Positions 1-64,000 of a stretch of DNA of 64,000 bases are shown here, one piece after another (the stretch's first letter is position 1; every line of letters starts with the position of its first letter). This DNA comes from Marinilabilia salmonicolor JCM 21150. GTDB taxonomy: Bacteria; Bacteroidota; Bacteroidia; Bacteroidales; Marinilabiliaceae. The notes under the pieces were generated by a model that saw only the letters and a list, made by a program, of their open reading frames with translations, was not told where the DNA came from and did not search any database. The stretch lies in contig NZ_AJKI01000015.1 in assembly GCF_000259075.1 (NCBI RefSeq), forward strand, positions 1 through 64,000, in the 5' to 3' direction. The translations under genes were made by a program, and so were the position numbers.

Positions 1-504
1 CTCACCCCTGTTTCCGGCAATTACCCACAATGCAAAAGGGAAATGATTCGATGGGGAGTTTTTCCATGAAAATTTCACTTCATCAAAAAGATATTGGTTC
101 CCGGCAAGAACAAATCTTTTTTTCGATTTATAAAGATCATTCAGCAGATCAACCCTTAAAATCCTGCGCATTTTATTATCATCTATGGCTCTAATTGCAC
201 GGACATCCGGAAATGGATAAACTTCTTCGTCTCCGAAAAATCCGTCAATTATATTTATCATAGCCCCGGATGAAATCAATGGATTTTGAAACCCATTCTT
301 CTCTGCTCCTTTTCTGTAATTTTCCTCTTTCGTTGATGGCAAAAGTATCAATGCAATCTTTTCTTCGATAGATAGGCTATCAACGGAGATCTCATGAAAA
401 TTCCGGGCAAGTAAAAAATCCACAGAATATTGAGCTTCTGAAAGGTTTGCCACTCCACAAAACAATGATAAAAGAAATATATAGTGCAGTAATTTTGTCT
501 TCAT
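1..504 (-). CDS. Secreted protein of unknown function, 3' end outside window (partial)
   Basis: The frame stays open for 168 codons from an ATG (complement of 502-504) to the window edge, so the C-terminus is missing. The first 22 residues form a signal peptide (KTK, then a hydrophobic run, then LSEAQ). Residues about 37-48 (VDSLSIEEKIAL) resemble the N-terminal helix of secreted family 3 glycoside hydrolases, but the following residues (about 60-168, with IIDGFFGDEE near 78-88) do not continue clearly as that family. I therefore do not assign a function. Base composition is like its neighbours. The 202 bp between this start and the divergent receiver gene hold both promoters, but I could not fix their boxes. 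Confidence 0.6.
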   Translation of the reverse strand, partial: MKTKLLHYIFLLSLFCGVANLSEAQYSVDFLLARNFHEISVDSLSIEEKIALILLPSTKEENYRKGAEKNGFQNPLISSGAMINIIDGFFGDEEVYPFPDVRAIRAIDDNKMRRILRVDLLNDLYKSKKRFVLAGNQYLFDEVKFSWKNSPSNHFPFALWVIAGNRGE

Positions 505-706
505 CTTTACAATGCCGGTAACTGGCCCTTTTAACACAGTTTAAGTCACTCAAAAGAACAAAAAAAAGAACGTTTCAGCAATCCTTCATGGTAAAAAAGA
601 AACAGCCGAATATTTTTTGTTAAAAATTCAGGATTATTAAAAAATAAAGTGTTATTTTGGAGAATCCAAAGTGAGATCATTAAATCTATTTTAAGTATAA
701 TATGTT

Positions 707-1111
707 ATGTCGGATTCGAATTTAAGTGATGCATTAAATCAGGACTGGGGCGACAAGGTAATTTTGGTAGTCGAAGATGTGGATACCAATAAAATATTCT
801 TTGATGCCGCCCTTCGCCGAACCAGTGCAAAAATTCTTTGGGCCAAAGACGGACAACAAGCCATAGACTTGTTTAAGGAAAATAATGTTGATCTGGTTTT
901 AATGGATTTGCAGTTACCCGTAATGGATGGTTACACTGCAACCCGTGAAATCAAAAAAATCAACCCGGATATACCGGTCATTGCCCAGACAGCTCATGTG
1001 ATGTCCGGCGAAAGAGAGAAGTGCATGGAAGCGGGTTGTGATGATTATCTGGCCAAGCCTATCAGATTACAAATTCTCATTGAAACTTTGTCCAGGTTTC
1101 TGAATAGTTGA
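707..1111 (+). CDS. Stand-alone response regulator receiver protein (CheY-like)
   Basis: The 134-residue protein is a single receiver domain with no output domain. It shows the acidic pocket (VVEDVDTNK, residues about 21-29), the phospho-acceptor Asp in LVLMDLQLPVMDGY (about 63-76), the conserved Thr/Ala switch position (IAQTAH) and the Lys of LAKPI near 115-119. The sequence style (DLQLPVMDGYTATREIK) is that of receivers attached to hybrid histidine kinases, so it probably takes phosphate from such a kinase rather than binding DNA. It faces a LytS-type kinase gene across a shared hairpin terminator. Convergence makes them neighbours but not an operon, so partnership is only a guess. Confidence 0.85.
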   Translation: MSDSNLSDALNQDWGDKVILVVEDVDTNKIFFDAALRRTSAKILWAKDGQQAIDLFKENNVDLVLMDLQLPVMDGYTATREIKKINPDIPVIAQTAHVMSGEREKCMEAGCDDYLAKPIRLQILIETLSRFLNS

Positions 1112-1132
1112 CAATGATTTTTTTCGAATACA

Positions 1133-1164
1133 AAAGCGGATTTCCCTAAAAAGAAATCCGCTTT
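1133..1164. terminator. Bidirectional hairpin terminator between receiver and kinase genes
   Basis: A 12-bp perfect stem (AAAGCGGATTTC with GAAATCCGCTTT) and an 8-base loop is followed by a T run on the + strand. A shorter run flanks it on the other strand. It lies between two convergent genes and could stop both transcripts. Confidence 0.8.
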
Positions 1165-1166
1165 TT

Positions 1167-2198
1167 TTATTCTGTTTTTATTAACGGGATATGGACTTCA
1201 AAAACCCCGTTGGAATGGATTATATCAATATCCTGACCGGTAAGATACTGATATCGTCCACGGAGATTTTCAAGTCCGAGCTTTAAAGAATCAGCATCTG
1301 AATTTAGTTCATTGCGACTGTTTCTAACCACAAGAAATCCATCTTTTATCATCACATCAATTTTCATAGGATTTTCCGATGAAAACCGGTTATGCTTAAA
1401 AGCGTTTTCCATCAATAATTGTACGGAAAGAGGGACAATATTATAGCCATTTAGCCCATGAACCTGCAGATTAAACTGAAAAGAACTGCCAAAACGCATT
1501 TCCTGTAAATATAAATAACGAGAGGCCAGTTTTAATTCACGCTCAAGAGAAACAAGATCATTATCCTGCAACTCCAGAATATCGCGGTACATACCTGACA
1601 ACCTTGATAGAAAGTGTTTGGCCGTATCAGGATTTTTATCAATCAGGGAAGCCGCCACATTTAGACTGTTAAAAAGAAAATGGGGACTTACCTGACTTTT
1701 AAGCACATCGTACTTTGCACTCAGGGCCTCTCGCTTCAACATCTCCTGTTGTTTAATCTCTTTTTTCCAGTCCAGAAAAAAAGACCGGGCATAAAACCAA
1801 AGTGAAATAAAATAAAGGATGACAAACTCGGTCACCCAGATCCCGGGAAAATCGCGAAGAAAAACACGAAATGGCATTCCCTGAACAGCTGAAAACCATA
1901 CCCAGTTGGTCACAAAAATGACCAGTCCGGAATATAGGGTGGTCACACCCAGCGAAATAAAAACAGCACGTATGGGCTTATCTATCCAGGAGGTAAATGG
2001 TCCGATGGCCCATCCATACAAAAACTTATTGCAAAACAACCCTAACCCCAGCATCAATGAATAGCCCATGTTTTGAAATATCAACTCAGGCTGCGTCATG
2101 CAATACGGGCAGTTAATCCATTGAAAAAACAGACCTATTACAATAGAGATGCTTCCATATAAAAGAATTTCAAAAAATATTCCCGGACGTTTGGTCAT
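1167..2198 (-). CDS. LytS/AlgZ-type sensor histidine kinase
   Basis: The 343-residue protein has an N-terminal membrane region with about four hydrophobic segments (residues about 10-150), a short charged helix (DWKKEIKQQEMLKREALSAKYDVLKSQ), then the His_kinase domain with the phospho-acceptor His in QVSPHFLFNSLN (about 171-182). The atypical ATPase part carries the N box LLMENAFKHN near 262-271 and a G box GLENLRGRY. These kinases normally phosphorylate LytTR-type regulators, but none is encoded in the window. It is the last gene of a reverse-strand run with a TPR protein and a TonB receptor (gaps 37 and 19 bp), so it is probably co-transcribed with them. Confidence 0.85.
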   Translation of the reverse strand: MTKRPGIFFEILLYGSISIVIGLFFQWINCPYCMTQPELIFQNMGYSLMLGLGLFCNKFLYGWAIGPFTSWIDKPIRAVFISLGVTTLYSGLVIFVTNWVWFSAVQGMPFRVFLRDFPGIWVTEFVILYFISLWFYARSFFLDWKKEIKQQEMLKREALSAKYDVLKSQVSPHFLFNSLNVAASLIDKNPDTAKHFLSRLSGMYRDILELQDNDLVSLERELKLASRYLYLQEMRFGSSFQFNLQVHGLNGYNIVPLSVQLLMENAFKHNRFSSENPMKIDVMIKDGFLVVRNSRNELNSDADSLKLGLENLRGRYQYLTGQDIDIIHSNGVFEVHIPLIKTE

Positions 2199-2235
2199 TT
2201 TTTAAGCTTATTTCATCAAATCAGTTAATGTCTGA

Positions 2236-2868
2236 CTATTCTTCGGGAATGGATGCCAACTGATTTTCAACCATCTCTTTTCCCCATTGAGGCCAGATTC
2301 CATTCTGTGGCTCAAAGGTATCAAATAAATCTGCTGCTTTCTTATACAATGGTTTGGCCTTTTCGGCTCCACCGCCAAACATTGCCGGAGTATAATAAAT
2401 ATTCTGAGCTTTGCAAAGCCATATACGCGGATTTTCAGGATTCAGGCTTTCTGCTTTTTCGAGTGCTTCGTTCGAGAGGGCAGAATATTTCATACCTCGC
2501 ATGGGATTGGTAATGCGCATAGAATGGATCAATCCCTGAAGCACATGATTCTCCGATTCATTCGGATTGAGGGCCATTGCCTTCTCCAGCATTTGCTGAG
2601 CTTTGTCGAGATATTTATCAATAGTTTCTCCATCTTCAATATGATAGGTAATGCTGACATACGAATAAGCAGCATAATAATACGGAAGCCATTTGTTTTT
2701 CTCTGTTTCACCAATCCTGAAAAATTTGGCAGCAATATTTTCCAGTTTATTTGCCTCTTGCGACTGATACATTTCTCCGATGGTTTGTTTCATGACGGAT
2801 TCATAATCTGCAGCCATCGCTGAATAAGAGGTCAATAATGTTAAAATCAGAATTGCGAATGTTTTCAT
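2236..2868 (-). CDS. Periplasmic TPR-repeat protein
   Basis: The 210-residue protein starts with a clear signal peptide (KTFAILILTLLTSYSAMAA) and then holds helical repeats of TPR type. The best repeat unit is around residues 85-120 (YLDKAQQMLEKAMALNPNESENHVLQGL) with another around 130-165 (ALEKAESLNPENPRIWLCKA). Such proteins are usually scaffolds for protein contacts in the periplasm. It lies between a TonB-dependent receptor gene (19 bp upstream) and a LytS-type kinase gene (37 bp downstream), which suggests a shared outer-membrane uptake or sensing role. The substrate is unknown. Confidence 0.8.
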   Translation of the reverse strand: MKTFAILILTLLTSYSAMAADYESVMKQTIGEMYQSQEANKLENIAAKFFRIGETEKNKWLPYYYAAYSYVSITYHIEDGETIDKYLDKAQQMLEKAMALNPNESENHVLQGLIHSMRITNPMRGMKYSALSNEALEKAESLNPENPRIWLCKAQNIYYTPAMFGGGAEKAKPLYKKAADLFDTFEPQNGIWPQWGKEMVENQLASIPEE

Positions 2869-2887
2869 AATTAGTAAGTTTAAAAGG

Positions 2888-5041
2888 TTAATTTATGGAG
2901 ATAAAAACGCCCAGAAAAATGAATTGCTTCACATCCGGTTTAATGGTAATCAATGATGCATTCTCTGAATCTCCGGATAGTGATACTCTGCGATATCCCA
3001 GAATATTTTCCCGGCCCAGTACATTTGAGATGCTCAGGTGTACAATGGTAAACTGGCCGAATAAGCTTGTCAGATAACTTATATTTGCTCCCACATCACT
3101 GTAATTGGGAGAAGTGTGTGCCATAAAATTGTCATCACCGGGAATATGGTATGGTCGGCCGGAGTTCCACATCCAGGTAAGTCCTACCTGCGACCTGATG
3201 GGTGAAACAAATTGTTTGGCCACCAGACTAAAGGTGTGAGGAGCAATAAATTCAGGAGTTACCTTTTTATGGTAATCCATAAATTTTCGTTCAGAATCGA
3301 TGTATGAATAGGATACCCAGAAATCCAGATTTTCTATCAGCGTTTTATCCCGGTAAAAGAAATCTATTCCTTTGGCATATCCACTTCCCTGATTTGCCAT
3401 TGGTACAAACTCCCCAAAATCATTGTATTCGCCGGTGATAAGTCCGGAATAATCTTTAAAATAAGCTTCTGTACGGAAAAGCCGGGTAGCAAGACTTCCG
3501 CTTTGCAAACCAACAATAAAATGTTCCGATTTTTGCATTTTAATATCCCGGTTATATTTTAGGAAATCGCTCTGTGCAGTCTGAAAAAAGTGTCCCCAGG
3601 CAAGAGAAACAGTAGTGTTTTTTCCTGCAGCAAACGCCATGGCCGCACGTGGTGACAAAGCCTTTTCATTCGATTGTGTGGAATACTCGTAGCGCAAGCC
3701 GGGCCTAAATGCCAGCCGCGAATTAAGGCGCCATTCGGCTTCTGAAAAGGCAGAGTAGAGATTGTCGGAAAAATTAGCATTAATGGAAAACCCACTTTCT
3801 GACTGCTTGTAAGTTTCATCAAAACTTGTTCGTTGCCAGGCTCCGCCATAAGTCAACTTAAATCTGCCATTTATCTGTGATATCAGTTTAACTTTGGCCT
3901 CAGACACCCCCTCCCCTGTTTGCTGGTTGTGAATCCCGGCCCGAAAGTCCTGGTCGTCGAAAGTATAGGATGCTCCCAGTTTCATTAACGTTTTATCAGT
4001 AATTGACCGATGGTAGGTGCTGTTAGCATATATGTTGCCCCCGTCTTCATCAATCATTAAATCACCTCCAGTCCCATCCGGAACTCTGAACGACTGTCCG
4101 CCGTAATCACCTGACGCAAAAAATTTGAACAAACTGCCCTTGTCTCCCTGTTGACGGTAACTAATATTTGCGTTGACAGCCTCTACATGATCTTCCCAGT
4201 CCATATGATTTTTCACAAGTGAATTGTAAGGACCGAAATTAAAATAACCTCCAGTCGCCGAAAACGATCGGTTATCTCCCACCCAGGTGTTAGCCAGTTC
4301 CCCTCCAATGCTCATCAGGGAGACACTTGTAAGTTCCTCGGTTGCCACATCCTGTGATTCGAGTACCAAAACGGATGAAAGTGCTTGTCCAAACTCAGCT
4401 GAATAGCCCCCGGTACTGAAAAAGGTACCTTCAAACAAAGAGGGAGAAAAACGTCCGCGAGTAGGTAAATCAGGGACTTTGGAGTAATAAGGTTTTGCTG
4501 CCAGCACACCGTCCATTAAAACCCGTGTTTCAGAAGCATCACCTCCTCTTACCAGCAACCGTCCGTCATCGGCAGCCACCTGAGTCCCGGGCAGGGTTTT
4601 AAGAGCAGTGCCTATATCGCCCAGCGAACCGGCGGTTGTATAGATATCCATAGGATCCATCACTGCAGCCCTTTTTTTGTCCCCAGCCTCAAAACTGCCG
4701 GCAGTAATGGTAACCGCATTCAGACTCGTAATGCTTTCACTTAACTGAACATCGATGGTGGCATTATCAGTTCCCGATAAACTCTTTTCAACACTCTGAT
4801 ATCCCACAAAACTAAAAATGAGAATTATTTCTCCGGAGTTTTGAATTTCAAGTTTATACAAACCTTTCTCATCTGTAATGGTTCCGTCGTAGCTGTCCTT
4901 TACATAAACATTTGCACCGGGAAGACCCTCACCAGTTCGTTTGTCGGTTACATGACCGCTCACCACAATCTGCGAAAGCACCGGCTGCAGGTAAACGAAA
5001 AATGAAACTGCAAGAATTAATGATTTAACATTTGAGCTCAT
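2888..5041 (-). CDS. TonB-dependent outer-membrane receptor with carboxypeptidase-like N-terminal domain
   Basis: The 717-residue protein begins at the ATG complementary to 5039-5041, which gives a good signal peptide (SSNVKSLILAVSFFVYLQPVLSQ); a start 57 bases upstream would bury it. A CarboxypepD_reg-like domain follows (VVSGHVTDKRTGEGLPGANVYV to about residue 115), then the plug domain (GSLGDIGTALKTLPGTQVAADDGRLLVRGG, about 140-170), then a beta-barrel ending in an alternating hydrophobic strand (FLGVFISIN). No SusD partner, sigma or anti-sigma gene is next to it, so this is not a Sus-type polysaccharide locus. The substrate cannot be read from sequence. It heads a run with TPR and LytS-kinase genes. 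Confidence 0.9.
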   Translation of the reverse strand: MSSNVKSLILAVSFFVYLQPVLSQIVVSGHVTDKRTGEGLPGANVYVKDSYDGTITDEKGLYKLEIQNSGEIILIFSFVGYQSVEKSLSGTDNATIDVQLSESITSLNAVTITAGSFEAGDKKRAAVMDPMDIYTTAGSLGDIGTALKTLPGTQVAADDGRLLVRGGDASETRVLMDGVLAAKPYYSKVPDLPTRGRFSPSLFEGTFFSTGGYSAEFGQALSSVLVLESQDVATEELTSVSLMSIGGELANTWVGDNRSFSATGGYFNFGPYNSLVKNHMDWEDHVEAVNANISYRQQGDKGSLFKFFASGDYGGQSFRVPDGTGGDLMIDEDGGNIYANSTYHRSITDKTLMKLGASYTFDDQDFRAGIHNQQTGEGVSEAKVKLISQINGRFKLTYGGAWQRTSFDETYKQSESGFSINANFSDNLYSAFSEAEWRLNSRLAFRPGLRYEYSTQSNEKALSPRAAMAFAAGKNTTVSLAWGHFFQTAQSDFLKYNRDIKMQKSEHFIVGLQSGSLATRLFRTEAYFKDYSGLITGEYNDFGEFVPMANQGSGYAKGIDFFYRDKTLIENLDFWVSYSYIDSERKFMDYHKKVTPEFIAPHTFSLVAKQFVSPIRSQVGLTWMWNSGRPYHIPGDDNFMAHTSPNYSDVGANISYLTSLFGQFTIVHLSISNVLGRENILGYRRVSLSGDSENASLITIKPDVKQFIFLGVFISIN

Positions 5042-5297
5042 AATGCAATAAATTGGTGGTTGAACTTTACTTTGCAAATTATGACATTTCACAGGCATAT
5101 AACAATATTTAAATGATGAGCGGAAATATGAATCCGATGAACAGGGAAAAGTCGCGATGAACAGGAAACAATCCTGTCAAAAATGTCATATATTCTCGTT
5201 TGTTTCCTGAAAAAAGTCCATTTTTGTATGTTGATTGAACAGAAAAGACCCCGGAGCTATGAATTCATGGACATGATGTATAAGAAAACTCTATTTA

Positions 5298-5448
5298 GTG
5301 TTTGTCTATAAAGTCCAACTTCTGCGTTGTTGCTCAAAATCTAAATCCTCAAATACATTAGTATTCTGCGATTTAGATTTTTCACACGCCTTGAATTTGA
5401 ACTTTCTATCTCAAACACGTGAAAAACATTTAGTTTATGGACAGACTC
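5298..5448. mobile_element. MITE-like element, family 1, copy A (151 bp)
   Basis: The element begins GTGTTTGTCTATAAAGT and ends with the inverse of GAGTCTGTCCATAAACT. It is flanked by TATTTA (5292-5297) and CATTTA (5449-5454), a 6-bp target duplication with one mismatch. It is nearly identical over its full length to copy B at 19476-19626, also 151 bp. An internal imperfect palindrome surrounds AAATCTAAATCC / GCGATTTAGATTT. It has no coding capacity for a transposase, so it must be moved in trans. Confidence 0.8.
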
Positions 5449-5497
5449 CATTTAGAGATGGCAACAAACGGTGCTTCGGAGATAAATTTTACTCGTT

Positions 5498-5666
5498 TAA
5501 AATTGGCTGTAGTTTATAGTCGCGTATATATATTCTGAGATTGCTTCGGACTGAGCCCTCGCAATGACGTACTTTCACTTTAAGATGGAAGAGGTTTGCA
5601 GAGGGCCTTGCCCGAAGCAATCTCTATTTACAAAATAGCAAATATAAACTATAGCCTTAAAATTTT
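5498..5666. repeat. Inverted-repeat element with nested palindrome
   Basis: Two nested inverted repeats are visible. The outer pair is GGCTGTAGTTTATA near 5504-5517 and TATAAACTATAGCC at 5643-5656, with one mismatch. The inner pair is a perfect 13-bp match, GAGATTGCTTCGG (5537-5549) and CCGAAGCAATCTC (5612-5624). The inner motif with CTCGCAATGACG resembles a palindromic repeat I have seen in intergenic DNA of many bacteria. It has no coding potential. The rest of the 5042-5810 gap beyond this and copy A is AT-rich and shows nothing else. Confidence 0.55.
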
Positions 5667-5810
5667 GTAATCGCCATATATAAAGCTAATTAATAATTTG
5701 AGAACGAATGAAACCGCTTCACTCTCACATAATATTTTTTAAACATATTCTTTTGTGATATTTATGCTTAAAAAATATCATGTTCGTTTCATCACTATAT
5801 TTTAAACAAA

Positions 5811-6620
5811 ATGAAGAATAAAGTAATAATCATCACAGGAGCTTCCTCCGGAATAGGCCTTGCATGTGCAAGAGACTTCGCCGCCCGGGGGGCAAAATTA
5901 TCTCTGGCGGCACGAAATGGTAATAAACTATCGGAAATAGAAAAAGAGCTTTCCGGGGCAGGACATGATGTGTTGGTAACCCCTACCGACGTCAGTAAAG
6001 AAGAAGATTGTAAGATGCTGATAGCCCAAACAGTCAAAAAATTTGGAAAGATAGATGTATTGGTAAACAATGCAGGAATCTCGATGAGGGCACTCTTTAA
6101 GGATCTTGAACTCTCTGTGCTGAAGCAGCTGATGGATGTTAACTTCTGGGGCACTGTTTATTGTACCAAATATGCTCTTCCTCATCTTTTGGAAACCAAA
6201 GGTTCTGTGGTGGGTGTCTCCTCTATTGCCGGATTTATCGGCTTACCCGGAAGAACCGGATATTCTGCATCTAAATTTGCCATGCACGGATTTTTGCAGA
6301 CCCTGCGTACCGAAAATCTGAGAACAGGGCTTCATGTGCTTATTGCAGCACCTGGATTTACGGCTTCCAATGTGCGTAAAGCGGCATTAACGGCCGATGG
6401 ATCCAATCAGGGAGATACTCCGCGCGCAGAAGACAAAATGATGAGTGCAGAAGAGGTTGCCAGCCATCTGGCCAGAGCAATTATTAAGAGAAAAAGAACC
6501 CTTATTCTGACTTTTAAAGAAGGAAAGTTAACGGTCTTTTTGAGTAAATGGTGGCCATCGCTTGTTGAGAAATTAGCATACAGTCATATGGCTAAAGAAC
6601 CTGATTCACCATTCAAATAA
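5811..6620 (+). CDS. Short-chain dehydrogenase/reductase
   Basis: The 269-residue protein is a classical SDR oxidoreductase. It shows the cofactor loop TGASSGIG (residues 9-16), NNAG (86-89), Ser138 in VSSIAG and the catalytic Tyr151-Lys155 pair in YSASK. Arg35 and Asn36 after the second strand suggest NADP(H). The substrate cannot be told. The next gene, a thioesterase of the hot-dog fold, starts 5 bp after the stop, so the two are almost certainly co-transcribed. Together they suggest a lipid or acyl-CoA role. The C-terminal 40 residues (KRKRTLILTFKEGKLTVFLSKWWPSLVEKL) form an amphipathic, possibly membrane-associated tail. Confidence 0.88.
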   Translation: MKNKVIIITGASSGIGLACARDFAARGAKLSLAARNGNKLSEIEKELSGAGHDVLVTPTDVSKEEDCKMLIAQTVKKFGKIDVLVNNAGISMRALFKDLELSVLKQLMDVNFWGTVYCTKYALPHLLETKGSVVGVSSIAGFIGLPGRTGYSASKFAMHGFLQTLRTENLRTGLHVLIAAPGFTASNVRKAALTADGSNQGDTPRAEDKMMSAEEVASHLARAIIKRKRTLILTFKEGKLTVFLSKWWPSLVEKLAYSHMAKEPDSPFK

Positions 6621-6625
6621 TTACC

Positions 6626-7030
6626 ATGCTTAAACATACCACCAAAATCCGTGTCCGCTACGGGGAAACAGATCAAATGGGAATTGTAAACAATGCCGTT
6701 TATCCGTCTTATTTTGAGGTTGGTCGGACAGAGATGTTTCGTGAATTGGGTGTACCCTACAGCAAAATTGAAGAACAGGGAATTATGCTTCCTCTCTCGG
6801 AACTGCACATAAAATACCACCATCCGGCGGTTTACGATGAAGAAATCACCATTGAAACCTATATAGAAGATTTTCCAACAGCCCGCATCCGGTTCAAATA
6901 CAATATCTTTAATGAATCACAGAAATTGTTGGTATCGGGTGAAACAGTCCTTGCGTTTTTGAATGCACAAACCCGGCGCCCAACCAGGATTCCGAAGTAT
7001 CTTGGCCATCTGATCGAACCTTATTTTTAG
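6626..7030 (+). CDS. Acyl-CoA thioesterase of YbgC/FadM type (4HBT fold)
   Basis: The 134-residue protein fits the single hot-dog domain of this family in length. The N-terminal motif RVRYGETDQMGIVNNAVYPSYFE (residues 9-31) carries the catalytic Asp16 and the G-x-V-x-N segment typical of YbgC/FadM thioesterases, which cleave acyl-CoA thioesters in the cytoplasm. It follows the SDR gene by 5 bp with no room for a separate promoter. Chain-length preference cannot be seen from sequence. Confidence 0.88.
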   Translation: MLKHTTKIRVRYGETDQMGIVNNAVYPSYFEVGRTEMFRELGVPYSKIEEQGIMLPLSELHIKYHHPAVYDEEITIETYIEDFPTARIRFKYNIFNESQKLLVSGETVLAFLNAQTRRPTRIPKYLGHLIEPYF

Positions 7031-7105
7031 CATAAATATCATACAGGAATTTGTAAGGCATCCTTTCATGCGGGTTTCATCAGACCAATAATTTAAACTA
7101 GTTTT

Positions 7106-9085
7106 ATGCTGATCAACAATAAACAATTTTCATTTGTCGTAGAACAATTTTCCGATTTACGAATTCTCCGGTATCCCGTTTCCGGCTTTGAGGAGTTATC
7201 TCTGAAACAAAAGGAACTCATCTATTATCTGTCACAAGCAGCGGTGGAAGGACGGGATATCCTGTTCGATCAGAACTACAAACATAATCTGACCATCAGA
7301 AGAACTCTTGAAGCTGTTTATGAGCATTACCAGGGTGACAGGACATGCAGTGAATTTGTGAACCTTGAGGTATTTCTAAAAAGAGTTTGGTTTTCCAATG
7401 GCATTCATCATCATTACTCTACAGCTAAAATGACTCCCGGTTTTAGCAGGGGTTTTTTTGAAACAACAGTTCAAAGCATTGAAGAAAAGCATCTTCCACT
7501 AAAGCATGGTGAACCGAAACAAGATTTAATTAAACGTCTGACGCCCATTTTATTTGATTCTAAAGTTGCATCACGTCGGGTTAACCAGAGTGAAAATGAA
7601 GATCTGATTGTCACATCAGCCAATAATTACTACCGGGGTGTTTCTCAACAGGAAGCGGAATCTTTCTATGCCTCTAAAAAGAATCCTGAAGATAAAAGAC
7701 CTGTGTCGCACGGCATGAACAGCCTTTTGACCAAAGAAAACGGCAAAATAGTTGAGAAAACATGGAAAACAGGTGGCCTCTACTCCAAGGCCATAGAAAA
7801 GATTGTTTACTGGCTGAAAAAAGCAATCCTTGTTGCTGAAAACAGTCAACAGAAAAAAGTAATTTCCCTGCTGAGGGAGTTTTATGAAACAGGAGATTTG
7901 AACACTTTTGACCAATACAATATTGAATGGTTGCAGGATCAGAACTCACATGTGGATTTCATTAATGGTTTTATCGAAACTTATGGGGATCCTCTTGGGC
8001 TAAAAGCCAGCTGGGAAAGTGTGGTAAATTTCAAAAACACAGAAGCCACTCACCGAACTGAAATTATCAGTCAAAATGCGCAATGGTTCGAAGACCATTC
8101 TCCCATCAATAAACGATTCAAGAAAGAAGAGGTACGGGGAGTTTCTGCGAAAGTAATCAATGTAGCTATGTTGGGAGGCGATTGTTATCCTCATACTCCT
8201 ATTGGCATCAACCTCCCCAATGCCGACTGGCTGCGAAAAGAGTATGGATCCAAGTCCGTAACCATCGAAAACATCACCTATGCTTATGAGCAGGCTGCCA
8301 AAGGAACCGGTTTTCTTGAGGAATTCTGCTATTCAGACGAGGAAATTGCCCGTCATAAGGAATATGGTTTTCAGGCAGGTAATTTGCACACCGACCTTCA
8401 TGAATGTTTGGGACACGGATCCGGTCAGTTGCTTGAAGGCATCAGCGGTGATGAACTGAAAGCCTACGGAGCTGTCATAGAAGAAGCAAGAGCCGACCTT
8501 TTTGCACTATACTACATCGGAGACGCCAAGCTAATAGAACTGGGATTACTGACTAACGAAGAGGCTTTTAAAGCAGAATACGATAATTATATTCGCAATG
8601 GTTTACTGACACAAATCACCCGTATTTCACTGGGCGACAACATTGAGCAGGCACATATGCGCAACCGCCAGTTAATTGCTTCATGGGCTTATGAAAAGGG
8701 AAAAGCTCAAAATGTCATTGAAAAAATGATAAACAATGGCAAAACCTATTTTGTTATCAATAATTATGAAGCTTTACGAAAGTTATTTGCTGAATTGCTG
8801 GCTGAGATTCAACGCATTAAATCGGAAGGTGATTTTGAATCGGCAAAAAATCTGGTGGAGACATACGCAGTTAAGATTGACAGGAGGTTGCATACTGAAG
8901 TACTGGATAGATACAAGAAGTTGAATCTGGCACCTTACAGTGGATTTGTCAATCCGGTTTACAGCCTGCAAAAAGACCAAAATGGGAACATAACAGATGT
9001 ACTTCCCGATTACACGGAAGGATATGCAGAGCAAATGATGCGTTACAGCAGGGAGCATTCATGGCTGCCTGATTATAATTCCTGA
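7106..9085 (+). CDS. Dipeptidyl-peptidase III family zinc peptidase (M49)
   Basis: The 659-residue protein carries the family-defining zinc motif HECLGH (residues 432-437) and the second motif EEARAD about 22 residues later, which supplies the third zinc ligand. M49 enzymes release dipeptides from the N-terminus of short peptides. The length fits bacterial members. There is no signal peptide or lipobox at the annotated ATG (LINNKQFSFVVEQF), so it is expected in the cytoplasm, although some Bacteroidetes homologues are exported. It stands alone: 75 bp separate it from the thioesterase gene and a riboswitch-led operon follows. Confidence 0.9.
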   Translation: MLINNKQFSFVVEQFSDLRILRYPVSGFEELSLKQKELIYYLSQAAVEGRDILFDQNYKHNLTIRRTLEAVYEHYQGDRTCSEFVNLEVFLKRVWFSNGIHHHYSTAKMTPGFSRGFFETTVQSIEEKHLPLKHGEPKQDLIKRLTPILFDSKVASRRVNQSENEDLIVTSANNYYRGVSQQEAESFYASKKNPEDKRPVSHGMNSLLTKENGKIVEKTWKTGGLYSKAIEKIVYWLKKAILVAENSQQKKVISLLREFYETGDLNTFDQYNIEWLQDQNSHVDFINGFIETYGDPLGLKASWESVVNFKNTEATHRTEIISQNAQWFEDHSPINKRFKKEEVRGVSAKVINVAMLGGDCYPHTPIGINLPNADWLRKEYGSKSVTIENITYAYEQAAKGTGFLEEFCYSDEEIARHKEYGFQAGNLHTDLHECLGHGSGQLLEGISGDELKAYGAVIEEARADLFALYYIGDAKLIELGLLTNEEAFKAEYDNYIRNGLLTQITRISLGDNIEQAHMRNRQLIASWAYEKGKAQNVIEKMINNGKTYFVINNYEALRKLFAELLAEIQRIKSEGDFESAKNLVETYAVKIDRRLHTEVLDRYKKLNLAPYSGFVNPVYSLQKDQNGNITDVLPDYTEGYAEQMMRYSREHSWLPDYNS

Positions 9086-9087
9086 AA

Positions 9088-9119
9088 TTGCTCAGGATAG
9101 AAAATTTTATTTAACTTTG
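9088..9119 (+). promoter_or_regulatory. Bacteroidetes-type promoter of the thiamine operon
   Basis: A TTG at 9088-9090 lies 21 bp before TAACTTTG (9112-9119), matching the Bacteroidetes consensus of TTG about 20 bp before TAnnTTTG. Transcription would start near 9126, just before the TPP riboswitch. Confidence 0.65.
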
Positions 9120-9129
9120 TTTGTATAAA

Positions 9130-9208
9130 CTGTTAGGGGTGCTCCTTAGGGGGGCTGAGAATAAACCCTTTCACCTGATATGTATAATAACAGCGTAGGG
9201 AAACAGGA
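9130..9208 (+). promoter_or_regulatory. TPP (thiamine pyrophosphate) riboswitch
   Basis: The conserved THI-box parts appear in order: AGGGGTGC near 9135, GGCTGAGA near 9152, ACCC and CACCTGAT (9172-9179), and CAGCGTAGGGAAAC (9191-9204). These give the standard sensing-helix arms and the closing P1 stem (TGTTAGG... with ...AACAGG). It lies about 200 bp before thiM. A hairpin with a T run at 9249-9283 is the likely expression platform, so TPP binding should lower transcription of thiM-thiE-thiD-tenA. Confidence 0.93.
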
Positions 9209-9248
9209 ACTCAATGACCATTATTTTTTACAATAATACTTTCCATTG

Positions 9249-9283
9249 AAAAGCTGTTTTGCCTGTGCAGAGCAGCTTTTTTT
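9249..9283 (+). terminator. Attenuator hairpin of the TPP riboswitch
   Basis: AAAAGCTG (9249-9256) pairs with CAGCTTTT (9273-9280), and the T run continues to 9283. It lies 40 bp after the aptamer and 127 bp before thiM, as expected for a transcription attenuator. The 9284-9409 stretch after it holds no gene that I can support. Confidence 0.7.
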
Positions 9284-9409
9284 GTTGTTTTCCCGGCATT
9301 AACCGGGGGTGCAGGAATATCAGCTCCCTCAAACTTTAAAAAATCTTGTTGTTCCTTATCAGGTGTTGAAAAATCAACAGTTTGTTTAACCTTACAAAAA
9401 ACAAACATT

Positions 9410-10204
9410 ATGATTACAGCACAAAATGTAAGCAAAAACCTTCAAGATTTGCGAAAACAGACACCTTTGGTTCACAACATTACCAATTATGTGGTCATGA
9501 ACAACACTGCCAATGCCCTTTTGTCGATAGGTGCCAGTCCTGTAATGGCTCATGCCCCGGAAGAAATGGAAGCTATGGCCGGAATTGCTTCATCTCTGGT
9601 AATTAATATTGGAACCCTGAGCAGTGAATGGATAGAGGGAATGTTGATAGCAGGAAAAACTGCCCGGCAAAGGAAAATCCCGATAGTGCTGGACCCGGTA
9701 GGTGCCGGAGCAACAGGTTTCCGGACCCAAACCTGTCATAAAATCATTAAGGAGTGTAAGCCCACTGTCATCCGTGGAAATGCTTCAGAAATCATGGCAC
9801 TTATCAGGAGTGATGTACAGACCAAAGGCGTGGATAGTACCGAATCATCCGAGAATGCGGTAGAACTGGCTAAAACACTATCCAGAGAAACCGGCGCAGT
9901 TGTAAGTGTCAGCGGTCCTGTTGACTTTATTACAAATGGAGAAAACATACTGACCATCAAAAATGACATTCCTATAATGCCCAAAGTTACAGGAATGGGA
10001 TGTACGGCCAGCGCAATCACCGGTGCTGTGGCGGCTGCATGTCCAAATCCGCTCGAAGCCGCTGCCACTGCCATGGCCATTATGGCAGTAGCAGGAGAAA
10101 TGACACTGCCATTGGCCAAAGGGCCCGGGACGTTCCAATCTCATTTTCTCGACGCTCTCTATAACATGAGCGATAAAGAAATAGCCGAATATCTGAAATT
10201 ATGA
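9410..10204 (+). CDS. thiM: Hydroxyethylthiazole kinase
   Basis: The 264-residue protein matches ThiM in length and sequence. It has PLVHNITNYVVMNNTANALLSIGASPVMAHAPEE near the N-terminus, VLDPVGAGAT (about 94-103), and the catalytic loop VTGMGCTASAITGA (about 190-203) with the conserved Cys. It phosphorylates the thiazole alcohol for salvage into thiamine. It is the first gene behind the TPP riboswitch. Its stop overlaps the thiE start in an ATGA arrangement (thiE starts at 10201), which implies translational coupling. Confidence 0.95.
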   Translation: MITAQNVSKNLQDLRKQTPLVHNITNYVVMNNTANALLSIGASPVMAHAPEEMEAMAGIASSLVINIGTLSSEWIEGMLIAGKTARQRKIPIVLDPVGAGATGFRTQTCHKIIKECKPTVIRGNASEIMALIRSDVQTKGVDSTESSENAVELAKTLSRETGAVVSVSGPVDFITNGENILTIKNDIPIMPKVTGMGCTASAITGAVAAACPNPLEAAATAMAIMAVAGEMTLPLAKGPGTFQSHFLDALYNMSDKEIAEYLKL

Positions 10205-10845
10205 AACCATCTTTTTCATTAAACCTGTATCTGGTTACCGACAGGGATCTTTCTTTGGGAAGATCACTGACTGAAATTGTTGTAAAAGCTGCAAAAGGCG
10301 GTGTTACAATGGTTCAACTCAGGGAAAAAAGTGCTTCCACCCGACAGATTATACAGGAAGCACTTCAAATTAAACCAATCTTAAAAAAATATGGTATTCC
10401 TCTGATTATTAATGATCGTGTGGACGTTGCAATGGCCATTGATGCTGATGGAGTTCATTTGGGACAAAGTGATATGAATTGGCAGATGGCACGAACTCTT
10501 CTGGGGCCTGAAAAAATCATCGGTCTTTCCATTGAAAATGTGGATCAATTAACGGATGCCAATGAGGCAGATATTGATTACATCGGTATCAGTCCTGTTT
10601 TTACCACTCCCACAAAAAAAGAACTATCCAAAGGCCTGGGATTATCGGGAACTGTTGAAATTGCAGCTCTTTCAAAACATTCATCAGTTGCCATTGGAGG
10701 TATTAATAAAACCAATGCGGCAGATATCTTAAGCACCGGCACCAATGGCATTTCCGTAGTATCAGCTATTTGTTCGGCTGAAGACCCGGAAGGTGCGGCA
10801 AAAGAGCTTACCGGTATTATTAAACAAGTAATAAAACAACCCTGA
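10201..10845 (+). CDS. thiE: Thiamine phosphate synthase
   Basis: The 214-residue TIM-barrel enzyme joins the pyrimidine and thiazole phosphates into thiamine phosphate. Family motifs visible are YLVTDRDL at the first strand, VQLREK (about 38-43), INDRVDVAMAIDADGVHLGQSD (about 70-91), the ISPVFTTPTKK loop (about 128-138) and the phosphate-binding AIGGI near 160. It overlaps thiM by 4 bp and is followed 2 bp later by thiD. Confidence 0.95.
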   Translation: MKPSFSLNLYLVTDRDLSLGRSLTEIVVKAAKGGVTMVQLREKSASTRQIIQEALQIKPILKKYGIPLIINDRVDVAMAIDADGVHLGQSDMNWQMARTLLGPEKIIGLSIENVDQLTDANEADIDYIGISPVFTTPTKKELSKGLGLSGTVEIAALSKHSSVAIGGINKTNAADILSTGTNGISVVSAICSAEDPEGAAKELTGIIKQVIKQP

Positions 10846-10847
10846 TT

Positions 10848-11657
10848 ATGAAGCAATACAACACGGTTTTGACCATTGCCGGAAGTGATAGTGGCGGAGG
10901 TGCGGGTATCCAGGCAGATCTGAAAACTATTTCAGCATGTGGATGCTATGGAATGTCTGTGATTACAGCTATAACCGCACAAAATACCCAGGGAGTTTCT
11001 GATATTTTCCCGGTTCAGTTGTCAACCATTGAAAAACAAATTGATGCTGTAATGTCGGATATTGGCGCTAAAGCGGTGAAGATAGGCATGTTACACTCAA
11101 CGGAAGTCATTGAATTGGTCGCCCGCAAAATACAGGATTACAAGGTCAGAAATCTGGTAATTGACCCGGTAATGGTTGCCACTTCAGGAGACAAATTACT
11201 CAGAGATGAAGCCATTCAGGCCTTAAAAGAAATCCTGCTTCCGATGGCAAGGGTAATCACCCCAAACATTCCGGAAGCTGAAATTCTTTTAGGTGAAAAA
11301 CTGGAAGAGCAATGCAAATTTCCGGACGCAGCCAGGCAACTCTCCTCAAAAAGTGAAGCGTCGGTGTTGCTAAAAGCCGGGCATCTCAGCGACAAAGAGT
11401 TGATTGATGTGTTTTACAATGAGGAAAGCAGCGAAATGATTTATCTGAAATCTCATCGTATTAACACCCCAAATACGCATGGAACAGGATGTACCCTTTC
11501 ATCAGCCATAGCTTCATTCCTGGCTGCTGAGAATTCATTAAACAAAGCGGTAACTAAAGGAAAAGATTATATCGAAGGGGCAATTAAAAAAGGCAGGAAC
11601 TATAAAATTGGTGAAGGCCACGGGCCGGTTCATCATTTTCATAAATGGTGGAAGTAA
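10848..11657 (+). CDS. thiD: Hydroxymethylpyrimidine kinase / phosphomethylpyrimidine kinase
   Basis: The 269-residue ribokinase-fold protein begins with the family signature TIAGSDSGGGAGIQADLKT (residues 6-24). The anion hole and catalytic Cys/Asp region is HGTGCTLSSAIASFLA (about 208-223). It phosphorylates HMP twice to HMP-PP, the substrate ThiE needs. The start is 2 bp after thiE, so both are on one transcript under the TPP riboswitch. Confidence 0.95.
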   Translation: MKQYNTVLTIAGSDSGGGAGIQADLKTISACGCYGMSVITAITAQNTQGVSDIFPVQLSTIEKQIDAVMSDIGAKAVKIGMLHSTEVIELVARKIQDYKVRNLVIDPVMVATSGDKLLRDEAIQALKEILLPMARVITPNIPEAEILLGEKLEEQCKFPDAARQLSSKSEASVLLKAGHLSDKELIDVFYNEESSEMIYLKSHRINTPNTHGTGCTLSSAIASFLAAENSLNKAVTKGKDYIEGAIKKGRNYKIGEGHGPVHHFHKWWK

Positions 11658-11691
11658 ATAACATAATGAATGATCATCAATAAGAGGCACT

Positions 11692-12366
11692 ATGAACAAC
11701 CAATCAGATCTGTCTAATCCGCCGGCAGGTCCTTTTACTAGAGAATTGTGGGAAAACAACAAATTCCTGATTGATGAAATCATTCATCATCCGTTTTGCC
11801 GAAGATTGTCGGATGGCACTCTTCCCTACGAGGCTTTCAAAAATTATCTGGAACAAGATATTTTATATATTGAACAGGATGCCCGGGCATTTGCAATTAC
11901 AGCCGGTTGTGCTTATACCACCGAAGCATTCTCTTTTTTTACAGATATGGCCCGCGACGGGCTGGAAATTGAACGGATACTACACAGAGATTTATTGCCC
12001 TACTTTGAGGTTAAACGACCCGATAAAATGTCAAAAACATGTAATGGATATACCTCTTTTTTGTTGAATACAGCATTAAAAGCCTCTTATCCGGAATCTG
12101 TGGCTGCTTTATTACCTTGCTTTTGGGTTTACAGGGAAACAGGGCTGAAAATGCGCCAGGAAGCGACAGAGAAAAACCCGTTCTGGAAATGGCTGGACAC
12201 TTATTCAGACGAAGCCTACGGACTTTATGTTGATCGATTTTTAATCATTACAGAAGCACTTTTATCCGGGGAATCTTGCTCCATCCGTGAAAAAATGCAT
12301 CAGGCCTTCCGCAGAAGCTGTGAATTTGAGAAATCTTTTTTTACTGAGGCGATGGGATTTTTGTAA
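11692..12366 (+). CDS. tenA: Aminopyrimidine aminohydrolase / thiaminase II (TenA)
   Basis: The 224-residue all-helical protein has the TenA catalytic Cys143 in LPCFWVYRETG and the Asp/Tyr-rich pocket YLEQDILYIEQDARAF (residues about 52-67). A late Glu (CEFEKSFFTEAM) fits the general acid. TenA hydrolyses degraded thiamine to give HMP, which feeds ThiD. It lies 34 bp after thiD at the end of the operon. The set thiM-thiE-thiD-tenA without thiC or thiG is a salvage rather than de novo set; the latter may be elsewhere in the genome. Confidence 0.93.
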   Translation: MNNQSDLSNPPAGPFTRELWENNKFLIDEIIHHPFCRRLSDGTLPYEAFKNYLEQDILYIEQDARAFAITAGCAYTTEAFSFFTDMARDGLEIERILHRDLLPYFEVKRPDKMSKTCNGYTSFLLNTALKASYPESVAALLPCFWVYRETGLKMRQEATEKNPFWKWLDTYSDEAYGLYVDRFLIITEALLSGESCSIREKMHQAFRRSCEFEKSFFTEAMGFL

Positions 12367-12468
12367 AGATAAAGAAAAGAAAACTGGACAGCTGTTTCAA
12401 AAATTCCTATTTTTGTTAATCATTAATTGCATCCTGAGGGATGCGTTAACCTTTAAACTGATTTTACC

Positions 12469-12909
12469 ATGAAGAAATTATTTTTTTCGTTGTTTATTAG
12501 CATTTCAGTGGTAGCCGGAGCCCAAACCAACACAGAAACCATTACCACTTTTCTGGAAGGCATCATAAATTTTCAGGAAGTTGAAGTAAATGATCACAAC
12601 CCAATTATCTCCATTAGCGAACTGGCTGCGCAACAATCAGATGAAACAATTATCCTTACCGGAGCAAATGTCAGTGAGACTTTTGATAAGGCGATGGATT
12701 ACAACCATGCTTTAATTGTGGTTGGTATTCACACAGCAGTTTTGGTTACAGACTGGAAAGATTGCACCCCGTCTGGTGCCTGGGATGCCTGTATGCCCAT
12801 GGGAGAAGGATATGTCAAGCGAACGGCACTTGAAAAAGAGAGCGGATATATCAACAACATAATTGGTATTCCCGACAATCAGGAAAGAAAAGTTTATCTT
12901 TTCAATTAA
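12469..12909 (+). CDS. Small secreted protein of unknown function
   Basis: The 146-residue protein has a signal peptide (KKLFFSLFISISVVAGAQT) and a mature part I do not recognise. Two cysteines (DCTPSGAWDACMP, about 103-115) could form a disulphide. It follows tenA by 102 bp, and a GCATCC-TGAG-GGATGC hairpin (12429-12444) lies in that gap, so it is probably not in the thiamine operon. The stop codon TAA (12907-12909) is unusual: TA is the target duplication of a family 2 element and the last A is the element's first base. Removing the element and one TA still leaves TAA. Confidence 0.7.
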   Translation: MKKLFFSLFISISVVAGAQTNTETITTFLEGIINFQEVEVNDHNPIISISELAAQQSDETIILTGANVSETFDKAMDYNHALIVVGIHTAVLVTDWKDCTPSGAWDACMPMGEGYVKRTALEKESGYINNIIGIPDNQERKVYLFN

Positions 12910-13086
12910 CCTGTTTTATTCATAAATAATCTATTCCAATGCTCAACTATCGGCAAAATACAAGTATCCTCGTCAAATTTGACTTAAAAAAATAGTCCAC
13001 TATTTCCTGCTTTAAATTTACCTGCGGGTTCGTGTATTTCTTGATATTTGAACATTTCATTACGAAGATTCATGAATAAATCAGAC
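12909..13086. mobile_element. MITE-like element, family 2, copy 1 (178 bp)
   Basis: The ends are imperfect inverted repeats of about 40 bp: ACCTGTTTTATTCATAAAT at the left and the inverse of GTCTGATTTATTCATGAAT at the right. TA flanks both sides (12907-12908 and 13087-13088). Copy 2 at 19629-19804 matches over the whole length. A TA duplication is the mark of IS630/Tc1-mariner-type transposition, so this is probably a non-autonomous relative; no transposase is in the window. Confidence 0.75.
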
Positions 13087-13097
13087 TAAATTAGAAA

Positions 13098-13155
13098 AAA
13101 TGCATAAAAAAGGGCTGTCCAAAAGGATTTGGGCAGCCCCTTTTTTATGCATTTT
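13098..13155. terminator. Long perfect hairpin with flanking A/T runs
   Basis: AAAATGCATAAAAAAGGGCTG pairs almost perfectly with the inverse arm around 13134-13155, and a shorter inner pairing (TCCAAA/TTTGGG) extends it. Such a structure works as a terminator in both directions. It separates the rightward 12469 gene from the leftward pyrI. The remaining bases to 13251 hold no gene. Confidence 0.65.
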
Positions 13156-13251
13156 CAGCCCTATATGCTGTCTTAAAAAAACAGGCTCTAACTTGATAAA
13201 TTTTTATCGACAGAATAAAAACCTCAAGAGCAATAATGCGGAAGAAGTGAT

Positions 13252-13716
13252 TTAAGAAGCCTCAAACCTAAGTTCTTCCTGGGTGGTGATTTTCTCACAG
13301 TAATGACACCTGAGGGCAACTTCTTTTTTATTAATAACATTGAAGTGAGTGGTAACAGCCTCGTTATTAGTCACGCACTTTGGATTAAAACACTTAACAA
13401 TTCCAACAATGGTGTCAGGAATGGTTACATCGCTTTTTTCCACCACTTCAAAATTCTTGATAACATTTAATCTGGCATGAGGAGCGACCAGTGATATTTT
13501 GTTAATTTCATGGTCCTGAAAAAACACCTCTGAAACTTTAATAATAGCTTTTCGGCCCTGTTTCTTACTGTCAAGATTAGCGCCAAAAGTTATCTGAGTA
13601 CTGATTTTATCAAGTCCCAGAATGGTAATTACTTTGAACAGGTTTTCTGACGGAATGTGATCAATCACGGTTCCGTTTTCTATTGCACTAACTTTTAATT
13701 CTTTATTACTTGCCAT
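13252..13716 (-). CDS. pyrI: Aspartate carbamoyltransferase regulatory chain
   Basis: The 154-residue protein is a full-length PyrI. It has an N-terminal nucleotide-binding domain (NGTVIDHIPSENLFKVITILGL, residues 14-35) and a C-terminal zinc domain with Cys109, Cys114, Cys137 and Cys140. It binds CTP/ATP and holds the PyrB trimers in the allosteric holoenzyme. It is downstream of pyrB on the same strand, but the two genes, usually adjacent or overlapping, are separated by 223 bp of which 186 are a MITE-like element. Expression from the pyrB promoter must now read through that repeat. Confidence 0.93.
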   Translation of the reverse strand: MASNKELKVSAIENGTVIDHIPSENLFKVITILGLDKISTQITFGANLDSKKQGRKAIIKVSEVFFQDHEINKISLVAPHARLNVIKNFEVVEKSDVTIPDTIVGIVKCFNPKCVTNNEAVTTHFNVINKKEVALRCHYCEKITTQEELRFEAS

Positions 13717-13754
13717 TTTTTTCTGTCTTCAAAAGATTAAACTACGCTTACTTA

Positions 13755-13940
13755 GTATCTGTCCATAAAGTCCCATTTGCTGCGTTACTCTTGCCTCCAA
13801 AATGCTCATTTACATGAGTAAACTCCGCTTTTGGCGGTTTCGCAAGCCCCCGATGAAAAATCGGGGCAGGCTTTGCAACTGGAACTTTTTGACCAGACAC
13901 ATGACTACTCAGTCTCAAATCCGACTTTATAAACGGGCAC
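13755..13940. mobile_element. MITE-like element, family 1, copy C (186 bp), between pyrB and pyrI
   Basis: The ends are GTATCTGTCCATAAAGT and the inverse of GTGCCCGTTTATAAAGT. The flanks are TACTTA (13749-13754) and TACATA (13941-13946), a 6-bp duplication with one mismatch. Compared with copy E it carries an extra palindromic insert, CCCGATGAAAAATCGGGG (about 13848-13866), inside the element. Its last base is part of the pyrB stop codon. Confidence 0.8.
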
Positions 13941-14857
13941 TACATAAGTCCCATCACGGCAGCTATCAACGCCATCCGGGCATAAACACCGTTTTTTGCC
14001 TGATCGAAATAATAGGCCTTGGGACTGCTATCCACATCTGTGTGAATTTCATTTACTCTGGGAAGAGGGTGCAATACCCGCATATTATCTTTTGTTCCCT
14101 TAAGCATATTGCGCTTTAGTACATAGGCATTCTTCACCCTTTCGTATTCCATAGGATCAGAAAAACGTTCTTTCTGGACACGGGTCATGTAAATAATATC
14201 AGCTTCATCAATAATCTCCGACAATTCTCCATGCTCATAATAAGGAATTCCGTGTTCTTCAAGAAAAAGCTTGTATTCCCTCGGCATTCTCAATTCTTCA
14301 GGAGAAACAAAATGAAACGTTGGATTGAAGTTGGATAATGCCATCAGTAGTGAATGAACAGTGCGCCCATATTTTAAGTCACCGACCATGAAAATATTCA
14401 AATCATCCAACTTCCCCTGGGTTTGACGAATTGAATACAAATCAAGCATTGTCTGTGTCGGATGTTGATTGGCACCGTCGCCGGCATTGATTACCGGGAC
14501 CAAAGACTGCTCAGAAGCATATCTGGCACTACCTTCGAGCGGATGCCTCATCACAATAAGATCGGCATAACGGCTTACCATCTGGATAGTATCTTTCAGG
14601 CTCTCTCCTTTGGTTGCAGAAGAGGAAGCAGAATCAGAAAACCCCACAACCCGTCCTCCCAGACGGTTAATAGCAGTTTCAAAACTCAATCTTGTACGGG
14701 TTGACGGCTCAAAAAAGAGACTTCCAACCACTTTTCCTTCCAGCAACTTTTGATTAGGATTGACTTCGAATTCTTCAGCAAGATCAAGGATGTGCAAAAT
14801 CTCTTCTTTGCTAAAATCATTGATGGAGACCAGGCTCCGGTTCTTCATCTCAGGCAT
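13940..14857 (-). CDS. pyrB: Aspartate carbamoyltransferase catalytic chain
   Basis: The 305-residue protein has the carbamoyl-phosphate loop [10 protein letters not shown] (residues 51-60), the second phosphate contact SSSATKGES (about 77-85), [10 protein letters not shown] (about 131-140) and LHPLPR near 262-267. It carries out the first committed step of pyrimidine synthesis. The stop TAG is made of TA from a target duplication and G from the first base of MITE-like copy C. Deleting the element with one duplication copy gives TAA at the same codon, so the protein length is unchanged. pyrI follows beyond the element. Confidence 0.95.
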
Positions 14858-15280
14858 GTTGTTCTTTATCTTAATGGTTTAAAATATAGTGTTTCAAATA
14901 TATGGGCAAAAAAAAGACCCGGTCAATAAATAACCAGGTCTTCCGACAAATATTTTAAAGAAAAAATGAAAGAGATGTTGATGAAAAAAAACAACATTCC
15001 TGTATTTGAGATGCCTGATTGTCAGGCCACTTTCTATTTTCTTTTGATTCGACATATCAAAAAACAAAGCTATCCATTTTTTCCCAGATAGTAAAGGAAA
15101 AATTCTGTTTTGATTAAAGAAAAAACAATTCGAATCATACAACTGTCATTTGTGATAACACTTAAAATATATTCCTTATAAAAAATTACTTTTGTACAGT
15201 TTTTTGCCATTCATTGCCCAATTCAAGAGACTGATTTCTCCCCTTATCCGGCAAATCAAAATGTATTAAAAAATAGTGCT
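14858..15280. other. Intergenic region between divergent pyrB and the RsmI-like gene
   Basis: This 423-bp gap holds divergent promoters. A hairpin (AAGACC...GGTCTT, about 14917-14943) is visible, as is a TACTTTTG box (15187-15194) that could be the -7 element of the rightward gene. No coding frame with a start and family signal was seen. Confidence 0.4.
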
Positions 15281-15988
15281 ATGCAGGGAAAATTATATAT
15301 GATTCCTAACCATTTGGGAAACGAACAAACCGGTTTTACCATTCCAACCGAAGTGGCGGCTTTATCGTGCAAACTTCGATTTTTCATTGTGGAAAATATC
15401 CGGACTGCCCGACGCTATCTCAGGTTATTGGATTCACAAATGGACATCGACAACTCCACCTTTTTTGTGCTCGATAAGCACACAGGGCCCAGAGAATATT
15501 CAACTTTTTTAGAACCGATCACACAGGGCCATGACATCGGTGTAATATCAGAAGCCGGTTGTCCCGGCGTGGCAGATCCGGGTGCTGAAATTGTAAAAAT
15601 AGCCCATCAGAAAAACATTCAGGTTGTTCCGTTGGTTGGTCCCTCCTCCATTCTTATGGCCCTGATGGCTTCCGGGATGAATGGTCAAAGCTTTGCCTTT
15701 AACGGTTATCTGCCCATAGATAAATCAGAACGCTCCAAGACTATAAAACAGTTGGAAGCAAGAAGTGCTAAGGAAAAACAAACTCAGTTATTCATTGAAG
15801 CTCCCTATCGCAATAATGCTATGGCACAAGATCTTTTAAAAAACTGTCGTCCTGACACACTGCTCTGCATTGCCTGTAATATTTCGATGCCTGACGAATT
15901 TGTGGTGACTCGTCCCATATCCGGGTGGAAAGGAAAACTACCCGAATTGCATAAAAAACCTACAATGTTCCTGTTACAGGGAACCTAA
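15281..15988 (+). CDS. SAM-dependent methyltransferase of the RsmI/tetrapyrrole methylase fold
   Basis: The 235-residue protein has the fold's signatures: GVISEAGCPGVADPGAEIV (about residues 88-106), VPLVGPSSILMALMASG (about 114-130) and the Gly-rich FAFNGYLP. It lacks the YEAPHR form of true RsmI and reads IEAPYRNNAM instead. This is typical of a Bacteroidetes paralogue of 16S rRNA 2'-O-methyltransferase RsmI, so the substrate is uncertain. It converges on truA with only 2 bp between stops. Confidence 0.8.
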   Translation: MQGKLYMIPNHLGNEQTGFTIPTEVAALSCKLRFFIVENIRTARRYLRLLDSQMDIDNSTFFVLDKHTGPREYSTFLEPITQGHDIGVISEAGCPGVADPGAEIVKIAHQKNIQVVPLVGPSSILMALMASGMNGQSFAFNGYLPIDKSERSKTIKQLEARSAKEKQTQLFIEAPYRNNAMAQDLLKNCRPDTLLCIACNISMPDEFVVTRPISGWKGKLPELHKKPTMFLLQGT

Positions 15989-15990
15989 GC

Positions 15991-16749
15991 TCAGACTTTT
16001 CGCCGGAACATCGCTTCCGGATATTCGATATGGGTCAGGAAAAGAGCCTGCGGGGGAGCAGAGGTCCCTGCTCCGCCCCTGTCTTTGGCTTCAATAATTT
16101 CACAAAAATCATCCACAGATAATTTTTTCCGGCCTACTTCCAATAACGTTCCCACCACGGCACGTACCATATTTCTTAAAAACCGATCTGCAGAAATGGT
16201 AAAAACATATCTTTCATCCCTTTTCTCCCAGAAAGCCTCTGTTATTCGGCAGAAATTGGTTTTGTTTCCTCCATGCAACCGGGCAAAACTGGTAAAATCA
16301 TCATATTCTTTAAGCTTTTCCGCAGCAAGATTCATATAATCAAAATCCGGAATAAACCAGGGACGATGGGTCAACCCATCCAGAAAAGGATTTTTTCGGA
16401 GAACAAGGTGATATTCATAAGTTCTGGATATTGCATCGTAACGTGCATGAGCATCATCCGCCACAGGGGTAAAAGAATAAACCGCAATTCCGGAAGGCAA
16501 CATGCTATTTGTTTTTTTTAGCAATACAGATTCTGTAAAGGGTAAAGGATTTGCCTCAAAATGGGCCACAAAATAGGTAGCATGTACTCCTGTATCGGTT
16601 CTGCCGGCTCCTGTAACCTTAATTTCTTCCTGTAACAGAGTTGTAAGAACCTGTTCCAGATCCTGCTGAACAGTTACTGCATTGGGTTGCTTTTGCCAAC
16701 CGTGAAAATTGGCTCCGTTGTATGCCAACTCTATAAAGTACCTTGCCAT
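15991..16749 (-). CDS. truA: tRNA pseudouridine(38-40) synthase
   Basis: The 252-residue protein has the catalytic Asp52 in GAGRTDTGVHA (residues 47-57), the N-terminal RYFIELAYNGANFHGWQ strand, and the C-terminal RFLRNMVRAVVGTLLEVGR motif. It modifies uridines 38-40 of the tRNA anticodon stem. It is convergent with the RsmI-like gene, and a 193-bp gap separates its start from the next, divergent gene. Confidence 0.95.
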   Translation of the reverse strand: MARYFIELAYNGANFHGWQKQPNAVTVQQDLEQVLTTLLQEEIKVTGAGRTDTGVHATYFVAHFEANPLPFTESVLLKKTNSMLPSGIAVYSFTPVADDAHARYDAISRTYEYHLVLRKNPFLDGLTHRPWFIPDFDYMNLAAEKLKEYDDFTSFARLHGGNKTNFCRITEAFWEKRDERYVFTISADRFLRNMVRAVVGTLLEVGRKKLSVDDFCEIIEAKDRGGAGTSAPPQALFLTHIEYPEAMFRRKV

Positions 16750-16942
16750 TTTGTTGATAATTGTTTGAATTATTCCACAAAGAAAAGATTTTCCTTTGAT
16801 ACCAGACCAATCAGATTAATTCATATACCATCTGAAGTAAAAAAAGCCACTGCTCATTGACAGATTATTCCGCTTTTCGTAACTTTTAAAACCGGGAAGA
16901 ATTAACCTGCCGGGGCCAAAAAAACCATAAAAACCAATAATT

Positions 16943-17380
16943 ATGGACAATACCAAGCCCGTTGACAGCACCACGAAAACAATTCGGGAAATTGAGAAAA
17001 TTCTCCAAACTCTTTTACAATCTCAGGAAAAAGGAGATATTGAAAGCTTTTCCAATTGTTTCTTTCACGCTTCTTCTGTCGTTCATATAGGGACAGATGT
17101 GGATGAATATTTTACCTCCTGGCGGGACTATCTGCACTGGATTGATGATTTTCTTATCTCCCGTAAGGGGCATGAAATTAACGCTCAGAATACCCGAATC
17201 AGGCTCAATGAAGAACAAAATACCGCCTGGTATTCACAACTCATCGATACCTGTTACGAAACAAAGGGTGAAATTACCCGCATTGAAGGCTTCAGGCACA
17301 CGGGTGTCATAATAAAAACAAATAATGGCTGGAAAATTGTACAAAGTCATGTTTCAGCACCATTGATTACGGAATCCTGA
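16943..17380 (+). CDS. SnoaL/NTF2-like domain protein
   Basis: The 145-residue protein has the layout of a cone-shaped NTF2-like fold: a first helix (REIEKILQTLLQSQEKGDIESFSNCF), then HASSVVHIGTDVDEYFTSWRDYLHWIDDF, and the strand-rich end RIEGFRHTGVIIKTNNGWKIVQSHVSAP, which is the hallmark of SnoaL_3-type proteins. Members bind small ligands or act as isomerase-like enzymes, but many have no known activity. No catalytic residue can be assigned. It stands 112 bp before the next gene. Confidence 0.75.
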   Translation: MDNTKPVDSTTKTIREIEKILQTLLQSQEKGDIESFSNCFFHASSVVHIGTDVDEYFTSWRDYLHWIDDFLISRKGHEINAQNTRIRLNEEQNTAWYSQLIDTCYETKGEITRIEGFRHTGVIIKTNNGWKIVQSHVSAPLITES

Positions 17381-17492
17381 AAATCCATACAGACATTTAT
17401 TAAAACAAATTTTCAAATAAAGGTCAGAAAGTCCATTGCCTATTCTATGGCTTTTATTTGCAATTCAATCAAACACAACAAAACACAGTAGT

Positions 17493-17924
17493 ATGAAAAA
17501 ACAAGTTGGAATTTGGATGAACACTGACAAAGCAGTGTTGGTGAGTTTAATGAACGGAAAAGAAGAAAAAATCCAAACCATTGAATCGGACGTTGAGACA
17601 CGTTCTCACAATCCGCGGGAAATGAAGCCCGGTTCACGTACCGGCTCCATACTCATGGATGTGGATAAAAAAATGACCCAGCGCAAAACCCATCAGTTGC
17701 ACGATTATTTTGAAAAAGTTATTCATTCAATAGCCTCAGATACAGGTGAAATATTTATATTCGGACCAGCAAATACAAAAAAGCATTTTGAAAAAGAGTT
17801 GAAAAAGCATGCTCAGTTTCATTCTATGAAGCTGGAACTGGAATCAGCAGATAAAATGACCCAGCCACAAATGATTGCCAGAATTAAGAATCATTTTGTG
17901 AAAAACGGTAATCATAAAAGTTAA
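17493..17924 (+). CDS. Unknown protein, possibly of the bacterial release-factor-like (baeRF) group
   Basis: The 143-residue protein starts at the ATG of 17493 (KKQVGIWMNTDKAVLVSL); an in-frame start 57 bases earlier gives an implausible N-terminus. The alpha/beta pattern, with ETRSHNPREMKPGS in the middle and GEIFIFGPANTKKHFEKELKKH (about 84-105) late, recalls the eRF1-like domain where a strand precedes a Gly and a helix that grips RNA. That resemblance is weak and only inferred. It lies 16 bp before pcm and may share its transcript. Confidence 0.65.
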   Translation: MKKQVGIWMNTDKAVLVSLMNGKEEKIQTIESDVETRSHNPREMKPGSRTGSILMDVDKKMTQRKTHQLHDYFEKVIHSIASDTGEIFIFGPANTKKHFEKELKKHAQFHSMKLELESADKMTQPQMIARIKNHFVKNGNHKS

Positions 17925-17940
17925 TTAGTCTATTAAGCTT

Positions 17941-18690
17941 ATGCAAAAGAGATCTTATAATATCATTTTCAATGCCTGCCTGAAAAAGGCAGGCATGCTT
18001 TTGTTTTTCCTTCTACTTCCGGCTAATTCTGTTTTTATGCAAAGTAATGAAAATCATCCTTATCAGGAGCAACAGGAAGCGATGGTCCGGAATCAGATAA
18101 TTGCAAGAGGCATCAAATCCAAAACGGTTACTGACGCCATGCGCAAAGTCCCCAGACATATGTTTGTTCCTTATAATACCAGGACCTTTGCTTATAATGA
18201 TCAGCCGTTACCCATCGGTCATAACCAAACCATTTCTCAGCCTTACATTGTTGCCTATATGACCGAAGCATTAGACGCTAAAGCTGGGGATAAAGTATTG
18301 GAAATAGGAACAGGCTCAGGTTATCAGGCGGCCATATTGGCAGAAATGGGTATTGAGGTTTATACCATTGAGATTATCCCGGAACTTGCGGAAACAGCAA
18401 AAAGAAACCTGAAAAGAACCGGTTACAACAATGTTAACACCCGGCTGGGAGATGGCTATGCAGGATGGCCTGATGAGGCGCCGTTTGATGCAATCATCAT
18501 TACTGCAGCTCCTGAAACCATCCCTCAGGCTCTGGTTGAACAGTTAAAGACAGGAGGAACCATGATTTTGCCCGTGGGTCCCAGAGAGAGTACTCAGTCG
18601 TTGAAAAAAGTAGTTAAGAGGTCGAAAGGTATCAGACAAACCACTCTTTTACCGGTTCGTTTTGTACCTATGATACGGTCTTACAATTAA
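17941..18690 (+). CDS. pcm: Protein-L-isoaspartate O-methyltransferase with N-terminal hydrophobic leader
   Basis: The 249-residue protein carries the PCMT domain from about residue 42 (MVRNQIIARGIKS) with VPRHMFVP, the PLPIGHNQTISQPYIVA substrate loop (about 89-105) and the SAM motif VLEIGTGSGYQAAILAEMG (about 119-137). It repairs isoaspartyl residues in aged proteins. Unlike the usual cytosolic form it has a hydrophobic leader (GMLLFFLLLPANSVFMQ, about 18-35), so it may be exported. A 10-bp perfect palindrome (ATGCCTGCCT...AGGCAGGCAT, 17972-17996) lies inside the leader codons and encodes ACLKKAG. It is followed 3 bp later by a HEAT-like gene. Confidence 0.9.
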   Translation: MQKRSYNIIFNACLKKAGMLLFFLLLPANSVFMQSNENHPYQEQQEAMVRNQIIARGIKSKTVTDAMRKVPRHMFVPYNTRTFAYNDQPLPIGHNQTISQPYIVAYMTEALDAKAGDKVLEIGTGSGYQAAILAEMGIEVYTIEIIPELAETAKRNLKRTGYNNVNTRLGDGYAGWPDEAPFDAIIITAAPETIPQALVEQLKTGGTMILPVGPRESTQSLKKVVKRSKGIRQTTLLPVRFVPMIRSYN

Positions 18691-18693
18691 TGT

Positions 18694-19218
18694 ATGAACT
18701 GGGAAGAAGAACTGAATATTCTGCTTGAGGAACGGAGCATCTCACAAATTGTCGAATACCTGCTCAGGTCACCTGACGAAATATCACGACTTGTAGGGAT
18801 CACAAAGCACGAGAGTGAAAAAATTGCCTGGCGTGCAGCCTGGGTGTTAGATCATCTGAATATGCAAGCCCCATGTTTAGCAGCACCTTTTTACCCGGAA
18901 TTCTTGCAAATCCTAAAAAAGACGCATTTTAACGGAGTGCGCAGGTCCTTGCTAAAGGTCATAATAACTGCTCCGACGGTAATTAAAGAAGACGGTGAAT
19001 TACTGGATCTTTGTTTCAGGTGGATTGTTTCCCCTGTTATCCCAATTGCTGTCAGAGCTCATTCTATACAATATGTCTATGATTTGTTACCCGAATATCC
19101 GGAATTGGAAAATGAATTTAGACATAGTCTCCGGTCAGCCCTGGATGCCGGGAGTAAAGGAGTAAAAGCCAAGGCTGGAAAGATTTTATCCAGCCTTGAC
19201 AAATCGACACTACGTTAA
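18694..19218 (+). CDS. Small helical-repeat (HEAT-like) protein linked to pcm
   Basis: The 174-residue protein is almost wholly alpha-helical, with paired helices and DEISRLVGITKHESEKIAWRAAWVLDHL (about 31-58), PVIPIAVRAHSIQYVYDLL and KGVKAKAGKILSSL. This is the pattern of a HEAT or ARM repeat fold. I recall similar Bacteroidetes proteins carrying misleading enzyme names, and I see no catalytic motif here. It starts 3 bp after pcm and is probably translated with it. The function is unknown. Confidence 0.7.
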   Translation: MNWEEELNILLEERSISQIVEYLLRSPDEISRLVGITKHESEKIAWRAAWVLDHLNMQAPCLAAPFYPEFLQILKKTHFNGVRRSLLKVIITAPTVIKEDGELLDLCFRWIVSPVIPIAVRAHSIQYVYDLLPEYPELENEFRHSLRSALDAGSKGVKAKAGKILSSLDKSTLR

Positions 19219-19249
19219 ATTCTTCCTAACAACTATTAAAGTGCCATTT

Positions 19250-19359
19250 ACACAATCACAATCACGCAGCTCAACTCTCTGTTTATAAGAGTCTTGCGTT
19301 GCTGGATTTCTGCGTTTAGACTTTTTAAACGCCTCATCGACTGTTGGTAGTCCGTCCGC
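19250..19359. repeat. Possible decayed family 1 element
   Basis: The stretch TATAAGAGTCTTGCGTTGCTG ... TTTAGACTTTTTAAACGCCT follows the order of internal motifs in copies A and B (TATAAAGTC, GCGTTGTTG, TTTAGATTTTT, ACGCCTTGAA) with many changes and deletions. It ends next to the TAAATA target of copy D. This may be an older, degraded copy. Confidence 0.35.
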
Positions 19360-19365
19360 TAAATA

Positions 19366-19469
19366 GAGTCTGTCCATAAAGTACCACTTGCTGCGTAACG
19401 CTTGCCACTGGCACTTTCTGGCCGGACACATGACTTTTTATAAACTTTCCCGACTTTATAGACGGGCAC
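19366..19469. mobile_element. MITE-like element, family 1, copy D (104 bp, internally deleted)
   Basis: The termini are GAGTCTGTCCATAAAGT and the inverse of GTGCCCGTCTATAAAGT. It is flanked by an exact TAAATA duplication (19360-19365 and 19470-19475). The middle, with TTGCCACTGGCACTTTCTGG, corresponds to the outer parts of copies C and E with about 60-80 bp missing. It shares its right TAAATA with copy B. Confidence 0.8.
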
Positions 19470-19475
19470 TAAATA

Positions 19476-19626
19476 GTGTTTGTCTATAAAGTCCAACTTC
19501 TGCGTTGTTGCTCAAAATCTAAATCCTCAAATACATTAGTATTCTGTGGTTTAGATTTTTCACACGCCTTGAATTTGAACGTTCTATCTCAAACACTTGA
19601 AAAACGCTTAGTTTATGGACAGACTC
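19476..19626. mobile_element. MITE-like element, family 1, copy B (151 bp)
   Basis: It has the same length and nearly the same sequence as copy A at 5298. The left target copy is TAAATA (19470-19475). The right target copy is split: TA at 19627-19628 and AATA at 19807-19810, with a family 2 element between. Joining the halves restores TAAATA exactly. Confidence 0.8.
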
Positions 19627-19628
19627 TA

Positions 19629-19804
19629 ACCTGATTAATTCATAAATTATCTATTGCAATGTTCAACTACCTGCTAAATTCAGGTATCCTCAATAAAATT
19701 GACTCGAAAATAGTTCACTATTTCCTTCATCAATTTTCTCTGCGGTTGCCAGAATTTATTGATATTTGAACATCTCATAACGAAGATTCATGAATAAATC
19801 AGGC
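19629..19804. mobile_element. MITE-like element, family 2, copy 2 (176 bp), nested in copy B's target duplication
   Basis: The left end is ACCTGATTAATTCATAAAT and the right end is the inverse of GCCTGATTTATTCATGAAT. TA is present on each side (19627-19628, 19805-19806). It matches copy 1 at 12909 along the whole length. It inserted after copy B, because it splits B's TAAATA. Confidence 0.8.
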
Positions 19805-19810
19805 TAAATA

Positions 19811-19960
19811 GTGTTTCAAATATTTTTCTTTCATTTTTTCTTTCTGCAAGGCAAAATTTTAAAGCATTGCCATAGCTACAGTGCAAAATTTCAACGATGC
19901 AGGGAGGAAAAAGGGAGGTGAAATATGAAATAATATTTTGTGATCGCACTACGAGTGCTG
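19811..19960. other. Residual intergenic DNA before msrA
   Basis: This 150-bp stretch contains the phrase ATAGTGTTTCAAATAT (19808-19823), which also occurs upstream of pyrB (14887-14902). Otherwise I see nothing in it. Confidence 0.3.
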
Positions 19961-20554
19961 CTATTTTAATTTCTGCCGAAATTTCTCCCTGAACTTTTTC
20001 AATTTAGGATTAATAACAACCTGGCAATAAGGTTGATTGGAATTATTTTCAAAATAGTTCTGATGGGATTTTTCTGCGATAAAAAAATCACCGGCCGGAC
20101 TAATTTCCGTTACTACAGGTTTGTCATAAACTTCCTGACGCTTCAGTTCCTCTATAACTTCTTCAGCTTCCTGCTTTTGATGTTCAGAATTGTAAAATAT
20201 TACCGACCGGTATTGTGTACCAACATCGGCCCCCTGCCTGTTCAGTGTTGTGGGGTCGTGTACTGAAAAAAATACAGAAAGTATTTCTTTGTAAGAAATC
20301 ACCCCAGGATCAAAAAAGACCCGAACCACTTCTGCATGTCCGGTAAGCCCGGAACAAACCTTCCGATAAGTGGGATTGGCAATTTTTCCGCCGCTGTAGC
20401 CTGATTCAACTTTAGTAACTCCTTTTAATTCCTCAAAAACAGCTTCAATACACCAGAAACATCCTCCACCTAAAATGGCGGTCTCCTCTTTATTATTTGC
20501 CTGTATCATAATACTTAACTGGATTATCAATGTTAATAAAAATAATTTCTTCAT
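19961..20554 (-). CDS. msrA: Peptide-methionine (S)-S-oxide reductase
   Basis: The 197-residue protein has the catalytic motif GCFWC with the nucleophilic Cys32, the substrate contacts VESGYSGGKIANPTYRKVCSG (about 51-71), GHAEVVRVFFDP, and DVGTQYRSVIF (about 109-119). It repairs oxidised methionine using thioredoxin. The N-terminus (KKLFLLTLIIQLSIMIQAN) is a signal peptide, so this copy acts in the periplasm. There is no fused MsrB domain. Its upstream leader contains MITE-like copy E, 58 bp from the start codon. Confidence 0.93.
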   Translation of the reverse strand: MKKLFLLTLIIQLSIMIQANNKEETAILGGGCFWCIEAVFEELKGVTKVESGYSGGKIANPTYRKVCSGLTGHAEVVRVFFDPGVISYKEILSVFFSVHDPTTLNRQGADVGTQYRSVIFYNSEHQKQEAEEVIEELKRQEVYDKPVVTEISPAGDFFIAEKSHQNYFENNSNQPYCQVVINPKLKKFREKFRQKLK

Positions 20555-20611
20555 TCGTTTTCAATTTTGGGTTATCACAATCCTGATGATTAAAACGTAC
20601 CTCACTACTTA

Positions 20612-20772
20612 GAGTCCGTCTATAAAGTCGGGAAAGTTTACAAAAGTCATGTGTTTTGTCAGAAAGTGACAGTTGCAAGGCTTGCGAAGCCGCCAAAAAC
20701 GGAGTTTACTTGAGTAAATGAGTGTTTTGGCTGCAAGCGTAACGACGCAAATGGTACTTTACGGACAGACAC
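20612..20772. mobile_element. MITE-like element, family 1, copy E (161 bp), between msrA and the YgiQ gene
   Basis: The ends are GAGTCCGTCTATAAAGT and the inverse of GTGTCTGTCCGTAAAGT, with a perfect 6-bp duplication TACTTA (20606-20611, 20773-20778). Read on the other strand it aligns with copy C nearly end to end. It occupies most of the gap between two divergent genes and so sits in both promoter regions. Confidence 0.85.
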
Positions 20773-20829
20773 TACTTAAACTAAAAAAGATAGCAGTTGG
20801 TTCAAAGCAATAAACCAGATCAAAACCTA

Positions 20830-20837
20830 TATCTTTG
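20830..20837 (+). promoter_or_regulatory. Probable -7 box of the YgiQ gene
   Basis: TATCTTTG fits TAnnTTTG and lies 12 bases before the TTG start codon, so the leader would be only a few bases long. No matching TTG at the right distance upstream was found. Confidence 0.4.
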
Positions 20838-20848
20838 CAAAAAAAGGT

Positions 20849-22753
20849 TTGCAAAACAAGCACAACATAACAAATTGGTTGCCCACAACGGCGAAAGAAG
20901 TGAAAGAACACGGCTGGGATGAGCTGGATGTTATTCTGTTTTCCGGTGATGCCTATGTTGACCATCCCTCTTTTGGAGCTGCGGTAATCGGTCGTGTACT
21001 CCTGGATATGGGACTCCGGGTTGCCATAGTTCCTCAACCCAACTGGCGTGATGATCTGAGAGATTTCAAAAAGCTTGGAATTCCACGGTTATTTTTCGGA
21101 GTTACAGCAGGCAACATGGATTCCATGGTCAATCATTACACTGCAGGAAAGCGTCTGCGGTCGAATGATGCTTATACTCCCGGCGGAAAATCAGGATTCC
21201 GACCCGACTATGCGACTGTTGTCTATACCAATATTCTGAAAGACCTTTATCCCGACATTCCTGTAATTCTGGGAGGGATCGAAGCCTCTTTGAGACGATT
21301 CACCCATTATGATTACTGGAAAAACGAATTAAAGCCCAATATTCTCACCTGGAGTAAGGCAGATATGCTGATTTACGGGATGGGTGAACAACCGCTCGAA
21401 CAAATAGTTAGACTCCTCCGAAAAGGTGTCCCGGTGGAAAGTCTGAATACAATTCCGCAGACTGCTGTTTTGCAGGACAAAGATTCCTCTTTGCCAAAAA
21501 ACAAAAATTGGGAGGACATCGAACTTTTCTCTCATGAAGAATGTCTGAACGACAAGTCAAGGTTTGCCCAAAACTTTAAACATATTGAAGAAGAATCCAA
21601 CAGAATGCACCCTGCCCGGTTACATCAGGTCTGTGAAGAGAAAAGAATCGTTGTCAATCCGGCCCTGCCCCCTTTAAAAGAGAAGGAAGTTGACTATTCA
21701 TTCAACCTTCCCTACACAAGACTTCCGCATCCACGGTATCATAACAAAGGAGCAATTCCTGCTTTTGATATGATAAAATACTCCGTAAATCTTCATCGGG
21801 GTTGTTTTGGAGGATGCAGCTTTTGTACCATTTCGGCCCATCAGGGGAAATTTATCAGTTCCAGATCGGAGCAATCAATCCTGAAAGAAGTTCAGCAAAT
21901 TGCTGAAGAAGAAGATTTCAAAGGAATCATCTCTGATTTGGGAGGGCCCAGTGCCAATATGTATAAGATGCAGGGGATTGATGTGAGTATCTGTGAGAAA
22001 TGTAAAAGACCCTCCTGTATCTTCCCCTCAGTCTGCAAAAATCTTAATACATCGCATCAGCCACTTATTGAAATATACCGAAAAGCAGATCAAATTCCCG
22101 GGATAAGAAAAACCTTTATTGGCAGTGGTGTACGTTATGATATGCTGCTCAATGAGAGTGCATCTGATGAGGAGAAAAAATCTCATCAGGTTTATCTGAA
22201 AGAGCTTTTGACAAAACATGTATCCGGACGCCTTAAGGTAGCTCCTGAACATACATCAGACAAAGTACTGAAGACCATGCGTAAGCCATCTTTCGGGCTT
22301 TTCAAAAGATTTACGCACAAGTTTCAAAAAATCAATGAGGAATCGGGGCTTAACCAGCAAATCATTCCCTATTTCATCTCCAGCCATCCTGCATGTGAAG
22401 AAAGAGATATGGCTTTACTTGCAGCCGAAACAAAATCGCTGAATTTCAATCTGGAACAGGTTCAGGATTTTACCCCTACGCCCATGACTTTGGCTACCGT
22501 GATGTACTACACCGGACTGGATCCGTATAATATGAAAAAAGTATATGTTGCACGCAAAAAAGAAGAAAAAACGGGCCAAAGGCAGTATTTCTTCTGGTAT
22601 AAGCCCCAAATGCGTCAACAATTGGAAAAGAAAATCAGAAACTCAGGATGGTTTGATATATTAAAGATTCTGTTTCCCGATAAACAAACAGATATCTCCT
22701 CAGTGAAGAAACAAAACCATTTTAAAAAGAAGAAAACTTCCCGAAAGAGATAG
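20849..22753 (+). CDS. YgiQ-family radical SAM protein
   Basis: The 634-residue protein is typical of YgiQ: an N-terminal cobalamin-binding-like domain (NWLPTTAKEVKEHGWDELDVILFSGDAYVDHPSFG, from residue 9), the radical SAM cluster motif CFGGCSFC (near residue 319), and a DUF3362-like C-terminal region. The chemical role of the family is not settled. The start is TTG: upstream codons in this frame run to a TAA at 20777 without any ATG, and the family start NWLPTT lies 8 residues in. AAAAAAAGG just before the TTG may help initiation. Confidence 0.88.
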   Translation: MQNKHNITNWLPTTAKEVKEHGWDELDVILFSGDAYVDHPSFGAAVIGRVLLDMGLRVAIVPQPNWRDDLRDFKKLGIPRLFFGVTAGNMDSMVNHYTAGKRLRSNDAYTPGGKSGFRPDYATVVYTNILKDLYPDIPVILGGIEASLRRFTHYDYWKNELKPNILTWSKADMLIYGMGEQPLEQIVRLLRKGVPVESLNTIPQTAVLQDKDSSLPKNKNWEDIELFSHEECLNDKSRFAQNFKHIEEESNRMHPARLHQVCEEKRIVVNPALPPLKEKEVDYSFNLPYTRLPHPRYHNKGAIPAFDMIKYSVNLHRGCFGGCSFCTISAHQGKFISSRSEQSILKEVQQIAEEEDFKGIISDLGGPSANMYKMQGIDVSICEKCKRPSCIFPSVCKNLNTSHQPLIEIYRKADQIPGIRKTFIGSGVRYDMLLNESASDEEKKSHQVYLKELLTKHVSGRLKVAPEHTSDKVLKTMRKPSFGLFKRFTHKFQKINEESGLNQQIIPYFISSHPACEERDMALLAAETKSLNFNLEQVQDFTPTPMTLATVMYYTGLDPYNMKKVYVARKKEEKTGQRQYFFWYKPQMRQQLEKKIRNSGWFDILKILFPDKQTDISSVKKQNHFKKKKTSRKR

Positions 22754-22836
22754 AATTCCTGAAAATCCGATTGCTATACAAACCAGGATCATTACCTGAA
22801 TACAAGAATCCCTGACGATGACACGGGCATTTTTAC

Positions 22837-22844
22837 TATATTTG
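22837..22844 (+). promoter_or_regulatory. -7 promoter box of the DUF4197 gene
   Basis: TATATTTG is a full match to the Bacteroidetes TAnnTTTG element and lies 29 bp before the ATG. A -33 box is not clear. Confidence 0.5.
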
Positions 22845-22873
22845 TTAGAACAACTTCTAAATCCATTTATATT

Positions 22874-23611
22874 ATGAAACGAATTCTACTCCCTATATTC
22901 TTAGTGGTAATCACCAGTTGTGCAGAACTGGCTCAAATTGCCAAAGAAATTGACACCAGCCGGCCACTTACACAAACTGAAGTAATCAGTGGTCTAAAAC
23001 AAGCATTGACCATAGGCGCCGATTCCGCTGCATCTGAACTTTCTGCAACCAATGGCTACTATCTCGATCAACTGGTAAAAATTACCCTTCCACCTGAAGC
23101 ATCAGTCGTCACAGAAAATATTTCTAAACTTCCCGGGGGAGATAAATTGGTGGAAGATGTAATTTTACGCATTAACCGTTCTGCGGAAGATGCTGCCCAA
23201 GAAGCTGCACCGGTTTTTGCCAGAGCTGTTACAGGCATGACCATCCAGGATGGCTTTAACATCCTCAGAGGTGAAAAAGATGCTGCCACACAGTATTTGA
23301 AAACACAAACCTACCAGGAACTCTACAATCTTTATCAACCAAAAATCAAGAAGAGTCTGGATAAGGAAATTGTCGGAAACATTTCTACCAATGAGTCATG
23401 GAACACTCTTACCGGTCAATGGAACCGGGTTGCCGGTTCTATTGTAGGGAAAATGGCCAACCTTGATGTCATAGAAACTGATTTGGACAGGTATCTGACC
23501 GAAAAAGCCCTGAACGGCCTGTTTTTGAAGCTTGCTTTGGAGGAAGAAATAATCAGAGAAGATCCAAAGGCCAGGGTAACTGCATTGCTTAAGAGAGTAT
23601 TTGGTCAATAA
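22874..23611 (+). CDS. DUF4197 lipoprotein
   Basis: The 245-residue protein has a lipoprotein signal peptide with Cys16 in VITSC. The body fits DUF4197, with LTQTEVISGLKQALTIGADSA (about 32-52), the LPGGDKLVEDVILRINRSAEDAAQEAAPVFARAV stretch (about 87-120) and a C-terminal KALNGLFLKLALEEEIIREDP. The family is helical, secreted and uncharacterised. Its stop overlaps the stop of the convergent radical SAM gene by 7 bp. Confidence 0.85.
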   Translation: MKRILLPIFLVVITSCAELAQIAKEIDTSRPLTQTEVISGLKQALTIGADSAASELSATNGYYLDQLVKITLPPEASVVTENISKLPGGDKLVEDVILRINRSAEDAAQEAAPVFARAVTGMTIQDGFNILRGEKDAATQYLKTQTYQELYNLYQPKIKKSLDKEIVGNISTNESWNTLTGQWNRVAGSIVGKMANLDVIETDLDRYLTEKALNGLFLKLALEEEIIREDPKARVTALLKRVFGQ

Positions 23612-24552
23612 GCATTGAATAACCTTCCCTGCCAGGTATTTCTGGCCAGCATCCGCTTGCGCACAATTTCCACAACCTGAAAGTTTTTTAATCCCCAACG
23701 GGGTGCAAGAAGCAAATTATAAGGTGCCTGACTGGCCAGCCGTTCCACCACAATGGAGGGATTCAGCCGCTCCAGAAAATCAATGACAATTTCAATATAT
23801 TCATCCGGGTCAAGTACCCTGTACCCATCCGGATTGGACTGAAACTTTTTCCCCAAAGCAGATCCTTTTACATATTGAAGTTGATGAAGTTTCAGATAAT
23901 TCAGTGGGAGTCCGGATAAAACATCTGCATGAGACAACATCACCTCATTGGATTCTCCGGGGAGTCCCATAATTAAATGGCCTCCAATCGGCAATCCAGC
24001 TTCATTTAGTTTCAAAATGGCCTCCCGGGTCTCCTCAAAAGTGTGTCCCCTATTTACTATTTTTAAGGTTTCTTCATTGGTCGATTCAATGCCCAGTTCC
24101 ACCACCACATAATAATCCTTTTGCAATTTCATAAAATACTCTATCAACTCATCAGGGAGACAATCGGGACGTGTGCCCACCACCAAACCGACAATTCCAG
24201 GATGCTTCAAAGCTTCTTCATACATTTGCTCCAACTGATCCAATGGTCCGTAAGTATTGGTGTATGCCTGAAAATAAGCAAGATACAATTGCTCCGGGTA
24301 CCTGTCACGAAAAAAAGAGATTCCCGTATTGAGTTGATTGGTGATGCTCATCCCGGGCTCGCAGTAATCGGGATTAAACGTATTGTTATTACAAAAGGTG
24401 CACCCTCCTGTTCCTCTGCTTCCATCCCGATTGGGACAGGTAAAACCCACATTTAAAGAAAGTTTTTGAACGCGGTTGTTGAATTTATTGCGTAAAAAAT
24501 TACTGTAATCGTTGAATGGATTGTTGTGGCCCCACAAGTATTTTTCAGACAT
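23605..24552 (-). CDS. TIGR01212-family radical SAM protein (YhcC-like)
   Basis: The 315-residue protein has the unusual radical SAM Cys set Cys39-x11-Cys51-x2-Cys54 (TCPNRDGSRGTGGCTFC), which defines this family rather than the CxxxCxxC form. GGHLIMGLPGE and YVKGSALGK are also family-typical. The function is uncertain, with tRNA modification suspected for relatives. It converges on the DUF4197 gene with a 7-bp overlap. The gap to the hybrid kinase downstream (24553-24667) shows no feature. Confidence 0.85.
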   Translation of the reverse strand: MSEKYLWGHNNPFNDYSNFLRNKFNNRVQKLSLNVGFTCPNRDGSRGTGGCTFCNNNTFNPDYCEPGMSITNQLNTGISFFRDRYPEQLYLAYFQAYTNTYGPLDQLEQMYEEALKHPGIVGLVVGTRPDCLPDELIEYFMKLQKDYYVVVELGIESTNEETLKIVNRGHTFEETREAILKLNEAGLPIGGHLIMGLPGESNEVMLSHADVLSGLPLNYLKLHQLQYVKGSALGKKFQSNPDGYRVLDPDEYIEIVIDFLERLNPSIVVERLASQAPYNLLLAPRWGLKNFQVVEIVRKRMLARNTWQGRLFNAY

Positions 24553-24667
24553 GAAACGCTTTTTGTGGCAAAGATAAAGAAAAAAATTACCTGGTTTTTT
24601 ATCTACGGTTTAAGTACTAATCAACCAACAAAAAGAAAATATCAGGCGAAACCAGAACCAAAAAGCG

Positions 24668-26593
24668 TCAATGATTAATATCCAGGGATTTATTAATACA
24701 ATTGACCAGTTTTTCACGGGAAATTGGTTTACTTACAACATCACGTAGTCCGTTTTCTGCAATTTTTATATTTTTTTCTTGTTCTGTGTGGTTTGTAAGT
24801 CCAAGAATGACAACATTCGGATTCATGCTTTTAAGCTGTCTTCCTATCCTTTCTCCTTCATTATCACGTAAATTCAAATCCAGAAGAATTAAGTCAATAT
24901 TGCCATGCTCACGACAGGTTTTAATTGTCTGAACAGCTGTGGATGCTCTAAAAATACGCATATTATCACCGAACTCCCGAAAAATAATTTCACGGGTAAG
25001 AATAAACTCCATTTCATCGACTCCTGCAATTAGCAAACTGTATTGATTTGCAGTTGAGAAACTTCCACCAATATATTTTTTTTCAGATGAATCGGATGAA
25101 TCATCTTTTCTCATCCATAGGTCAAAATAAAAAACAGAACCCTTCCCCGGGCTAGAATCAACCATTATACGGCTCCCCATTTTATCGATAATTCTTGAAG
25201 CAATAGTCAGCCCAAGCCCGTTACCACCAAAGGCTCTTGTTGCTCCACTATCGGTTTGATAAAATGGTTGAAAAATAAGGCTCTGCATTTCAGGAGCAAT
25301 TCCTACTCCAGAATCTTCAACATAAAACCTGATATTATCATTATTTTTTAAACAGCCAAAATGAATGTTTCCCTCTTTTGTAAATTTAACGGCATTAGAC
25401 AAAAGATTTTCCATCACCTGTCTCAACCGCGCAGAGTCAAGATAAACGGTTGCATTCTCAAATTCGGGTTCAATCACGGGTTTATTCATTTTAACCCGGC
25501 TTCCTGTAGCGTCAGCAAATGATTTATACAGAGACATCAGAAATCCGGGTAAACGAATCGGGCTTTTTTTCAAAACCACATTATTCGTTTCCATTTTACT
25601 GATATCCATTATATCATCCACAATCCCTAACAACCGGTGGGTGGACTCTATGACAATCTGAAGATATGAATTACGCTTATCATCAGGCGTATCCGACATC
25701 TTTGCCAACTCGGAAAAACCGAGAATGGCATTCATGGGCGTCCGAATTTCATGGGACATGTTTTGCAAAAATGCAGCTTTTAGCACTTCACTTTCCCTGG
25801 CTTTCTGCCTGATGTCAATAAGTTCCTGATCGCACTTCTTTTTCTCCGTAATATCTTCTTTTACCGCAATAAAATGAGTGTTTATTCCTTCAGGATCAAA
25901 AACCGGAACAATAGATGCTTTTTCAAAAAATAATTCCCCATTACTCCTTTTATTAATAAACTCCCCTTTCCAAACAGCCCCCGTTTTAATAGTTTTCCAT
26001 AACTTTACATAATCATCAGGTGGAACCAGACCGGATTTGAGTAATCCGGGCTTTTTACCAATCACTTCATCAGCGGTATAACCCGAAAGATCTGTAAAGA
26101 CATCATTCACATACTCAATAGTCCCATCATCATCTGTAATCATAACAGAAACAGGGCTATGTTTCAGTGCTTCTGAAAATATTCTGAAATCAACTTCACT
26201 TCCGGGAGACGCAAAGTTCCCTTCAAAAGTTTTTTCTTCTTTATTTGGATGAACTGATTCTCTGCCCCCCAAAGACGTTACCGTAGTGATTATTATAGAA
26301 TCATTAAGAATTTTACTTTCAAACTTCAAATTTCTTTGTTGATCAATAAACGTACGAACCCCATCCTCCTGTTTTTGCCATAACTCAGCCAAAAATGAAA
26401 AGAAATCAGATTTTTCTGATTTGGACTGATTTTTTTGGAGAAAATCTGATAAATCCGGATACAGACGCCTAAATTCCTTGTTGGCATCAGTTTTATCAAA
26501 TTTCAAAACCTGATCATCCTCATCAGTTATAACCTTATGGCACACTGATGCAACCGGTAATTTATCAAATATTTCCTGATACAAGTTGTCCAT
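24668..26593 (-). CDS. Hybrid sensor histidine kinase with PAS domains and C-terminal receiver
   Basis: The 641-residue soluble protein has an N-terminal PAS-like region (residues 1-110), a clear PAS domain (FRIFSEALKHSPVSVMITDDDGTIEYVNDVF..., about 138-250), HisKA with the phospho-His near 281 (LQNMSHEIRTPMNAILGFSE), HATPase_c with N box ENLLSNAVKF and G boxes DSGVGI and GGNGLGL (about 365-500), and a receiver domain with Asp in LILLDLNLRD and Lys in VSKPI. No membrane segment is seen, so it senses an internal signal. No output regulator is adjacent. Confidence 0.9.
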   Translation of the reverse strand: MDNLYQEIFDKLPVASVCHKVITDEDDQVLKFDKTDANKEFRRLYPDLSDFLQKNQSKSEKSDFFSFLAELWQKQEDGVRTFIDQQRNLKFESKILNDSIIITTVTSLGGRESVHPNKEEKTFEGNFASPGSEVDFRIFSEALKHSPVSVMITDDDGTIEYVNDVFTDLSGYTADEVIGKKPGLLKSGLVPPDDYVKLWKTIKTGAVWKGEFINKRSNGELFFEKASIVPVFDPEGINTHFIAVKEDITEKKKCDQELIDIRQKARESEVLKAAFLQNMSHEIRTPMNAILGFSELAKMSDTPDDKRNSYLQIVIESTHRLLGIVDDIMDISKMETNNVVLKKSPIRLPGFLMSLYKSFADATGSRVKMNKPVIEPEFENATVYLDSARLRQVMENLLSNAVKFTKEGNIHFGCLKNNDNIRFYVEDSGVGIAPEMQSLIFQPFYQTDSGATRAFGGNGLGLTIASRIIDKMGSRIMVDSSPGKGSVFYFDLWMRKDDSSDSSEKKYIGGSFSTANQYSLLIAGVDEMEFILTREIIFREFGDNMRIFRASTAVQTIKTCREHGNIDLILLDLNLRDNEGERIGRQLKSMNPNVVILGLTNHTEQEKNIKIAENGLRDVVSKPISREKLVNCINKSLDINH

Positions 26594-26636
26594 AAATCAA
26601 CTGTGATACTCTCTTTTTTAGTAATAGCTGTCTATC

Positions 26637-26679
26637 TAACCTGACTCATTCCTAAATCAGTTAGTTATTCAAACAATAA
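26637..26679. repeat. Possible solo end of a family 2 element
   Basis: TAACCTGACTCATTCCTAAAT and the following bases with TTCAAA align with the first 40 bp of family 2 (TAACCTGATTAATTCATAAAT...TTCAA). No right end is seen nearby. It may be a decayed copy or chance. Confidence 0.3.
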
Positions 26680-26734
26680 CGGAATTTTGGAACAATTTGT
26701 TACTATTTACAAGCAGAAAACTCACTTTTCAAAT

Positions 26735-27502
26735 TCAGTCATCAATCTCAAAAAAATCCCGATCTTTCCATACAGGAAATTTTTCTCTGAAAGCGTTTAA
26801 TTTTTCTCTGTCCAGGTCTGCATAAAGAATGTTCGCATTCATTGGTGAAACCCTTGAAACAATATCTCCTTTAGGAGAAAACACCACTGAGCCCCCCTGA
26901 TATTCAATCCCCGGTGCCTTTCCTGTTCTGTTCACACCCAAAACATAACATTGATTCTCAATAGCTCTTGCTTTCAAAAGTGTATTCCAGACATCCTGTC
27001 TCACGGCGGGCCAGTTGGCCACATAAATCAGGATATCATAATCATTCTGGCTACGACTCCACACAGGAAACCGAAGATCATAACAAACCTGAGGCATAAT
27101 ATGCCATTTGCCCAAAGGAAATATTCTCCTTTCCCGTCCAGGGAGGTAATGGTTCTGTTCCTCGCTCATCCTAAATAAATGGCGCTTGTTGTAAAATTCC
27201 ACATCCCTTGCAGGAGAAGCAAAATAAAATCGGTTGTAAAATCCGTTATCTCCCTGAGCAATTGAGCTTCCTGCAATGGCAAATTGAAATTTCTCCGACA
27301 TCATTTGCATCCACCGGGGAATCTCTTTTAAAGCAGAAACAGAAAATTTTTCCGGATTCATTGTGAACCCGGTTGAAAACATCTCCGGCAAAACGACCAG
27401 TGAGAGGTCACTTTCCAGTTTCTCAAAAAGGGTTTCAAACATTCTGAGATTTCTGTCAATATTCTCCCAGTGTAAATCGGGTTGCAATAAGGCTACTATC
27501 AT
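26735..27502 (-). CDS. Carbon-nitrogen hydrolase (omega-amidase/YafV-like)
   Basis: The 255-residue protein is a nitrilase-superfamily enzyme. It starts at the ATG complementary to 27500-27502; the frame opens 18 bases earlier only with a TTG. It shows the catalytic Glu in LVVLPEMFSTGF (about 36-47), Lys in YNKRHLFRM (about 104-112), and Cys in MPQVCYDLRFPVWSR (about 137-151). That last motif marks omega-amidases of the YafV/NIT2 branch, which hydrolyse alpha-keto acid amides such as alpha-ketoglutaramate. It stands alone between the kinase gene and the dacB block. Confidence 0.88.
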   Translation of the reverse strand: MIVALLQPDLHWENIDRNLRMFETLFEKLESDLSLVVLPEMFSTGFTMNPEKFSVSALKEIPRWMQMMSEKFQFAIAGSSIAQGDNGFYNRFYFASPARDVEFYNKRHLFRMSEEQNHYLPGRERRIFPLGKWHIMPQVCYDLRFPVWSRSQNDYDILIYVANWPAVRQDVWNTLLKARAIENQCYVLGVNRTGKAPGIEYQGGSVVFSPKGDIVSRVSPMNANILYADLDREKLNAFREKFPVWKDRDFFEIDD

Positions 27503-27682
27503 AAATCGGAATTTTAACAATTCATAACCACAATTTGTCCCAAACCAAAAGTGTGCTAATCATTTTCCCAAAGATATATCATCCCTTAAACCCTGAATTT
27601 CCTGCCAAAGTCAGCCCCTATAAAGCCAGCCATGTTGTTCAAAAGATTTATTCAGCAGATAATTATTCTCAAACTAATTACC

Positions 27683-29104
27683 TTAAAGATTCAGGAACAA
27701 ATCGTTCATGTACTGTTCCACCACATCTTTTGCTTCATTGGTTTCGAGACCGTGATGGTTAAGAATTATGGAAAAAGCAAAGGCTTCGGCATCATTGGGA
27801 AAATAATATCCGGCATAGCCGAGAATATCTTCCATGGAACCACTCTTGCCATAGATTTTACCATGCAACAGTGGATTTCGCCACATATATTTCAATGTGC
27901 CGGAGCAACCATTCCTGGATAAGGATTCCATAAAACAGGGGTATTGCCGGCTTTTCTGATAAATATACTCCAACATCCCAACCAAAAAGGAGGATGACAT
28001 CTTATTAATCGGGGATAGCCCGCTGCCATCCTTAATTGAAAGATAAGCATTTCCGGTTTTATCTCTCCAGAGCTGGTCTATCTCCAACAAACCTCTGTCC
28101 CAAACCGAAGTGAGAGAATCATCTCTTTCAAGACCAATGGAAAGGAGCAGGTGATCGGCAAAGAGATTAATACTTTTTTGGTTGGTTTTTTTAATTATTT
28201 CTGACAAGGAGGGAGAGTTTATCACTCCAATTATTCTGCTGTTAGTTCTCCAATTATCCTGTTTAATTGATTCAATCGGGATGCGATTATTATGTCCCAA
28301 AAGTTCCAGAACTTCATAGCCAAATGTCATTCCGGGGTTTGGAAGAGCACCTTTTACAGTAAATGATTTACGACCGGCAGGAATGGAACCTCTGATTTGC
28401 CACTCTTTTTGACCCGGAACCCCGTAAATATAAGCACTGTCTTTATTGTGTGACGCGGATCTTACGTAGCTTTTGAATGAAATATTGTTTTGAGGAGGAC
28501 TCACGGCAATGACTTCACAGATTTCTCCCACCTGAGCCGGAGATTGCAGCACCAATTCAAAAGTATTATCCCGCCATGAAAGACCTGATGGAGGTGCCCC
28601 GTAATAATTCCCCATATCTTCCCAAAGCCGTTTTGATGGAAATCTGAACGGGTCAAAACAAACATCATCCAAGAAGATCTTCCCTGAGATACCATCAATA
28701 CCCTCTTTTTTAAAAAAATTTTCTATTTGTTGAAGCACATCATCCGGACTCCTATCCTTAAAATATTTAGATCCAAGAGTGGGATCACCTGAACCTTCAA
28801 TGATTAAATTACCTTGAAGAATTCCGTTTTGGACAGGTCCCGAAATAAAAAAACGTGTCGAATATTGAAAATCCGGCCCAAACTGCTCAAGTGCGGTTGC
28901 TGTGGTTACCAGTTTCATCAGACTGGCAGAAATCATTGCCTTTTCGGCATTCTGCGAGACTAGCGTTTCACCAGTTTTTAAATTTCTTACAAGAATTGAA
29001 TAAGAAGAATGAATTGGAAGCCTGGTCATCAAATTCTGAGGCACCAAAGGAACTGAGACAAAGATGAGCAATAAAATCAATATTCCGATAAAACGCTTAT
29101 TCAT
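27683..29104 (-). CDS. dacB: D-alanyl-D-alanine carboxypeptidase/endopeptidase (PBP4 type)
   Basis: The 473-residue protein begins at the ATG complementary to 29102-29104, giving a signal peptide (NKRFIGILILLLIFVSVPLV); the upstream lipoprotein gene's stop overlaps this start by 8 bp, which supports it. The class C penicillin-binding motifs are visible: SxxK as Ser61-Leu-Met-Lys64, SxN in the QKSINLFADHLL region, and KSG in HGKIYGKSGSMEDI. It trims or cleaves peptidoglycan peptides in the periplasm. No penicillin-binding transpeptidase partner is adjacent. Confidence 0.9.
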   Translation of the reverse strand: MNKRFIGILILLLIFVSVPLVPQNLMTRLPIHSSYSILVRNLKTGETLVSQNAEKAMISASLMKLVTTATALEQFGPDFQYSTRFFISGPVQNGILQGNLIIEGSGDPTLGSKYFKDRSPDDVLQQIENFFKKEGIDGISGKIFLDDVCFDPFRFPSKRLWEDMGNYYGAPPSGLSWRDNTFELVLQSPAQVGEICEVIAVSPPQNNISFKSYVRSASHNKDSAYIYGVPGQKEWQIRGSIPAGRKSFTVKGALPNPGMTFGYEVLELLGHNNRIPIESIKQDNWRTNSRIIGVINSPSLSEIIKKTNQKSINLFADHLLLSIGLERDDSLTSVWDRGLLEIDQLWRDKTGNAYLSIKDGSGLSPINKMSSSFLVGMLEYIYQKSRQYPCFMESLSRNGCSGTLKYMWRNPLLHGKIYGKSGSMEDILGYAGYYFPNDAEAFAFSIILNHHGLETNEAKDVVEQYMNDLFLNL

Positions 29105-30149
29105 AGATTCCATATTGTTTGTCAAGCTTCTTCTTTTCCTGAAGTCTTGTTGAAAGCTCAATATAGTAATCTTTTGCCATCTTCTGCTCATAACCGTTCA
29201 TGCCAAGTCCGCCATCTTCCTGAAAACCCTCCAAAGCTCTGTATGCCCAGGATGTGGCTTCCAAAAAATTTCCTATTATTTCCTGCGACAAAGCCAGATT
29301 GTATGCAGCCCGGGCTTTTTGTTTCTTCTTTCCGTTTTCATAAATAAAATACCAGATTCTTCCGGCCTCTTCCCAGTCACCACGATTAACATAGGTCTGA
29401 GCATCATAAAACAACGGATGTCCTTTTTTAAAGAAGTACCGGGTTTCACTTTGCCAGGTAGGAGAAATATACTCTGAATATTGGGCACCTGAGTAAAGAG
29501 CAGCTTCATTCAAAGCATTTCGTATGGTTGGAAGATTTTCAACAGAATTTCCCAAAGTAAGTCCTGCCCCATCCCAAAAGATTGTATCCCTCTGCAAATG
29601 CACGTCAAGAATGTCGTTGGAAAGATTATTGTGGATTTTCCAATAAGCAGTAGTCCTTGCATCTAAGGTAGCATAGTACTGACCTTCAACATCAATCACA
29701 TTGATAACCGTGCCATATTCATAATGACCAAGTTCAATTACAGCCTGCGCATTGAATTTTGCACAAAGAGAGTCCACAACAAAGGGAGAAAGCTGTGCCA
29801 TCGGCTCTCCTTTCTCCGGAGAATTCAACGGATGATTTACTATATAAACCGAATCAAAAAAAGCCTTTGACTGTAACGATTCAACAAGTGATTGGTTGAT
29901 CTGCATTCCAAAATCTTCCACAAAAATAGAATCGATTGTATATTCCATTTTTGGGACCTTAATTTTGTGAATTCCTTTGTCTTCAGGTCTAAAAGGATAA
30001 GCATTGTCCACTACTACCACCGAGGCTATCTCAACTGGTATGGCCACCTTGGCAGGCTTAAGCACATCCAGCTCAATGGTTGAATAAGAAATACAGCCCG
30101 GCAATAAAAATATCAAACCGGGTAAAATCCATTTTTTGATTCGGTTCAT
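29097..30149 (-). CDS. DUF6340-like lipoprotein of unknown function
   Basis: The 350-residue protein has a lipoprotein signal (LIFLLPGC, Cys19) and starts its mature part ISYSTIELDVLKPAKVAIP, which recalls the DUF6340 family of Bacteroidetes lipoproteins. The C-terminal half has TPR-like helices (YNLALSQEIIGNFLEATSWAYRALEGFQ, about 285-312). Its last codons overlap the dacB start (ATGAATAA), so the two proteins are translated in a coupled way and may act together at the cell wall. A direct function is unknown. Confidence 0.8.
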   Translation of the reverse strand: MNRIKKWILPGLIFLLPGCISYSTIELDVLKPAKVAIPVEIASVVVVDNAYPFRPEDKGIHKIKVPKMEYTIDSIFVEDFGMQINQSLVESLQSKAFFDSVYIVNHPLNSPEKGEPMAQLSPFVVDSLCAKFNAQAVIELGHYEYGTVINVIDVEGQYYATLDARTTAYWKIHNNLSNDILDVHLQRDTIFWDGAGLTLGNSVENLPTIRNALNEAALYSGAQYSEYISPTWQSETRYFFKKGHPLFYDAQTYVNRGDWEEAGRIWYFIYENGKKKQKARAAYNLALSQEIIGNFLEATSWAYRALEGFQEDGGLGMNGYEQKMAKDYYIELSTRLQEKKKLDKQYGIYE

Positions 30150-30162
30150 AATAATAGAAGTA

Positions 30163-31326
30163 TTACAAAGCTCTGTTTAGAATGGCAACCACATCATCAG
30201 CATTCAATCGTCTGAAAGAGCCAATTTTACCAAATATACAAGCTTTTTTACCCATATCGTCGAAATGATCACCCGGAATTTGTGCATCCGTGAGGGTTGC
30301 GGGCATTCCTAAGGAATTGAAAAACGCACGAACTGCATTGATTCCCTTTTCTGCGGCTTTCATATCATCCACTTCTTCTACGTCCCACACATTTCGTGCC
30401 ATTTGAGCAAACTTAGGCGCGGTTTCTTCATTCAGCACATACTGCATCCAAATAGGATGAATAATGGCCAGTCCGGCACCGTGTGTAAGATCATAAATAG
30501 CACTTACTTCGTGTTCAATGCCATGAGTGGCCCAATCGCCCGTCTTTTTTCCGGTTAATGTCAGACCATTCAATGCGAGACTACCTGCCCACAGCAAATT
30601 GGCACGTGCTTCATAATTTTCGGGTTCTTCAAGAGCTATTGGCCCGTATTTGATACAAGTTTTCAAGATGGACTCGGCAATCGTATCCTGCACAAAAGTT
30701 CCCTCACCCGGAGCAAAATAATTCTCAAAGATATGGCTCATGATGTCCACAGTACCTGCGGCTGTGTGGTACTTATTCACCGAAAACGTATACGTGGGAT
30801 CCAACACTGAAAATTTTGGAATTAACAGCGGACTTCCCATCCCTCGTTTTTCCTGTGTCTCTTCATTGGTAATTACAGCGTTTCCATTCATTTCTGAACC
30901 GGTTGCAGCCAGCGTAAGAACGGTCCCTAGTGGCAGGGGATTTTCAACACGGGCTTTTTGCATGGGAAAATCCCAGGCATCTCCATCATAACTAACTGCT
31001 GCAGCAATTGCCTTGGAGGCGTCGATGACACTCCCACCTCCAATCGCCAGAATAAAGTCAATATTGTTCTCGCGGCAAAGTTTTACTCCTTCCCGAACAG
31101 AGGTTACACGGGGATTAGGTTGAATACCTGGTAATTCAACGAAAAACAGATCATTTTCCTTCAGTTGTTTTACCACCTGATCATACAAGCCGATTCGTTT
31201 CACAGAACCCCCTCCGTAAGTCAGTAAAACTCTTGATCCATAAGCTTTGATCTCTTTGGCTGTTTCGGTTACTTTCTCTTTCCCAAATAATATTTTTGTA
31301 GGGACGTGATAATTGAAATTTTGCAT
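30163..31326 (-). CDS. Iron-containing alcohol dehydrogenase
   Basis: The 387-residue protein uses the ATG complementary to 31324-31326 (MQNFNYHVPTKILFG), the normal start of butanol-dehydrogenase-type enzymes; an upstream ATG would add 11 unlikely residues. It has GGGSVIDASKAIA for NAD(P) binding (about 92-104), and metal ligands in DIMSHIFENYF and HGAGLAIIHP (His residues near 260-275). It likely reduces aldehydes with NADPH, as in YqhD. It lies next to the fabG terminator. Confidence 0.9.
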   Translation of the reverse strand: MQNFNYHVPTKILFGKEKVTETAKEIKAYGSRVLLTYGGGSVKRIGLYDQVVKQLKENDLFFVELPGIQPNPRVTSVREGVKLCRENNIDFILAIGGGSVIDASKAIAAAVSYDGDAWDFPMQKARVENPLPLGTVLTLAATGSEMNGNAVITNEETQEKRGMGSPLLIPKFSVLDPTYTFSVNKYHTAAGTVDIMSHIFENYFAPGEGTFVQDTIAESILKTCIKYGPIALEEPENYEARANLLWAGSLALNGLTLTGKKTGDWATHGIEHEVSAIYDLTHGAGLAIIHPIWMQYVLNEETAPKFAQMARNVWDVEEVDDMKAAEKGINAVRAFFNSLGMPATLTDAQIPGDHFDDMGKKACIFGKIGSFRRLNADDVVAILNRAL

Positions 31327-31360
31327 ATCGTTAAGTTTTTCCATTTCTAAGTTAAACAAT

Positions 31361-31391
31361 AAAAGGCACCTTCAGTTTGAAAGCACCTTTT
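31361..31391 (-). terminator. Terminator after fabG
   Basis: On the reverse strand AAAAGGTGCTTTCA pairs with TGAAGGTGCCTTTT, a 14-bp stem allowing G-U pairs with an AAC loop, followed by TATTG and further T-rich bases. It lies 24 bp after the fabG stop. Confidence 0.65.
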
Positions 31392-31414
31392 AAATTTTAT
31401 GACGGAGAAATAAA

Positions 31415-32161
31415 TCAGGTATTCATTCCACCACAAACATTGATTACCTGTCCTGATACATAAGAAGAGAGGTCAGAACCCAGATATACACATGTATTAG
31501 CCACATCTTCGGGAGTTCCTCCACGTTTCAATGGAATTTGGTTTTCCCAAGCTTTTCTAACATCATCAGGCAGTGCACCTGTCATTTCAGTGATGATAAA
31601 TCCCGGAGCAATGGCATTGCTGCGAATTCCCCGTGATCCAAGTTCCTTTGCAATAGATTTGGTAAACCCAATCAACCCGGCTTTAGAGGCACTGTAATTA
31701 GACTGTCCTGCATTTCCGGATACCCCTACAACCGAACTCATATTAATAATAGAGCCGGAACGTTGCTTAAGCATGGTTTTCTGAACAGCCTTTGTAAAGT
31801 TAAAGGCAGATTTCAGGTTTACCGTAATAACAGCATCCCACTGATCTTCGGTCATTCTCATCAGCAGCGTATCCTTTGTAATACCGGCATTGTTGACCAG
31901 AATATCCACCTGTCCGAAGTCCTTTACAATTTCGTCAACCACCTGTTGAGTCTCCTCAAATTTAGCAGCATTGGAAGCATATCCTTTTGCTTTGACGCCC
32001 ATTGCCTCAATTTCTTTCTCAGTAGCCTGAGCAGCTTCGTTGTATTCCAAATCGGTAAACGCAACATTGCATCCTTCAGCGGCAAATCGAAGAGCGATGG
32101 CCTTACCTATTCCCCGGGCAGCGCCGGTTACAATTGCAGTTTTTCCTTCTAGTAATTTCAT
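31415..32161 (-). CDS. fabG: 3-oxoacyl-[acyl-carrier-protein] reductase
   Basis: The 248-residue protein is a typical FabG: TGAARGIG (residues about 12-19), NNAGITKDTLLMRM (about 88-101), SSVVGVSGNAGQSNYSASKAG with the catalytic Ser-Tyr-Lys set (Tyr near 153), and the C-terminal YVSGQVINVCGGMNT that seals the tetramer. It reduces 3-oxoacyl-ACP with NADPH in fatty acid synthesis. No other fab genes are next to it. Confidence 0.92.
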   Translation of the reverse strand: MKLLEGKTAIVTGAARGIGKAIALRFAAEGCNVAFTDLEYNEAAQATEKEIEAMGVKAKGYASNAAKFEETQQVVDEIVKDFGQVDILVNNAGITKDTLLMRMTEDQWDAVITVNLKSAFNFTKAVQKTMLKQRSGSIINMSSVVGVSGNAGQSNYSASKAGLIGFTKSIAKELGSRGIRSNAIAPGFIITEMTGALPDDVRKAWENQIPLKRGGTPEDVANTCVYLGSDLSSYVSGQVINVCGGMNT

Positions 32162-32290
32162 CAGTATAAAATTTATCTAAGTTATTGGTCTGATGGAACT
32201 CGCATGTAAGAGATTTATACATTGTCTTTTGTGGCATCTTTTGCCATGCTCGTTTCATTTCAAATCTGGTTAAGTTTCTGATTCTAAATT

Positions 32291-32318
32291 TAACCTGAAT
32301 AACTGATTCGTCAGGCTA
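32291..32318. repeat. Minimal family 2-like footprint
   Basis: TA-ACCTGAATAAC and GATTCGTCAGGC-TA lie back to back, so both termini of family 2 (ACCTGA and TCAGGC, each beside TA) are only 12 bp apart. It may be an extreme internal deletion. The rest of the 32162-32426 gap shows no gene. Confidence 0.3.
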
Positions 32319-32426
32319 GAAAAACAAACTTAAATTTTTTCGGACTGTAAAGATGTTAAAACTTTTGTAATTAAAGGAGGATTTAAGGCTATTTTAACAG
32401 CTGCAGAGCGCCATTAATGCTGTTTA

Positions 32427-33494
32427 TCAGCTGTTTTCATCTTTATTCTCAAGTGTAACTCTGGCTTTGGGCAGATATTGCGGATATTCCCTTTGCATAA
32501 AGGCAATCAGTTCTTCTCTCAGCCGAACCCGCAAATCCCAGGCTCTGGGCGAATTGGAGGCGCTTACCAGGGCTCTCAGCTCCATGGTTTTCTCAGTGCA
32601 GCTGGTAACCTGTAATACATTTACATTGCCATCCCACTCAGGAATGCGGGGAAGAATCCGGGTCATCTCCTCACGCATCTTTTCAACCGGAAAACCATAA
32701 TCCACATAAATAAAAACCGTTCCCATAATCTCAGCCGAATGTCTTGTCCAATTCTGAAAGGGCTTCTCTATGAAATAATTGATAGGTACCACCAGACGTC
32801 GTTTATCCCATATCCTGACGACTACATAAGTAAGGGTAATTTCTTCTATCCAGCCCCACTCACCTTCAACAATTACAGCATCTTCGAGCCTTATGGGCTG
32901 CGTAATGGCAATCTGAAAACCGGCCAGTAGCAGGGACAAACTCTTTTGAGCTGCGAAACCAAGAATCAACCCGGCAATACCTGCTGAGGCTAACAAGCTG
33001 AGTCCTATTTCCCGGATTTTCTCGAAACTAAGCAAGGCTACGGCCAGGGAAATAAAAACGATCAGTACAATCATAATTCTTTCAAAAACGCGCATTTGGG
33101 TGTGCATTTTCCGGGCTTTCAGGTTGTTTTCATTTTCCATATCATACCCTGCCAGCACAAAATGCTTAATGCTCTTGATGATTGCAATTCCCAACCAGGT
33201 AATAATAAACACCAATAAAAGAAATACCAACTGATTGGTTTCCATATTCCAATAATCCTGGAAATAGTAATTTAACACACTTACAGCAATACTTACCAAC
33301 AATAGTTTCAGGGGCGTCTTCACCAGATTAAACACATTGTCAATGCCTGTTTTCATCTGGCGTCGCATTACGCGCTTCAGGGTACGCGTTATCCATACCC
33401 CAACCACCCAAACAGCGATTAACACGATGGCTGAGACAAGAATCGGAACCCACAGCGATTCAGGTTCGGTATTCTTCGAGAAAATTTCTAGCAT
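32427..33494 (-). CDS. Small-conductance mechanosensitive channel (MscS family)
   Basis: The 355-residue protein has about four hydrophobic segments before the pore-lining helix GLSLLASAGIAGLILGFAAQKSLSLLLAGFQIAITQPI (about 160-197), whose Gly/Ala pattern is typical of MscS. The beta domain follows (VEGEWGWIEEITLTYVVVRIWDKRRLVVPINYFIEKPFQNWTR). It relieves pressure in osmotic downshock. A sirtuin gene starts 15 bp upstream on the same strand, so the two are probably co-transcribed. Confidence 0.9.
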   Translation of the reverse strand: MLEIFSKNTEPESLWVPILVSAIVLIAVWVVGVWITRTLKRVMRRQMKTGIDNVFNLVKTPLKLLLVSIAVSVLNYYFQDYWNMETNQLVFLLLVFIITWLGIAIIKSIKHFVLAGYDMENENNLKARKMHTQMRVFERIMIVLIVFISLAVALLSFEKIREIGLSLLASAGIAGLILGFAAQKSLSLLLAGFQIAITQPIRLEDAVIVEGEWGWIEEITLTYVVVRIWDKRRLVVPINYFIEKPFQNWTRHSAEIMGTVFIYVDYGFPVEKMREEMTRILPRIPEWDGNVNVLQVTSCTEKTMELRALVSASNSPRAWDLRVRLREELIAFMQREYPQYLPKARVTLENKDENS

Positions 33495-33509
33495 AACAAA
33501 AAATATGAA

Positions 33510-34247
33510 TTACAATCTTTTTTCAAGTGCCAACAACGCTTCAGAGGCCTTTGCCACCAGATGAATATCTGTAAGGGGGCCGGTAAAATTGGTAGGTTTG
33601 GGATTAATTTCAATAATGGTGGCCCCGTTTCGTTTAGCTTCCCATGGAACCATTGCTGCAGGCATTACTTCACCCAAACTGCCAATAATCATGCACACAT
33701 CAGCTTTGCGGGCAGCTTCCAGACTTCCGGAATATGCTTCCGTGGGAATGGACTCTCCGAAGAAAGTAAAATCCGGTTTTACAAGTCCGCGGCATTCAGG
33801 ACAGGTAACCGGTAATTTCTGAAAATCCACTTCTTTGGAGGGATAATAATGACCGCATTGAGTACAAACCATTCGCTGAGAATTACCATGAAACTCATAA
33901 ACAACAGAACTACCTCCTTCCTGATGTAAATTGTCAATATTCTGGGTGATGACACATTTTAATAATCCTTTTTGTTCCATTCTCCCCAAAACTTTATGTG
34001 CATCATTGGGCCGGGCAACACCAAAGTAATCGTAAAATATTTCCCTGATCACTTTCCACGATTCCTCCGGATTCTCATGAAAAAAGTCGAGATCCAGTAC
34101 CTGAGAATCATATTTCGCCCAGATTCCATTTTCTCCACGGAAAGGAGGAATACCGCTTTCTACTGATATGCCTGCTCCTGTAAATGCAATGGTATATTTT
34201 GATTTACGGATAGCGTTGGCTGCTTTCTCCAGTTGTTGTTCCCTCAT
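33510..34247 (-). CDS. NAD-dependent protein deacylase (sirtuin)
   Basis: The 245-residue protein has GAGISVESGIPPFRG (24-38), TQNIDNLHQEGG (101-112), catalytic His120 in YEFHGN, and four zinc Cys (128, 131, 149, 152). It removes acyl groups from lysine using NAD. It lacks the Tyr/Arg pair typical of CobB desuccinylases at the usual spot (reads FHENPEESWKVIRE), so acetyl-lysine is a likely substrate. Its gene precedes the MscS gene by 15 bp. The rightward gap to 34737 belongs to the next, divergent gene. Confidence 0.9.
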   Translation of the reverse strand: MREQQLEKAANAIRKSKYTIAFTGAGISVESGIPPFRGENGIWAKYDSQVLDLDFFHENPEESWKVIREIFYDYFGVARPNDAHKVLGRMEQKGLLKCVITQNIDNLHQEGGSSVVYEFHGNSQRMVCTQCGHYYPSKEVDFQKLPVTCPECRGLVKPDFTFFGESIPTEAYSGSLEAARKADVCMIIGSLGEVMPAAMVPWEAKRNGATIIEINPKPTNFTGPLTDIHLVAKASEALLALEKRL

Positions 34248-34736
34248 AGGTTTATTTAAAAATTTTTCTCAGGCCATTGATGGCAAGAGGGCTTATTCAT
34301 CTATTATTTTAACAAAAGTAAAAATACAGGTGTTCAAAAACAGTGATTATTAAGTTGAATTTTCATGATATTTAAACAACTAACCTCGAAGATTCATTAG
34401 ATACCTTATTACGAAGCAATATATGCCATATTAAGAAATTTTTTCCTGGTTATTTTAAAAAAATAGACATTTTTAGGAAAACCCGAAAATATCCACAACC
34501 CTTTAACCAAATGCGTTTAAAAGTTAACATTTAAAAATATAGCAATATTTCTCACGTTCCCCTTTGCAAAAAACACCTGTTATTTCGATTTTTTTATATA
34601 AAATTGCATTTACCCTAAACACATCAGGGTTAAAATTTAAAAGCACACTTTAAGCCCACTTTCTAAAATCAAAATATTTTCTATTCCACCATATTTCAAA
34701 ATCGCAACCGAAGCCACTTAAACTCAAAAACCACCC
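34248..34736. other. Long AT-rich intergenic region upstream of the chemoreceptor gene
   Basis: No coding frame is supported in this 489-bp gap between divergent genes. One stretch (34366-34399, TGATATTTAAACAACTAAC then GAAGATTCAT) resembles the right inner end of family 2 (TGATATTTGAACATCTCAT then GAAGATTCAT) and may be a remnant. The rest shows nothing I can name. Confidence 0.35.
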
Positions 34737-36617
34737 ATGAAAAAGACCAAAAACCTAAAAAACAAAGTAATCAGTACAATCCTAGTTCCATTGTTTTTGA
34801 TTTACATCTCTTCCATTCTTTATTTATCATTCAATCACTACAACGAGAACATTTCCCAAACAAAAAAGAATGCCAAAATCCGTAGTGAGGAGTTTGCCGC
34901 TTTAATAACTTCAAGAATTCAACAAGATTTAATTGGCACAAGAACAACAGCTTCAGTATTAGAAACCATGACTGAGATGCCTCCTGAAAGAAAAATTGAA
35001 AAAAGCCGGGACATATCGGTAAAATTGGCGAAAGAAAAAGCTGGCTATTTAAGTGTCTGGTTTAGCTGGCAAATGCATACCCTCGATAATACATGGAAAG
35101 AAAAATATGGAAGAGTAAGGGTCAATGTAGTCACCAAGCCCTCCACTTTCATTATGCAGGATACGCTTGATTTGAATGGAGAAGTCCCTGGAGGCCTTTA
35201 TCAGCAGATTCACCAGTCCAATAGAGAAATGATAACAAATCCCTATTACGAAGATTATGAAGGCAATTACTCAGACTCCATTCTGGCTGCAAGTATTTGT
35301 GTTCCGATTCAAAAAAACGGACAGTTTCAGGGATTGATGGGCATAGATCTGGATCTATCTTTTTTCCAGGCATTGACAGAAGAATTCACCAGTAATACAG
35401 AGGAGGACATTCTGCTTTTTAGTGGTGATGGAAGGATTATCGCATCTTCTGATAAAAAGATTCAGGGAAAACTCCTAAAAGAAGCTGTTCCTGAACTTTT
35501 CCGCATTATGGATGCCTCAGTTCTTCTTGAAAATCAAACCATTGAAGCAGAGATAGAAATCAACTCCAACACAAACTATTACACAGTATCCTCGGTACAT
35601 CCCACGCAATGGCAAAAGGACTGGGGATTGGCTGTTATTACTCCACGCAGCACAATTGTCCGGGAGGGCCAGAAAAGCCTTATTACAACGGCAATCATCG
35701 GAATAGCAGGACTCGCTATCATTACTTTTCTGCTTTTAAATATGGTTTTTAACATTGTCTCACCGATTGGAAAAATTGCAACGTTTGCCCGGAAGATTGA
35801 AGAAGGAGATTTGGACGCCAACCTGGACATTGAAAGAAACGATGAGATGGGGGAAATGGTCAGGGGACTCAAGAGCATGGCCCTCAGTATCAAAGAGATC
35901 ATTAGCTCAATTAACAATAATGCTGAAACTGTAGATGAAGCAGCAGAACACATTAACAATCATCTGGTTCATCTGACCGAAAGAACAAATCTTCAGGCAT
36001 CATCAATGGAAGAGATTAGTACTTCTATGAATGAAATTTTGATCAGCACACGTTCCAATAGTGAGCATGCGAGTACCACAGGCAAGATCAGTACACATTC
36101 AAATACAGAATTAACCAACAGTGCAGAGGCATTCTCAAAAGCAGAAAAGAGCATCATTGATTTAAATGAGAAAATCATGATGATTCGGGATATCGCCTTT
36201 CAAACAAACATACTAGCCCTGAATGCAGCCGTAGAAGCTGCCAGAGCCGGAGAATCAGGGAAAGGCTTTTCAGTAGTGGCAGGAGAAGTAAGAAAACTTG
36301 CTGAGCAAAGTCGCAATACCTCTGAAATAATGGAACAGCTTGTCGGGCAAAGTAAATATTCGGTAGAAGAGGTCTCTCAAAAACTGGATTCTTTAATTCC
36401 GGAGATAAAGAAAACGGCTGACCTGGTGAGTGAAATTGTAATGAACAGTCAGGAACAAAGTAGTGCAGTGCAACAAATTTCTTCTGCCATCGATCAGCTC
36501 AATGACTCTATTCAAAGCACGGCCCGTGAATCGGATGAAATGACGCAATATCTGAAAGATTTGAAAATTAAAGCTGAAGAGCTGCGAAAAAGTACCAATC
36601 GTTTTTCCAAAGCTTAA
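34737..36617 (+). CDS. Methyl-accepting chemotaxis protein
   Basis: The 626-residue protein has a first membrane helix (residues about 14-32), a large periplasmic dCache-like sensor domain (about 33-310, with [22 protein letters not shown] and [15 protein letters not shown]), a second membrane helix (about 318-342), HAMP (about 343-396) and the signalling hairpin whose tip is [19 protein letters not shown] (about 486-504). It signals to CheA/CheW, none of which is in the window. An isolated chemoreceptor suggests that the host is motile or uses a Che-like pathway elsewhere. The ligand is unknown. Confidence 0.92.
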
Positions 36618-36624
36618 TAAAGCG

Positions 36625-36656
36625 ATGGGAATCATGACTATATCCATGATTCCCAT
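36625..36656. terminator. Bidirectional hairpin between chemoreceptor and sucD
   Basis: ATGGGAATCATG (36625-36636) pairs perfectly with CATGATTCCCAT (36645-36656) around an 8-base loop. It lies 8 bp after one stop and 11 bp before the other. There is no long T run on either side. Confidence 0.6.
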
Positions 36657-36666
36657 AGGAAAACAT

Positions 36667-37536
36667 TTATTTCAAGGCTTTTTTCATGGTAATTCCAAGA
36701 TCAGCTGGTGACTCCACTACGTGAATACCACACTCTTTCATCACCTTCATCTTGGCTGCAGCAGTATCGTCTTTTCCTCCGATAATCGCACCTGCATGGC
36801 CCATTCGTCGGCCTTTTGGTGCAGTCTGACCAGCAATAAAACCAATCACTGGTTTGGTTCCATGGTCGTTTATCCATCGGGCGGCTTCCGTCTCCATGCT
36901 ACCCCCGATTTCACCAATAATCACAATGCCTGCTGTATTGTCATCTTCCATGAGCAACTTTACCGCATCCAGCGTTGAAGTCCCGATAACCGGATCACCA
37001 CCTATACCAATGCAGGTGCTTTGACCCAGCCCCAGCTTTGTAAGCTGATCCACTGCCTCATAAGTCAACGTTCCTGAACGACTGATAACACCAATATTCC
37101 CCTCTTTATGGATAAAGCCAGGCATAATTCCAACTTTGGCTTTACCGGGACTAATGATTCCCGGACAGTTGGGACCAATCAGCCGGCTGTTTCTGGATGA
37201 AAGATAATCCTTCACTTTGATCATATCAGAAGTGGGGATTCCCTCACTGATGGCAACAATCAATTCTATGCCGGCATCGGCAGCCTCCATTATTGCGTCG
37301 GCGGCAAAGGCAGGAGGAACAAAAATCACAGAAGTATCGGCTTCTGTTTCTGCCACGGCATCTGCCACTGTGTTAAATACAGGAAGTCCCAGATGGGTTG
37401 TCCCTGCTTTACCGGGGGTCACACCCCCAACAACATTGGTTCCATAATCAATCATTTGTTCAGCATGAAAAGTTCCTTCTTTTCCTGTAAAACCCTGAAC
37501 AATAACTTTGGAATGCTGATCTATCAATACGCTCAT
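36667..37536 (-). CDS. sucD: Succinate-CoA ligase, alpha subunit
   Basis: The 289-residue protein begins at the ATG complementary to 37534-37536 ([28 protein letters not shown]). It has the CoA-binding domain at the start, [20 protein letters not shown] (about 122-141), and the phosphorylated His in [12 protein letters not shown]. It makes succinate and nucleoside triphosphate from succinyl-CoA in the TCA cycle. The beta-subunit gene sucC is not adjacent, so sucC must lie elsewhere. Confidence 0.93.
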
Positions 37537-37618
37537 AAACAATATAAATTCACTAGGTTAGCAAAAAATGAGATTTCGCAGATAATCGTCAAAAAAAATT
37601 AAAACAATTTCATAATAA

Positions 37619-37849
37619 GTATTTAACATCCAAAGGGCCAAAGAGTTTATTTTTGATGCAAAACTTACGTCTGAGGCCAACCACATTGAAAATCATCCCA
37701 ATGAGTTGCAGGATATTTTATCTTTCTACAAAAAGGACAATGATGAAGCATCTAATCTGCCGCAAGTCAATCAGTGGGAATGGGCAGAGCTGCCGACCGA
37801 TAATAAAAACGGTCAACCGAAAGAAATCAAGAAAACCGTACTAAACTAA
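37619..37849 (+). pseudogene. C-terminal remnant of an unknown gene
   Basis: A frame of 76 codons is open from just after the TAA at 37616-37618 to TAA at 37847-37849, with no ATG, GTG or TTG start giving a sensible N-terminus. The text looks like real protein: charged, soluble, with segments such as RAKEFIFDAKLTSEANHIE and NQWEWAELPTDNKNG. I do not recognise the family. It is probably the tail of a gene whose front was deleted. Confidence 0.5.
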
Positions 37850-37873
37850 CAACATTATCTTTGTTAATATCTT

Positions 37874-38428
37874 TTAATGTGCCAACTTGTTTATTCTTTC
37901 AATGAAATCTGACTTGCAGTTAGTATAAGCTTCTCTGTCATGCTTGAATTTCTCTGCAAGACTCAATTTTAGGTTCTGATATTCCTGTGCACTTGTTTTA
38001 TGTGATATCAGATAATCTCTGAACCGCATTTCATTCCAATCGCCATTGTATCTTATATGAACATGATAGGTTTGTCCCTTGAAACCCTTCTCAGAATATC
38101 CTTTTACAAAAGTTAAATGAGGAGGGGGATTATCAGGATGTTGGTTGAGATGATAATTGAGCGATTTAAAAACGGATAATATTTTGGAAATTTCAACCTG
38201 CCCGGCTACTTGTAATAGAATATCAACTGTTGGTTTGGCCTTCATCCCTGGAATTGCCGTACTTCCAATATGGTCAATACGCACAATCTCCACGCTATCA
38301 AACCTGTCAAGAATTAATTGTTTCTCCGTTTCATATAATTCGCCCCATTCTTCGCTGTAATCCTGAATAACAATTGGAAAAAGTTGCCCCAGTTCATTAA
38401 CGGTCATTTCATGTAGTTTTTTACTCAT
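37874..38428 (-). CDS. GrpB-family nucleotidyltransferase-like protein
   Basis: The 184-residue protein starts at the ATG complementary to 38426-38428 (MSKKLHEMTVNELGQLFPI); an upstream in-frame ATG adds 25 hydrophobic residues and would run into hemH. It carries the family's VRIDHIGSTAIPGMKAKPTVDILLQV (about 61-86) and YHVHIRYNG. GrpB proteins have a nucleotidyltransferase-like fold and mostly unknown substrates; some relatives join to coenzyme A kinases. It lies 58 bp after hemH on the same strand. Confidence 0.88.
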   Translation of the reverse strand: MSKKLHEMTVNELGQLFPIVIQDYSEEWGELYETEKQLILDRFDSVEIVRIDHIGSTAIPGMKAKPTVDILLQVAGQVEISKILSVFKSLNYHLNQHPDNPPPHLTFVKGYSEKGFKGQTYHVHIRYNGDWNEMRFRDYLISHKTSAQEYQNLKLSLAEKFKHDREAYTNCKSDFIERINKLAH

Positions 38429-38486
38429 ATTCTTTATGTCCGGTAAAAAAAATGATAATAAAACAATATTACCTATCGGATAAAGA

Positions 38487-39497
38487 CTACCGAACCAATT
38501 CAACGATCGTTTCTACCCAGTCATCATTCAAATTGAGACAGGGAATAGCTGTAAAAGACTCTCCGCCTGCTTCCAGAAAAGTTTCCCTGCCTTCCATTTG
38601 TATTTCTTCCAGCGTTTCGAGACAATCGCTCACAAAAGCCGGCGTAATGACCAACAGCTTCTTTATGCCTTGCCTGGGAAGAGTTGCCAACACATCCGCG
38701 GTGGCGGGACTCAGCCATTTGTCGCTGCCCAAACGGGATTGAAAAGACACACTGTGCTTTTCTGCAGGCAGTTGCAGGTACTCTGCAACAAGACGGGTAG
38801 TTTCAAAAACCTGATGACGATAACATTTTTGATGAGCGGGTGATTCTTTCTGACAGCAATCATTACTTTTCAGACAATGGTTTCCCGTAATATCTCCTTT
38901 CAGGATATGCCGCTCAGGGACTCCATGATAACTGAAAAGTAAATGGTCATAATCCTTTTCGATGTGCGACTTGATACTTTGAGCCAACGCCTTTATATAC
39001 CCCGGATAATTGTAATAGGGAGCAATCACTTTTAGTTGAAATTTCCAGGGGCCTTGTTCCCAACTTTTTTTGACATGTTCCACGGCTGTTTCATAGCTGC
39101 TCATGGCATAATGAGGATATAGCGGGAATAAGACCACTTCTTCCACATCCGGATGCTCCTGAGCAATCTGTGAAAGTGCAGCATCCGGTGTAGGATTGCC
39201 ATAACGCATACACATATAAGCAGGTATGCCTGAATGCTCCTGTACTTTACGGGTCAGTTTTTCCGTCAGCACAATCAATGGAGATCCCTCATCTGTCCAG
39301 ATGCTTTTATACTTAGCCCCGCTTTTGGGAGCTCTGAAAGGGGCTATAATTCCATTAACCAACAGCCATCGGGGAACCCTGGGAATGTCAATGACCCGTT
39401 CATCCATCAGGAATTCTCTTAAATATCTTCGTACATCGGAGGTTTGAGTCGAATCGGGAGATCCCAGATTGGCTAACAGTATGGCTTTTTTGGACAT
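38487..39497 (-). CDS. hemH: Ferrochelatase
   Basis: The 336-residue protein inserts Fe2+ into protoporphyrin IX. It shows the N-terminal AILLANLGSPDSTQTSDVRRYLREFLMD, the catalytic His in LLFSYHGVPERH (about 187-198), and the late SFQSRLGSDKWLSPAT and PAFVSDCLETLEEIQ motifs. A Cys-rich KSNDCCQKESPAHQKC run near 213-228 recalls [2Fe-2S] ferrochelatases, but spacing was not checked against a structure. It shares a strand with the GrpB gene. Confidence 0.93.
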   Translation of the reverse strand: MSKKAILLANLGSPDSTQTSDVRRYLREFLMDERVIDIPRVPRWLLVNGIIAPFRAPKSGAKYKSIWTDEGSPLIVLTEKLTRKVQEHSGIPAYMCMRYGNPTPDAALSQIAQEHPDVEEVVLFPLYPHYAMSSYETAVEHVKKSWEQGPWKFQLKVIAPYYNYPGYIKALAQSIKSHIEKDYDHLLFSYHGVPERHILKGDITGNHCLKSNDCCQKESPAHQKCYRHQVFETTRLVAEYLQLPAEKHSVSFQSRLGSDKWLSPATADVLATLPRQGIKKLLVITPAFVSDCLETLEEIQMEGRETFLEAGGESFTAIPCLNLNDDWVETIVELVR

Positions 39498-39734
39498 AGA
39501 TCTAACTTTATAAAATCACTTGCAACAGGTAAAAATTAAGATTGTTTTCTCCCGGCAATCGTGATATATTTTTAATAAACGAAAATAACAATTTAAGGGA
39601 GAAACAATCTTTTTAAAGATAGGTTCTAAGAAATAAAAACCCGACTTTTCAAGGAATTCTCTCAATTAATAAGAAAATTGTTTACTTTTAATAATTGAAT
39701 TCGATCAAAATTTTTAATCAAAAACCGTAAACGA

Positions 39735-42719
39735 ATGAAACACATGATTTATTTGGTGGCAATCACCATGATGATTTCAATGTGGTCATGTTCTGATGGC
39801 CCTGCCCACAAAGAAGGAGAAGTCTATTATGGCTTCAAACTAATCGAGAACCGTTTTGTTGAGGAAGTCAACGCAAATTGTCTCTATTTTGAGCACGAAA
39901 AAAGCGGTGCGAGACTGATGAAAATTGCAGCAGATGATGCCAACAAGGTATTTGCAGTTTCTTTTAAAACTCTGCCCCAGCACGATTATGGAACCCCTCA
40001 TATTATTGAGCATTCCGTTCTCAATGGTTCCGAAAATTTTCCGGCCAAAAGTCCATTTGACATTCTCCGGAAAGGATCGCTGAATACTTTTCTGAATGCC
40101 ATGACATGGCCGGATTATACCGCTTATCCCATTGCCAGTATGAATAACAAAGATTATTTCAACCTGATGCATGTCTATATGGATGCTGTATTCAATCCGC
40201 TTCTTCACTCCGATCCACGCATCCTCGAACAGGAAGGCTGGCATTACGAACTTGATGACGTGGATGGAGAGATCACCTATAAAGGGGTTGTTTACAATGA
40301 AATGAAAGGTGCTTTTTCTAACCCCGAACGGCAAATGGACTACCACACCTATAAAGTTTTGTTTCCGGACAATACCTATGGTGTTTCCTCGGGCGGATAT
40401 CCCGATGCAATTCCAGAATTAACCTATGATTATTTTAAAAATTTTCATAAAACCTATTACCATCCTTCCAACAGTTTTATTTTTCTATACGGAGATGCAG
40501 ACCTGGACAAAGAACTGGAATTCCTGAACAGCGAATATCTCTCCAATTACGAAAAGCAGGAGAAAAAGCTGGAAGTTCCCCTGCAAGAGCCTTTCAGTGA
40601 GAAGAAGACACTGGAAGAGACCTACAGTGTTCCTGAAGGAAGTGACACCAATGACAAAACGTTTCTGGGTTACTATTATGTAGCAGGTCTCACTACCGAC
40701 CATGAACTAACCATGGCACTTGATATTATCTCCGAGGCATTGGTTAACCATGAATCAGCTCCGCTGCGCCTTGCGCTTCAGGAAGCCGGCATCGGAAAAG
40801 ACATTTATGCTTATGTAGATGATAGTAAGCAAAATATCTTCCAGTTCATTGTTCAGAATGCAAATCCCGAAGACCGGGAGAAATTCCAGGAGGTGGTATC
40901 TGAAACACTTCACACTGTTGCTCAGAAAGGTTTTGAAGAAGAGATGATTGAAGGTATCGTCAATCGGATGGAATTCAGGCTCAGAGAGGGAGATAGTCCT
41001 TACAAAGGGTTAATCTACCTTTTTTCATTGAAAAACAGTTTTCTTTTCGCTGAAGACATCTACGACGGTATTGAATTTGAAAAGCCACTTGCCGCAGTCA
41101 AAGAAGGCATCAAAAACGGTATCCTTCAGCAAATTGTACAAGACTATTTCATCGACAATCCGCATGCCCTGATGATGGTATTCAAACCTGAACCCGGATT
41201 GGAAAAGAAGATGTCAGAACAGACAAAAGCAAAGTTGGCTGACTATAAAGCCAGCCTTTCTGATGAAGAGCTGCAAAAACTTGTTGAGAAAACCAAAGCG
41301 CTGAAAGAGTATCAGCAGGCGGAAGATTCCCCCGAAGCCGTTGCAACAATTCCAATGTTGTCACGCTCAGACATCAGCAACGATGTCCAGTGGTATGAAG
41401 TAGCTGAAAAAAGCATAAGTGACATCCCTGTGTTACATTACGAAGACTTCACCAACGATATTGTCTATGCCAATTTCTTTTTTGATTTGCGACCTTTGCC
41501 ACAGGAACTTATCCCTTATGCGAACCTGATGAGTCAGCTGCTGGGTAAAATGAATACTGAAAACTATGATTTTGGTGAACTCGACAATGCGTTAAACATC
41601 CATACCGGTGGTTTTTACACTTATCTGAGTACATACCTGGAAAATAATTCTGATGAAAATCTCATTCCCAAACTCAGAATTACCACCAAAGCCACTGTGG
41701 ACAAAACAGACAAATTGTTTGAATTATTGGATGAAATACTAAATCACACAAAATTTGATGACACAGAACGGTTGAAAGAACTTCTGATACGTCATCATTC
41801 ACAGGTAGAATCGCAGGCCAAGAATTACGGAGTGGGAGTCGCCATGAATCGACTGACCTCCTATTTCAAAAATTCCGGAATGTTCAATGAGATGATCAAC
41901 GGTCTGACTTATTATGACTTCGTTACTGATCTGACTGAGAATTTTGAGACCAGAAATGAAGAAATCATCACCAATCTGCAAAAAGTGGCCTCATTGCTCA
42001 TCAAAAAGCAGAATCTTATTGCCGGTATCACTTGTTCGGGAGAAAATTACACTACCTACCAGGAAGCTTTCAATAATTTTGTTCCTGAATTGGCCGAGGG
42101 CGAAGTGTCGCTGAATCAGTGGAAATTCAACCTTGAACCTAAGAATGAGGGACTCCTGTCTTCTTCCTTGGTGCAATATGTGACAAAAGGTTATGACTTC
42201 AAGAAATTGGGGTATGAATGGGACGGAAAAATGGAAGTTCTTAACCAGATTCTTTCAACCGATTACCTTCAAACCCAAATCCGTGTAATGGGTGGTGCTT
42301 ATGGTGGTTGGGCACAAATTTCGCCTACAGGAACCTTGATGTTTGCTTCTTACCGGGATCCCAATCTTACCGAAACTCTTGAAAACTATGATGCAGGTGC
42401 TGAATACCTGCAGAATTTTGAAGCCGACAGTGCCGAAATGACCCGCTACATTATTGGAACTATTGCCAACATTGATAATCCCACTACGGCATCTCAAAGA
42501 GGCTCAATCGCCATGAATAATTATTTTAAGAAAGAGACCAAAGAAAAGATGCAACAGGAACGCAACGCTATTCTTAACACGACTGCTGAGGATATTTCTG
42601 GTTACGCACAAATGATTTCAGATGTAATGAATCAGGACATTTATTGTGTATATGGTAACGATCAAAAGATCAATGAGCATGAAGAGTTGTTCGAGGCTGT
42701 TCGTCAGGTTGTACAGTAA
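39735..42719 (+). CDS. M16C-family zinc peptidase lipoprotein (presequence-protease-like)
   Basis: The 994-residue protein has a lipoprotein signal with Cys19 (TMMISMWSC). The inverted zinc motif HxxEH is His89-Ile-Ile-Glu-His93, with the second Glu site in VVYNEMKGAF (about 178-187). Length and four-domain layout fit presequence-protease/M16C enzymes, which degrade short peptides in a closed chamber. As a lipoprotein it works at the cell surface or in the periplasm. It stands alone with its own terminator at 42775. Confidence 0.9.
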   Translation: MKHMIYLVAITMMISMWSCSDGPAHKEGEVYYGFKLIENRFVEEVNANCLYFEHEKSGARLMKIAADDANKVFAVSFKTLPQHDYGTPHIIEHSVLNGSENFPAKSPFDILRKGSLNTFLNAMTWPDYTAYPIASMNNKDYFNLMHVYMDAVFNPLLHSDPRILEQEGWHYELDDVDGEITYKGVVYNEMKGAFSNPERQMDYHTYKVLFPDNTYGVSSGGYPDAIPELTYDYFKNFHKTYYHPSNSFIFLYGDADLDKELEFLNSEYLSNYEKQEKKLEVPLQEPFSEKKTLEETYSVPEGSDTNDKTFLGYYYVAGLTTDHELTMALDIISEALVNHESAPLRLALQEAGIGKDIYAYVDDSKQNIFQFIVQNANPEDREKFQEVVSETLHTVAQKGFEEEMIEGIVNRMEFRLREGDSPYKGLIYLFSLKNSFLFAEDIYDGIEFEKPLAAVKEGIKNGILQQIVQDYFIDNPHALMMVFKPEPGLEKKMSEQTKAKLADYKASLSDEELQKLVEKTKALKEYQQAEDSPEAVATIPMLSRSDISNDVQWYEVAEKSISDIPVLHYEDFTNDIVYANFFFDLRPLPQELIPYANLMSQLLGKMNTENYDFGELDNALNIHTGGFYTYLSTYLENNSDENLIPKLRITTKATVDKTDKLFELLDEILNHTKFDDTERLKELLIRHHSQVESQAKNYGVGVAMNRLTSYFKNSGMFNEMINGLTYYDFVTDLTENFETRNEEIITNLQKVASLLIKKQNLIAGITCSGENYTTYQEAFNNFVPELAEGEVSLNQWKFNLEPKNEGLLSSSLVQYVTKGYDFKKLGYEWDGKMEVLNQILSTDYLQTQIRVMGGAYGGWAQISPTGTLMFASYRDPNLTETLENYDAGAEYLQNFEADSAEMTRYIIGTIANIDNPTTASQRGSIAMNNYFKKETKEKMQQERNAILNTTAEDISGYAQMISDVMNQDIYCVYGNDQKINEHEELFEAVRQVVQ

Positions 42720-42774
42720 GTACCGAGGGCGTTGAGCATGGTGCTTAGGGCTCAGGGCCTTTAAAAAAACAGAA

Positions 42775-42820
42775 AACCCACATTTCAGGAAAATATATTT
42801 CTGCAATGTGGGTTGTTTTT
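42775..42820 (+). terminator. Terminator after the M16 peptidase gene
   Basis: AACCCACATTTCAG pairs with CTGCAATGTGGGTT with one mismatch, followed by GTTTTTTG. It lies about 55 bp after the stop. The interval 42821-42931 holds nothing obvious. Confidence 0.75.
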
Positions 42821-42931
42821 TGCCCGGTTTTATTCGCTTAATGGCAGCTATTTATTCAAGTTCCTTTCTTGATTCAGGGTGCTCCTCTAGTTGAATGACG
42901 TTTAAAACCCGAATTTGAAATCTCTCCCCCC

Positions 42932-44179
42932 TTATCTCCGAACCTTCTTATCGAGTGCTTCCAGGCGTTGCAGCAACGGTGGATGCGAATAGTTAAAGAA
43001 AACATACCACGGATGTGGTGTGGGATTACTCAAGGCATTGGCTGAAATCTTTTTCAGGGCGGTTTGCAAGGCTTCGGGTCTTGCATATTTTGCGGCAAAA
43101 GCATCGGCCTGATACTCATTGCGGCGGGAAAAAATAGTCATTCCCAAACCCGACAAACTGCTCACCGGGCTGTACAAAATACCAAAACCAATCAGACCAA
43201 TGTGAAATACAGGTTTTGAAGCCCCCAGCGCTTCTGACAGGGCCGGTTCATTGACAAACCACCCTAGCAAAAACAGCATAATGCCAGTTTGTAAAACCCC
43301 CAAAACGGTACTCCGTACAATGTGCTTCAAACGAAAGTGACCGATTTCATGGGCCAGTACGGCAACGATCTCATCTGTTTCCAAATCCCTGATAAGGGTA
43401 TCGAAAAGGACAATCCGTTTGTTTTTCCCAAATCCACTGAAAAATGCGTTGGCTTTGGTCGAACGTTTTGAGCCATCCATCACGAATACATTTTCCAGGG
43501 TAAAACCGGCCTTTTGACTCATCTTTTCAATGGCACTGCGCAGTTCGCCCTCCTCCAAAGGGGTCTGCTTATTGAAAAGAGGCAAAATAAGCGTGGTATA
43601 AAACTTACTGAAGAAAATCATAAACGCCAAAAGTCCTATCCAGGCATAAAGCCAGAACCAACGACCGGCAAACTCATAAAACCAGATTATCAACCCCAGC
43701 AAAATGCCGCCAATAATGGCCCCGATAAAAATGCCTTTTATCTGATCAAGAATAAAAGTTTTGGGAGTTGTTTTGTTAAATCCGAATTTCTCCTCTATCA
43801 CAAAAGTCTCATAAAGGGAAAACGGGATCCCTATCAGCATGGAAGCAAGTCCGACAACCCCAAAAAAGAACAAAGGGCGCCACAACCAATGCGTTGTCAG
43901 CTGTTGCACAAGCTCATCTACCCGGGCAAATCCATGAAACCACAGAAAAATCAACAACACAACCAAACTAAAGGTAGAACTTATCTTCCCGAACCGATGG
44001 TTCACTTTCCGGTATTGCTTCTGTTTTTCAAATTTCTCCTGAGGATAGAAGTCTGATAACCGCTCAGGAACTTTATCTGCCCAGCTTTTGCGGTTTAATT
44101 CTTCCAAAATCCAGCCCCAGACAGCATCCAGAAGCAGGATGGTAATGATAAAAAAGAATAAGAGTGTATGTGTTTGCAT
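42932..44179 (-). CDS. M48-family membrane metallopeptidase (Ste24/CAAX-protease type)
   Basis: The 415-residue protein starts at the ATG complementary to 44177-44179 (MQTHTLLFFFIITILLLDAVWG); an upstream in-frame ATG adds 13 polar residues. It has several membrane helices, the zinc motif in VAVLAHEIGHFRLKH, and the third ligand region SRRNEYQADAFAAKYA. This is the Ste24/CAAX prenyl protease 1 arrangement. In bacteria such enzymes cut membrane or exported proteins in quality control. It ends convergently with the M16 gene. Confidence 0.9.
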   Translation of the reverse strand: MQTHTLLFFFIITILLLDAVWGWILEELNRKSWADKVPERLSDFYPQEKFEKQKQYRKVNHRFGKISSTFSLVVLLIFLWFHGFARVDELVQQLTTHWLWRPLFFFGVVGLASMLIGIPFSLYETFVIEEKFGFNKTTPKTFILDQIKGIFIGAIIGGILLGLIIWFYEFAGRWFWLYAWIGLLAFMIFFSKFYTTLILPLFNKQTPLEEGELRSAIEKMSQKAGFTLENVFVMDGSKRSTKANAFFSGFGKNKRIVLFDTLIRDLETDEIVAVLAHEIGHFRLKHIVRSTVLGVLQTGIMLFLLGWFVNEPALSEALGASKPVFHIGLIGFGILYSPVSSLSGLGMTIFSRRNEYQADAFAAKYARPEALQTALKKISANALSNPTPHPWYVFFNYSHPPLLQRLEALDKKVRR

Positions 44180-44462
44180 CAATCTATTTTTTTGAACCTG
44201 CAAACTTAGTTTATACAAGACTTAAAAACAAACCGGGGAAATTGTTTCAAATGCAAGTATCGAAAACAAGTTTATTCCAAAAATGTTCCTCTCTTTTAAA
44301 AAAAGTTTATTATAATAATGCGTATCTCAAAAGTTTATTACGATGTCACGAAAGACAAAAATGGCTTACGCCATTTCTTGTTTATTTGGTCCACGAATTA
44401 ATCGAATTAAACGAATCTTTCACACCTGTGGTGTGAATTTAAACGGCGTAGCCGCTTAAAAA
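44180..44462. repeat. Palindrome-rich intergenic stretch
   Basis: The region contains a perfect palindrome TTCACACC-TG-GGTGTGAA type near 44419-44437, a short AATGGCTTACGCCATT hairpin near 44362, and CGGCGTAGCCG near 44444-44454. The CCACGAATTAATCGAATTAAACGAAT string is simple and AT-rich. No gene is supported. Confidence 0.4.
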
Positions 44463-44515
44463 AGCTGCGGAACTGCGAAAGAAAAAAGACACCATTCTTT
44501 TGCAGTTCCGCAGCT
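44463..44515 (-). terminator. Terminator after the LVIVD lipoprotein gene
   Basis: A 14-bp perfect stem AGCTGCGGAACTGC pairs with GCAGTTCCGCAGCT around a loop that has its own GAAAGAA/TTCTTT pairing. On the reverse strand it is followed by TTTTTT, so it ends the leftward gene 23 bp upstream. Confidence 0.8.
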
Positions 44516-44537
44516 AAGGCGATAATTGTTGGTACAA

Positions 44538-45809
44538 TTAATTATCATAAACTGGTATATAGCTCAGTCTTTGAATATCCTCCAGCGATGAGTAATCGTA
44601 CTGGTACAATCCATCCTCTCCTATCACCAATAAAACTTCGCCCAGGGGTATCACGTCATAGGCATCAATATCTTTGTAATGAGCAATCATATTCTCATCA
44701 ATGGCATAAGGATCGTTGGCATAATAAATTTTGAGTCCTGCTTTTCCGTCACAAAGAAATAGCACCTCATTTTCAATCCCCAACCCATAAGGTTCTGTCA
44801 TCGGGTAAGTCTCCAATAACTCCGGATATTCAATGACTGAAATATCGATTACCTCCAGTTGACTTTCGATGGCACCACAGAGGTTTCCTCCTCTGAGGGT
44901 AACATAAGCATAATCTCCCTCCACTACTACCGGATCGCAAGCTGACGCATGTCTAAATTGCGAAATAAACTGAGGACTGGAGGGATCCTGTAAACTATAA
45001 ACAAACATTCCCGAACGGGCGCCTATAAAAAGCATCTGATTGTATGGGAACAGGGTTTCGATTTCCCAGCTTACAGGAATCCGCTTGTTGTATTCAGGGT
45101 TGGCGGGTTCTGATACATCAAACAAATTCAAAGAGGCTTTATCGATGGCATATAAATAATCGCCAAAGACCGTAAAACGGGCCATTGAACCTCCCTGACC
45201 TGTTCCTGTGTTACTGACATTGTTGGACAAGGCACCATCCATCATAAAAAAAGAAGACTCCCAACGGGGAAATTGTCGATACGCTTCCCCGCCATCTGAT
45301 ACATCTTGGGTTTTCTCGGTTACTTTATACCCTGTAACCACTCCTCTGCTTTGGTCAATTTCTCCAAGAATCCCCAATTCATACTCAGGGATGATGTATG
45401 GAAAAACATTGGTATCCCGATCCACCTCCATAATATTGTTCATATCGCTGATATCGATGGTCAGCAGATCAATGTAACTGTCGGCATAGAGTTTATCACC
45501 TTTTATAGCCATATCCACATTGCCCGGTATTTCTATAAAAGACAAAACTTCAGGATTGGAGGGATCAGCATTGTTAACCACATGGATTCCTTTCTGATAT
45601 TCGTTGATAAAGATAAAATCGTCTTTAAAATAAAACTTGCCGGGTTGCCGGATGGCTTCTGCACTTTTTAGGGCAAAAGAAGAGCGCAAATCCTCATAAC
45701 TAAGATACTCAGGGGTATTCACCGTGTAGGTTTCTTCAATCTGGTCACTACAGGAAGAAAAGCCGGCGATAAGAACCAATGACAATAGAAGAATGGAAAC
45801 TTTTTTCAT
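44538..45809 (-). CDS. LVIVD-repeat lipoprotein (beta-propeller)
   Basis: The 423-residue protein begins at the ATG complementary to 45807-45809 (MKKVSILLLSLVLIAGFSSC), which gives a lipobox at Cys20; the longer frame is untranslated leader. The mature part has repeats of LVIVD type, seen as GIHVVNNADPSNPEVLSFIEIPG, LLTIDISDMNNIM, SLNLFDVSEPANPEY and LEVIDISVIEYPELLETYP, which form a beta-propeller. Such lipoproteins are common at the Bacteroidetes surface and have no enzyme motif. It diverges from an outer-membrane protein gene. Confidence 0.85.
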   Translation of the reverse strand: MKKVSILLLSLVLIAGFSSCSDQIEETYTVNTPEYLSYEDLRSSFALKSAEAIRQPGKFYFKDDFIFINEYQKGIHVVNNADPSNPEVLSFIEIPGNVDMAIKGDKLYADSYIDLLTIDISDMNNIMEVDRDTNVFPYIIPEYELGILGEIDQSRGVVTGYKVTEKTQDVSDGGEAYRQFPRWESSFFMMDGALSNNVSNTGTGQGGSMARFTVFGDYLYAIDKASLNLFDVSEPANPEYNKRIPVSWEIETLFPYNQMLFIGARSGMFVYSLQDPSSPQFISQFRHASACDPVVVEGDYAYVTLRGGNLCGAIESQLEVIDISVIEYPELLETYPMTEPYGLGIENEVLFLCDGKAGLKIYYANDPYAIDENMIAHYKDIDAYDVIPLGEVLLVIGEDGLYQYDYSSLEDIQRLSYIPVYDN

Positions 45810-45960
45810 GATGTTTAATTTTTGGGTGTTTAGTATAAGAATAGATTTTTCATAAATGCTGTTGTTTATCAGATGCATAAAAAAGAAAAAGGTTGCTTTC
45901 AATAATTTTCTCTACGCAACTAAACAGGAAAAAACCCATCTTTACTGAAAACCCAAAGAA

Positions 45961-46530
45961 ATGAGAACAACAATTACCATTTTGCTGCTGATATCGACTT
46001 TTTGCAGTCTGGCTCAGGAAAAAGAAAAAACAATTAATGAAGATCAGAAAGAATATACCCTTTTCACCTCTTTCGGTCAGTTTATTGGCTCATCTGCGGA
46101 TGAAAAAGGAAGTATTAGTTCATTTCGGATTGCACCGGCACTTAGATTGGGTGATCACTGGGCTGTTGGATTAACCACCGGAGTAGAATGGTTTGATGTA
46201 CCTCTTTTACCCGTAGGCCCTGATATCAAATATTTTTTTCCTTCAAAAGACAATGGCGGGTTTTTCCTGCAGGGCGCATTGGGTCACTCATTTCCTCTTG
46301 AAGATGCAAGCCTGGAATACGCAGAAGTTTTGGAGACCAAGGGCGGCTTTTTTACCCAATATCATTTGGGGTATTTAATTCCACTAAAAGGAAAAAACAA
46401 ACTGTTGTTCTCTGTGGGCTATCATTATCAGGTATCCGGACATGTGCAGGAACATTGGATATACAGAGAGCTGGAGAGAAAAATAAAATACAACCGGTTT
46501 TCGGTGAGAATCGGCGTGGCAATTTTCTAA
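45961..46530 (+). CDS. Outer-membrane beta-barrel protein
   Basis: The 189-residue protein has a signal peptide (RTTITILLLISTFCSLAQ) and then alternating hydrophobic strands with aromatic girdles, ending in RFSVRIGVAIF, a typical C-terminal barrel strand. The size fits an eight-stranded OmpW/OmpX-like barrel. The function is unknown. It has its own terminator at 46531. Confidence 0.75.
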   Translation: MRTTITILLLISTFCSLAQEKEKTINEDQKEYTLFTSFGQFIGSSADEKGSISSFRIAPALRLGDHWAVGLTTGVEWFDVPLLPVGPDIKYFFPSKDNGGFFLQGALGHSFPLEDASLEYAEVLETKGGFFTQYHLGYLIPLKGKNKLLFSVGYHYQVSGHVQEHWIYRELERKIKYNRFSVRIGVAIF

Positions 46531-46573
46531 AACAACAATGGCGACTGAAAATCAGCCGCCATTGTTGTTTTTA
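46531..46573 (+). terminator. Terminator after the outer-membrane protein gene
   Basis: AACAACAATGGCG pairs perfectly with CGCCATTGTTGTT around a 13-base loop, followed by TTT. It sits directly after the stop codon and also faces the convergent lgt gene. Confidence 0.75.
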
Positions 46574-46587
46574 ATGTCCTTTCCCGA

Positions 46588-47403
46588 TTATTGTCTCTGA
46601 ACAGGACCTCTTTTGATGGCCTTTTGCACATAGTACAAACCGGCAACCACAAAAGGAATACTCAATATTTGCCCCATATTTATGGCCATTCCTGCTTCAA
46701 AAGTTTCCTGATCTGCTTTCACAAATTCAATGATAAAGCGTGAAGCAAAAACACCTATCAGAAAAACTCCGAAGAGAAGCCCCTGACGTAGCCTTGCATT
46801 GGTTTTCCAATACAAAAACATCAAATAGACAAATGTACCAAGATACGCAAGGGCTTCATATATTTGAGTTGGATGCCTAAGCGTAACTATTTCCTGGCCG
46901 TCAACTCGCTGGAACCAAAAAGCCCAGGGTACATCGGTAACCCGACCCACAATTTCGGAATTCATAAGGTTTCCCAGTCTGATAAATACCGCAGCTAAAG
47001 CGACCGGCACCACCAGACGGTCAAGAATCCAGAGCATCGGTTTTTTGGAAACTTTTTTGGAATAGTAATAGATAGCTACCAATATTCCGATGGCTCCGCC
47101 GTGACTGGCCAGACCGCCATGCCAGATGGCAAGAATCTCTCCCGGATGCTGAGAGTAATAGTCCCATCCGTAAAAAAAGACATGCCCCAGACGTGCTCCG
47201 ACAACGGTGGCTACCACCACATAAATGAAGAGTTTGTCGAGCCATTTTTCGGGAATATCTTCCCGCTTAAACATTCGCTCAATGATGTAGTAGCCCGACA
47301 AAAAAGCCAGGGCAAAAAGCAGTCCGTAATAACGTACGGTCAACGGTCCCATAGAGAAAATCTCAGGATCGGGGTTCCAGCTAATATAATTCAGTAAAAA
47401 CAT
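46588..47403 (-). CDS. lgt: Prolipoprotein diacylglyceryl transferase
   Basis: The 271-residue membrane protein has the Lgt signatures: WHGGLASHGGAIG (residues about 95-107) with the key His, and the GNLMNSEIVGR signature (about 145-155) with Asn and Glu. It attaches the diacylglycerol to the lipobox Cys of lipoproteins, of which the window holds at least six. It follows secA with 6 bp between, so both belong to one transcript. Its start is the ATG complementary to 47401-47403. Confidence 0.94.
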   Translation of the reverse strand: MFLLNYISWNPDPEIFSMGPLTVRYYGLLFALAFLSGYYIIERMFKREDIPEKWLDKLFIYVVVATVVGARLGHVFFYGWDYYSQHPGEILAIWHGGLASHGGAIGILVAIYYYSKKVSKKPMLWILDRLVVPVALAAVFIRLGNLMNSEIVGRVTDVPWAFWFQRVDGQEIVTLRHPTQIYEALAYLGTFVYLMFLYWKTNARLRQGLLFGVFLIGVFASRFIIEFVKADQETFEAGMAINMGQILSIPFVVAGLYYVQKAIKRGPVQRQ

Positions 47404-47409
47404 AGACCT

Positions 47410-50400
47410 TTATTTTCCGTGACATTGTTTGTATTTCTTACCACTTCCACAAGGACAGGGATCGTTACGTCCCACCTTCTTTTCCACACGTACCGGCTCT
47501 GCCTTGGGCTTTTCTTTCTGCGCTCCTCCAGGCTGTCCACCTCTTGACGCACCCCCGGGTGCTCCCACTCCGGGCATTTCATCTTTCTGCATTTTCAGAC
47601 GTCCCATATCGCTGCGTTTGCGTTCTTCAGCTTGTTTCACCTGACTGGCATCCCTGATTGGGATGTGTGCCTTGGCAAGAGAAGCCACCACTTTTCGGTT
47701 GTTCTCCCCAATCATTGTCTTGAAAAGATTGAACGACTCAAACTTATAAATCAACAGCGGATCTTTTTGTTCATACGAAGCATTCTGTACCGCCTGCTTC
47801 AGGTCGTCCAGTTCTCTAAGGTGCTCTTTCCAGGCTTCATCAATGGTAAGCAGCAACATGGCCTTAGAGAATGATTTGGCCAGATCGGCACCCTCTGTTT
47901 CGTAGGCTTTTTTGAGATTGGTGGTAATCTGGAAGACACGCTGTCCATCGGAAATGGGAACCACGATGTTTTCGTAAACTTCTCCTTTATTCTCAAAAAC
48001 ATCTTTGATTACAGGATAAGCCTGACGAGCAATGGTTTCCATCTTACGCTGATAATTGTCCCATACTTTTGTATGTAATTTATCTGCCAGCTCTTCCACC
48101 TTGGTTTTCATAAACTCCTCCTGTTTAAACGGAGAATCGGTGGAGAAAGTACGTATCAACTCAGTATTGAATCCTTCAAAATCATTGGTTCCCTGATATT
48201 CGGTGACCAATTCCTCACAGGTATCCAGCATCATATTGGAGATATCCACCTGAATACGTTCCCCGTACAGAGCATGCTTACGTTTGGTATAAATCACCTC
48301 ACGCTGTGAGTTCATCACATCATCATATTCCAGCAGACGCTTACGAATACCAAAGTTGTTCTCTTCCACTTTCTTCTGCGCCCGCTCAATACTCTTGGTA
48401 ATCATACTGTGCTGAATCACCTCTCCGTCCTGGATTCCCATACGGTCCATATATTTCACAATACGATCGGAACCAAACAGACGCATCAGATTGTCTTCGA
48501 GCGAGACAAAAAACTGAGAAGAACCCGGGTCACCCTGACGACCGGCACGACCACGTAACTGACGGTCCACACGGCGTGATTCGTGACGCTCAGTACCCAC
48601 AATGGCCAAACCACCAGATTCTTTCACCTCTTTGGAAAGTTTGATATCGGTACCACGACCGGCCATGTTGGTAGCAATGGTTACTACACCCTCCTTACCT
48701 GCATCGGCCACAATTTCGGCCTCCCGTTGGTGCTGTTTGGCGTTCAGGACATTGTGCTTAATGCCACGAATTTTAAGCATCCGGCTAAGTAACTCCGATA
48801 CCTCCACCGAAGTAGTACCAACGAGTACCGGTCTGCCGGCTTTTACAAGCCCGGAAATTTCCTCGATAACGGCATTGTATTTCTCCCGAGTGGTTTTATA
48901 CACCAAATCCTCATGATCTTTTCGGGTAATTGGCCGATTGGTGGGAATAACCACAACATCGAGTTCATAAATATCCCAGAATTCACCAGCTTCCGTCTCT
49001 GCGGTACCGGTCATACCCGCGAGCTTGTTGTACATCCGGAAATAATTCTGGAGTGTAATGGTGGCATAGGTCTGTGTGGACGCTTCAACTTTAACCCTTT
49101 CTTTAGCTTCAATAGCCTGGTGCAAACCGTCGGAGTAGCGACGCCCCTCCATAATACGGCCGGTCTGCTCATCCACAATTTTAACCTTGTTGTCCATCAC
49201 CACATATTCCACATCCTTCTCGAACATGGCGTATGCTTTAAGCAACTGATTTACGGTATGAACGCGCTCCGATTTGACAGCATAATTCTGAAGCAATTCA
49301 TCCTTTTTTTCCACCCTGTCCTCTTCTTTCAGAGATTCATCTTTATCCAGGGCAGCCACTTCAGAACCAATATCCGGTAGCACAAAGAAATTGGCATCAT
49401 CGCTGGTTCCGGTAATCAAATCGATTCCCATATCGGTCATTTCCACCGAATTGGTTTTCTCATCAATTACAAAATAAAGAGGATCGGTCACCACATGCAT
49501 GTTTTTATTGTTCTCCTGCATGTAGAAGTTCTCAGTCTTAAGCATTCGGGCTTTCATTCCCTGCTCACTCAGAAACTTAATGATGGCCTTATTTTTAGGA
49601 AGTCCCTTGTAGGCACGAAGCAACAGCAGGGCGCCCTCGTCCTGCACTTTGGAATCTTCAGATTTGAGTTTCTGCTTAGCCTCAGCCAGTATTTTGGTCA
49701 CCAAGGCACGCTGTGTCTCGAAAAGTTTTTCCACTTTGGGACGATATTCCATGAAGAGTTCGTCTGTCCCTTTGTTGGGCACGGGACCTGAAATGATCAG
49801 GGGAGTACGTGCATCGTCAATCAATACGGAGTCCACCTCATCCACGATGGCATAGTTGTGCTTGCGCTGCACGAGGTCTTTGGGGGAAACAGCCATATTG
49901 TCACGAAGGTAATCAAAACCAAACTCATTGTTGGTTCCGTAGGTGACATCTGCTTTGTAAGCAGCTCGGCGTGCTTCCGAGTTGGGCTGATGTTTGTCAA
50001 TACAATCCACACTCAATCCATGGAACATAAATATGGGCCCCATCCATTCGGAGTCACGCTTGGCCAGGTAATCGTTCACCGTTACCAGATGTACGCCTCT
50101 TCCGGTCAGTGCATTCAAAAACACCGGCAGGGTTGCCACCAGGGTTTTTCCCTCACCTGTGGCCATCTCTGCTATTTTACCCTGATGCAAAACAACACCA
50201 CCAAACAGCTGCACATCGTAATGCACCATATCCCAGGTGATTTCGTTACCACCGGCCTGCCAAGTATTGTGGAAGATGGCATTTTCACCCTCTATCTCCA
50301 CGAAATCATGTTTGGCAGCAAGGTCGCGGTCGAAGTCGGTTGCCGTTACTGTCACTGTTTCGTTTTCTTTGAATCGCTTTGCGGTTTCTTTTACTACCGC

Positions 50401-50742
50401 AAAAGCTTCGGGCAGAATTTCATCCAGTGTTCCCTTTAGTTTTTCGGTAATTTCGTCCTCCAGCTTATCAATCTGGTCATAAATATCCTCGCGCTCATTG
50501 ATGCCCATTTTTTGGGTATCGGCCTTTTCCTTGAGCTCATCAATTTGCTTTTGCTCGTCACTCACTTTTTCATCCAGGCGGGCTTTAAGATCCAGCGTGC
50601 GTTGACGCAGTTCATCATTGGAGAGTTTCTCTATTTCCGGAGAAACGCTTTTTATTTGTTCGACAACAGGCATCACCAGTTTCTGGTCACGTGTAAATTT
50701 ACTGCCAAACAACTTGGTCATTATCTGATTAAATGCAGACAT
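47410..50742 (-). CDS. secA: Preprotein translocase ATPase SecA
   Basis: The 1110-residue protein has the DEAD-type motor with Walker [10 protein letters not shown], Walker [21 protein letters not shown] and the second motor half with RGTDIK and [10 protein letters not shown]. It ends with a SEC-C zinc motif ([13 protein letters not shown]). The length exceeds the E. coli form (901) by about 200 residues, as known for Bacteroidetes, mainly through inserts near residues 330-450. It drives proteins through SecYEG and stands 6 bp before lgt on the same strand. Confidence 0.95.
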
Positions 50743-50857
50743 ATATTTTTAACAATTAATGTTTTACAAATTGAAATAAAACTTCCGTACTCTGCAGAAT
50801 TGGTGCCAAATATTTTCAAGCTCCAACTCTGATGGCGGAAGTATCGGGAATAAAGAA

Positions 50858-51301
50858 TCAAGCCACAGAAGGTCCTGCCCGTATCTCAAGAGAAGGAAAA
50901 GTTACAGAATTCCGGGTTTCCGGCTTTTGCCTGAGGTATTTTTCATCCTGAAAATCTGTCAGCCACACCTCTGAGCCGCAACGTTGTGGAAGTGTAAATA
51001 AAACCGCATCGGGTAAAATCTCCGGAAGAACGGAAATACCTGACAATGCAGAAATATTAACAGTAGAAAAAACGGGCAAAGATTCTTTGTCATCACCTGA
51101 CAGAACAGAGGACTTGGAAATCTTCAAAAAATAGTGTTTCCCCTTACCCTCCGTGAGGGCTTTAACAACCTCTTCGGCAGAGATGTTCTTCTCCGGACTG
51201 TCAGGCCATTCCTCATAAGGCTGACATGCACCTACAGCTACATAAACCGTAAGTGTTACCCCAAGCAGGGTCAAACATCCTATTTCAGAATAGTTTCGCA
51301 C
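50858..51301 (-). CDS. Small putative lipoprotein of unknown function
   Basis: The 147-residue protein has a leader with a possible lipobox (VYVAVGAC, Cys26) followed by QPYEEWPDSPEKNISAEEVVKAL. The body has short strands but matches nothing I know. It lies 115 bp before secA on the same strand and beside a region of repeats, so it may not be conserved. The start could also be later. Confidence 0.5.
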   Translation of the reverse strand: MRNYSEIGCLTLLGVTLTVYVAVGACQPYEEWPDSPEKNISAEEVVKALTEGKGKHYFLKISKSSVLSGDDKESLPVFSTVNISALSGISVLPEILPDAVLFTLPQRCGSEVWLTDFQDEKYLRQKPETRNSVTFPSLEIRAGPSVA

Positions 51302-51626
51302 AAATATCTTTTTCTCCGTTTCGGCCCGTAAAGATGTTAAAAGTTTTGCAATTTTCAGGGATATTCGGGGAATTTTTACATTGGAGGGTTAGGGTTAAAC
51401 CACAGAAGACACATAAGGATTTGAATCATATGAGGTTTTTATCGGAGTTGAAAGAGAGTGAACAAGGTTTTAAGGCAGAAGGCAGAAGTTGGTGGAATTT
51501 ACCCGAATCGCGGAGAATTAACAGATTTGTGGAAAATATCGTGAATACACCAGGTATTCGCAGGAGAGCAAAGAAAGGACGGGGCTAAAAGAATCAAAAT
51601 ATGGGCCTCGCCTCCCAGGTATGGAG
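51302..51626. other. Intergenic DNA with weak short repeats
   Basis: This segment includes AGGCAGAAGGCAGAAG (about 51475-51490), a phrase also found near 59938. Open frames exist on both strands, but none has a recognisable start, domain or composition of a gene. Confidence 0.35.
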
Positions 51627-52127
51627 AACTCCAATCTCCCCATTGACAGGTATAGCGTATTCCGATCCGCCATTAGACCGCAGATCGTCTTTGGCTCTGC
51701 CGCTTTGCCCAGCAAAAATTCCCCTGAATTATGAGAACAGCGGATTGGAGCTCAGCTTTGTTGCTTTGCTTGTTAAAGAATCCGCCTCACCCGGAAGCCT
51801 TCATTGCTGAAGGCCGGCCAGCAACTCTACCGATCTTTCGCCGCTCTTGGGTTTGGTAAGCTGTTAAAAGACGCAAGACAATTGCCTCACCACAACAGAC
51901 ATAGCTGACTCTAATCCCCCATTGACAGGTATGGCGGATTCCGATCCGCCATCTTGTAAAAAGGATTAGCCTCTGCTCTGCTGTTTTGCTTGTCAAGGAA
52001 TCCCTTGCATTAAAAAAAACAGCGGATCGGAATCCGCCGCACCTGATTTCCACATATATAATCTCTAACGGATTGGCCCCGGCTCTGCCGCTTTCTTCAG
52101 AAAGAATCCACCGCACTTGGGTGACCT
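51627..52127. repeat. Intergenic palindromic repeats, two to three related copies
   Basis: Two stretches share the phrase CCATTGACAGGTAT (51640-51653 and 51919-51932) followed by a GGCGGATTCCGATCCGCC-like palindrome, then a CTCTGC-CGCTTT or CTGTTTTGCTTG segment and an AACAGCGGAT tail. A third partial copy (CTCTAACGGATTGG... near 52066-52115) lies against the dus stop codon. Reading frames through them are side effects of the repeat. I take it as a family of intergenic palindromes, not genes. Confidence 0.55.
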
Positions 52128-53159
52128 TCATTTGACGGTCGGCTCCATGCTCTGCGCTCCATGCGCTTTGCCTCTCTCCACCACCCTTCGGGCCTCTTCA
52201 AAACTATTGGTCTCCATTAATTCCTTACGCAACCCGGCTGCCCCACGAAAATCGGAAATATAGATTTTAAAAAACCGCTTTAGAATTGGAAATGGCCGGT
52301 TATTACCCCATGCTGCTTCATAAAGTTGAAGATGCCTTAAAAGGGTATCCATTCTTTTTTCAACATCAACGTCCTGAAGTGTGGATTGAAACATCCATGG
52401 GTTCCTAAAAATTCCACGACCTATCATCACACCATCGGTTTTAAAAAGGCTACAACGTTCATGGAGGTCGTCAAGCGAAAAAACATCTCCATTGCCAATC
52501 AAAGGCACACCAGGGACCAACTCATCTCTTATGACTGAAGCTTTGGCGATTTCGTTCCAGTCGGCTGCACCTTCCGACATCTGCTTTTGTATGCGCCCAT
52601 GCAGAATGACACCATCCAGAGGCTGACGAAAAAGAAAATTCATCCAGCGTTCCGTATCCACCTTTTTGAGGCCTATACGCGTCTTGACACTTAGCGGAAG
52701 AGAGGTGGCTTCACGTGTAGCCTGTATTATTTCTGCTGCCAGAGATTCGTTGTCAATCAAAGCCGAGCAACTGCCGTGGGTAACCACGTTGCGCACGGGG
52801 CAACCCATATTGATATCAATCCCGTCAAAATCGTAATTCTCGTCAAGATACTTTACGGCTTCCAGATATTTTTCCGGCTTATTGCCCCATATCTGTGCAA
52901 CAATCTTCACCCCTTTTTCTTTGAGCAGTTGCCGTTCTGTTTCCGACACCACCAATCGCTGGGCAACATTGTCGCGTCCCTGAGGATGACACAATCCGTC
53001 GGTAGAGGTAAACTCAGTAAAAATCACATCCAAATTGCCCGGCTGGGTGTTGTGCAGCACCAGCTCACGAAAGGCTGTATCGGTGACATCCTCCATGGGT
53101 GCCAGCATTACCAGTGGGCGTTTGGCTGTTTTCCAGAAATTACTTTTAGTATTGGGCAT
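52128..53159 (-). CDS. dus: tRNA-dihydrouridine synthase
   Basis: The 343-residue flavoprotein has the N-terminal MLAPMEDVTDTAFRELV, the catalytic Cys120 in NMGCPVRNVVTHGSCSALI, VKTRIGL (about 157-163) and the FMN phosphate loop PLIGNGDVFS and DGVMIGRGIFRNPW. It reduces uridines in the D-loop of tRNA. Which of DusA/B/C it is cannot be told. It ends exactly against a repeat region and lies 68 bp after the trhO-like gene. Confidence 0.9.
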   Translation of the reverse strand: MPNTKSNFWKTAKRPLVMLAPMEDVTDTAFRELVLHNTQPGNLDVIFTEFTSTDGLCHPQGRDNVAQRLVVSETERQLLKEKGVKIVAQIWGNKPEKYLEAVKYLDENYDFDGIDINMGCPVRNVVTHGSCSALIDNESLAAEIIQATREATSLPLSVKTRIGLKKVDTERWMNFLFRQPLDGVILHGRIQKQMSEGAADWNEIAKASVIRDELVPGVPLIGNGDVFSLDDLHERCSLFKTDGVMIGRGIFRNPWMFQSTLQDVDVEKRMDTLLRHLQLYEAAWGNNRPFPILKRFFKIYISDFRGAAGLRKELMETNSFEEARRVVERGKAHGAQSMEPTVK

Positions 53160-53227
53160 ATTGTTTAATCATAATTCTACCATTGTTTCGCCGCTCTGCA
53201 GCTTAATATTAAATGAGTACGCTCGCT

Positions 53228-54223
53228 TTAATTCTGAACCTTAGCCTTAGTCTCAACCTCATCCTGTCGAACCGAACCACGAACCTCTGAATGCGTAAAC
53301 TCCTGATAACACTCGTTGCTACAGCAACCTGCATATTTCTCCGCACATTCATCGCACTGAATAACCAGTTTGTGACAGGGATCGTACGCACAATTCACAT
53401 GTGTATCACATGGTTTGCCACACTGATGACAATGGCTGATGACATCTTCAGTAATCCGTTCTCCCAGTCTGTCGTCAAAGACAAAATTCTTTCCTATAAA
53501 TTGAGATGGCAATCCTGCCTTTTTAATCTCATGGGTATATGCAATCACCCCGCCATGCAGTTGGTTTACATCCAAAAAACCATGATGGCGCATCCAGGCA
53601 CTGGCCTTTTCGCAGCGGACCCCACCGGTGCAGTAAAGCAAAATTTTCCTGTCTTTCTGCTCCTGAAGTTGCTCAACCACCAGCTCCACTTCCTCCCGGA
53701 AAGTTCTAACTTCAGGACAGATGGCGCTCTCGAAATGTCCAACCTCGCTTTCGTAACTGTTGCGCATATCCACCACAATCACATCGTCCTGTTGGACCAG
53801 ATTGTGAAACTCCATAGGAGAAAGTCGCGTTCCCACATTGGTCACATCGAATACCTTATCTTTCAATCCGTCAGCCACAATCTTGGGACGCACTTTTATT
53901 ACCAGCTTCAAAAAAGATTTTCCATCATCTTCCACGGCCCATTTAAGTGGGATTTCTCTCAGCACCGCAACAGAGTCAAGGTGCGCTATAAAATCGTCAA
54001 TAAAGTGTTCGGGCACACTCATCTGGGCATTAATGCCTTCGTGAGCCACATACACCCGCCCATAGCACTGCAACTGATTCCAGGCAATGTAAAGTTCGTC
54101 ACGAAACTCCTGTGGGTTTTCAATTTTAAAATATTTGTAAAATGAAACGGTACGACGCTGAAATTTCTCAGCCTGCAATCGTGCTTTCAACTCTGAAGGC
54201 CCTAATCGATTATACAATAACAT
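53228..54223 (-). CDS. trhO: tRNA uridine(34) hydroxylase (rhodanese-like)
   Basis: The 331-residue protein has an N-terminal ferredoxin-like domain (YKYFKIENPQEFRDELYIAWNQLQCYGRVYVAHEGINAQMSVP), a rhodanese domain with the active-site Cys in ILLYCTGGVRCEKA (about 194-207), and a Cys-rich C-terminal zinc-like tail (CHQCGKPCDTHVNCAYDPCHK...CDECAEKYAGCC) seen in the YceA/TrhO family. It makes 5-hydroxyuridine at position 34 of tRNA. Together with the dus gene this is a tRNA-modification pair. Confidence 0.92.
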   Translation of the reverse strand: MLLYNRLGPSELKARLQAEKFQRRTVSFYKYFKIENPQEFRDELYIAWNQLQCYGRVYVAHEGINAQMSVPEHFIDDFIAHLDSVAVLREIPLKWAVEDDGKSFLKLVIKVRPKIVADGLKDKVFDVTNVGTRLSPMEFHNLVQQDDVIVVDMRNSYESEVGHFESAICPEVRTFREEVELVVEQLQEQKDRKILLYCTGGVRCEKASAWMRHHGFLDVNQLHGGVIAYTHEIKKAGLPSQFIGKNFVFDDRLGERITEDVISHCHQCGKPCDTHVNCAYDPCHKLVIQCDECAEKYAGCCSNECYQEFTHSEVRGSVRQDEVETKAKVQN

Positions 54224-54410
54224 TATCTATCCTTTTTTGAAGCTTAAACAATGGGCAAAGATAAAAACTTTTATTATTTAGGATAAAGTTGTCTTATTTA
54301 AAAATCTCTTCTACACTCCTCCAGCAATAACCATTTATCCTCCTGTTTTATTTGAAAAAGATGTTATTTCGTTATTGGAAAAAATTGAAACTAATTCTTA
54401 AAAAAACAAT

Positions 54411-55412
54411 ATGAAAAAACTATTTCCGCTTTTGATGTTGATTGTTGTATTCGGCAGTTGTCAAACCAAATCAGGAAACTCCACCCCAAAGAATTCAGAT
54501 AAAGGAGAAATCAAATACAGTGGGAATCCACTCTTTGAGGAACCTTTCACCGCCGATCCATCAGTGCTGGTTCATAACGATACATTGTATCTGTTTACTG
54601 GCAGCGATGAGCAAGCCGAAGGAGTTGATGGATTTCTCATGAACAAATGGTACATATTCTCTACTACGGATATGGTGAACTGGACCAATCACGGTTCCAA
54701 ATTATCGGTAGATGATTTTGAATGGGGTTCACACAATGCGTTTGCCGGAGACATCGTAGAAAACAATGGCAGATTTTGGTGGTATGTTCCCATCGTACAT
54801 AAAGATCCGGCAACCAGGGTAAACGAGGGTTTTGCTATGGGGGTTGCGGTAGCTGATCATCCCACAGGCCCTTATCACGATCCGGTAGGCGAAGCACTTA
54901 TTATGGACACCACGACCAATTCCATTCCTCTCAATATAGATCCGATCGTTTTTGTAGATGACGACGGGGAGGTTTACTTCTTTTGGGGCTCCTGGAATGA
55001 AGTGCGCATGGTAAAACTTAAAGAAAACATGATGGAACTGGATGGGCTGGTTCAAAACGTAGAAGGATTGACCAACTTCTTTGAAGCGCCTTATGTCCAT
55101 AAACGTGGTGACACCTATTACATGAGCTATGCTGCAGGTTATCCTTCCCGAACGGAATATGCAACCAGCAAAAGCATCACAGGTCCATGGGACCATCAGG
55201 GTGTCATTCACGACACCATCCCCAACTCGCCAACCAACCACCAGGCCATCGTGAACTTTAAAGGAAATGATTATTTCATTTACCACACTGCCGGATTGGA
55301 AAACGGAGGTCCCTTTCGTCGTAGCATTTGCATCGACAAACTGGAATATGATGAAAACGGCATGATTAAAAAGGTGGTCAGGACAGAAAAAGGAGTTCCG
55401 ATGATTGAATAA
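54411..55412 (+). CDS. Family 43 glycoside hydrolase lipoprotein
   Basis: The 333-residue protein has a lipoprotein signal (LIVVFGSC, Cys18). The five-bladed propeller of GH43 shows the catalytic base Asp in FTADPSVLVHNDTLYLF, the pKa-modulating Asp in NIDPIVFVDDDGEVYFFWG, and the acid Glu in NFFEAPYVHKRGDTYYMSYA. It likely acts on arabinose- or xylose-containing plant polysaccharides at the cell surface. A GH5 gene follows 345 bp later, with a hairpin between. Confidence 0.9.
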   Translation: MKKLFPLLMLIVVFGSCQTKSGNSTPKNSDKGEIKYSGNPLFEEPFTADPSVLVHNDTLYLFTGSDEQAEGVDGFLMNKWYIFSTTDMVNWTNHGSKLSVDDFEWGSHNAFAGDIVENNGRFWWYVPIVHKDPATRVNEGFAMGVAVADHPTGPYHDPVGEALIMDTTTNSIPLNIDPIVFVDDDGEVYFFWGSWNEVRMVKLKENMMELDGLVQNVEGLTNFFEAPYVHKRGDTYYMSYAAGYPSRTEYATSKSITGPWDHQGVIHDTIPNSPTNHQAIVNFKGNDYFIYHTAGLENGGPFRRSICIDKLEYDENGMIKKVVRTEKGVPMIE

Positions 55413-55609
55413 GTAAAAATTAGCCGGTAGTTTTTAGTGAAGCAGTCAGTAGTTTAGATTTCAGTTCTTACACATAAAAAGATTGTCCAAAAAGTTACTG
55501 TATTTTTCGCATGAGCGCTTTGAGCCCTAGAATATCGCTCAAAAGGAGATATTTCAATACGTTGCCAATGACAGATTTATGGTTTAGGCTTCGACACAAT
55601 TAGAATTTA
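55413..55609. other. Spacer between the GH43 gene and its terminator
   Basis: The stretch has short AGTCAGTAG-type repeats (about 55424-55455) and an AAAAGATTGTCCAAAAAGTT segment that loosely resembles family 1 ends, but with no second end. I see no gene. Confidence 0.35.
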
Positions 55610-55668
55610 GCCACAGCAGTAGTGATGCATGAACAAAAATGGCATCACTGCTTCTGTGGCTTTATTTT
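55610..55668 (+). terminator. Terminator between GH43 and GH5 genes
   Basis: GCCACAG-CAGTAGTGATGC pairs with GCATCACTGCTTCTGTGGC with two weak positions, followed by TTTATTTTTA. It would separate transcription of the two glycoside hydrolase genes. Confidence 0.7.
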
Positions 55669-55757
55669 TATTCTCATAAAAAACAATTCCCTGCAAAGTA
55701 TGCCATTATTGACATTTGAAAAACAATGGATTTAATTTTTTCTCCTATTTTCGCAAT

Positions 55758-56771
55758 ATGAAGAAAAAACGCACCACCATACTCATTTTCCTGGCCATTG
55801 CCATGATTCTCTATTTCACCAATTCAGAATCGACGATGACGGTTAATGGCAGACACCTGTTTGATGCCAACGGAGAACAGGTTGTGCTCAGGGGTGTGAA
55901 TGAGATGTTTATCTGGTCGGATGATCCTACCGGAGATACACTGATGACTGAAATTGCTCAAACGGGTGCCAACTCAGTCCGCATTGTATGGCTTAGCAAT
56001 GAAGATGATTCCATCGCTACGGCAGAGAATCTTGATAAGGTAATTCAGAATGCCATTAATAATGGAATGTTCCCCATGCCTGAACTCCACGGGGCTACGG
56101 GTGATTTTGAAAAATTACAAAGTCAGGTTGATTATTGGCTGAAACCCAAAATTGTCAAAGTTCTCCGGAAACATGAGCCCTATTTGTTATTGAATATTGC
56201 CAACGAATGTGGTGGACACGATGTGAAAGCACCTGAATTTCTGGAAGGTTACAAAACAGCAATCTCACGAATCAGGAAAACCGGTCTCCGTTGTCCACTG
56301 GTCATCGATGCCTCCGGATGGGGACAGGATATTGACATTCTCATGGAAACCGGTCCGGAACTTCTTAAACACGATCCCGAAACCAATTTGCTTTTCTCTG
56401 TCCATATCTGGTGGCCTGCAGATCATGGATCTACAGAAAGAATAAAAACAGGACTGCAAAAAGCGGTGGATATGGATCTCCCATTGATTGTAGGTGAATT
56501 TGCTCCTATGGGCGTTGGGTGTAAAGAATGGATTGATTACGAAACCATCATGAAAGAATGTCAAAAGCACCAAATCGGTTGGCTGGCGTGGTCGTGGGGA
56601 GATGTCCGCAATGGAGATTGTTCGCTGATGGACATGACCCGCGGCGAAAAACGCGGCACCTATGAAGGATTGACCGACTGGGGGCTTGAAGCAACTGTCA
56701 CCCTCCCAATGAGTATTCAAAACACCTCGGTAAGGACAGAGTTTTTGAAAGATAAGATGAGTGGAAATTAG
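55758..56771 (+). CDS. Family 5 glycoside hydrolase, membrane-anchored
   Basis: The 337-residue protein begins at the ATG of 55758; the frame extends upstream only to a TTG. The N-terminus is a membrane anchor (TTILIFLAIAMILYFT). The GH5 TIM barrel has the opening MTVNGRHLFDANGEQVVLRGVNEM, the acid/base Glu150 in NIANECGG and the nucleophile Glu247 in PLIVGEFAPMG. It could be a mannanase or endoglucanase; the opening recalls mannanase-type subfamilies, but this was not checked. It pairs with GH43 in a small polysaccharide block. Confidence 0.9.
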   Translation: MKKKRTTILIFLAIAMILYFTNSESTMTVNGRHLFDANGEQVVLRGVNEMFIWSDDPTGDTLMTEIAQTGANSVRIVWLSNEDDSIATAENLDKVIQNAINNGMFPMPELHGATGDFEKLQSQVDYWLKPKIVKVLRKHEPYLLLNIANECGGHDVKAPEFLEGYKTAISRIRKTGLRCPLVIDASGWGQDIDILMETGPELLKHDPETNLLFSVHIWWPADHGSTERIKTGLQKAVDMDLPLIVGEFAPMGVGCKEWIDYETIMKECQKHQIGWLAWSWGDVRNGDCSLMDMTRGEKRGTYEGLTDWGLEATVTLPMSIQNTSVRTEFLKDKMSGN

Positions 56772-56908
56772 TCAGTAGCTTCTAGTCAGTCTTGGAATTT
56801 CCGAATCCACATGGCAATAACACCCATTAACCAAAGGAAAAAGACACGGCAATAATGATATTTTTTTAAGTCCCCCCGATGGGGATTCAGAGGGTTTTCC
56901 AACTGGCT

Positions 56909-58147
56909 TTACTTCTTGCAATCAATTTTGTAAATAAACCAAACCGATATCAGCGAAAAAAAGAGAAATATCCCAACAAAAGTGGTGAAGCCCAGTTGGT
57001 CAATAATCCATCCTCCCAACAATGGGAAAAGCACCGGCAAAACATTTCCTGCGCCGGTGATGCCCGCATACAGAACCCGGTTTTCTTTTCCTGATACTTC
57101 GAGTAACACTCCATTCATAGTAATGTTGAAAAGAGAAAAAACAACTCCGCCAATCAGGAATACAAAATATAGTGAAGACAAATCTTTACTAAGCAGTGTT
57201 AGTACTGCCATCAAAACTGATAACACCACATTTCCATAAAGCATGTAATTGTAACGCATCTTCTTGGCCACTGCGGCTACCACGAGACTGACCACCACCA
57301 TTCCTATTACTTTATACAACAGAAAATCACCCGTGGAGCCACTTCCGGCATTTAGATAATCTTTTCCGTACAGCACAACAAAAGGCAGGAAAGAGACTGA
57401 AATACCCTGCGTGTTGATAAATCCCAAAAAATGCACCAGCCTTTTGTTCTCTTTCATCTCCCTACGCATAACCGAAAAGAAGTTGAAAGTTCCTTTGATC
57501 CGGAGTCTGGAGGCAATCTCCTCTCTGATTGACCAAAACCCAATGGATGCCAGCAACAGGAAAAATCCACCGGACAAAAACATGTAGGCATAATTTACAG
57601 GATAACTTTCAGAAGCAAGTACCTGCCGGGCCACATAGGCCGAAATGAGCACAATAGCTCCGGACAAAACCTGCCGGGCAGAAAAAAAACTCTTTCGCTT
57701 CTCTTCCAGCAAAGATTTGCCGATGATATCCATATAACTGACATTGGCAAAGGAGCCCCCCAAAGCAAATACTGAAATAAAGAAGAAAATCAGCCATAAA
57801 ACCCAATTAGCATCACCGGCCTGCATAAAAAAGATTATCCCTCCCAGAGCTCCGATAGAAAGAATTCTGGAATTAATCCCCAGCAATAAAAACTTCTTCT
57901 TAAATGGCTGATTGCTGATGTATGGAGCAAAAAATAACTGGGCAAAACGGGTTCCTCCCAACAAGATAGCAGTCATTATCCCCACATGAAGAGAGGTTCC
58001 ACCCGACTCAATCAGCATGGCCGGCAAAACCGTATCCACATCCATGAAATTTTTTGCAAAGGCCAGCAGAGATGCATGCCACAAAAAAGCATAAAAGTTT
58101 CGTTGTGAAGATGCCGGAGAGATGGTTTCGGACCGGGAAGCGCTCAT
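56909..58147 (-). CDS. Major facilitator superfamily transporter
   Basis: The 412-residue protein has about twelve hydrophobic segments and the MFS pattern, with SNQPFKKKFLLLGINSRILSIGALGGIIFFM as a loop-helix unit and a central charged loop near residues 200-230 (REEIASRLRIKGTFNFFSVMRREMKENKRL). It lies convergent to the GH5 gene across a 137-bp gap (with a CCCC-CGAT-GGGG hairpin near 56876), so uptake of sugars released by the glycoside hydrolases is plausible but only by location. Confidence 0.8.
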   Translation of the reverse strand: MSASRSETISPASSQRNFYAFLWHASLLAFAKNFMDVDTVLPAMLIESGGTSLHVGIMTAILLGGTRFAQLFFAPYISNQPFKKKFLLLGINSRILSIGALGGIIFFMQAGDANWVLWLIFFFISVFALGGSFANVSYMDIIGKSLLEEKRKSFFSARQVLSGAIVLISAYVARQVLASESYPVNYAYMFLSGGFFLLLASIGFWSIREEIASRLRIKGTFNFFSVMRREMKENKRLVHFLGFINTQGISVSFLPFVVLYGKDYLNAGSGSTGDFLLYKVIGMVVVSLVVAAVAKKMRYNYMLYGNVVLSVLMAVLTLLSKDLSSLYFVFLIGGVVFSLFNITMNGVLLEVSGKENRVLYAGITGAGNVLPVLFPLLGGWIIDQLGFTTFVGIFLFFSLISVWFIYKIDCKK

Positions 58148-58353
58148 TGATTCTTTTTTTCGATTTATTACTCTGAGTATTGGTTAACAAAACGTTTGAC
58201 CGGTTTATTTGTTTTAACGTAATTAAGAAGGTATTTTTAACAGACGATTGTTTAAAAATTAATCATTAAAAGCAACCATTTTAAAATTACAAGTCTTACA
58301 TTCGTAAACAACCCCTGTTTGCACAAACCATTGTTTTTTTAAAACGCAAAATT

Positions 58354-59148
58354 ATGAAAATCTCAAAACTATTGCTTTTTGCCACTGTTTCCGTATTGAC
58401 TTATACCAATTGCTCTCATAAAACCTCAGGGAAAATTTCTTCAGATAATCCGACCAGGGATGAAACTAAAGACATCAGCGGAGTCTATGCAGGCCTGCTT
58501 CCCTGTGCCGACTGCCCCGGGATAGAAACAACCCTGACCATCAACCCTGATAATTCATTCGAAATTTCACAGGTTTACATTGACCGGGACAGTGTCCCAT
58601 TTATCTCCTCTGGCCAAATAACAAAAGGAGACAAAGATAACATCTGGGTATTTAAAAACAGGTACAACGAAACTTTTTACCAATTTGAAGACTCTGTAAT
58701 GATTATGCTCAACAAGGATAAGGAACGCATCAAGGGGCTATTGGAAGAGCATTATATCCTGAAGAAAAAGGAAGATGATCTAAAAAATGATTTGATGGTG
58801 ACACTTACGGGCAAAAAATGGATCTTAACAAAAATAGAAGGGCTGGATACCCTCCCTGAAATTGAAGCCCGCGAACCACACCTCATTTTCGATGCCGAAG
58901 AACAGCGCATTCACGGATTTGCCGGATGCAACTCTTTTTTTGGGCAATTTCAGTTCAACGCAGATGACAAAGTAAGTTTTAAAAACATTGCTTCTACCAA
59001 AATGTACTGTGCGCACACAATGGATTTGGAAACAGCTTTTCTCAAAGCCCTTAATGATTGCAAGGAATTATCCATCACCGGCAATAAAATGGAATTACAA
59101 AACGTAGAAGGGCAGACCATTGCAGTTTTCGAAGGCTTAGACTTGTAG
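58354..59148 (+). CDS. Lipoprotein with NlpE-like and META domains
   Basis: The 264-residue protein has a lipobox (TVSVLTYTNC, Cys20). Residues about 43-135 resemble the N-terminal domain of NlpE (ISGVYAGLLPCADCPGIETTLTINPDNSFEISQVY), with the CADC metal-site-like motif. Residues about 150-262 are a META/HslJ domain (LTGKKWILTKIEG...FAGCNSFFGQF...IASTKMYCAHTMDLETAF). NlpE is a copper and surface-stress lipoprotein in E. coli. The gene converges on the Crp/Fnr gene with 21 bp between stops. Confidence 0.88.
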   Translation: MKISKLLLFATVSVLTYTNCSHKTSGKISSDNPTRDETKDISGVYAGLLPCADCPGIETTLTINPDNSFEISQVYIDRDSVPFISSGQITKGDKDNIWVFKNRYNETFYQFEDSVMIMLNKDKERIKGLLEEHYILKKKEDDLKNDLMVTLTGKKWILTKIEGLDTLPEIEAREPHLIFDAEEQRIHGFAGCNSFFGQFQFNADDKVSFKNIASTKMYCAHTMDLETAFLKALNDCKELSITGNKMELQNVEGQTIAVFEGLDL

Positions 59149-59169
59149 CCATCTGTGCATTTTGGGAGA

Positions 59170-59841
59170 TCACTCGTTATCTTCCAACAAAGCTTCACGG
59201 TCGATAATGGTCACAGCCCTGCCATTGGCCTCGATAATCCCCCTATGGTGAAGATCCCTTAAGGTGCGGCTAAGGGAAGGCCGTGCAACTCCAAAGAGTT
59301 CTGCCAATTCTTCCTGACTCCTGGGAATATTGATTTTACCGTTTTGTTGCTGATTACGATCCAGTTCCATGAGGTAATGGGCCAGCTTACCCTTGAGGGT
59401 CTTAAAAGAAAGGAAACGCAGTTTGCCGGAAATAAACTGAGCCCGGTTGGATACTGCGTTCAGAAAATTGGTCAGAAACACCTCACTGATCTGCATGAGT
59501 GTCACTACCGATGGTTTGGGGATTACGATGAGTTCAGTGTATTCGGTTGCACTGACTGTAACAGGATAACGGTTGTTTTGCCCAAACAAAAATGCCACAG
59601 CCAATGGCCGTGGTGGGGGAATGTCTTCAATTTTCAACACCCGTCCGGAATAATCAATCATCTCTCCCTTCACATTTCCTTTAAATACAATTTGTAACGA
59701 ACGGCACTCCTCTCCCGCCGATGCAATCAGTTCACCTTTGGCATAACTGCGAACCTGATATACAATCCGAGAAAAGATTTTTTTTATCTCTTCTTCTGTT
59801 AATCCTGAAAAAAGAGGCGATTTGGATAGTAATTGATACAT
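59170..59841 (-). CDS. Crp/Fnr-family transcription regulator, probably HcpR-like
   Basis: The 223-residue protein has an N-terminal cyclic-nucleotide-binding fold (VRSYAKGELIASAGEECRSLQIVFKGNVKG and later IEDIPPPRPLAVAFLFGQ) and a C-terminal HTH of Crp type (RSQEELAELFGVARPSLSRTLRDLHHRGIIE, about 178-208). It has no Fnr-type N-terminal Cys cluster. A consensus-like TGTAAC palindrome lies 1 kb away at the ferredoxin-hcp operon, and NO/nitrite genes follow, so control of that operon (as HcpR does in other anaerobes) is likely. Its own promoter lies within 59842-60171, where no box is clear. Confidence 0.85.
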   Translation of the reverse strand: MYQLLSKSPLFSGLTEEEIKKIFSRIVYQVRSYAKGELIASAGEECRSLQIVFKGNVKGEMIDYSGRVLKIEDIPPPRPLAVAFLFGQNNRYPVTVSATEYTELIVIPKPSVVTLMQISEVFLTNFLNAVSNRAQFISGKLRFLSFKTLKGKLAHYLMELDRNQQQNGKINIPRSQEELAELFGVARPSLSRTLRDLHHRGIIEANGRAVTIIDREALLEDNE

Positions 59842-60171
59842 TTATTAGTGAATAGTTTTTAGTTTTTAGAAAATAGTTGATGACTACAAGGGATGGTTAG
59901 ATTTTTTGAGGTTAGTGACCAACAGTCAGAAGTTTAAGAGGCAGAAGGCAGAAGAATAAATATTGACCCAAAAGCCATCTTCCAACAGTCTAAAGAAAGT
60001 TTTGCCTGATAAGCAAAGACCTAACTGCATGCTATAATATTTTGATATAAGACAACTTACAACTCGAGTTATATAATAGAAAAAATCGTATAACATTGAC
60101 ATTCAATTTTTATCAAAACATTCGTTTAAACTTAAAGAATAAATCTCCACAATCTTAAATTAGCAGTATAA
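59842..60171. other. Intergenic region between divergent Crp/Fnr side and GNAT gene
   Basis: This 330-bp segment has simple AGTTTTTAG and GGCAGAAGGCAGAAG runs (59930-59955), and a short AACTCGAGTT palindrome near 60062-60071. No coding frame is supported. Confidence 0.3.
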
Positions 60172-60576
60172 TCACTTCTTTACCTCGAATACAGATCCTA
60201 TCTTTTGAAACCCGACTTTTTCGTAATATGCATCCACATCGGACATCACATATACTGTCTGCCCCGGATACTCATCCATCAGGCACCCCATTAGTTTTCT
60301 TCCGATTTCATTACCCCGGTAAGCAGGTTTTACCAACAGATCGCACACATAAATATAGAAGCCGCAATCATCCAGCGACCTGGAATAGCCACATAAAACA
60401 TCGTTTTGATAAGCCACAAAAGTAATTGAGTTACCCAAAGCAAATTTATACCTCTCTGCCATTTTATCATCTGCATAATCCCAACCCTCTTCGTCTTTAA
60501 TCATTTGCATCAGTTCCGGTTCATCTATATCCTGCTGATATCTTTTTATTTCCAAATCATTCTTTTTCACAAACAT
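60172..60576 (-). CDS. GNAT-family N-acetyltransferase
   Basis: The 134-residue protein has the GNAT fold, with the acetyl-CoA loop PAYRGNEIGRKLMGCLMDEYPG (about 93-114: R/Q-x-x-G-x-G/A type) and VYVMSDVDAYYEKVGFQKIG near the end. It moves an acetyl group to an amine of unknown identity. It is a single-gene unit next to a repeat region and close to the nitrite-stress genes, though no link is shown. Confidence 0.85.
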   Translation of the reverse strand: MFVKKNDLEIKRYQQDIDEPELMQMIKDEEGWDYADDKMAERYKFALGNSITFVAYQNDVLCGYSRSLDDCGFYIYVCDLLVKPAYRGNEIGRKLMGCLMDEYPGQTVYVMSDVDAYYEKVGFQKIGSVFEVKK

Positions 60577-60843
60577 ACAGAACTTTAATCTCTTAATATT
60601 TCGAACAACAATTAAATGCTTGAAAAAAACCTGCCTCCCTGAACAACAAAATGAATCTTCAAAGCCCTGGTATTGAAATCCCAGGCATCAGCAGGTATCA
60701 TGCCTATGACGTTAAAGCTCCATAGGAGCGACCCATATTATAATCCTGGAATTTATTCCAGGGGATTCCAGTGATAACAAACAAAGCCCCGACAACAAAG
60801 CAGACCTCCCTTTGCAAAAAAAACATACAAAAAAACACTCAAA
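60577..60843. repeat. Intergenic palindromes upstream of the ferredoxin operon
   Basis: Three palindromes are seen: GCCCTGG...CCCAGGC around 60663-60685, GCTCC-CATA-GGAGC at 60716-60729, and a perfect CCTGGAAT-TT-ATTCCAGG at 60745-60762. The last type is a common Bacteroidetes intergenic motif by my memory, unchecked. No gene is supported. Confidence 0.5.
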
Positions 60844-60859
60844 TGTAACAAATGTTACA
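60844..60859. promoter_or_regulatory. Crp/Fnr-type operator upstream of the ferredoxin gene
   Basis: TGTAACA-AA-TGTTACA is a perfect 16-bp palindrome of the Crp/Fnr kind (TGTnACnnnnGTnACA). Its centre lies about 43 bases before the likely start of transcription, if TTTATTTG at 60881-60888 is the -7 box, which is the position for class II activation. The site is 61 bp before the ATG. Confidence 0.7.
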
Positions 60860-60919
60860 AACAAAGGAGTGAAATGTCCTTTTATTTGCATCAGAAAACA
60901 GAAATAACAGACAAAGAAT

Positions 60920-61798
60920 ATGATCAGAGAAGTTGTAAAAATAGATGAAGAGTTGTGCGATGGTTGCGGTAATTGCATCCCCAACTGCCACGAGGGAGCA
61001 TTGCAAATGATTGACGGAAAAGCCCGCCTGGTTAGTGACCTTTTATGCGACGGGCTTGGTGCCTGCATCGGTCATTGTCCGCAGGGAGCTATCACCATTG
61101 AAAAGCGTGAGGCTGAACCCTACGACGAAGTGAAAGCCCTTCAGCTTATTATCCCCAAAGGGAAAAATACGGTTGTAGCGCATCTAAAGCACTTAAGAGA
61201 TCACAACGAAACAAAATACATGAAAGAGGCGGTGGAATATATGAGGGCAAATAAACCCTCACTCCCATTCGACTTGAATGAAGTCATTCGGGAAATGCAC
61301 CGTCCAAAAATCGGTATGATGCAACAGGCAGCGGCACCGGGATGCCCGGGATCACAATCAAGAACCATTTCAAGAGAACCGGTTCAACCATCTGCCTCCT
61401 CTACCGAGCAGACCCCATCGGAATTGCGTCAATGGCCGGTACAAATGCACCTGATCAATCCTGCCGCGGGATATTTTAAGGGAAGCGACATGGTTTTAGC
61501 TGCTGATTGCGTGGCCTTTGCAATGGGAAATTTCCATAGTAAATTGCTTAAAGGAAAAACACTGGCAATTGCCTGTCCAAAACTTGATCAGGGGATGGAA
61601 ATATATATGGAAAAAATTACCAGGCTTATCAATGAGGCAAGGATCAATACACTAACAGTTGTGATGATGGAAGTCCCCTGTTGCGGCGGTTTACTTCAAA
61701 TTGTGCAACGGGCAGCGACACAGGCTTCACGAAAAGTTCCCATTAAAATGATGGTGATATCTGTGGAAGGAGAAGTTCTGAAAGAAGAGTGGGTGTGA
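60920..61798 (+). CDS. Ferredoxin-like 4Fe-4S protein linked to hcp
   Basis: The 292-residue protein starts with two ferredoxin motifs. The first is complete (Cys13, Cys16, Cys19, Cys23). In the second the usual second Cys is Leu46, leaving Cys43, Cys49 and Cys53, so a [3Fe-4S] or an unusual cluster is possible. The C-terminal two thirds is a conserved domain of unknown role with a PCCGG motif near 252-256. Genes of this kind are found beside hcp, and it may pass electrons to Hcp. It is under the TGTAAC palindrome and 176 bp before hcp. Confidence 0.82.
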   Translation: MIREVVKIDEELCDGCGNCIPNCHEGALQMIDGKARLVSDLLCDGLGACIGHCPQGAITIEKREAEPYDEVKALQLIIPKGKNTVVAHLKHLRDHNETKYMKEAVEYMRANKPSLPFDLNEVIREMHRPKIGMMQQAAAPGCPGSQSRTISREPVQPSASSTEQTPSELRQWPVQMHLINPAAGYFKGSDMVLAADCVAFAMGNFHSKLLKGKTLAIACPKLDQGMEIYMEKITRLINEARINTLTVVMMEVPCCGGLLQIVQRAATQASRKVPIKMMVISVEGEVLKEEWV

Positions 61799-61802
61799 AA
61801 CA

Positions 61803-61915
61803 ATGATCAGTTATCAAGGATCAATTATCAATGATCAGTTATCAATGATCAATTACCAATGATCAATTATCAATGAACAGTTATCAATGAATAGTTTATC
61901 AGTAATCAGTTATTA
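61803..61915. repeat. Tandem repeat: eight units of 14-15 bp
   Basis: Units of the form ATGATCARTTATCA follow one another: six that match closely (61803-61886), one of 15 bp (61887-61901) and one looser (61902-61915). It lies in the gap between the ferredoxin and hcp genes. Its AT-rich repeated form could change length by slippage. I do not see a regulator site within it. Confidence 0.75.
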
Positions 61916-61974
61916 TTTTGTAATTAAACAACTGGCTACTGACTAAAACACTAATCACTATAAACTTACTTATT

Positions 61975-63609
61975 ATGAGCATGTTTTGTTATCAATGTCA
62001 GGAGGCAGCCAAGGGAACCGGTTGCGAAATTAAAGGTGTTTGCGGAAAAACTTCCGATGTAGCCAATCTTCAGGATCTCCTTCTTTTTGTAACCAAAGGA
62101 GTTGCGTGGTGGAGCCAGAAAGCCGATGAGGCAGGAGTCATTAATCCGGTAGCTGAAAAGTACATCATCGACTCGATGTTCATTACCATCACCAATGCCA
62201 ATTTCGATCGCAATAAGATTATTGCTCAAATCAAAAAGGGCTTCGAAGTCCAGGATTCATTGGCCGAAAAACTGGGGAAAACCCCTGAAAACACTCCCGA
62301 GTGTGCCATCTGGAGAACTGACTCGGAAGAGGCCATGGAAGAAAAAAGCACCAGTGTTGGTGTGCTCAGTCACAAAAACGAGGACATTCGTTCTCTGAAA
62401 GAATTGCTCACTTATGGCATGAAAGGTATGGCGGCGTATGCGGAGCATGCTCACAACCTGGGATACCACAATGCCGAGGTAAATGCTTTCATGAAAAAAG
62501 GACTCGTTGCCACCGTTGATGAAACACTGGGAGTAGATGAACTGCTACCCCTGGTTCTGGAATGTGGAAAATACGGTGTCGAAGTAATGTCGCTACTAGA
62601 CAAAGCTAACACAGAGAGCTATGGTCATCCCGAAATCACATCCGTTAACCTGGGCGTTGGCAAAAACCCCGGAATCCTGGTAAGCGGACACGACCTCAAA
62701 GACTTCGAGGAATTGTTGAAACAGACTGAAGGAACAGGCATTGACATCTATACGCATAGTGAAATGCTTCCGGCCAATTACTATCCGGCATTTAAGAAAT
62801 ACAAACACTTCATTGGTAACTATGGAAATTCCTGGTGGGCACAAACCAAAGAATTTGAAAGTTTCAACGGTCCGGTATTGCTGACCACCAACTGTTTGGT
62901 ACCCCCCAAAGAAAGCTACAAAGACCGTGTTTACACAACTGGTGCTGCTGGTTTTGACGGATGCACACATATTCCAGAGCGTAAAGACGATCAGCCCAAA
63001 GACTTTTCGGTACTCATTGAGCATGCCAGAAAGTGCGAAGCTCCTATTGAAATTGAAACAGGTGAAATCGTTGGTGGATTTGCCCACAATCAGGTAATGG
63101 CCCTGGCCGACAAAGTAGTGGATGCGGTAAAATCCGGAGCCATTAAGAAGTTTGTGGTAATGGCCGGATGCGACGGACGCGTAAGTTCACGCAGCTACTA
63201 TACCGATTTTGCCCAGGAGCTGCCGGAAGATTCAGTTATTCTCACCGCCGGCTGTGCCAAATACCGTTACAATAAGCTTCAGCTGGGTGATATCGGCGGA
63301 ATTCCAAGAATTCTGGATGCCGGTCAATGTAATGACTCCTACTCTCTGGCAGTTATTGCACTGAAATTGAAGGAAGTATTCGGTCTTGATGACATCAACG
63401 AGTTGCCCATCGTTTACAACATTGCCTGGTATGAGCAAAAAGCCGTAATTGTATTGCTGGCACTGCTCTCTTTGGGCGTGAAAAATATCCACCTGGGACC
63501 AACACTGCCTGCATTCCTTTCGCCCAATGTGGCAAAAGTTCTCGTCGAACAATTTGGAATCGGAAGCATCTCCACCGTAGAAAAAGATATGGCAGAAATG
63601 ATGGCTTAA
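61975..63609 (+). CDS. hcp: Hybrid cluster protein (hydroxylamine reductase)
   Basis: The 544-residue protein has the N-terminal cluster ligands Cys5, Cys8, Cys17 and Cys23 (C-x2-C-x8-C-x5-C), the spacing of class I Hcp with a [4Fe-4S] cluster, as in Desulfovibrio. The hybrid cluster ligands are in the [23 protein letters not shown] and [14 protein letters not shown] regions. Hcp reduces NO or hydroxylamine in anaerobes. It follows the ferredoxin gene, with a tandem repeat between, and ends at a strong terminator. Confidence 0.95.
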
Positions 63610-63640
63610 AATACCAGGAACAGGGTTGATTTCTGACACT

Positions 63641-63676
63641 AAAACGGGCGGTTTTTCAATCGCCCGTTTTTTTTTG
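63641..63676 (+). terminator. Terminator after hcp
   Basis: AAAACGGGCG (63641-63650) pairs with CGCCCGTTTT (63661-63670), followed by more T residues. It lies 31 bp after the stop codon. A second hairpin, CGTGCGATTT-CC-AAATCGCACG (63685-63706), follows and is a palindrome of the intergenic type. Confidence 0.85.
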
Positions 63677-63706
63677 TATAAGGACGTGCGATTTCCAAAT
63701 CGCACG

Positions 63707-63936
63707 ATAAAGCATTACCAGACAACATCAGGAAACCGTTAGTCACACTCTACATCAACTCGATAGAAATGATGTTTGCAGGAACACAATTATGCCTAGC
63801 AATTAAGACTAATTACAAATTACTCAAAAAGTGTAAAAAACATTTAAAACCGGCATGTGTTTTTTGTATTTTTAATACAGAAAAAAAGAGGTAATTCATT
63901 GCCTGAATCCTAAAAACAAATAATAACAACCGGACT
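63707..63936. other. Leader region of the gene at the right edge
   Basis: This stretch before the 63937 ATG has an AT-rich section with TTTTTTGTATTTTTAA near 63856-63875. A promoter box is likely there but not firm. No palindrome of the TGTAAC type was found. Confidence 0.35.
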
Positions 63937-64000
63937 ATGAAGCAATTCAAATTCATTCGATGGTTTATTCCGCCTGACCGATGGAAATTCCCTGTCATTA
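63937..64000 (+). CDS. Probable NrfH, cytochrome c nitrite reductase small subunit (partial)
   Basis: Only 21 codons are present: a basic N-terminus KQFKFIRWF followed by IPPDRWKFPVI. The PP-x-RW-x-x-PVI pattern before a membrane helix matches my memory of NrfH N-termini in Bacteroidetes, and the hcp and Crp/Fnr context suits nitrite reduction to ammonia. The call rests on few residues. Confidence 0.5.
   Translation, partial: MKQFKFIRWFIPPDRWKFPVI

Follow-up and report, generated by a model that had tools for sequence, protein, structure and literature searches.

Two MITEs of one family, elements D and B, stand side by side in a 64,000-nt stretch of Marinilabilia salmonicolor JCM 21150 DNA (the window) with a single TAAATA word in common, and the right target duplication of B is split by a MITE of a second family. 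We put the probability at roughly 70% that this arrangement arose because family 1 remakes its preferred target whenever it inserts and stacks end to end for that reason, after which family 2 landed last, in a duplication of B. Copies, boundaries, target words, a flank bias, an excess of junctions, and one nearby empty site were all observed directly and are presented below. These data define the exact ends and the target rules of two MITE families that are abundant in Marinilabilia and its relatives, link both to likely parental IS families, and offer a simple sequence-level reason, with a testable number, for the end-to-end stacking of bacterial MITEs.

Reading of positions 18900 to 20300 revealed TAAATA at 19360 to 19365 and again at 19470 to 19475, TA at 19627 to 19628, and AATA at 19807 to 19810. 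The first TAAATA is the left target duplication of family 1; it is preceded by C (19359), indicating that the original site was C-TAAATA-G. Element D, a 104-bp deletion form, follows at 19366 to 19469 (plus strand), then the TAAATA common to D and B (19470 to 19475), which is one of 24 such junctions counted genome-wide, and then the 151-bp element B (19476 to 19626, plus strand). The right TAAATA of B is divided into TAA (19627 to 19629) and ATA (19808 to 19810, followed by G at 19811). The 174-bp family-2 MITE occupies 19630 to 19803 (plus strand), has the terminal inverted repeats (TIRs) CCTGATTAATTCATAAATTAT and CCTGATTTATTCATGAATCTT, alike at 17 of 21 positions, and is bordered by CTAA at 19626 to 19629 and at 19804 to 19807. 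Since the C of the left CTAA is the last base of B, family 2 arrived after B. No reading frame of at least 90 amino acids is present in 19366 to 19803, and the site of the three elements has no Rfam match at the gathering threshold; the only match in the window is a TPP riboswitch at 9125 to 9218 (plus strand; RF00059, 70.2 bits). The six bases after the last TAAATA, GTGTTT at 19811 to 19816, are identical to the first six of B, either by chance or as an old remnant.

D and B carry common TIRs (16/17 between the left end of D and the right end of B), and the repeat finder paired the left end of D with the right end of B and the right end of D with the left end of B. D and B are neighbors with one common TAAATA and are not nested. 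The initial annotation of this locus, which reported TAAATA at both positions and a right target of B cut by another element, was borne out by our reading, and its proposal of two MITE families that follow different target rules and inserted separately is supported by the copies and target words described below. It also claimed three nested insertions whose order could be read throughout. Nesting applies to family 2 only, which indeed came last, later than B, but the order of D and B is unreadable from the window because the two are symmetric around their common TAAATA. The family-2 boundaries given there, 19629 and 19804, contained one-base errors.

A 15-base TIR pattern, searched with at most one mismatch, had 221 matches (112 + 109) in the 4.98-Mb host genome (G000; 72 contigs) versus 0 + 1 for the reversed control, and D and B thus belong to a large dispersed family. 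The D/B region itself yielded at least 65 matches there from the 40 first-look candidates scored out of 327, and the number of family-1 elements in the host was estimated, by ratio, at 149 to 172. A listing of TIR ends regardless of their flanks showed elements that begin with G(A/T)G and finish with C(A/T)C or variants thereof, mostly with TANNTA on either side. In the sampled DNA, which amounts to 382 kb including the window and was partly picked by similarity to D and B, 103 elements were called; their duplications were identical in 57 cases and differed at one position in 20, at two in 12, and at more in 14. TANNTA stood on both sides of 65 of the 103, a share that is descriptive and not an independent count, since TA in the duplications enters both the scoring and the filtering of the caller. 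The common lengths were 151 bp (32 elements, the B type) and 162 to 163 bp (23 elements, the D type). B-type copies have a mean pairwise identity of 94.4% (32 copies, that of the window included), and the 104-bp form of D recurs on contigs C53 and C24. Further copies in the window are a B copy at 5298 to 5448 (plus strand; TATTTA/CATTTA) and D-type copies at 13755 to 13940 (plus strand; TACTTA/TACATA) and 20612 to 20772 (minus strand; TACTTA/TACTTA). With lengths of 104, 151, and 174 bp at the D/B site, TIRs, target duplications, many copies, and no transposase gene, the elements of both families are MITEs.

Family 1 duplicates TANNTA and prefers C and G alongside it (C-TANNTA-G). For non-tandem elements with good duplications, 120 flanks were scored; the base beside TANNTA, read outward, was C at 64 of them, T at 35, A at 15, and G at 6, compared with C at 219 of 2038 flanks for the background of 1019 TANNTA sites outside called elements. 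Among 37 single insertions with exact duplications, 8 had the two-sided octamer CTANNTAG, 24 had one side of it, and 5 had neither, and the two-sided form was present at only 9 of the 1019 background sites. The C/G flank does not figure in the filter criteria of the element caller. In loci of Marinilabilia relatives, C occupied 21 of 36 such flanks; in genus g13 the bias was not seen, with C at 2 of 8 flanks, a very small sample, though a genome of that genus (G016) tops the junction counts given below. With G as the first and C as the last base of the elements, every insertion supplies the preferred inner base at both of its duplications.

We propose that D and B are both non-autonomous MITEs belonging to a single transposition system, whose palindromic AT-rich target would preferably be C-TANNTA-G with the central six bases duplicated. 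The G at the element start and the C at its end would complete the element-facing side of the preferred octamer at both duplications, such that each landing would create sites several times better than the average TANNTA. Since landings would make better sites, later copies would enter these duplications and come to abut resident ones across a single TANNTA, of which D-TAAATA-B would be an example. If each of about 150 copies has two duplications and the outer flanks carry C at the observed rate of 64 in 120, the family would provide some 160 optimal octamers, versus 124 estimated elsewhere in the genome. We lean slightly toward a broader reading as well, in which family 1 is a target-regenerating transposon that completes the palindrome CTANNTAG with its terminal G and C and spreads autocatalytically, its octamers being reused by family 1 and occasionally by an unrelated family.

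Junctions were counted with a pattern of element end, TANNTA, and element start, allowing up to three mismatches and this spacing alone. The host genome contains 24 of them, G004 (M. salmonicolor MSL42) 33, G016 77, G031 9, G001 3, G002 2, G003 1, and G040 0, and the control patterns gave 0. We then compared the count in the host with a simulation that took as input the flank bias of the non-tandem copies, with the number of background TANNTA sites estimated at 13,992, and that assumed independent flank effects, zero copy loss, and a rough copy number. With the measured bias, it produced 11.0, 19.5 (standard deviation, 3.9), and 32.5 junctions for 110, 150, and 200 elements, and without the bias it produced 0.9, 1.6, and 2.8. 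The 24 junctions counted fall between the with-bias predictions for 150 and 200 elements, and the flank bias is probably the cause of stacking.

Multimers of MITEs, like those of family 1, have been described in rice (Jiang and Wessler 2001; cited by PMC10664404) and in pithovirus arrays, in which adjacent M1 and M2 elements have the target dinucleotide in common (PMC10664404). Family 1 differs from these in having a 6-bp word and a bacterial host and in showing a flank bias whose measured strength predicts stacking. Another parallel is IS30, for which sections of PMC9333248 describe resident copies as preferred targets, as we propose for family 1, with insertion into hot spots or beside the element's own inverted repeats. 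Stacking could accordingly reflect targeting of the inverted repeats by a protein, instead of the remade target sequence, but we regard this as unlikely. The junctions counted hold a TANNTA-like word between the ends, a spacing that the search pattern itself requires, and the bias at unoccupied sites alone predicts roughly the number observed. The IS30 model in those sections involves junctions between inverted repeats with 2 bp between them (PMC9333248), whereas in family 1 the duplication itself would be the target.

Different occupancy states of one family-1 site could be compared among congeners. The gene beside the D/B site (19961 to 20554), which we take to be msrA-like, was located in all four congeners examined (G001 to G004), but the intergenic flanks at 19360 had no alignment in these genomes at an E value of 1e-5 save for matches to the elements. 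The empty site carrying a single TAAATA, for which the initial annotation had called, was hence not recovered at 19360; its counterpart was found at the neighboring copy (20612 to 20772). At that site (20606 to 20778), G003 has a single TACTTA and no element, the host has TACTTA-D-TACTTA, and G004 has two copies, a D type and a B, separated and followed by TACTTA and with TACTTC as the left word. In this one case, the alignment of G003 reaches the site on the right but comes only within some 40 bases of it on the left, with 35 bases between the aligned flanks versus the 39 expected from the window minus the element and one TACTTA. The D copies of the host and G004 are in opposite orientations and 74% alike and may therefore represent independent landings in one site.

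These states bear on whether unequal recombination, or slippage during replication, between TIRs or duplications could have produced the tandems. In favor of such a process, like elements do occur as same-direction pairs spaced about 168 bp apart, as at C56:66962/67130 and several times in G016 and G031. Nevertheless, the empty, D, and D-plus-B states at the msrA-adjacent site differ by whole elements, and of the 15 tandem junctions that were called in the sample, 10 join a 151-bp B to another type, in both orientations; we consider this origin improbable for the tandems overall, although it may apply to direct pairs of the same type.

The words at the 15 called junctions also speak to how D and B came together. 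In six, all three words are equal (TAAATA on C53 and at C44:9810, TAGTTA on C51, TAAGTA at C56:35169 and on C8, and TACTTA at C2:453956); in seven, including the junction in the window, the inner word agrees with one of the outer words; and in two (C10:223808 and C31:10256), it equals neither. D-TAAATA-B might instead be a composite that was moved or copied as one unit. C53 has the same order of the 104-bp D and B, at 90% identity over 265 bases and with TAAATA three times, and passages of PMC10664404 present the pithovirus M1 and M2 repeats as mostly moving jointly. A moving block would retain its old inner word, yet where the words are intact, as in six tandems, the inner one matches both outer words and changes by locus among TAAATA, TAGTTA, TAAGTA, and TACTTA. 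Furthermore, the B of the window is 95.4% identical to that of C53, which ranks only joint tenth of 31, nine other copies being closer. Joint movement thus appears very unlikely, and the locus-specific inner words indicate that D and B are separate insertions into an existing duplication. Duplication of the whole region, which the initial annotation had named as the outcome that would overturn its separate insertions, is likewise opposed by 13 of the 15 tandems, whose inner word equals at least one outer word and varies by locus.

A search of the host genome with family 2 gave at least 41 matches (40 of 137 first-look candidates scored) at 30 loci, and both ends were found at 20 of these. The sampled DNA contains 24 two-ended candidates, 3 of them evidently spurious (11 to 12 mismatches). 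Four identical bases border CCTG...CAGG on both sides in 12 of the 24, the other half having unequal words, and the exact duplications are TTAG (7), ATAG (2), CTAA (1), TTAC (1), and TTAA (1). The target duplication of family 2 is therefore 4 bp, NTAN, and most often TTAG, and the earlier assignment of TA flanks does not stand, the word here being CTAA. Insertion into a bare TA, suggested by the middle two bases being TA nearly always, is scarcely credible, given that the outer bases also match between sides in those 12 of 24 candidates and vary by locus (TTAG, ATAG, TTAC, CTAA, and TTAA) and that an IS1380 relative carries CTAA on both sides. Another copy in the window lies at 12910 to 13085 (plus strand) with TTAA and CTAA flanks. 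Under our proposal, the octamer remade by family 1 contains CTAN and NTAG and would fit the 4-bp target of the unrelated, IS1380-type family 2, a copy of which would have landed last, in the right duplication of B. Among the 24 two-ended candidates, that of the window is the only one touching a called family-1 element; two more cases against a family-1 duplication are C7:61592, whose right end was not found, and one at a contig end in G016 (L132).

The transposases that moved the two families were sought in related genomes. The ISDol1-like group of the ISNCY family makes duplications of 6 to 7 bp. Transposase remnants of ISNCY/IS5 type lie beside a family-1 TIR and TANNTA in G058, G016, and G040, and no complete element having both ends was seen. 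On a G058 contig, an N-terminal transposase part (NF033593, ISNCY; 107.7 bits, below the whole-protein cutoff of 325) starts about 105 bp inward of a family-1 TIR that is perfect and borders on TATTTA. C-terminal remnants on G016:C34 and G040:C159 (19.0 and 42 bits) end about 215 bp inward of a TIR accompanied by TAAATA, distances here being by eye, and a remnant on G040:C42, with a TIR and TATGTA nearby, scores better as IS5_1 than as ISNCY. All of these are fragments from other genera with one end each, under the curated cutoffs, and the host genome has no match of NF033593 or NF033578 (ISNCY and IS5_1). Family 1 was probably moved by an ISNCY/IS5-type transposase supplied from elsewhere or since lost. 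When plasmids were searched with the transposase part of G058, 131 records matched, all below 60% identity; the 20 matches listed, from Sinorhizobium, Rhizobium, and Microvirga, had 28.8 to 31.2% identity.

For family 2, a 1704-bp element of G004:C12 has a match of 459.7 bits to PF13701, which we take to stand for IS1380, with two stops reported within the match. It has CCTG... ends and CTAA duplications on both sides as in family 2, each end being 16/21 like that of family 2 in this one element, and it carries a transposase gene whereas family 2 is gene-free. An IS1380 transposase probably moved family 2. The only IS1380 match in the host scores 19.3 bits, below the cutoff of 34.7, and both families look like orphans there, or their parents have been lost from the assembly.

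Other parents were considered. IS256 resembles family 1 in the TIR core CTGTCCATAAA, but its sole copy has the ends AACTCTGTCCA, and a TANNTA duplication was not seen by eye at this one broken copy. The copy (L127; G000:C10:53216-54292) is the only place in the host found to match PF00872. IS701 has a YTAR-like target and was considered for family 2 on that ground; it was set aside because IS1380 fitted. A 1.2-kb stretch between TAAGTA words on G016:C5, taken as a candidate autonomous element, has no transposase-like frame by eye.

Both families are of a known kind. MITECca01 (IS982) of Cardinium and RUP, BOX, and SPRITE of pneumococcus are likewise short, non-coding, and present in high copy number with IS-like TIRs, as described in parts of PMC9769881 and PMC3049150, respectively. 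The Marinilabilia families differ from these in their likely parents, ISNCY/IS5-like and IS1380 elements whose transposases are not over threshold in the host, and in the end-to-end sharing of one duplication by family 1. No title or abstract opening that we found describes family 1 or 2, and none joins Marinilabilia with MITE or IS1380 with MITE and Bacteroidetes. We regard them as new MITE families of a known kind of element, the added point being that remaking of the octamer would suffice to cause stacking.

Beyond the host, the longer TIR pattern is held by 11 of the 61 genomes searched, and a match to B by 10 of the 61. The exact pattern of the B ends was found in 20 stretches, in which the host's own record is possibly left out, and the named records among them are from Marinilabilia only (M. 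salmonicolor MSL42, 14; M. rubra, 4; MAG Soudan_9, 2). In genus g13, G016 has 380 matches to the longer end pattern, and both G016 and G031 contain same-direction pairs 168 to 169 bp apart (e.g., G016:C6:28246/28414 and C92:5/173). Two unusual copies were noticed in the host: an apparent chimera (L056; G000:C11:199642-199832), in which the right end of B is joined to the last 40 bp of the D type and the outer end of D is used, and a B copy apparently inside a D copy (L061; G000:C2:299267-299480), near a TACTTA in the end of D itself, which would represent true nesting.
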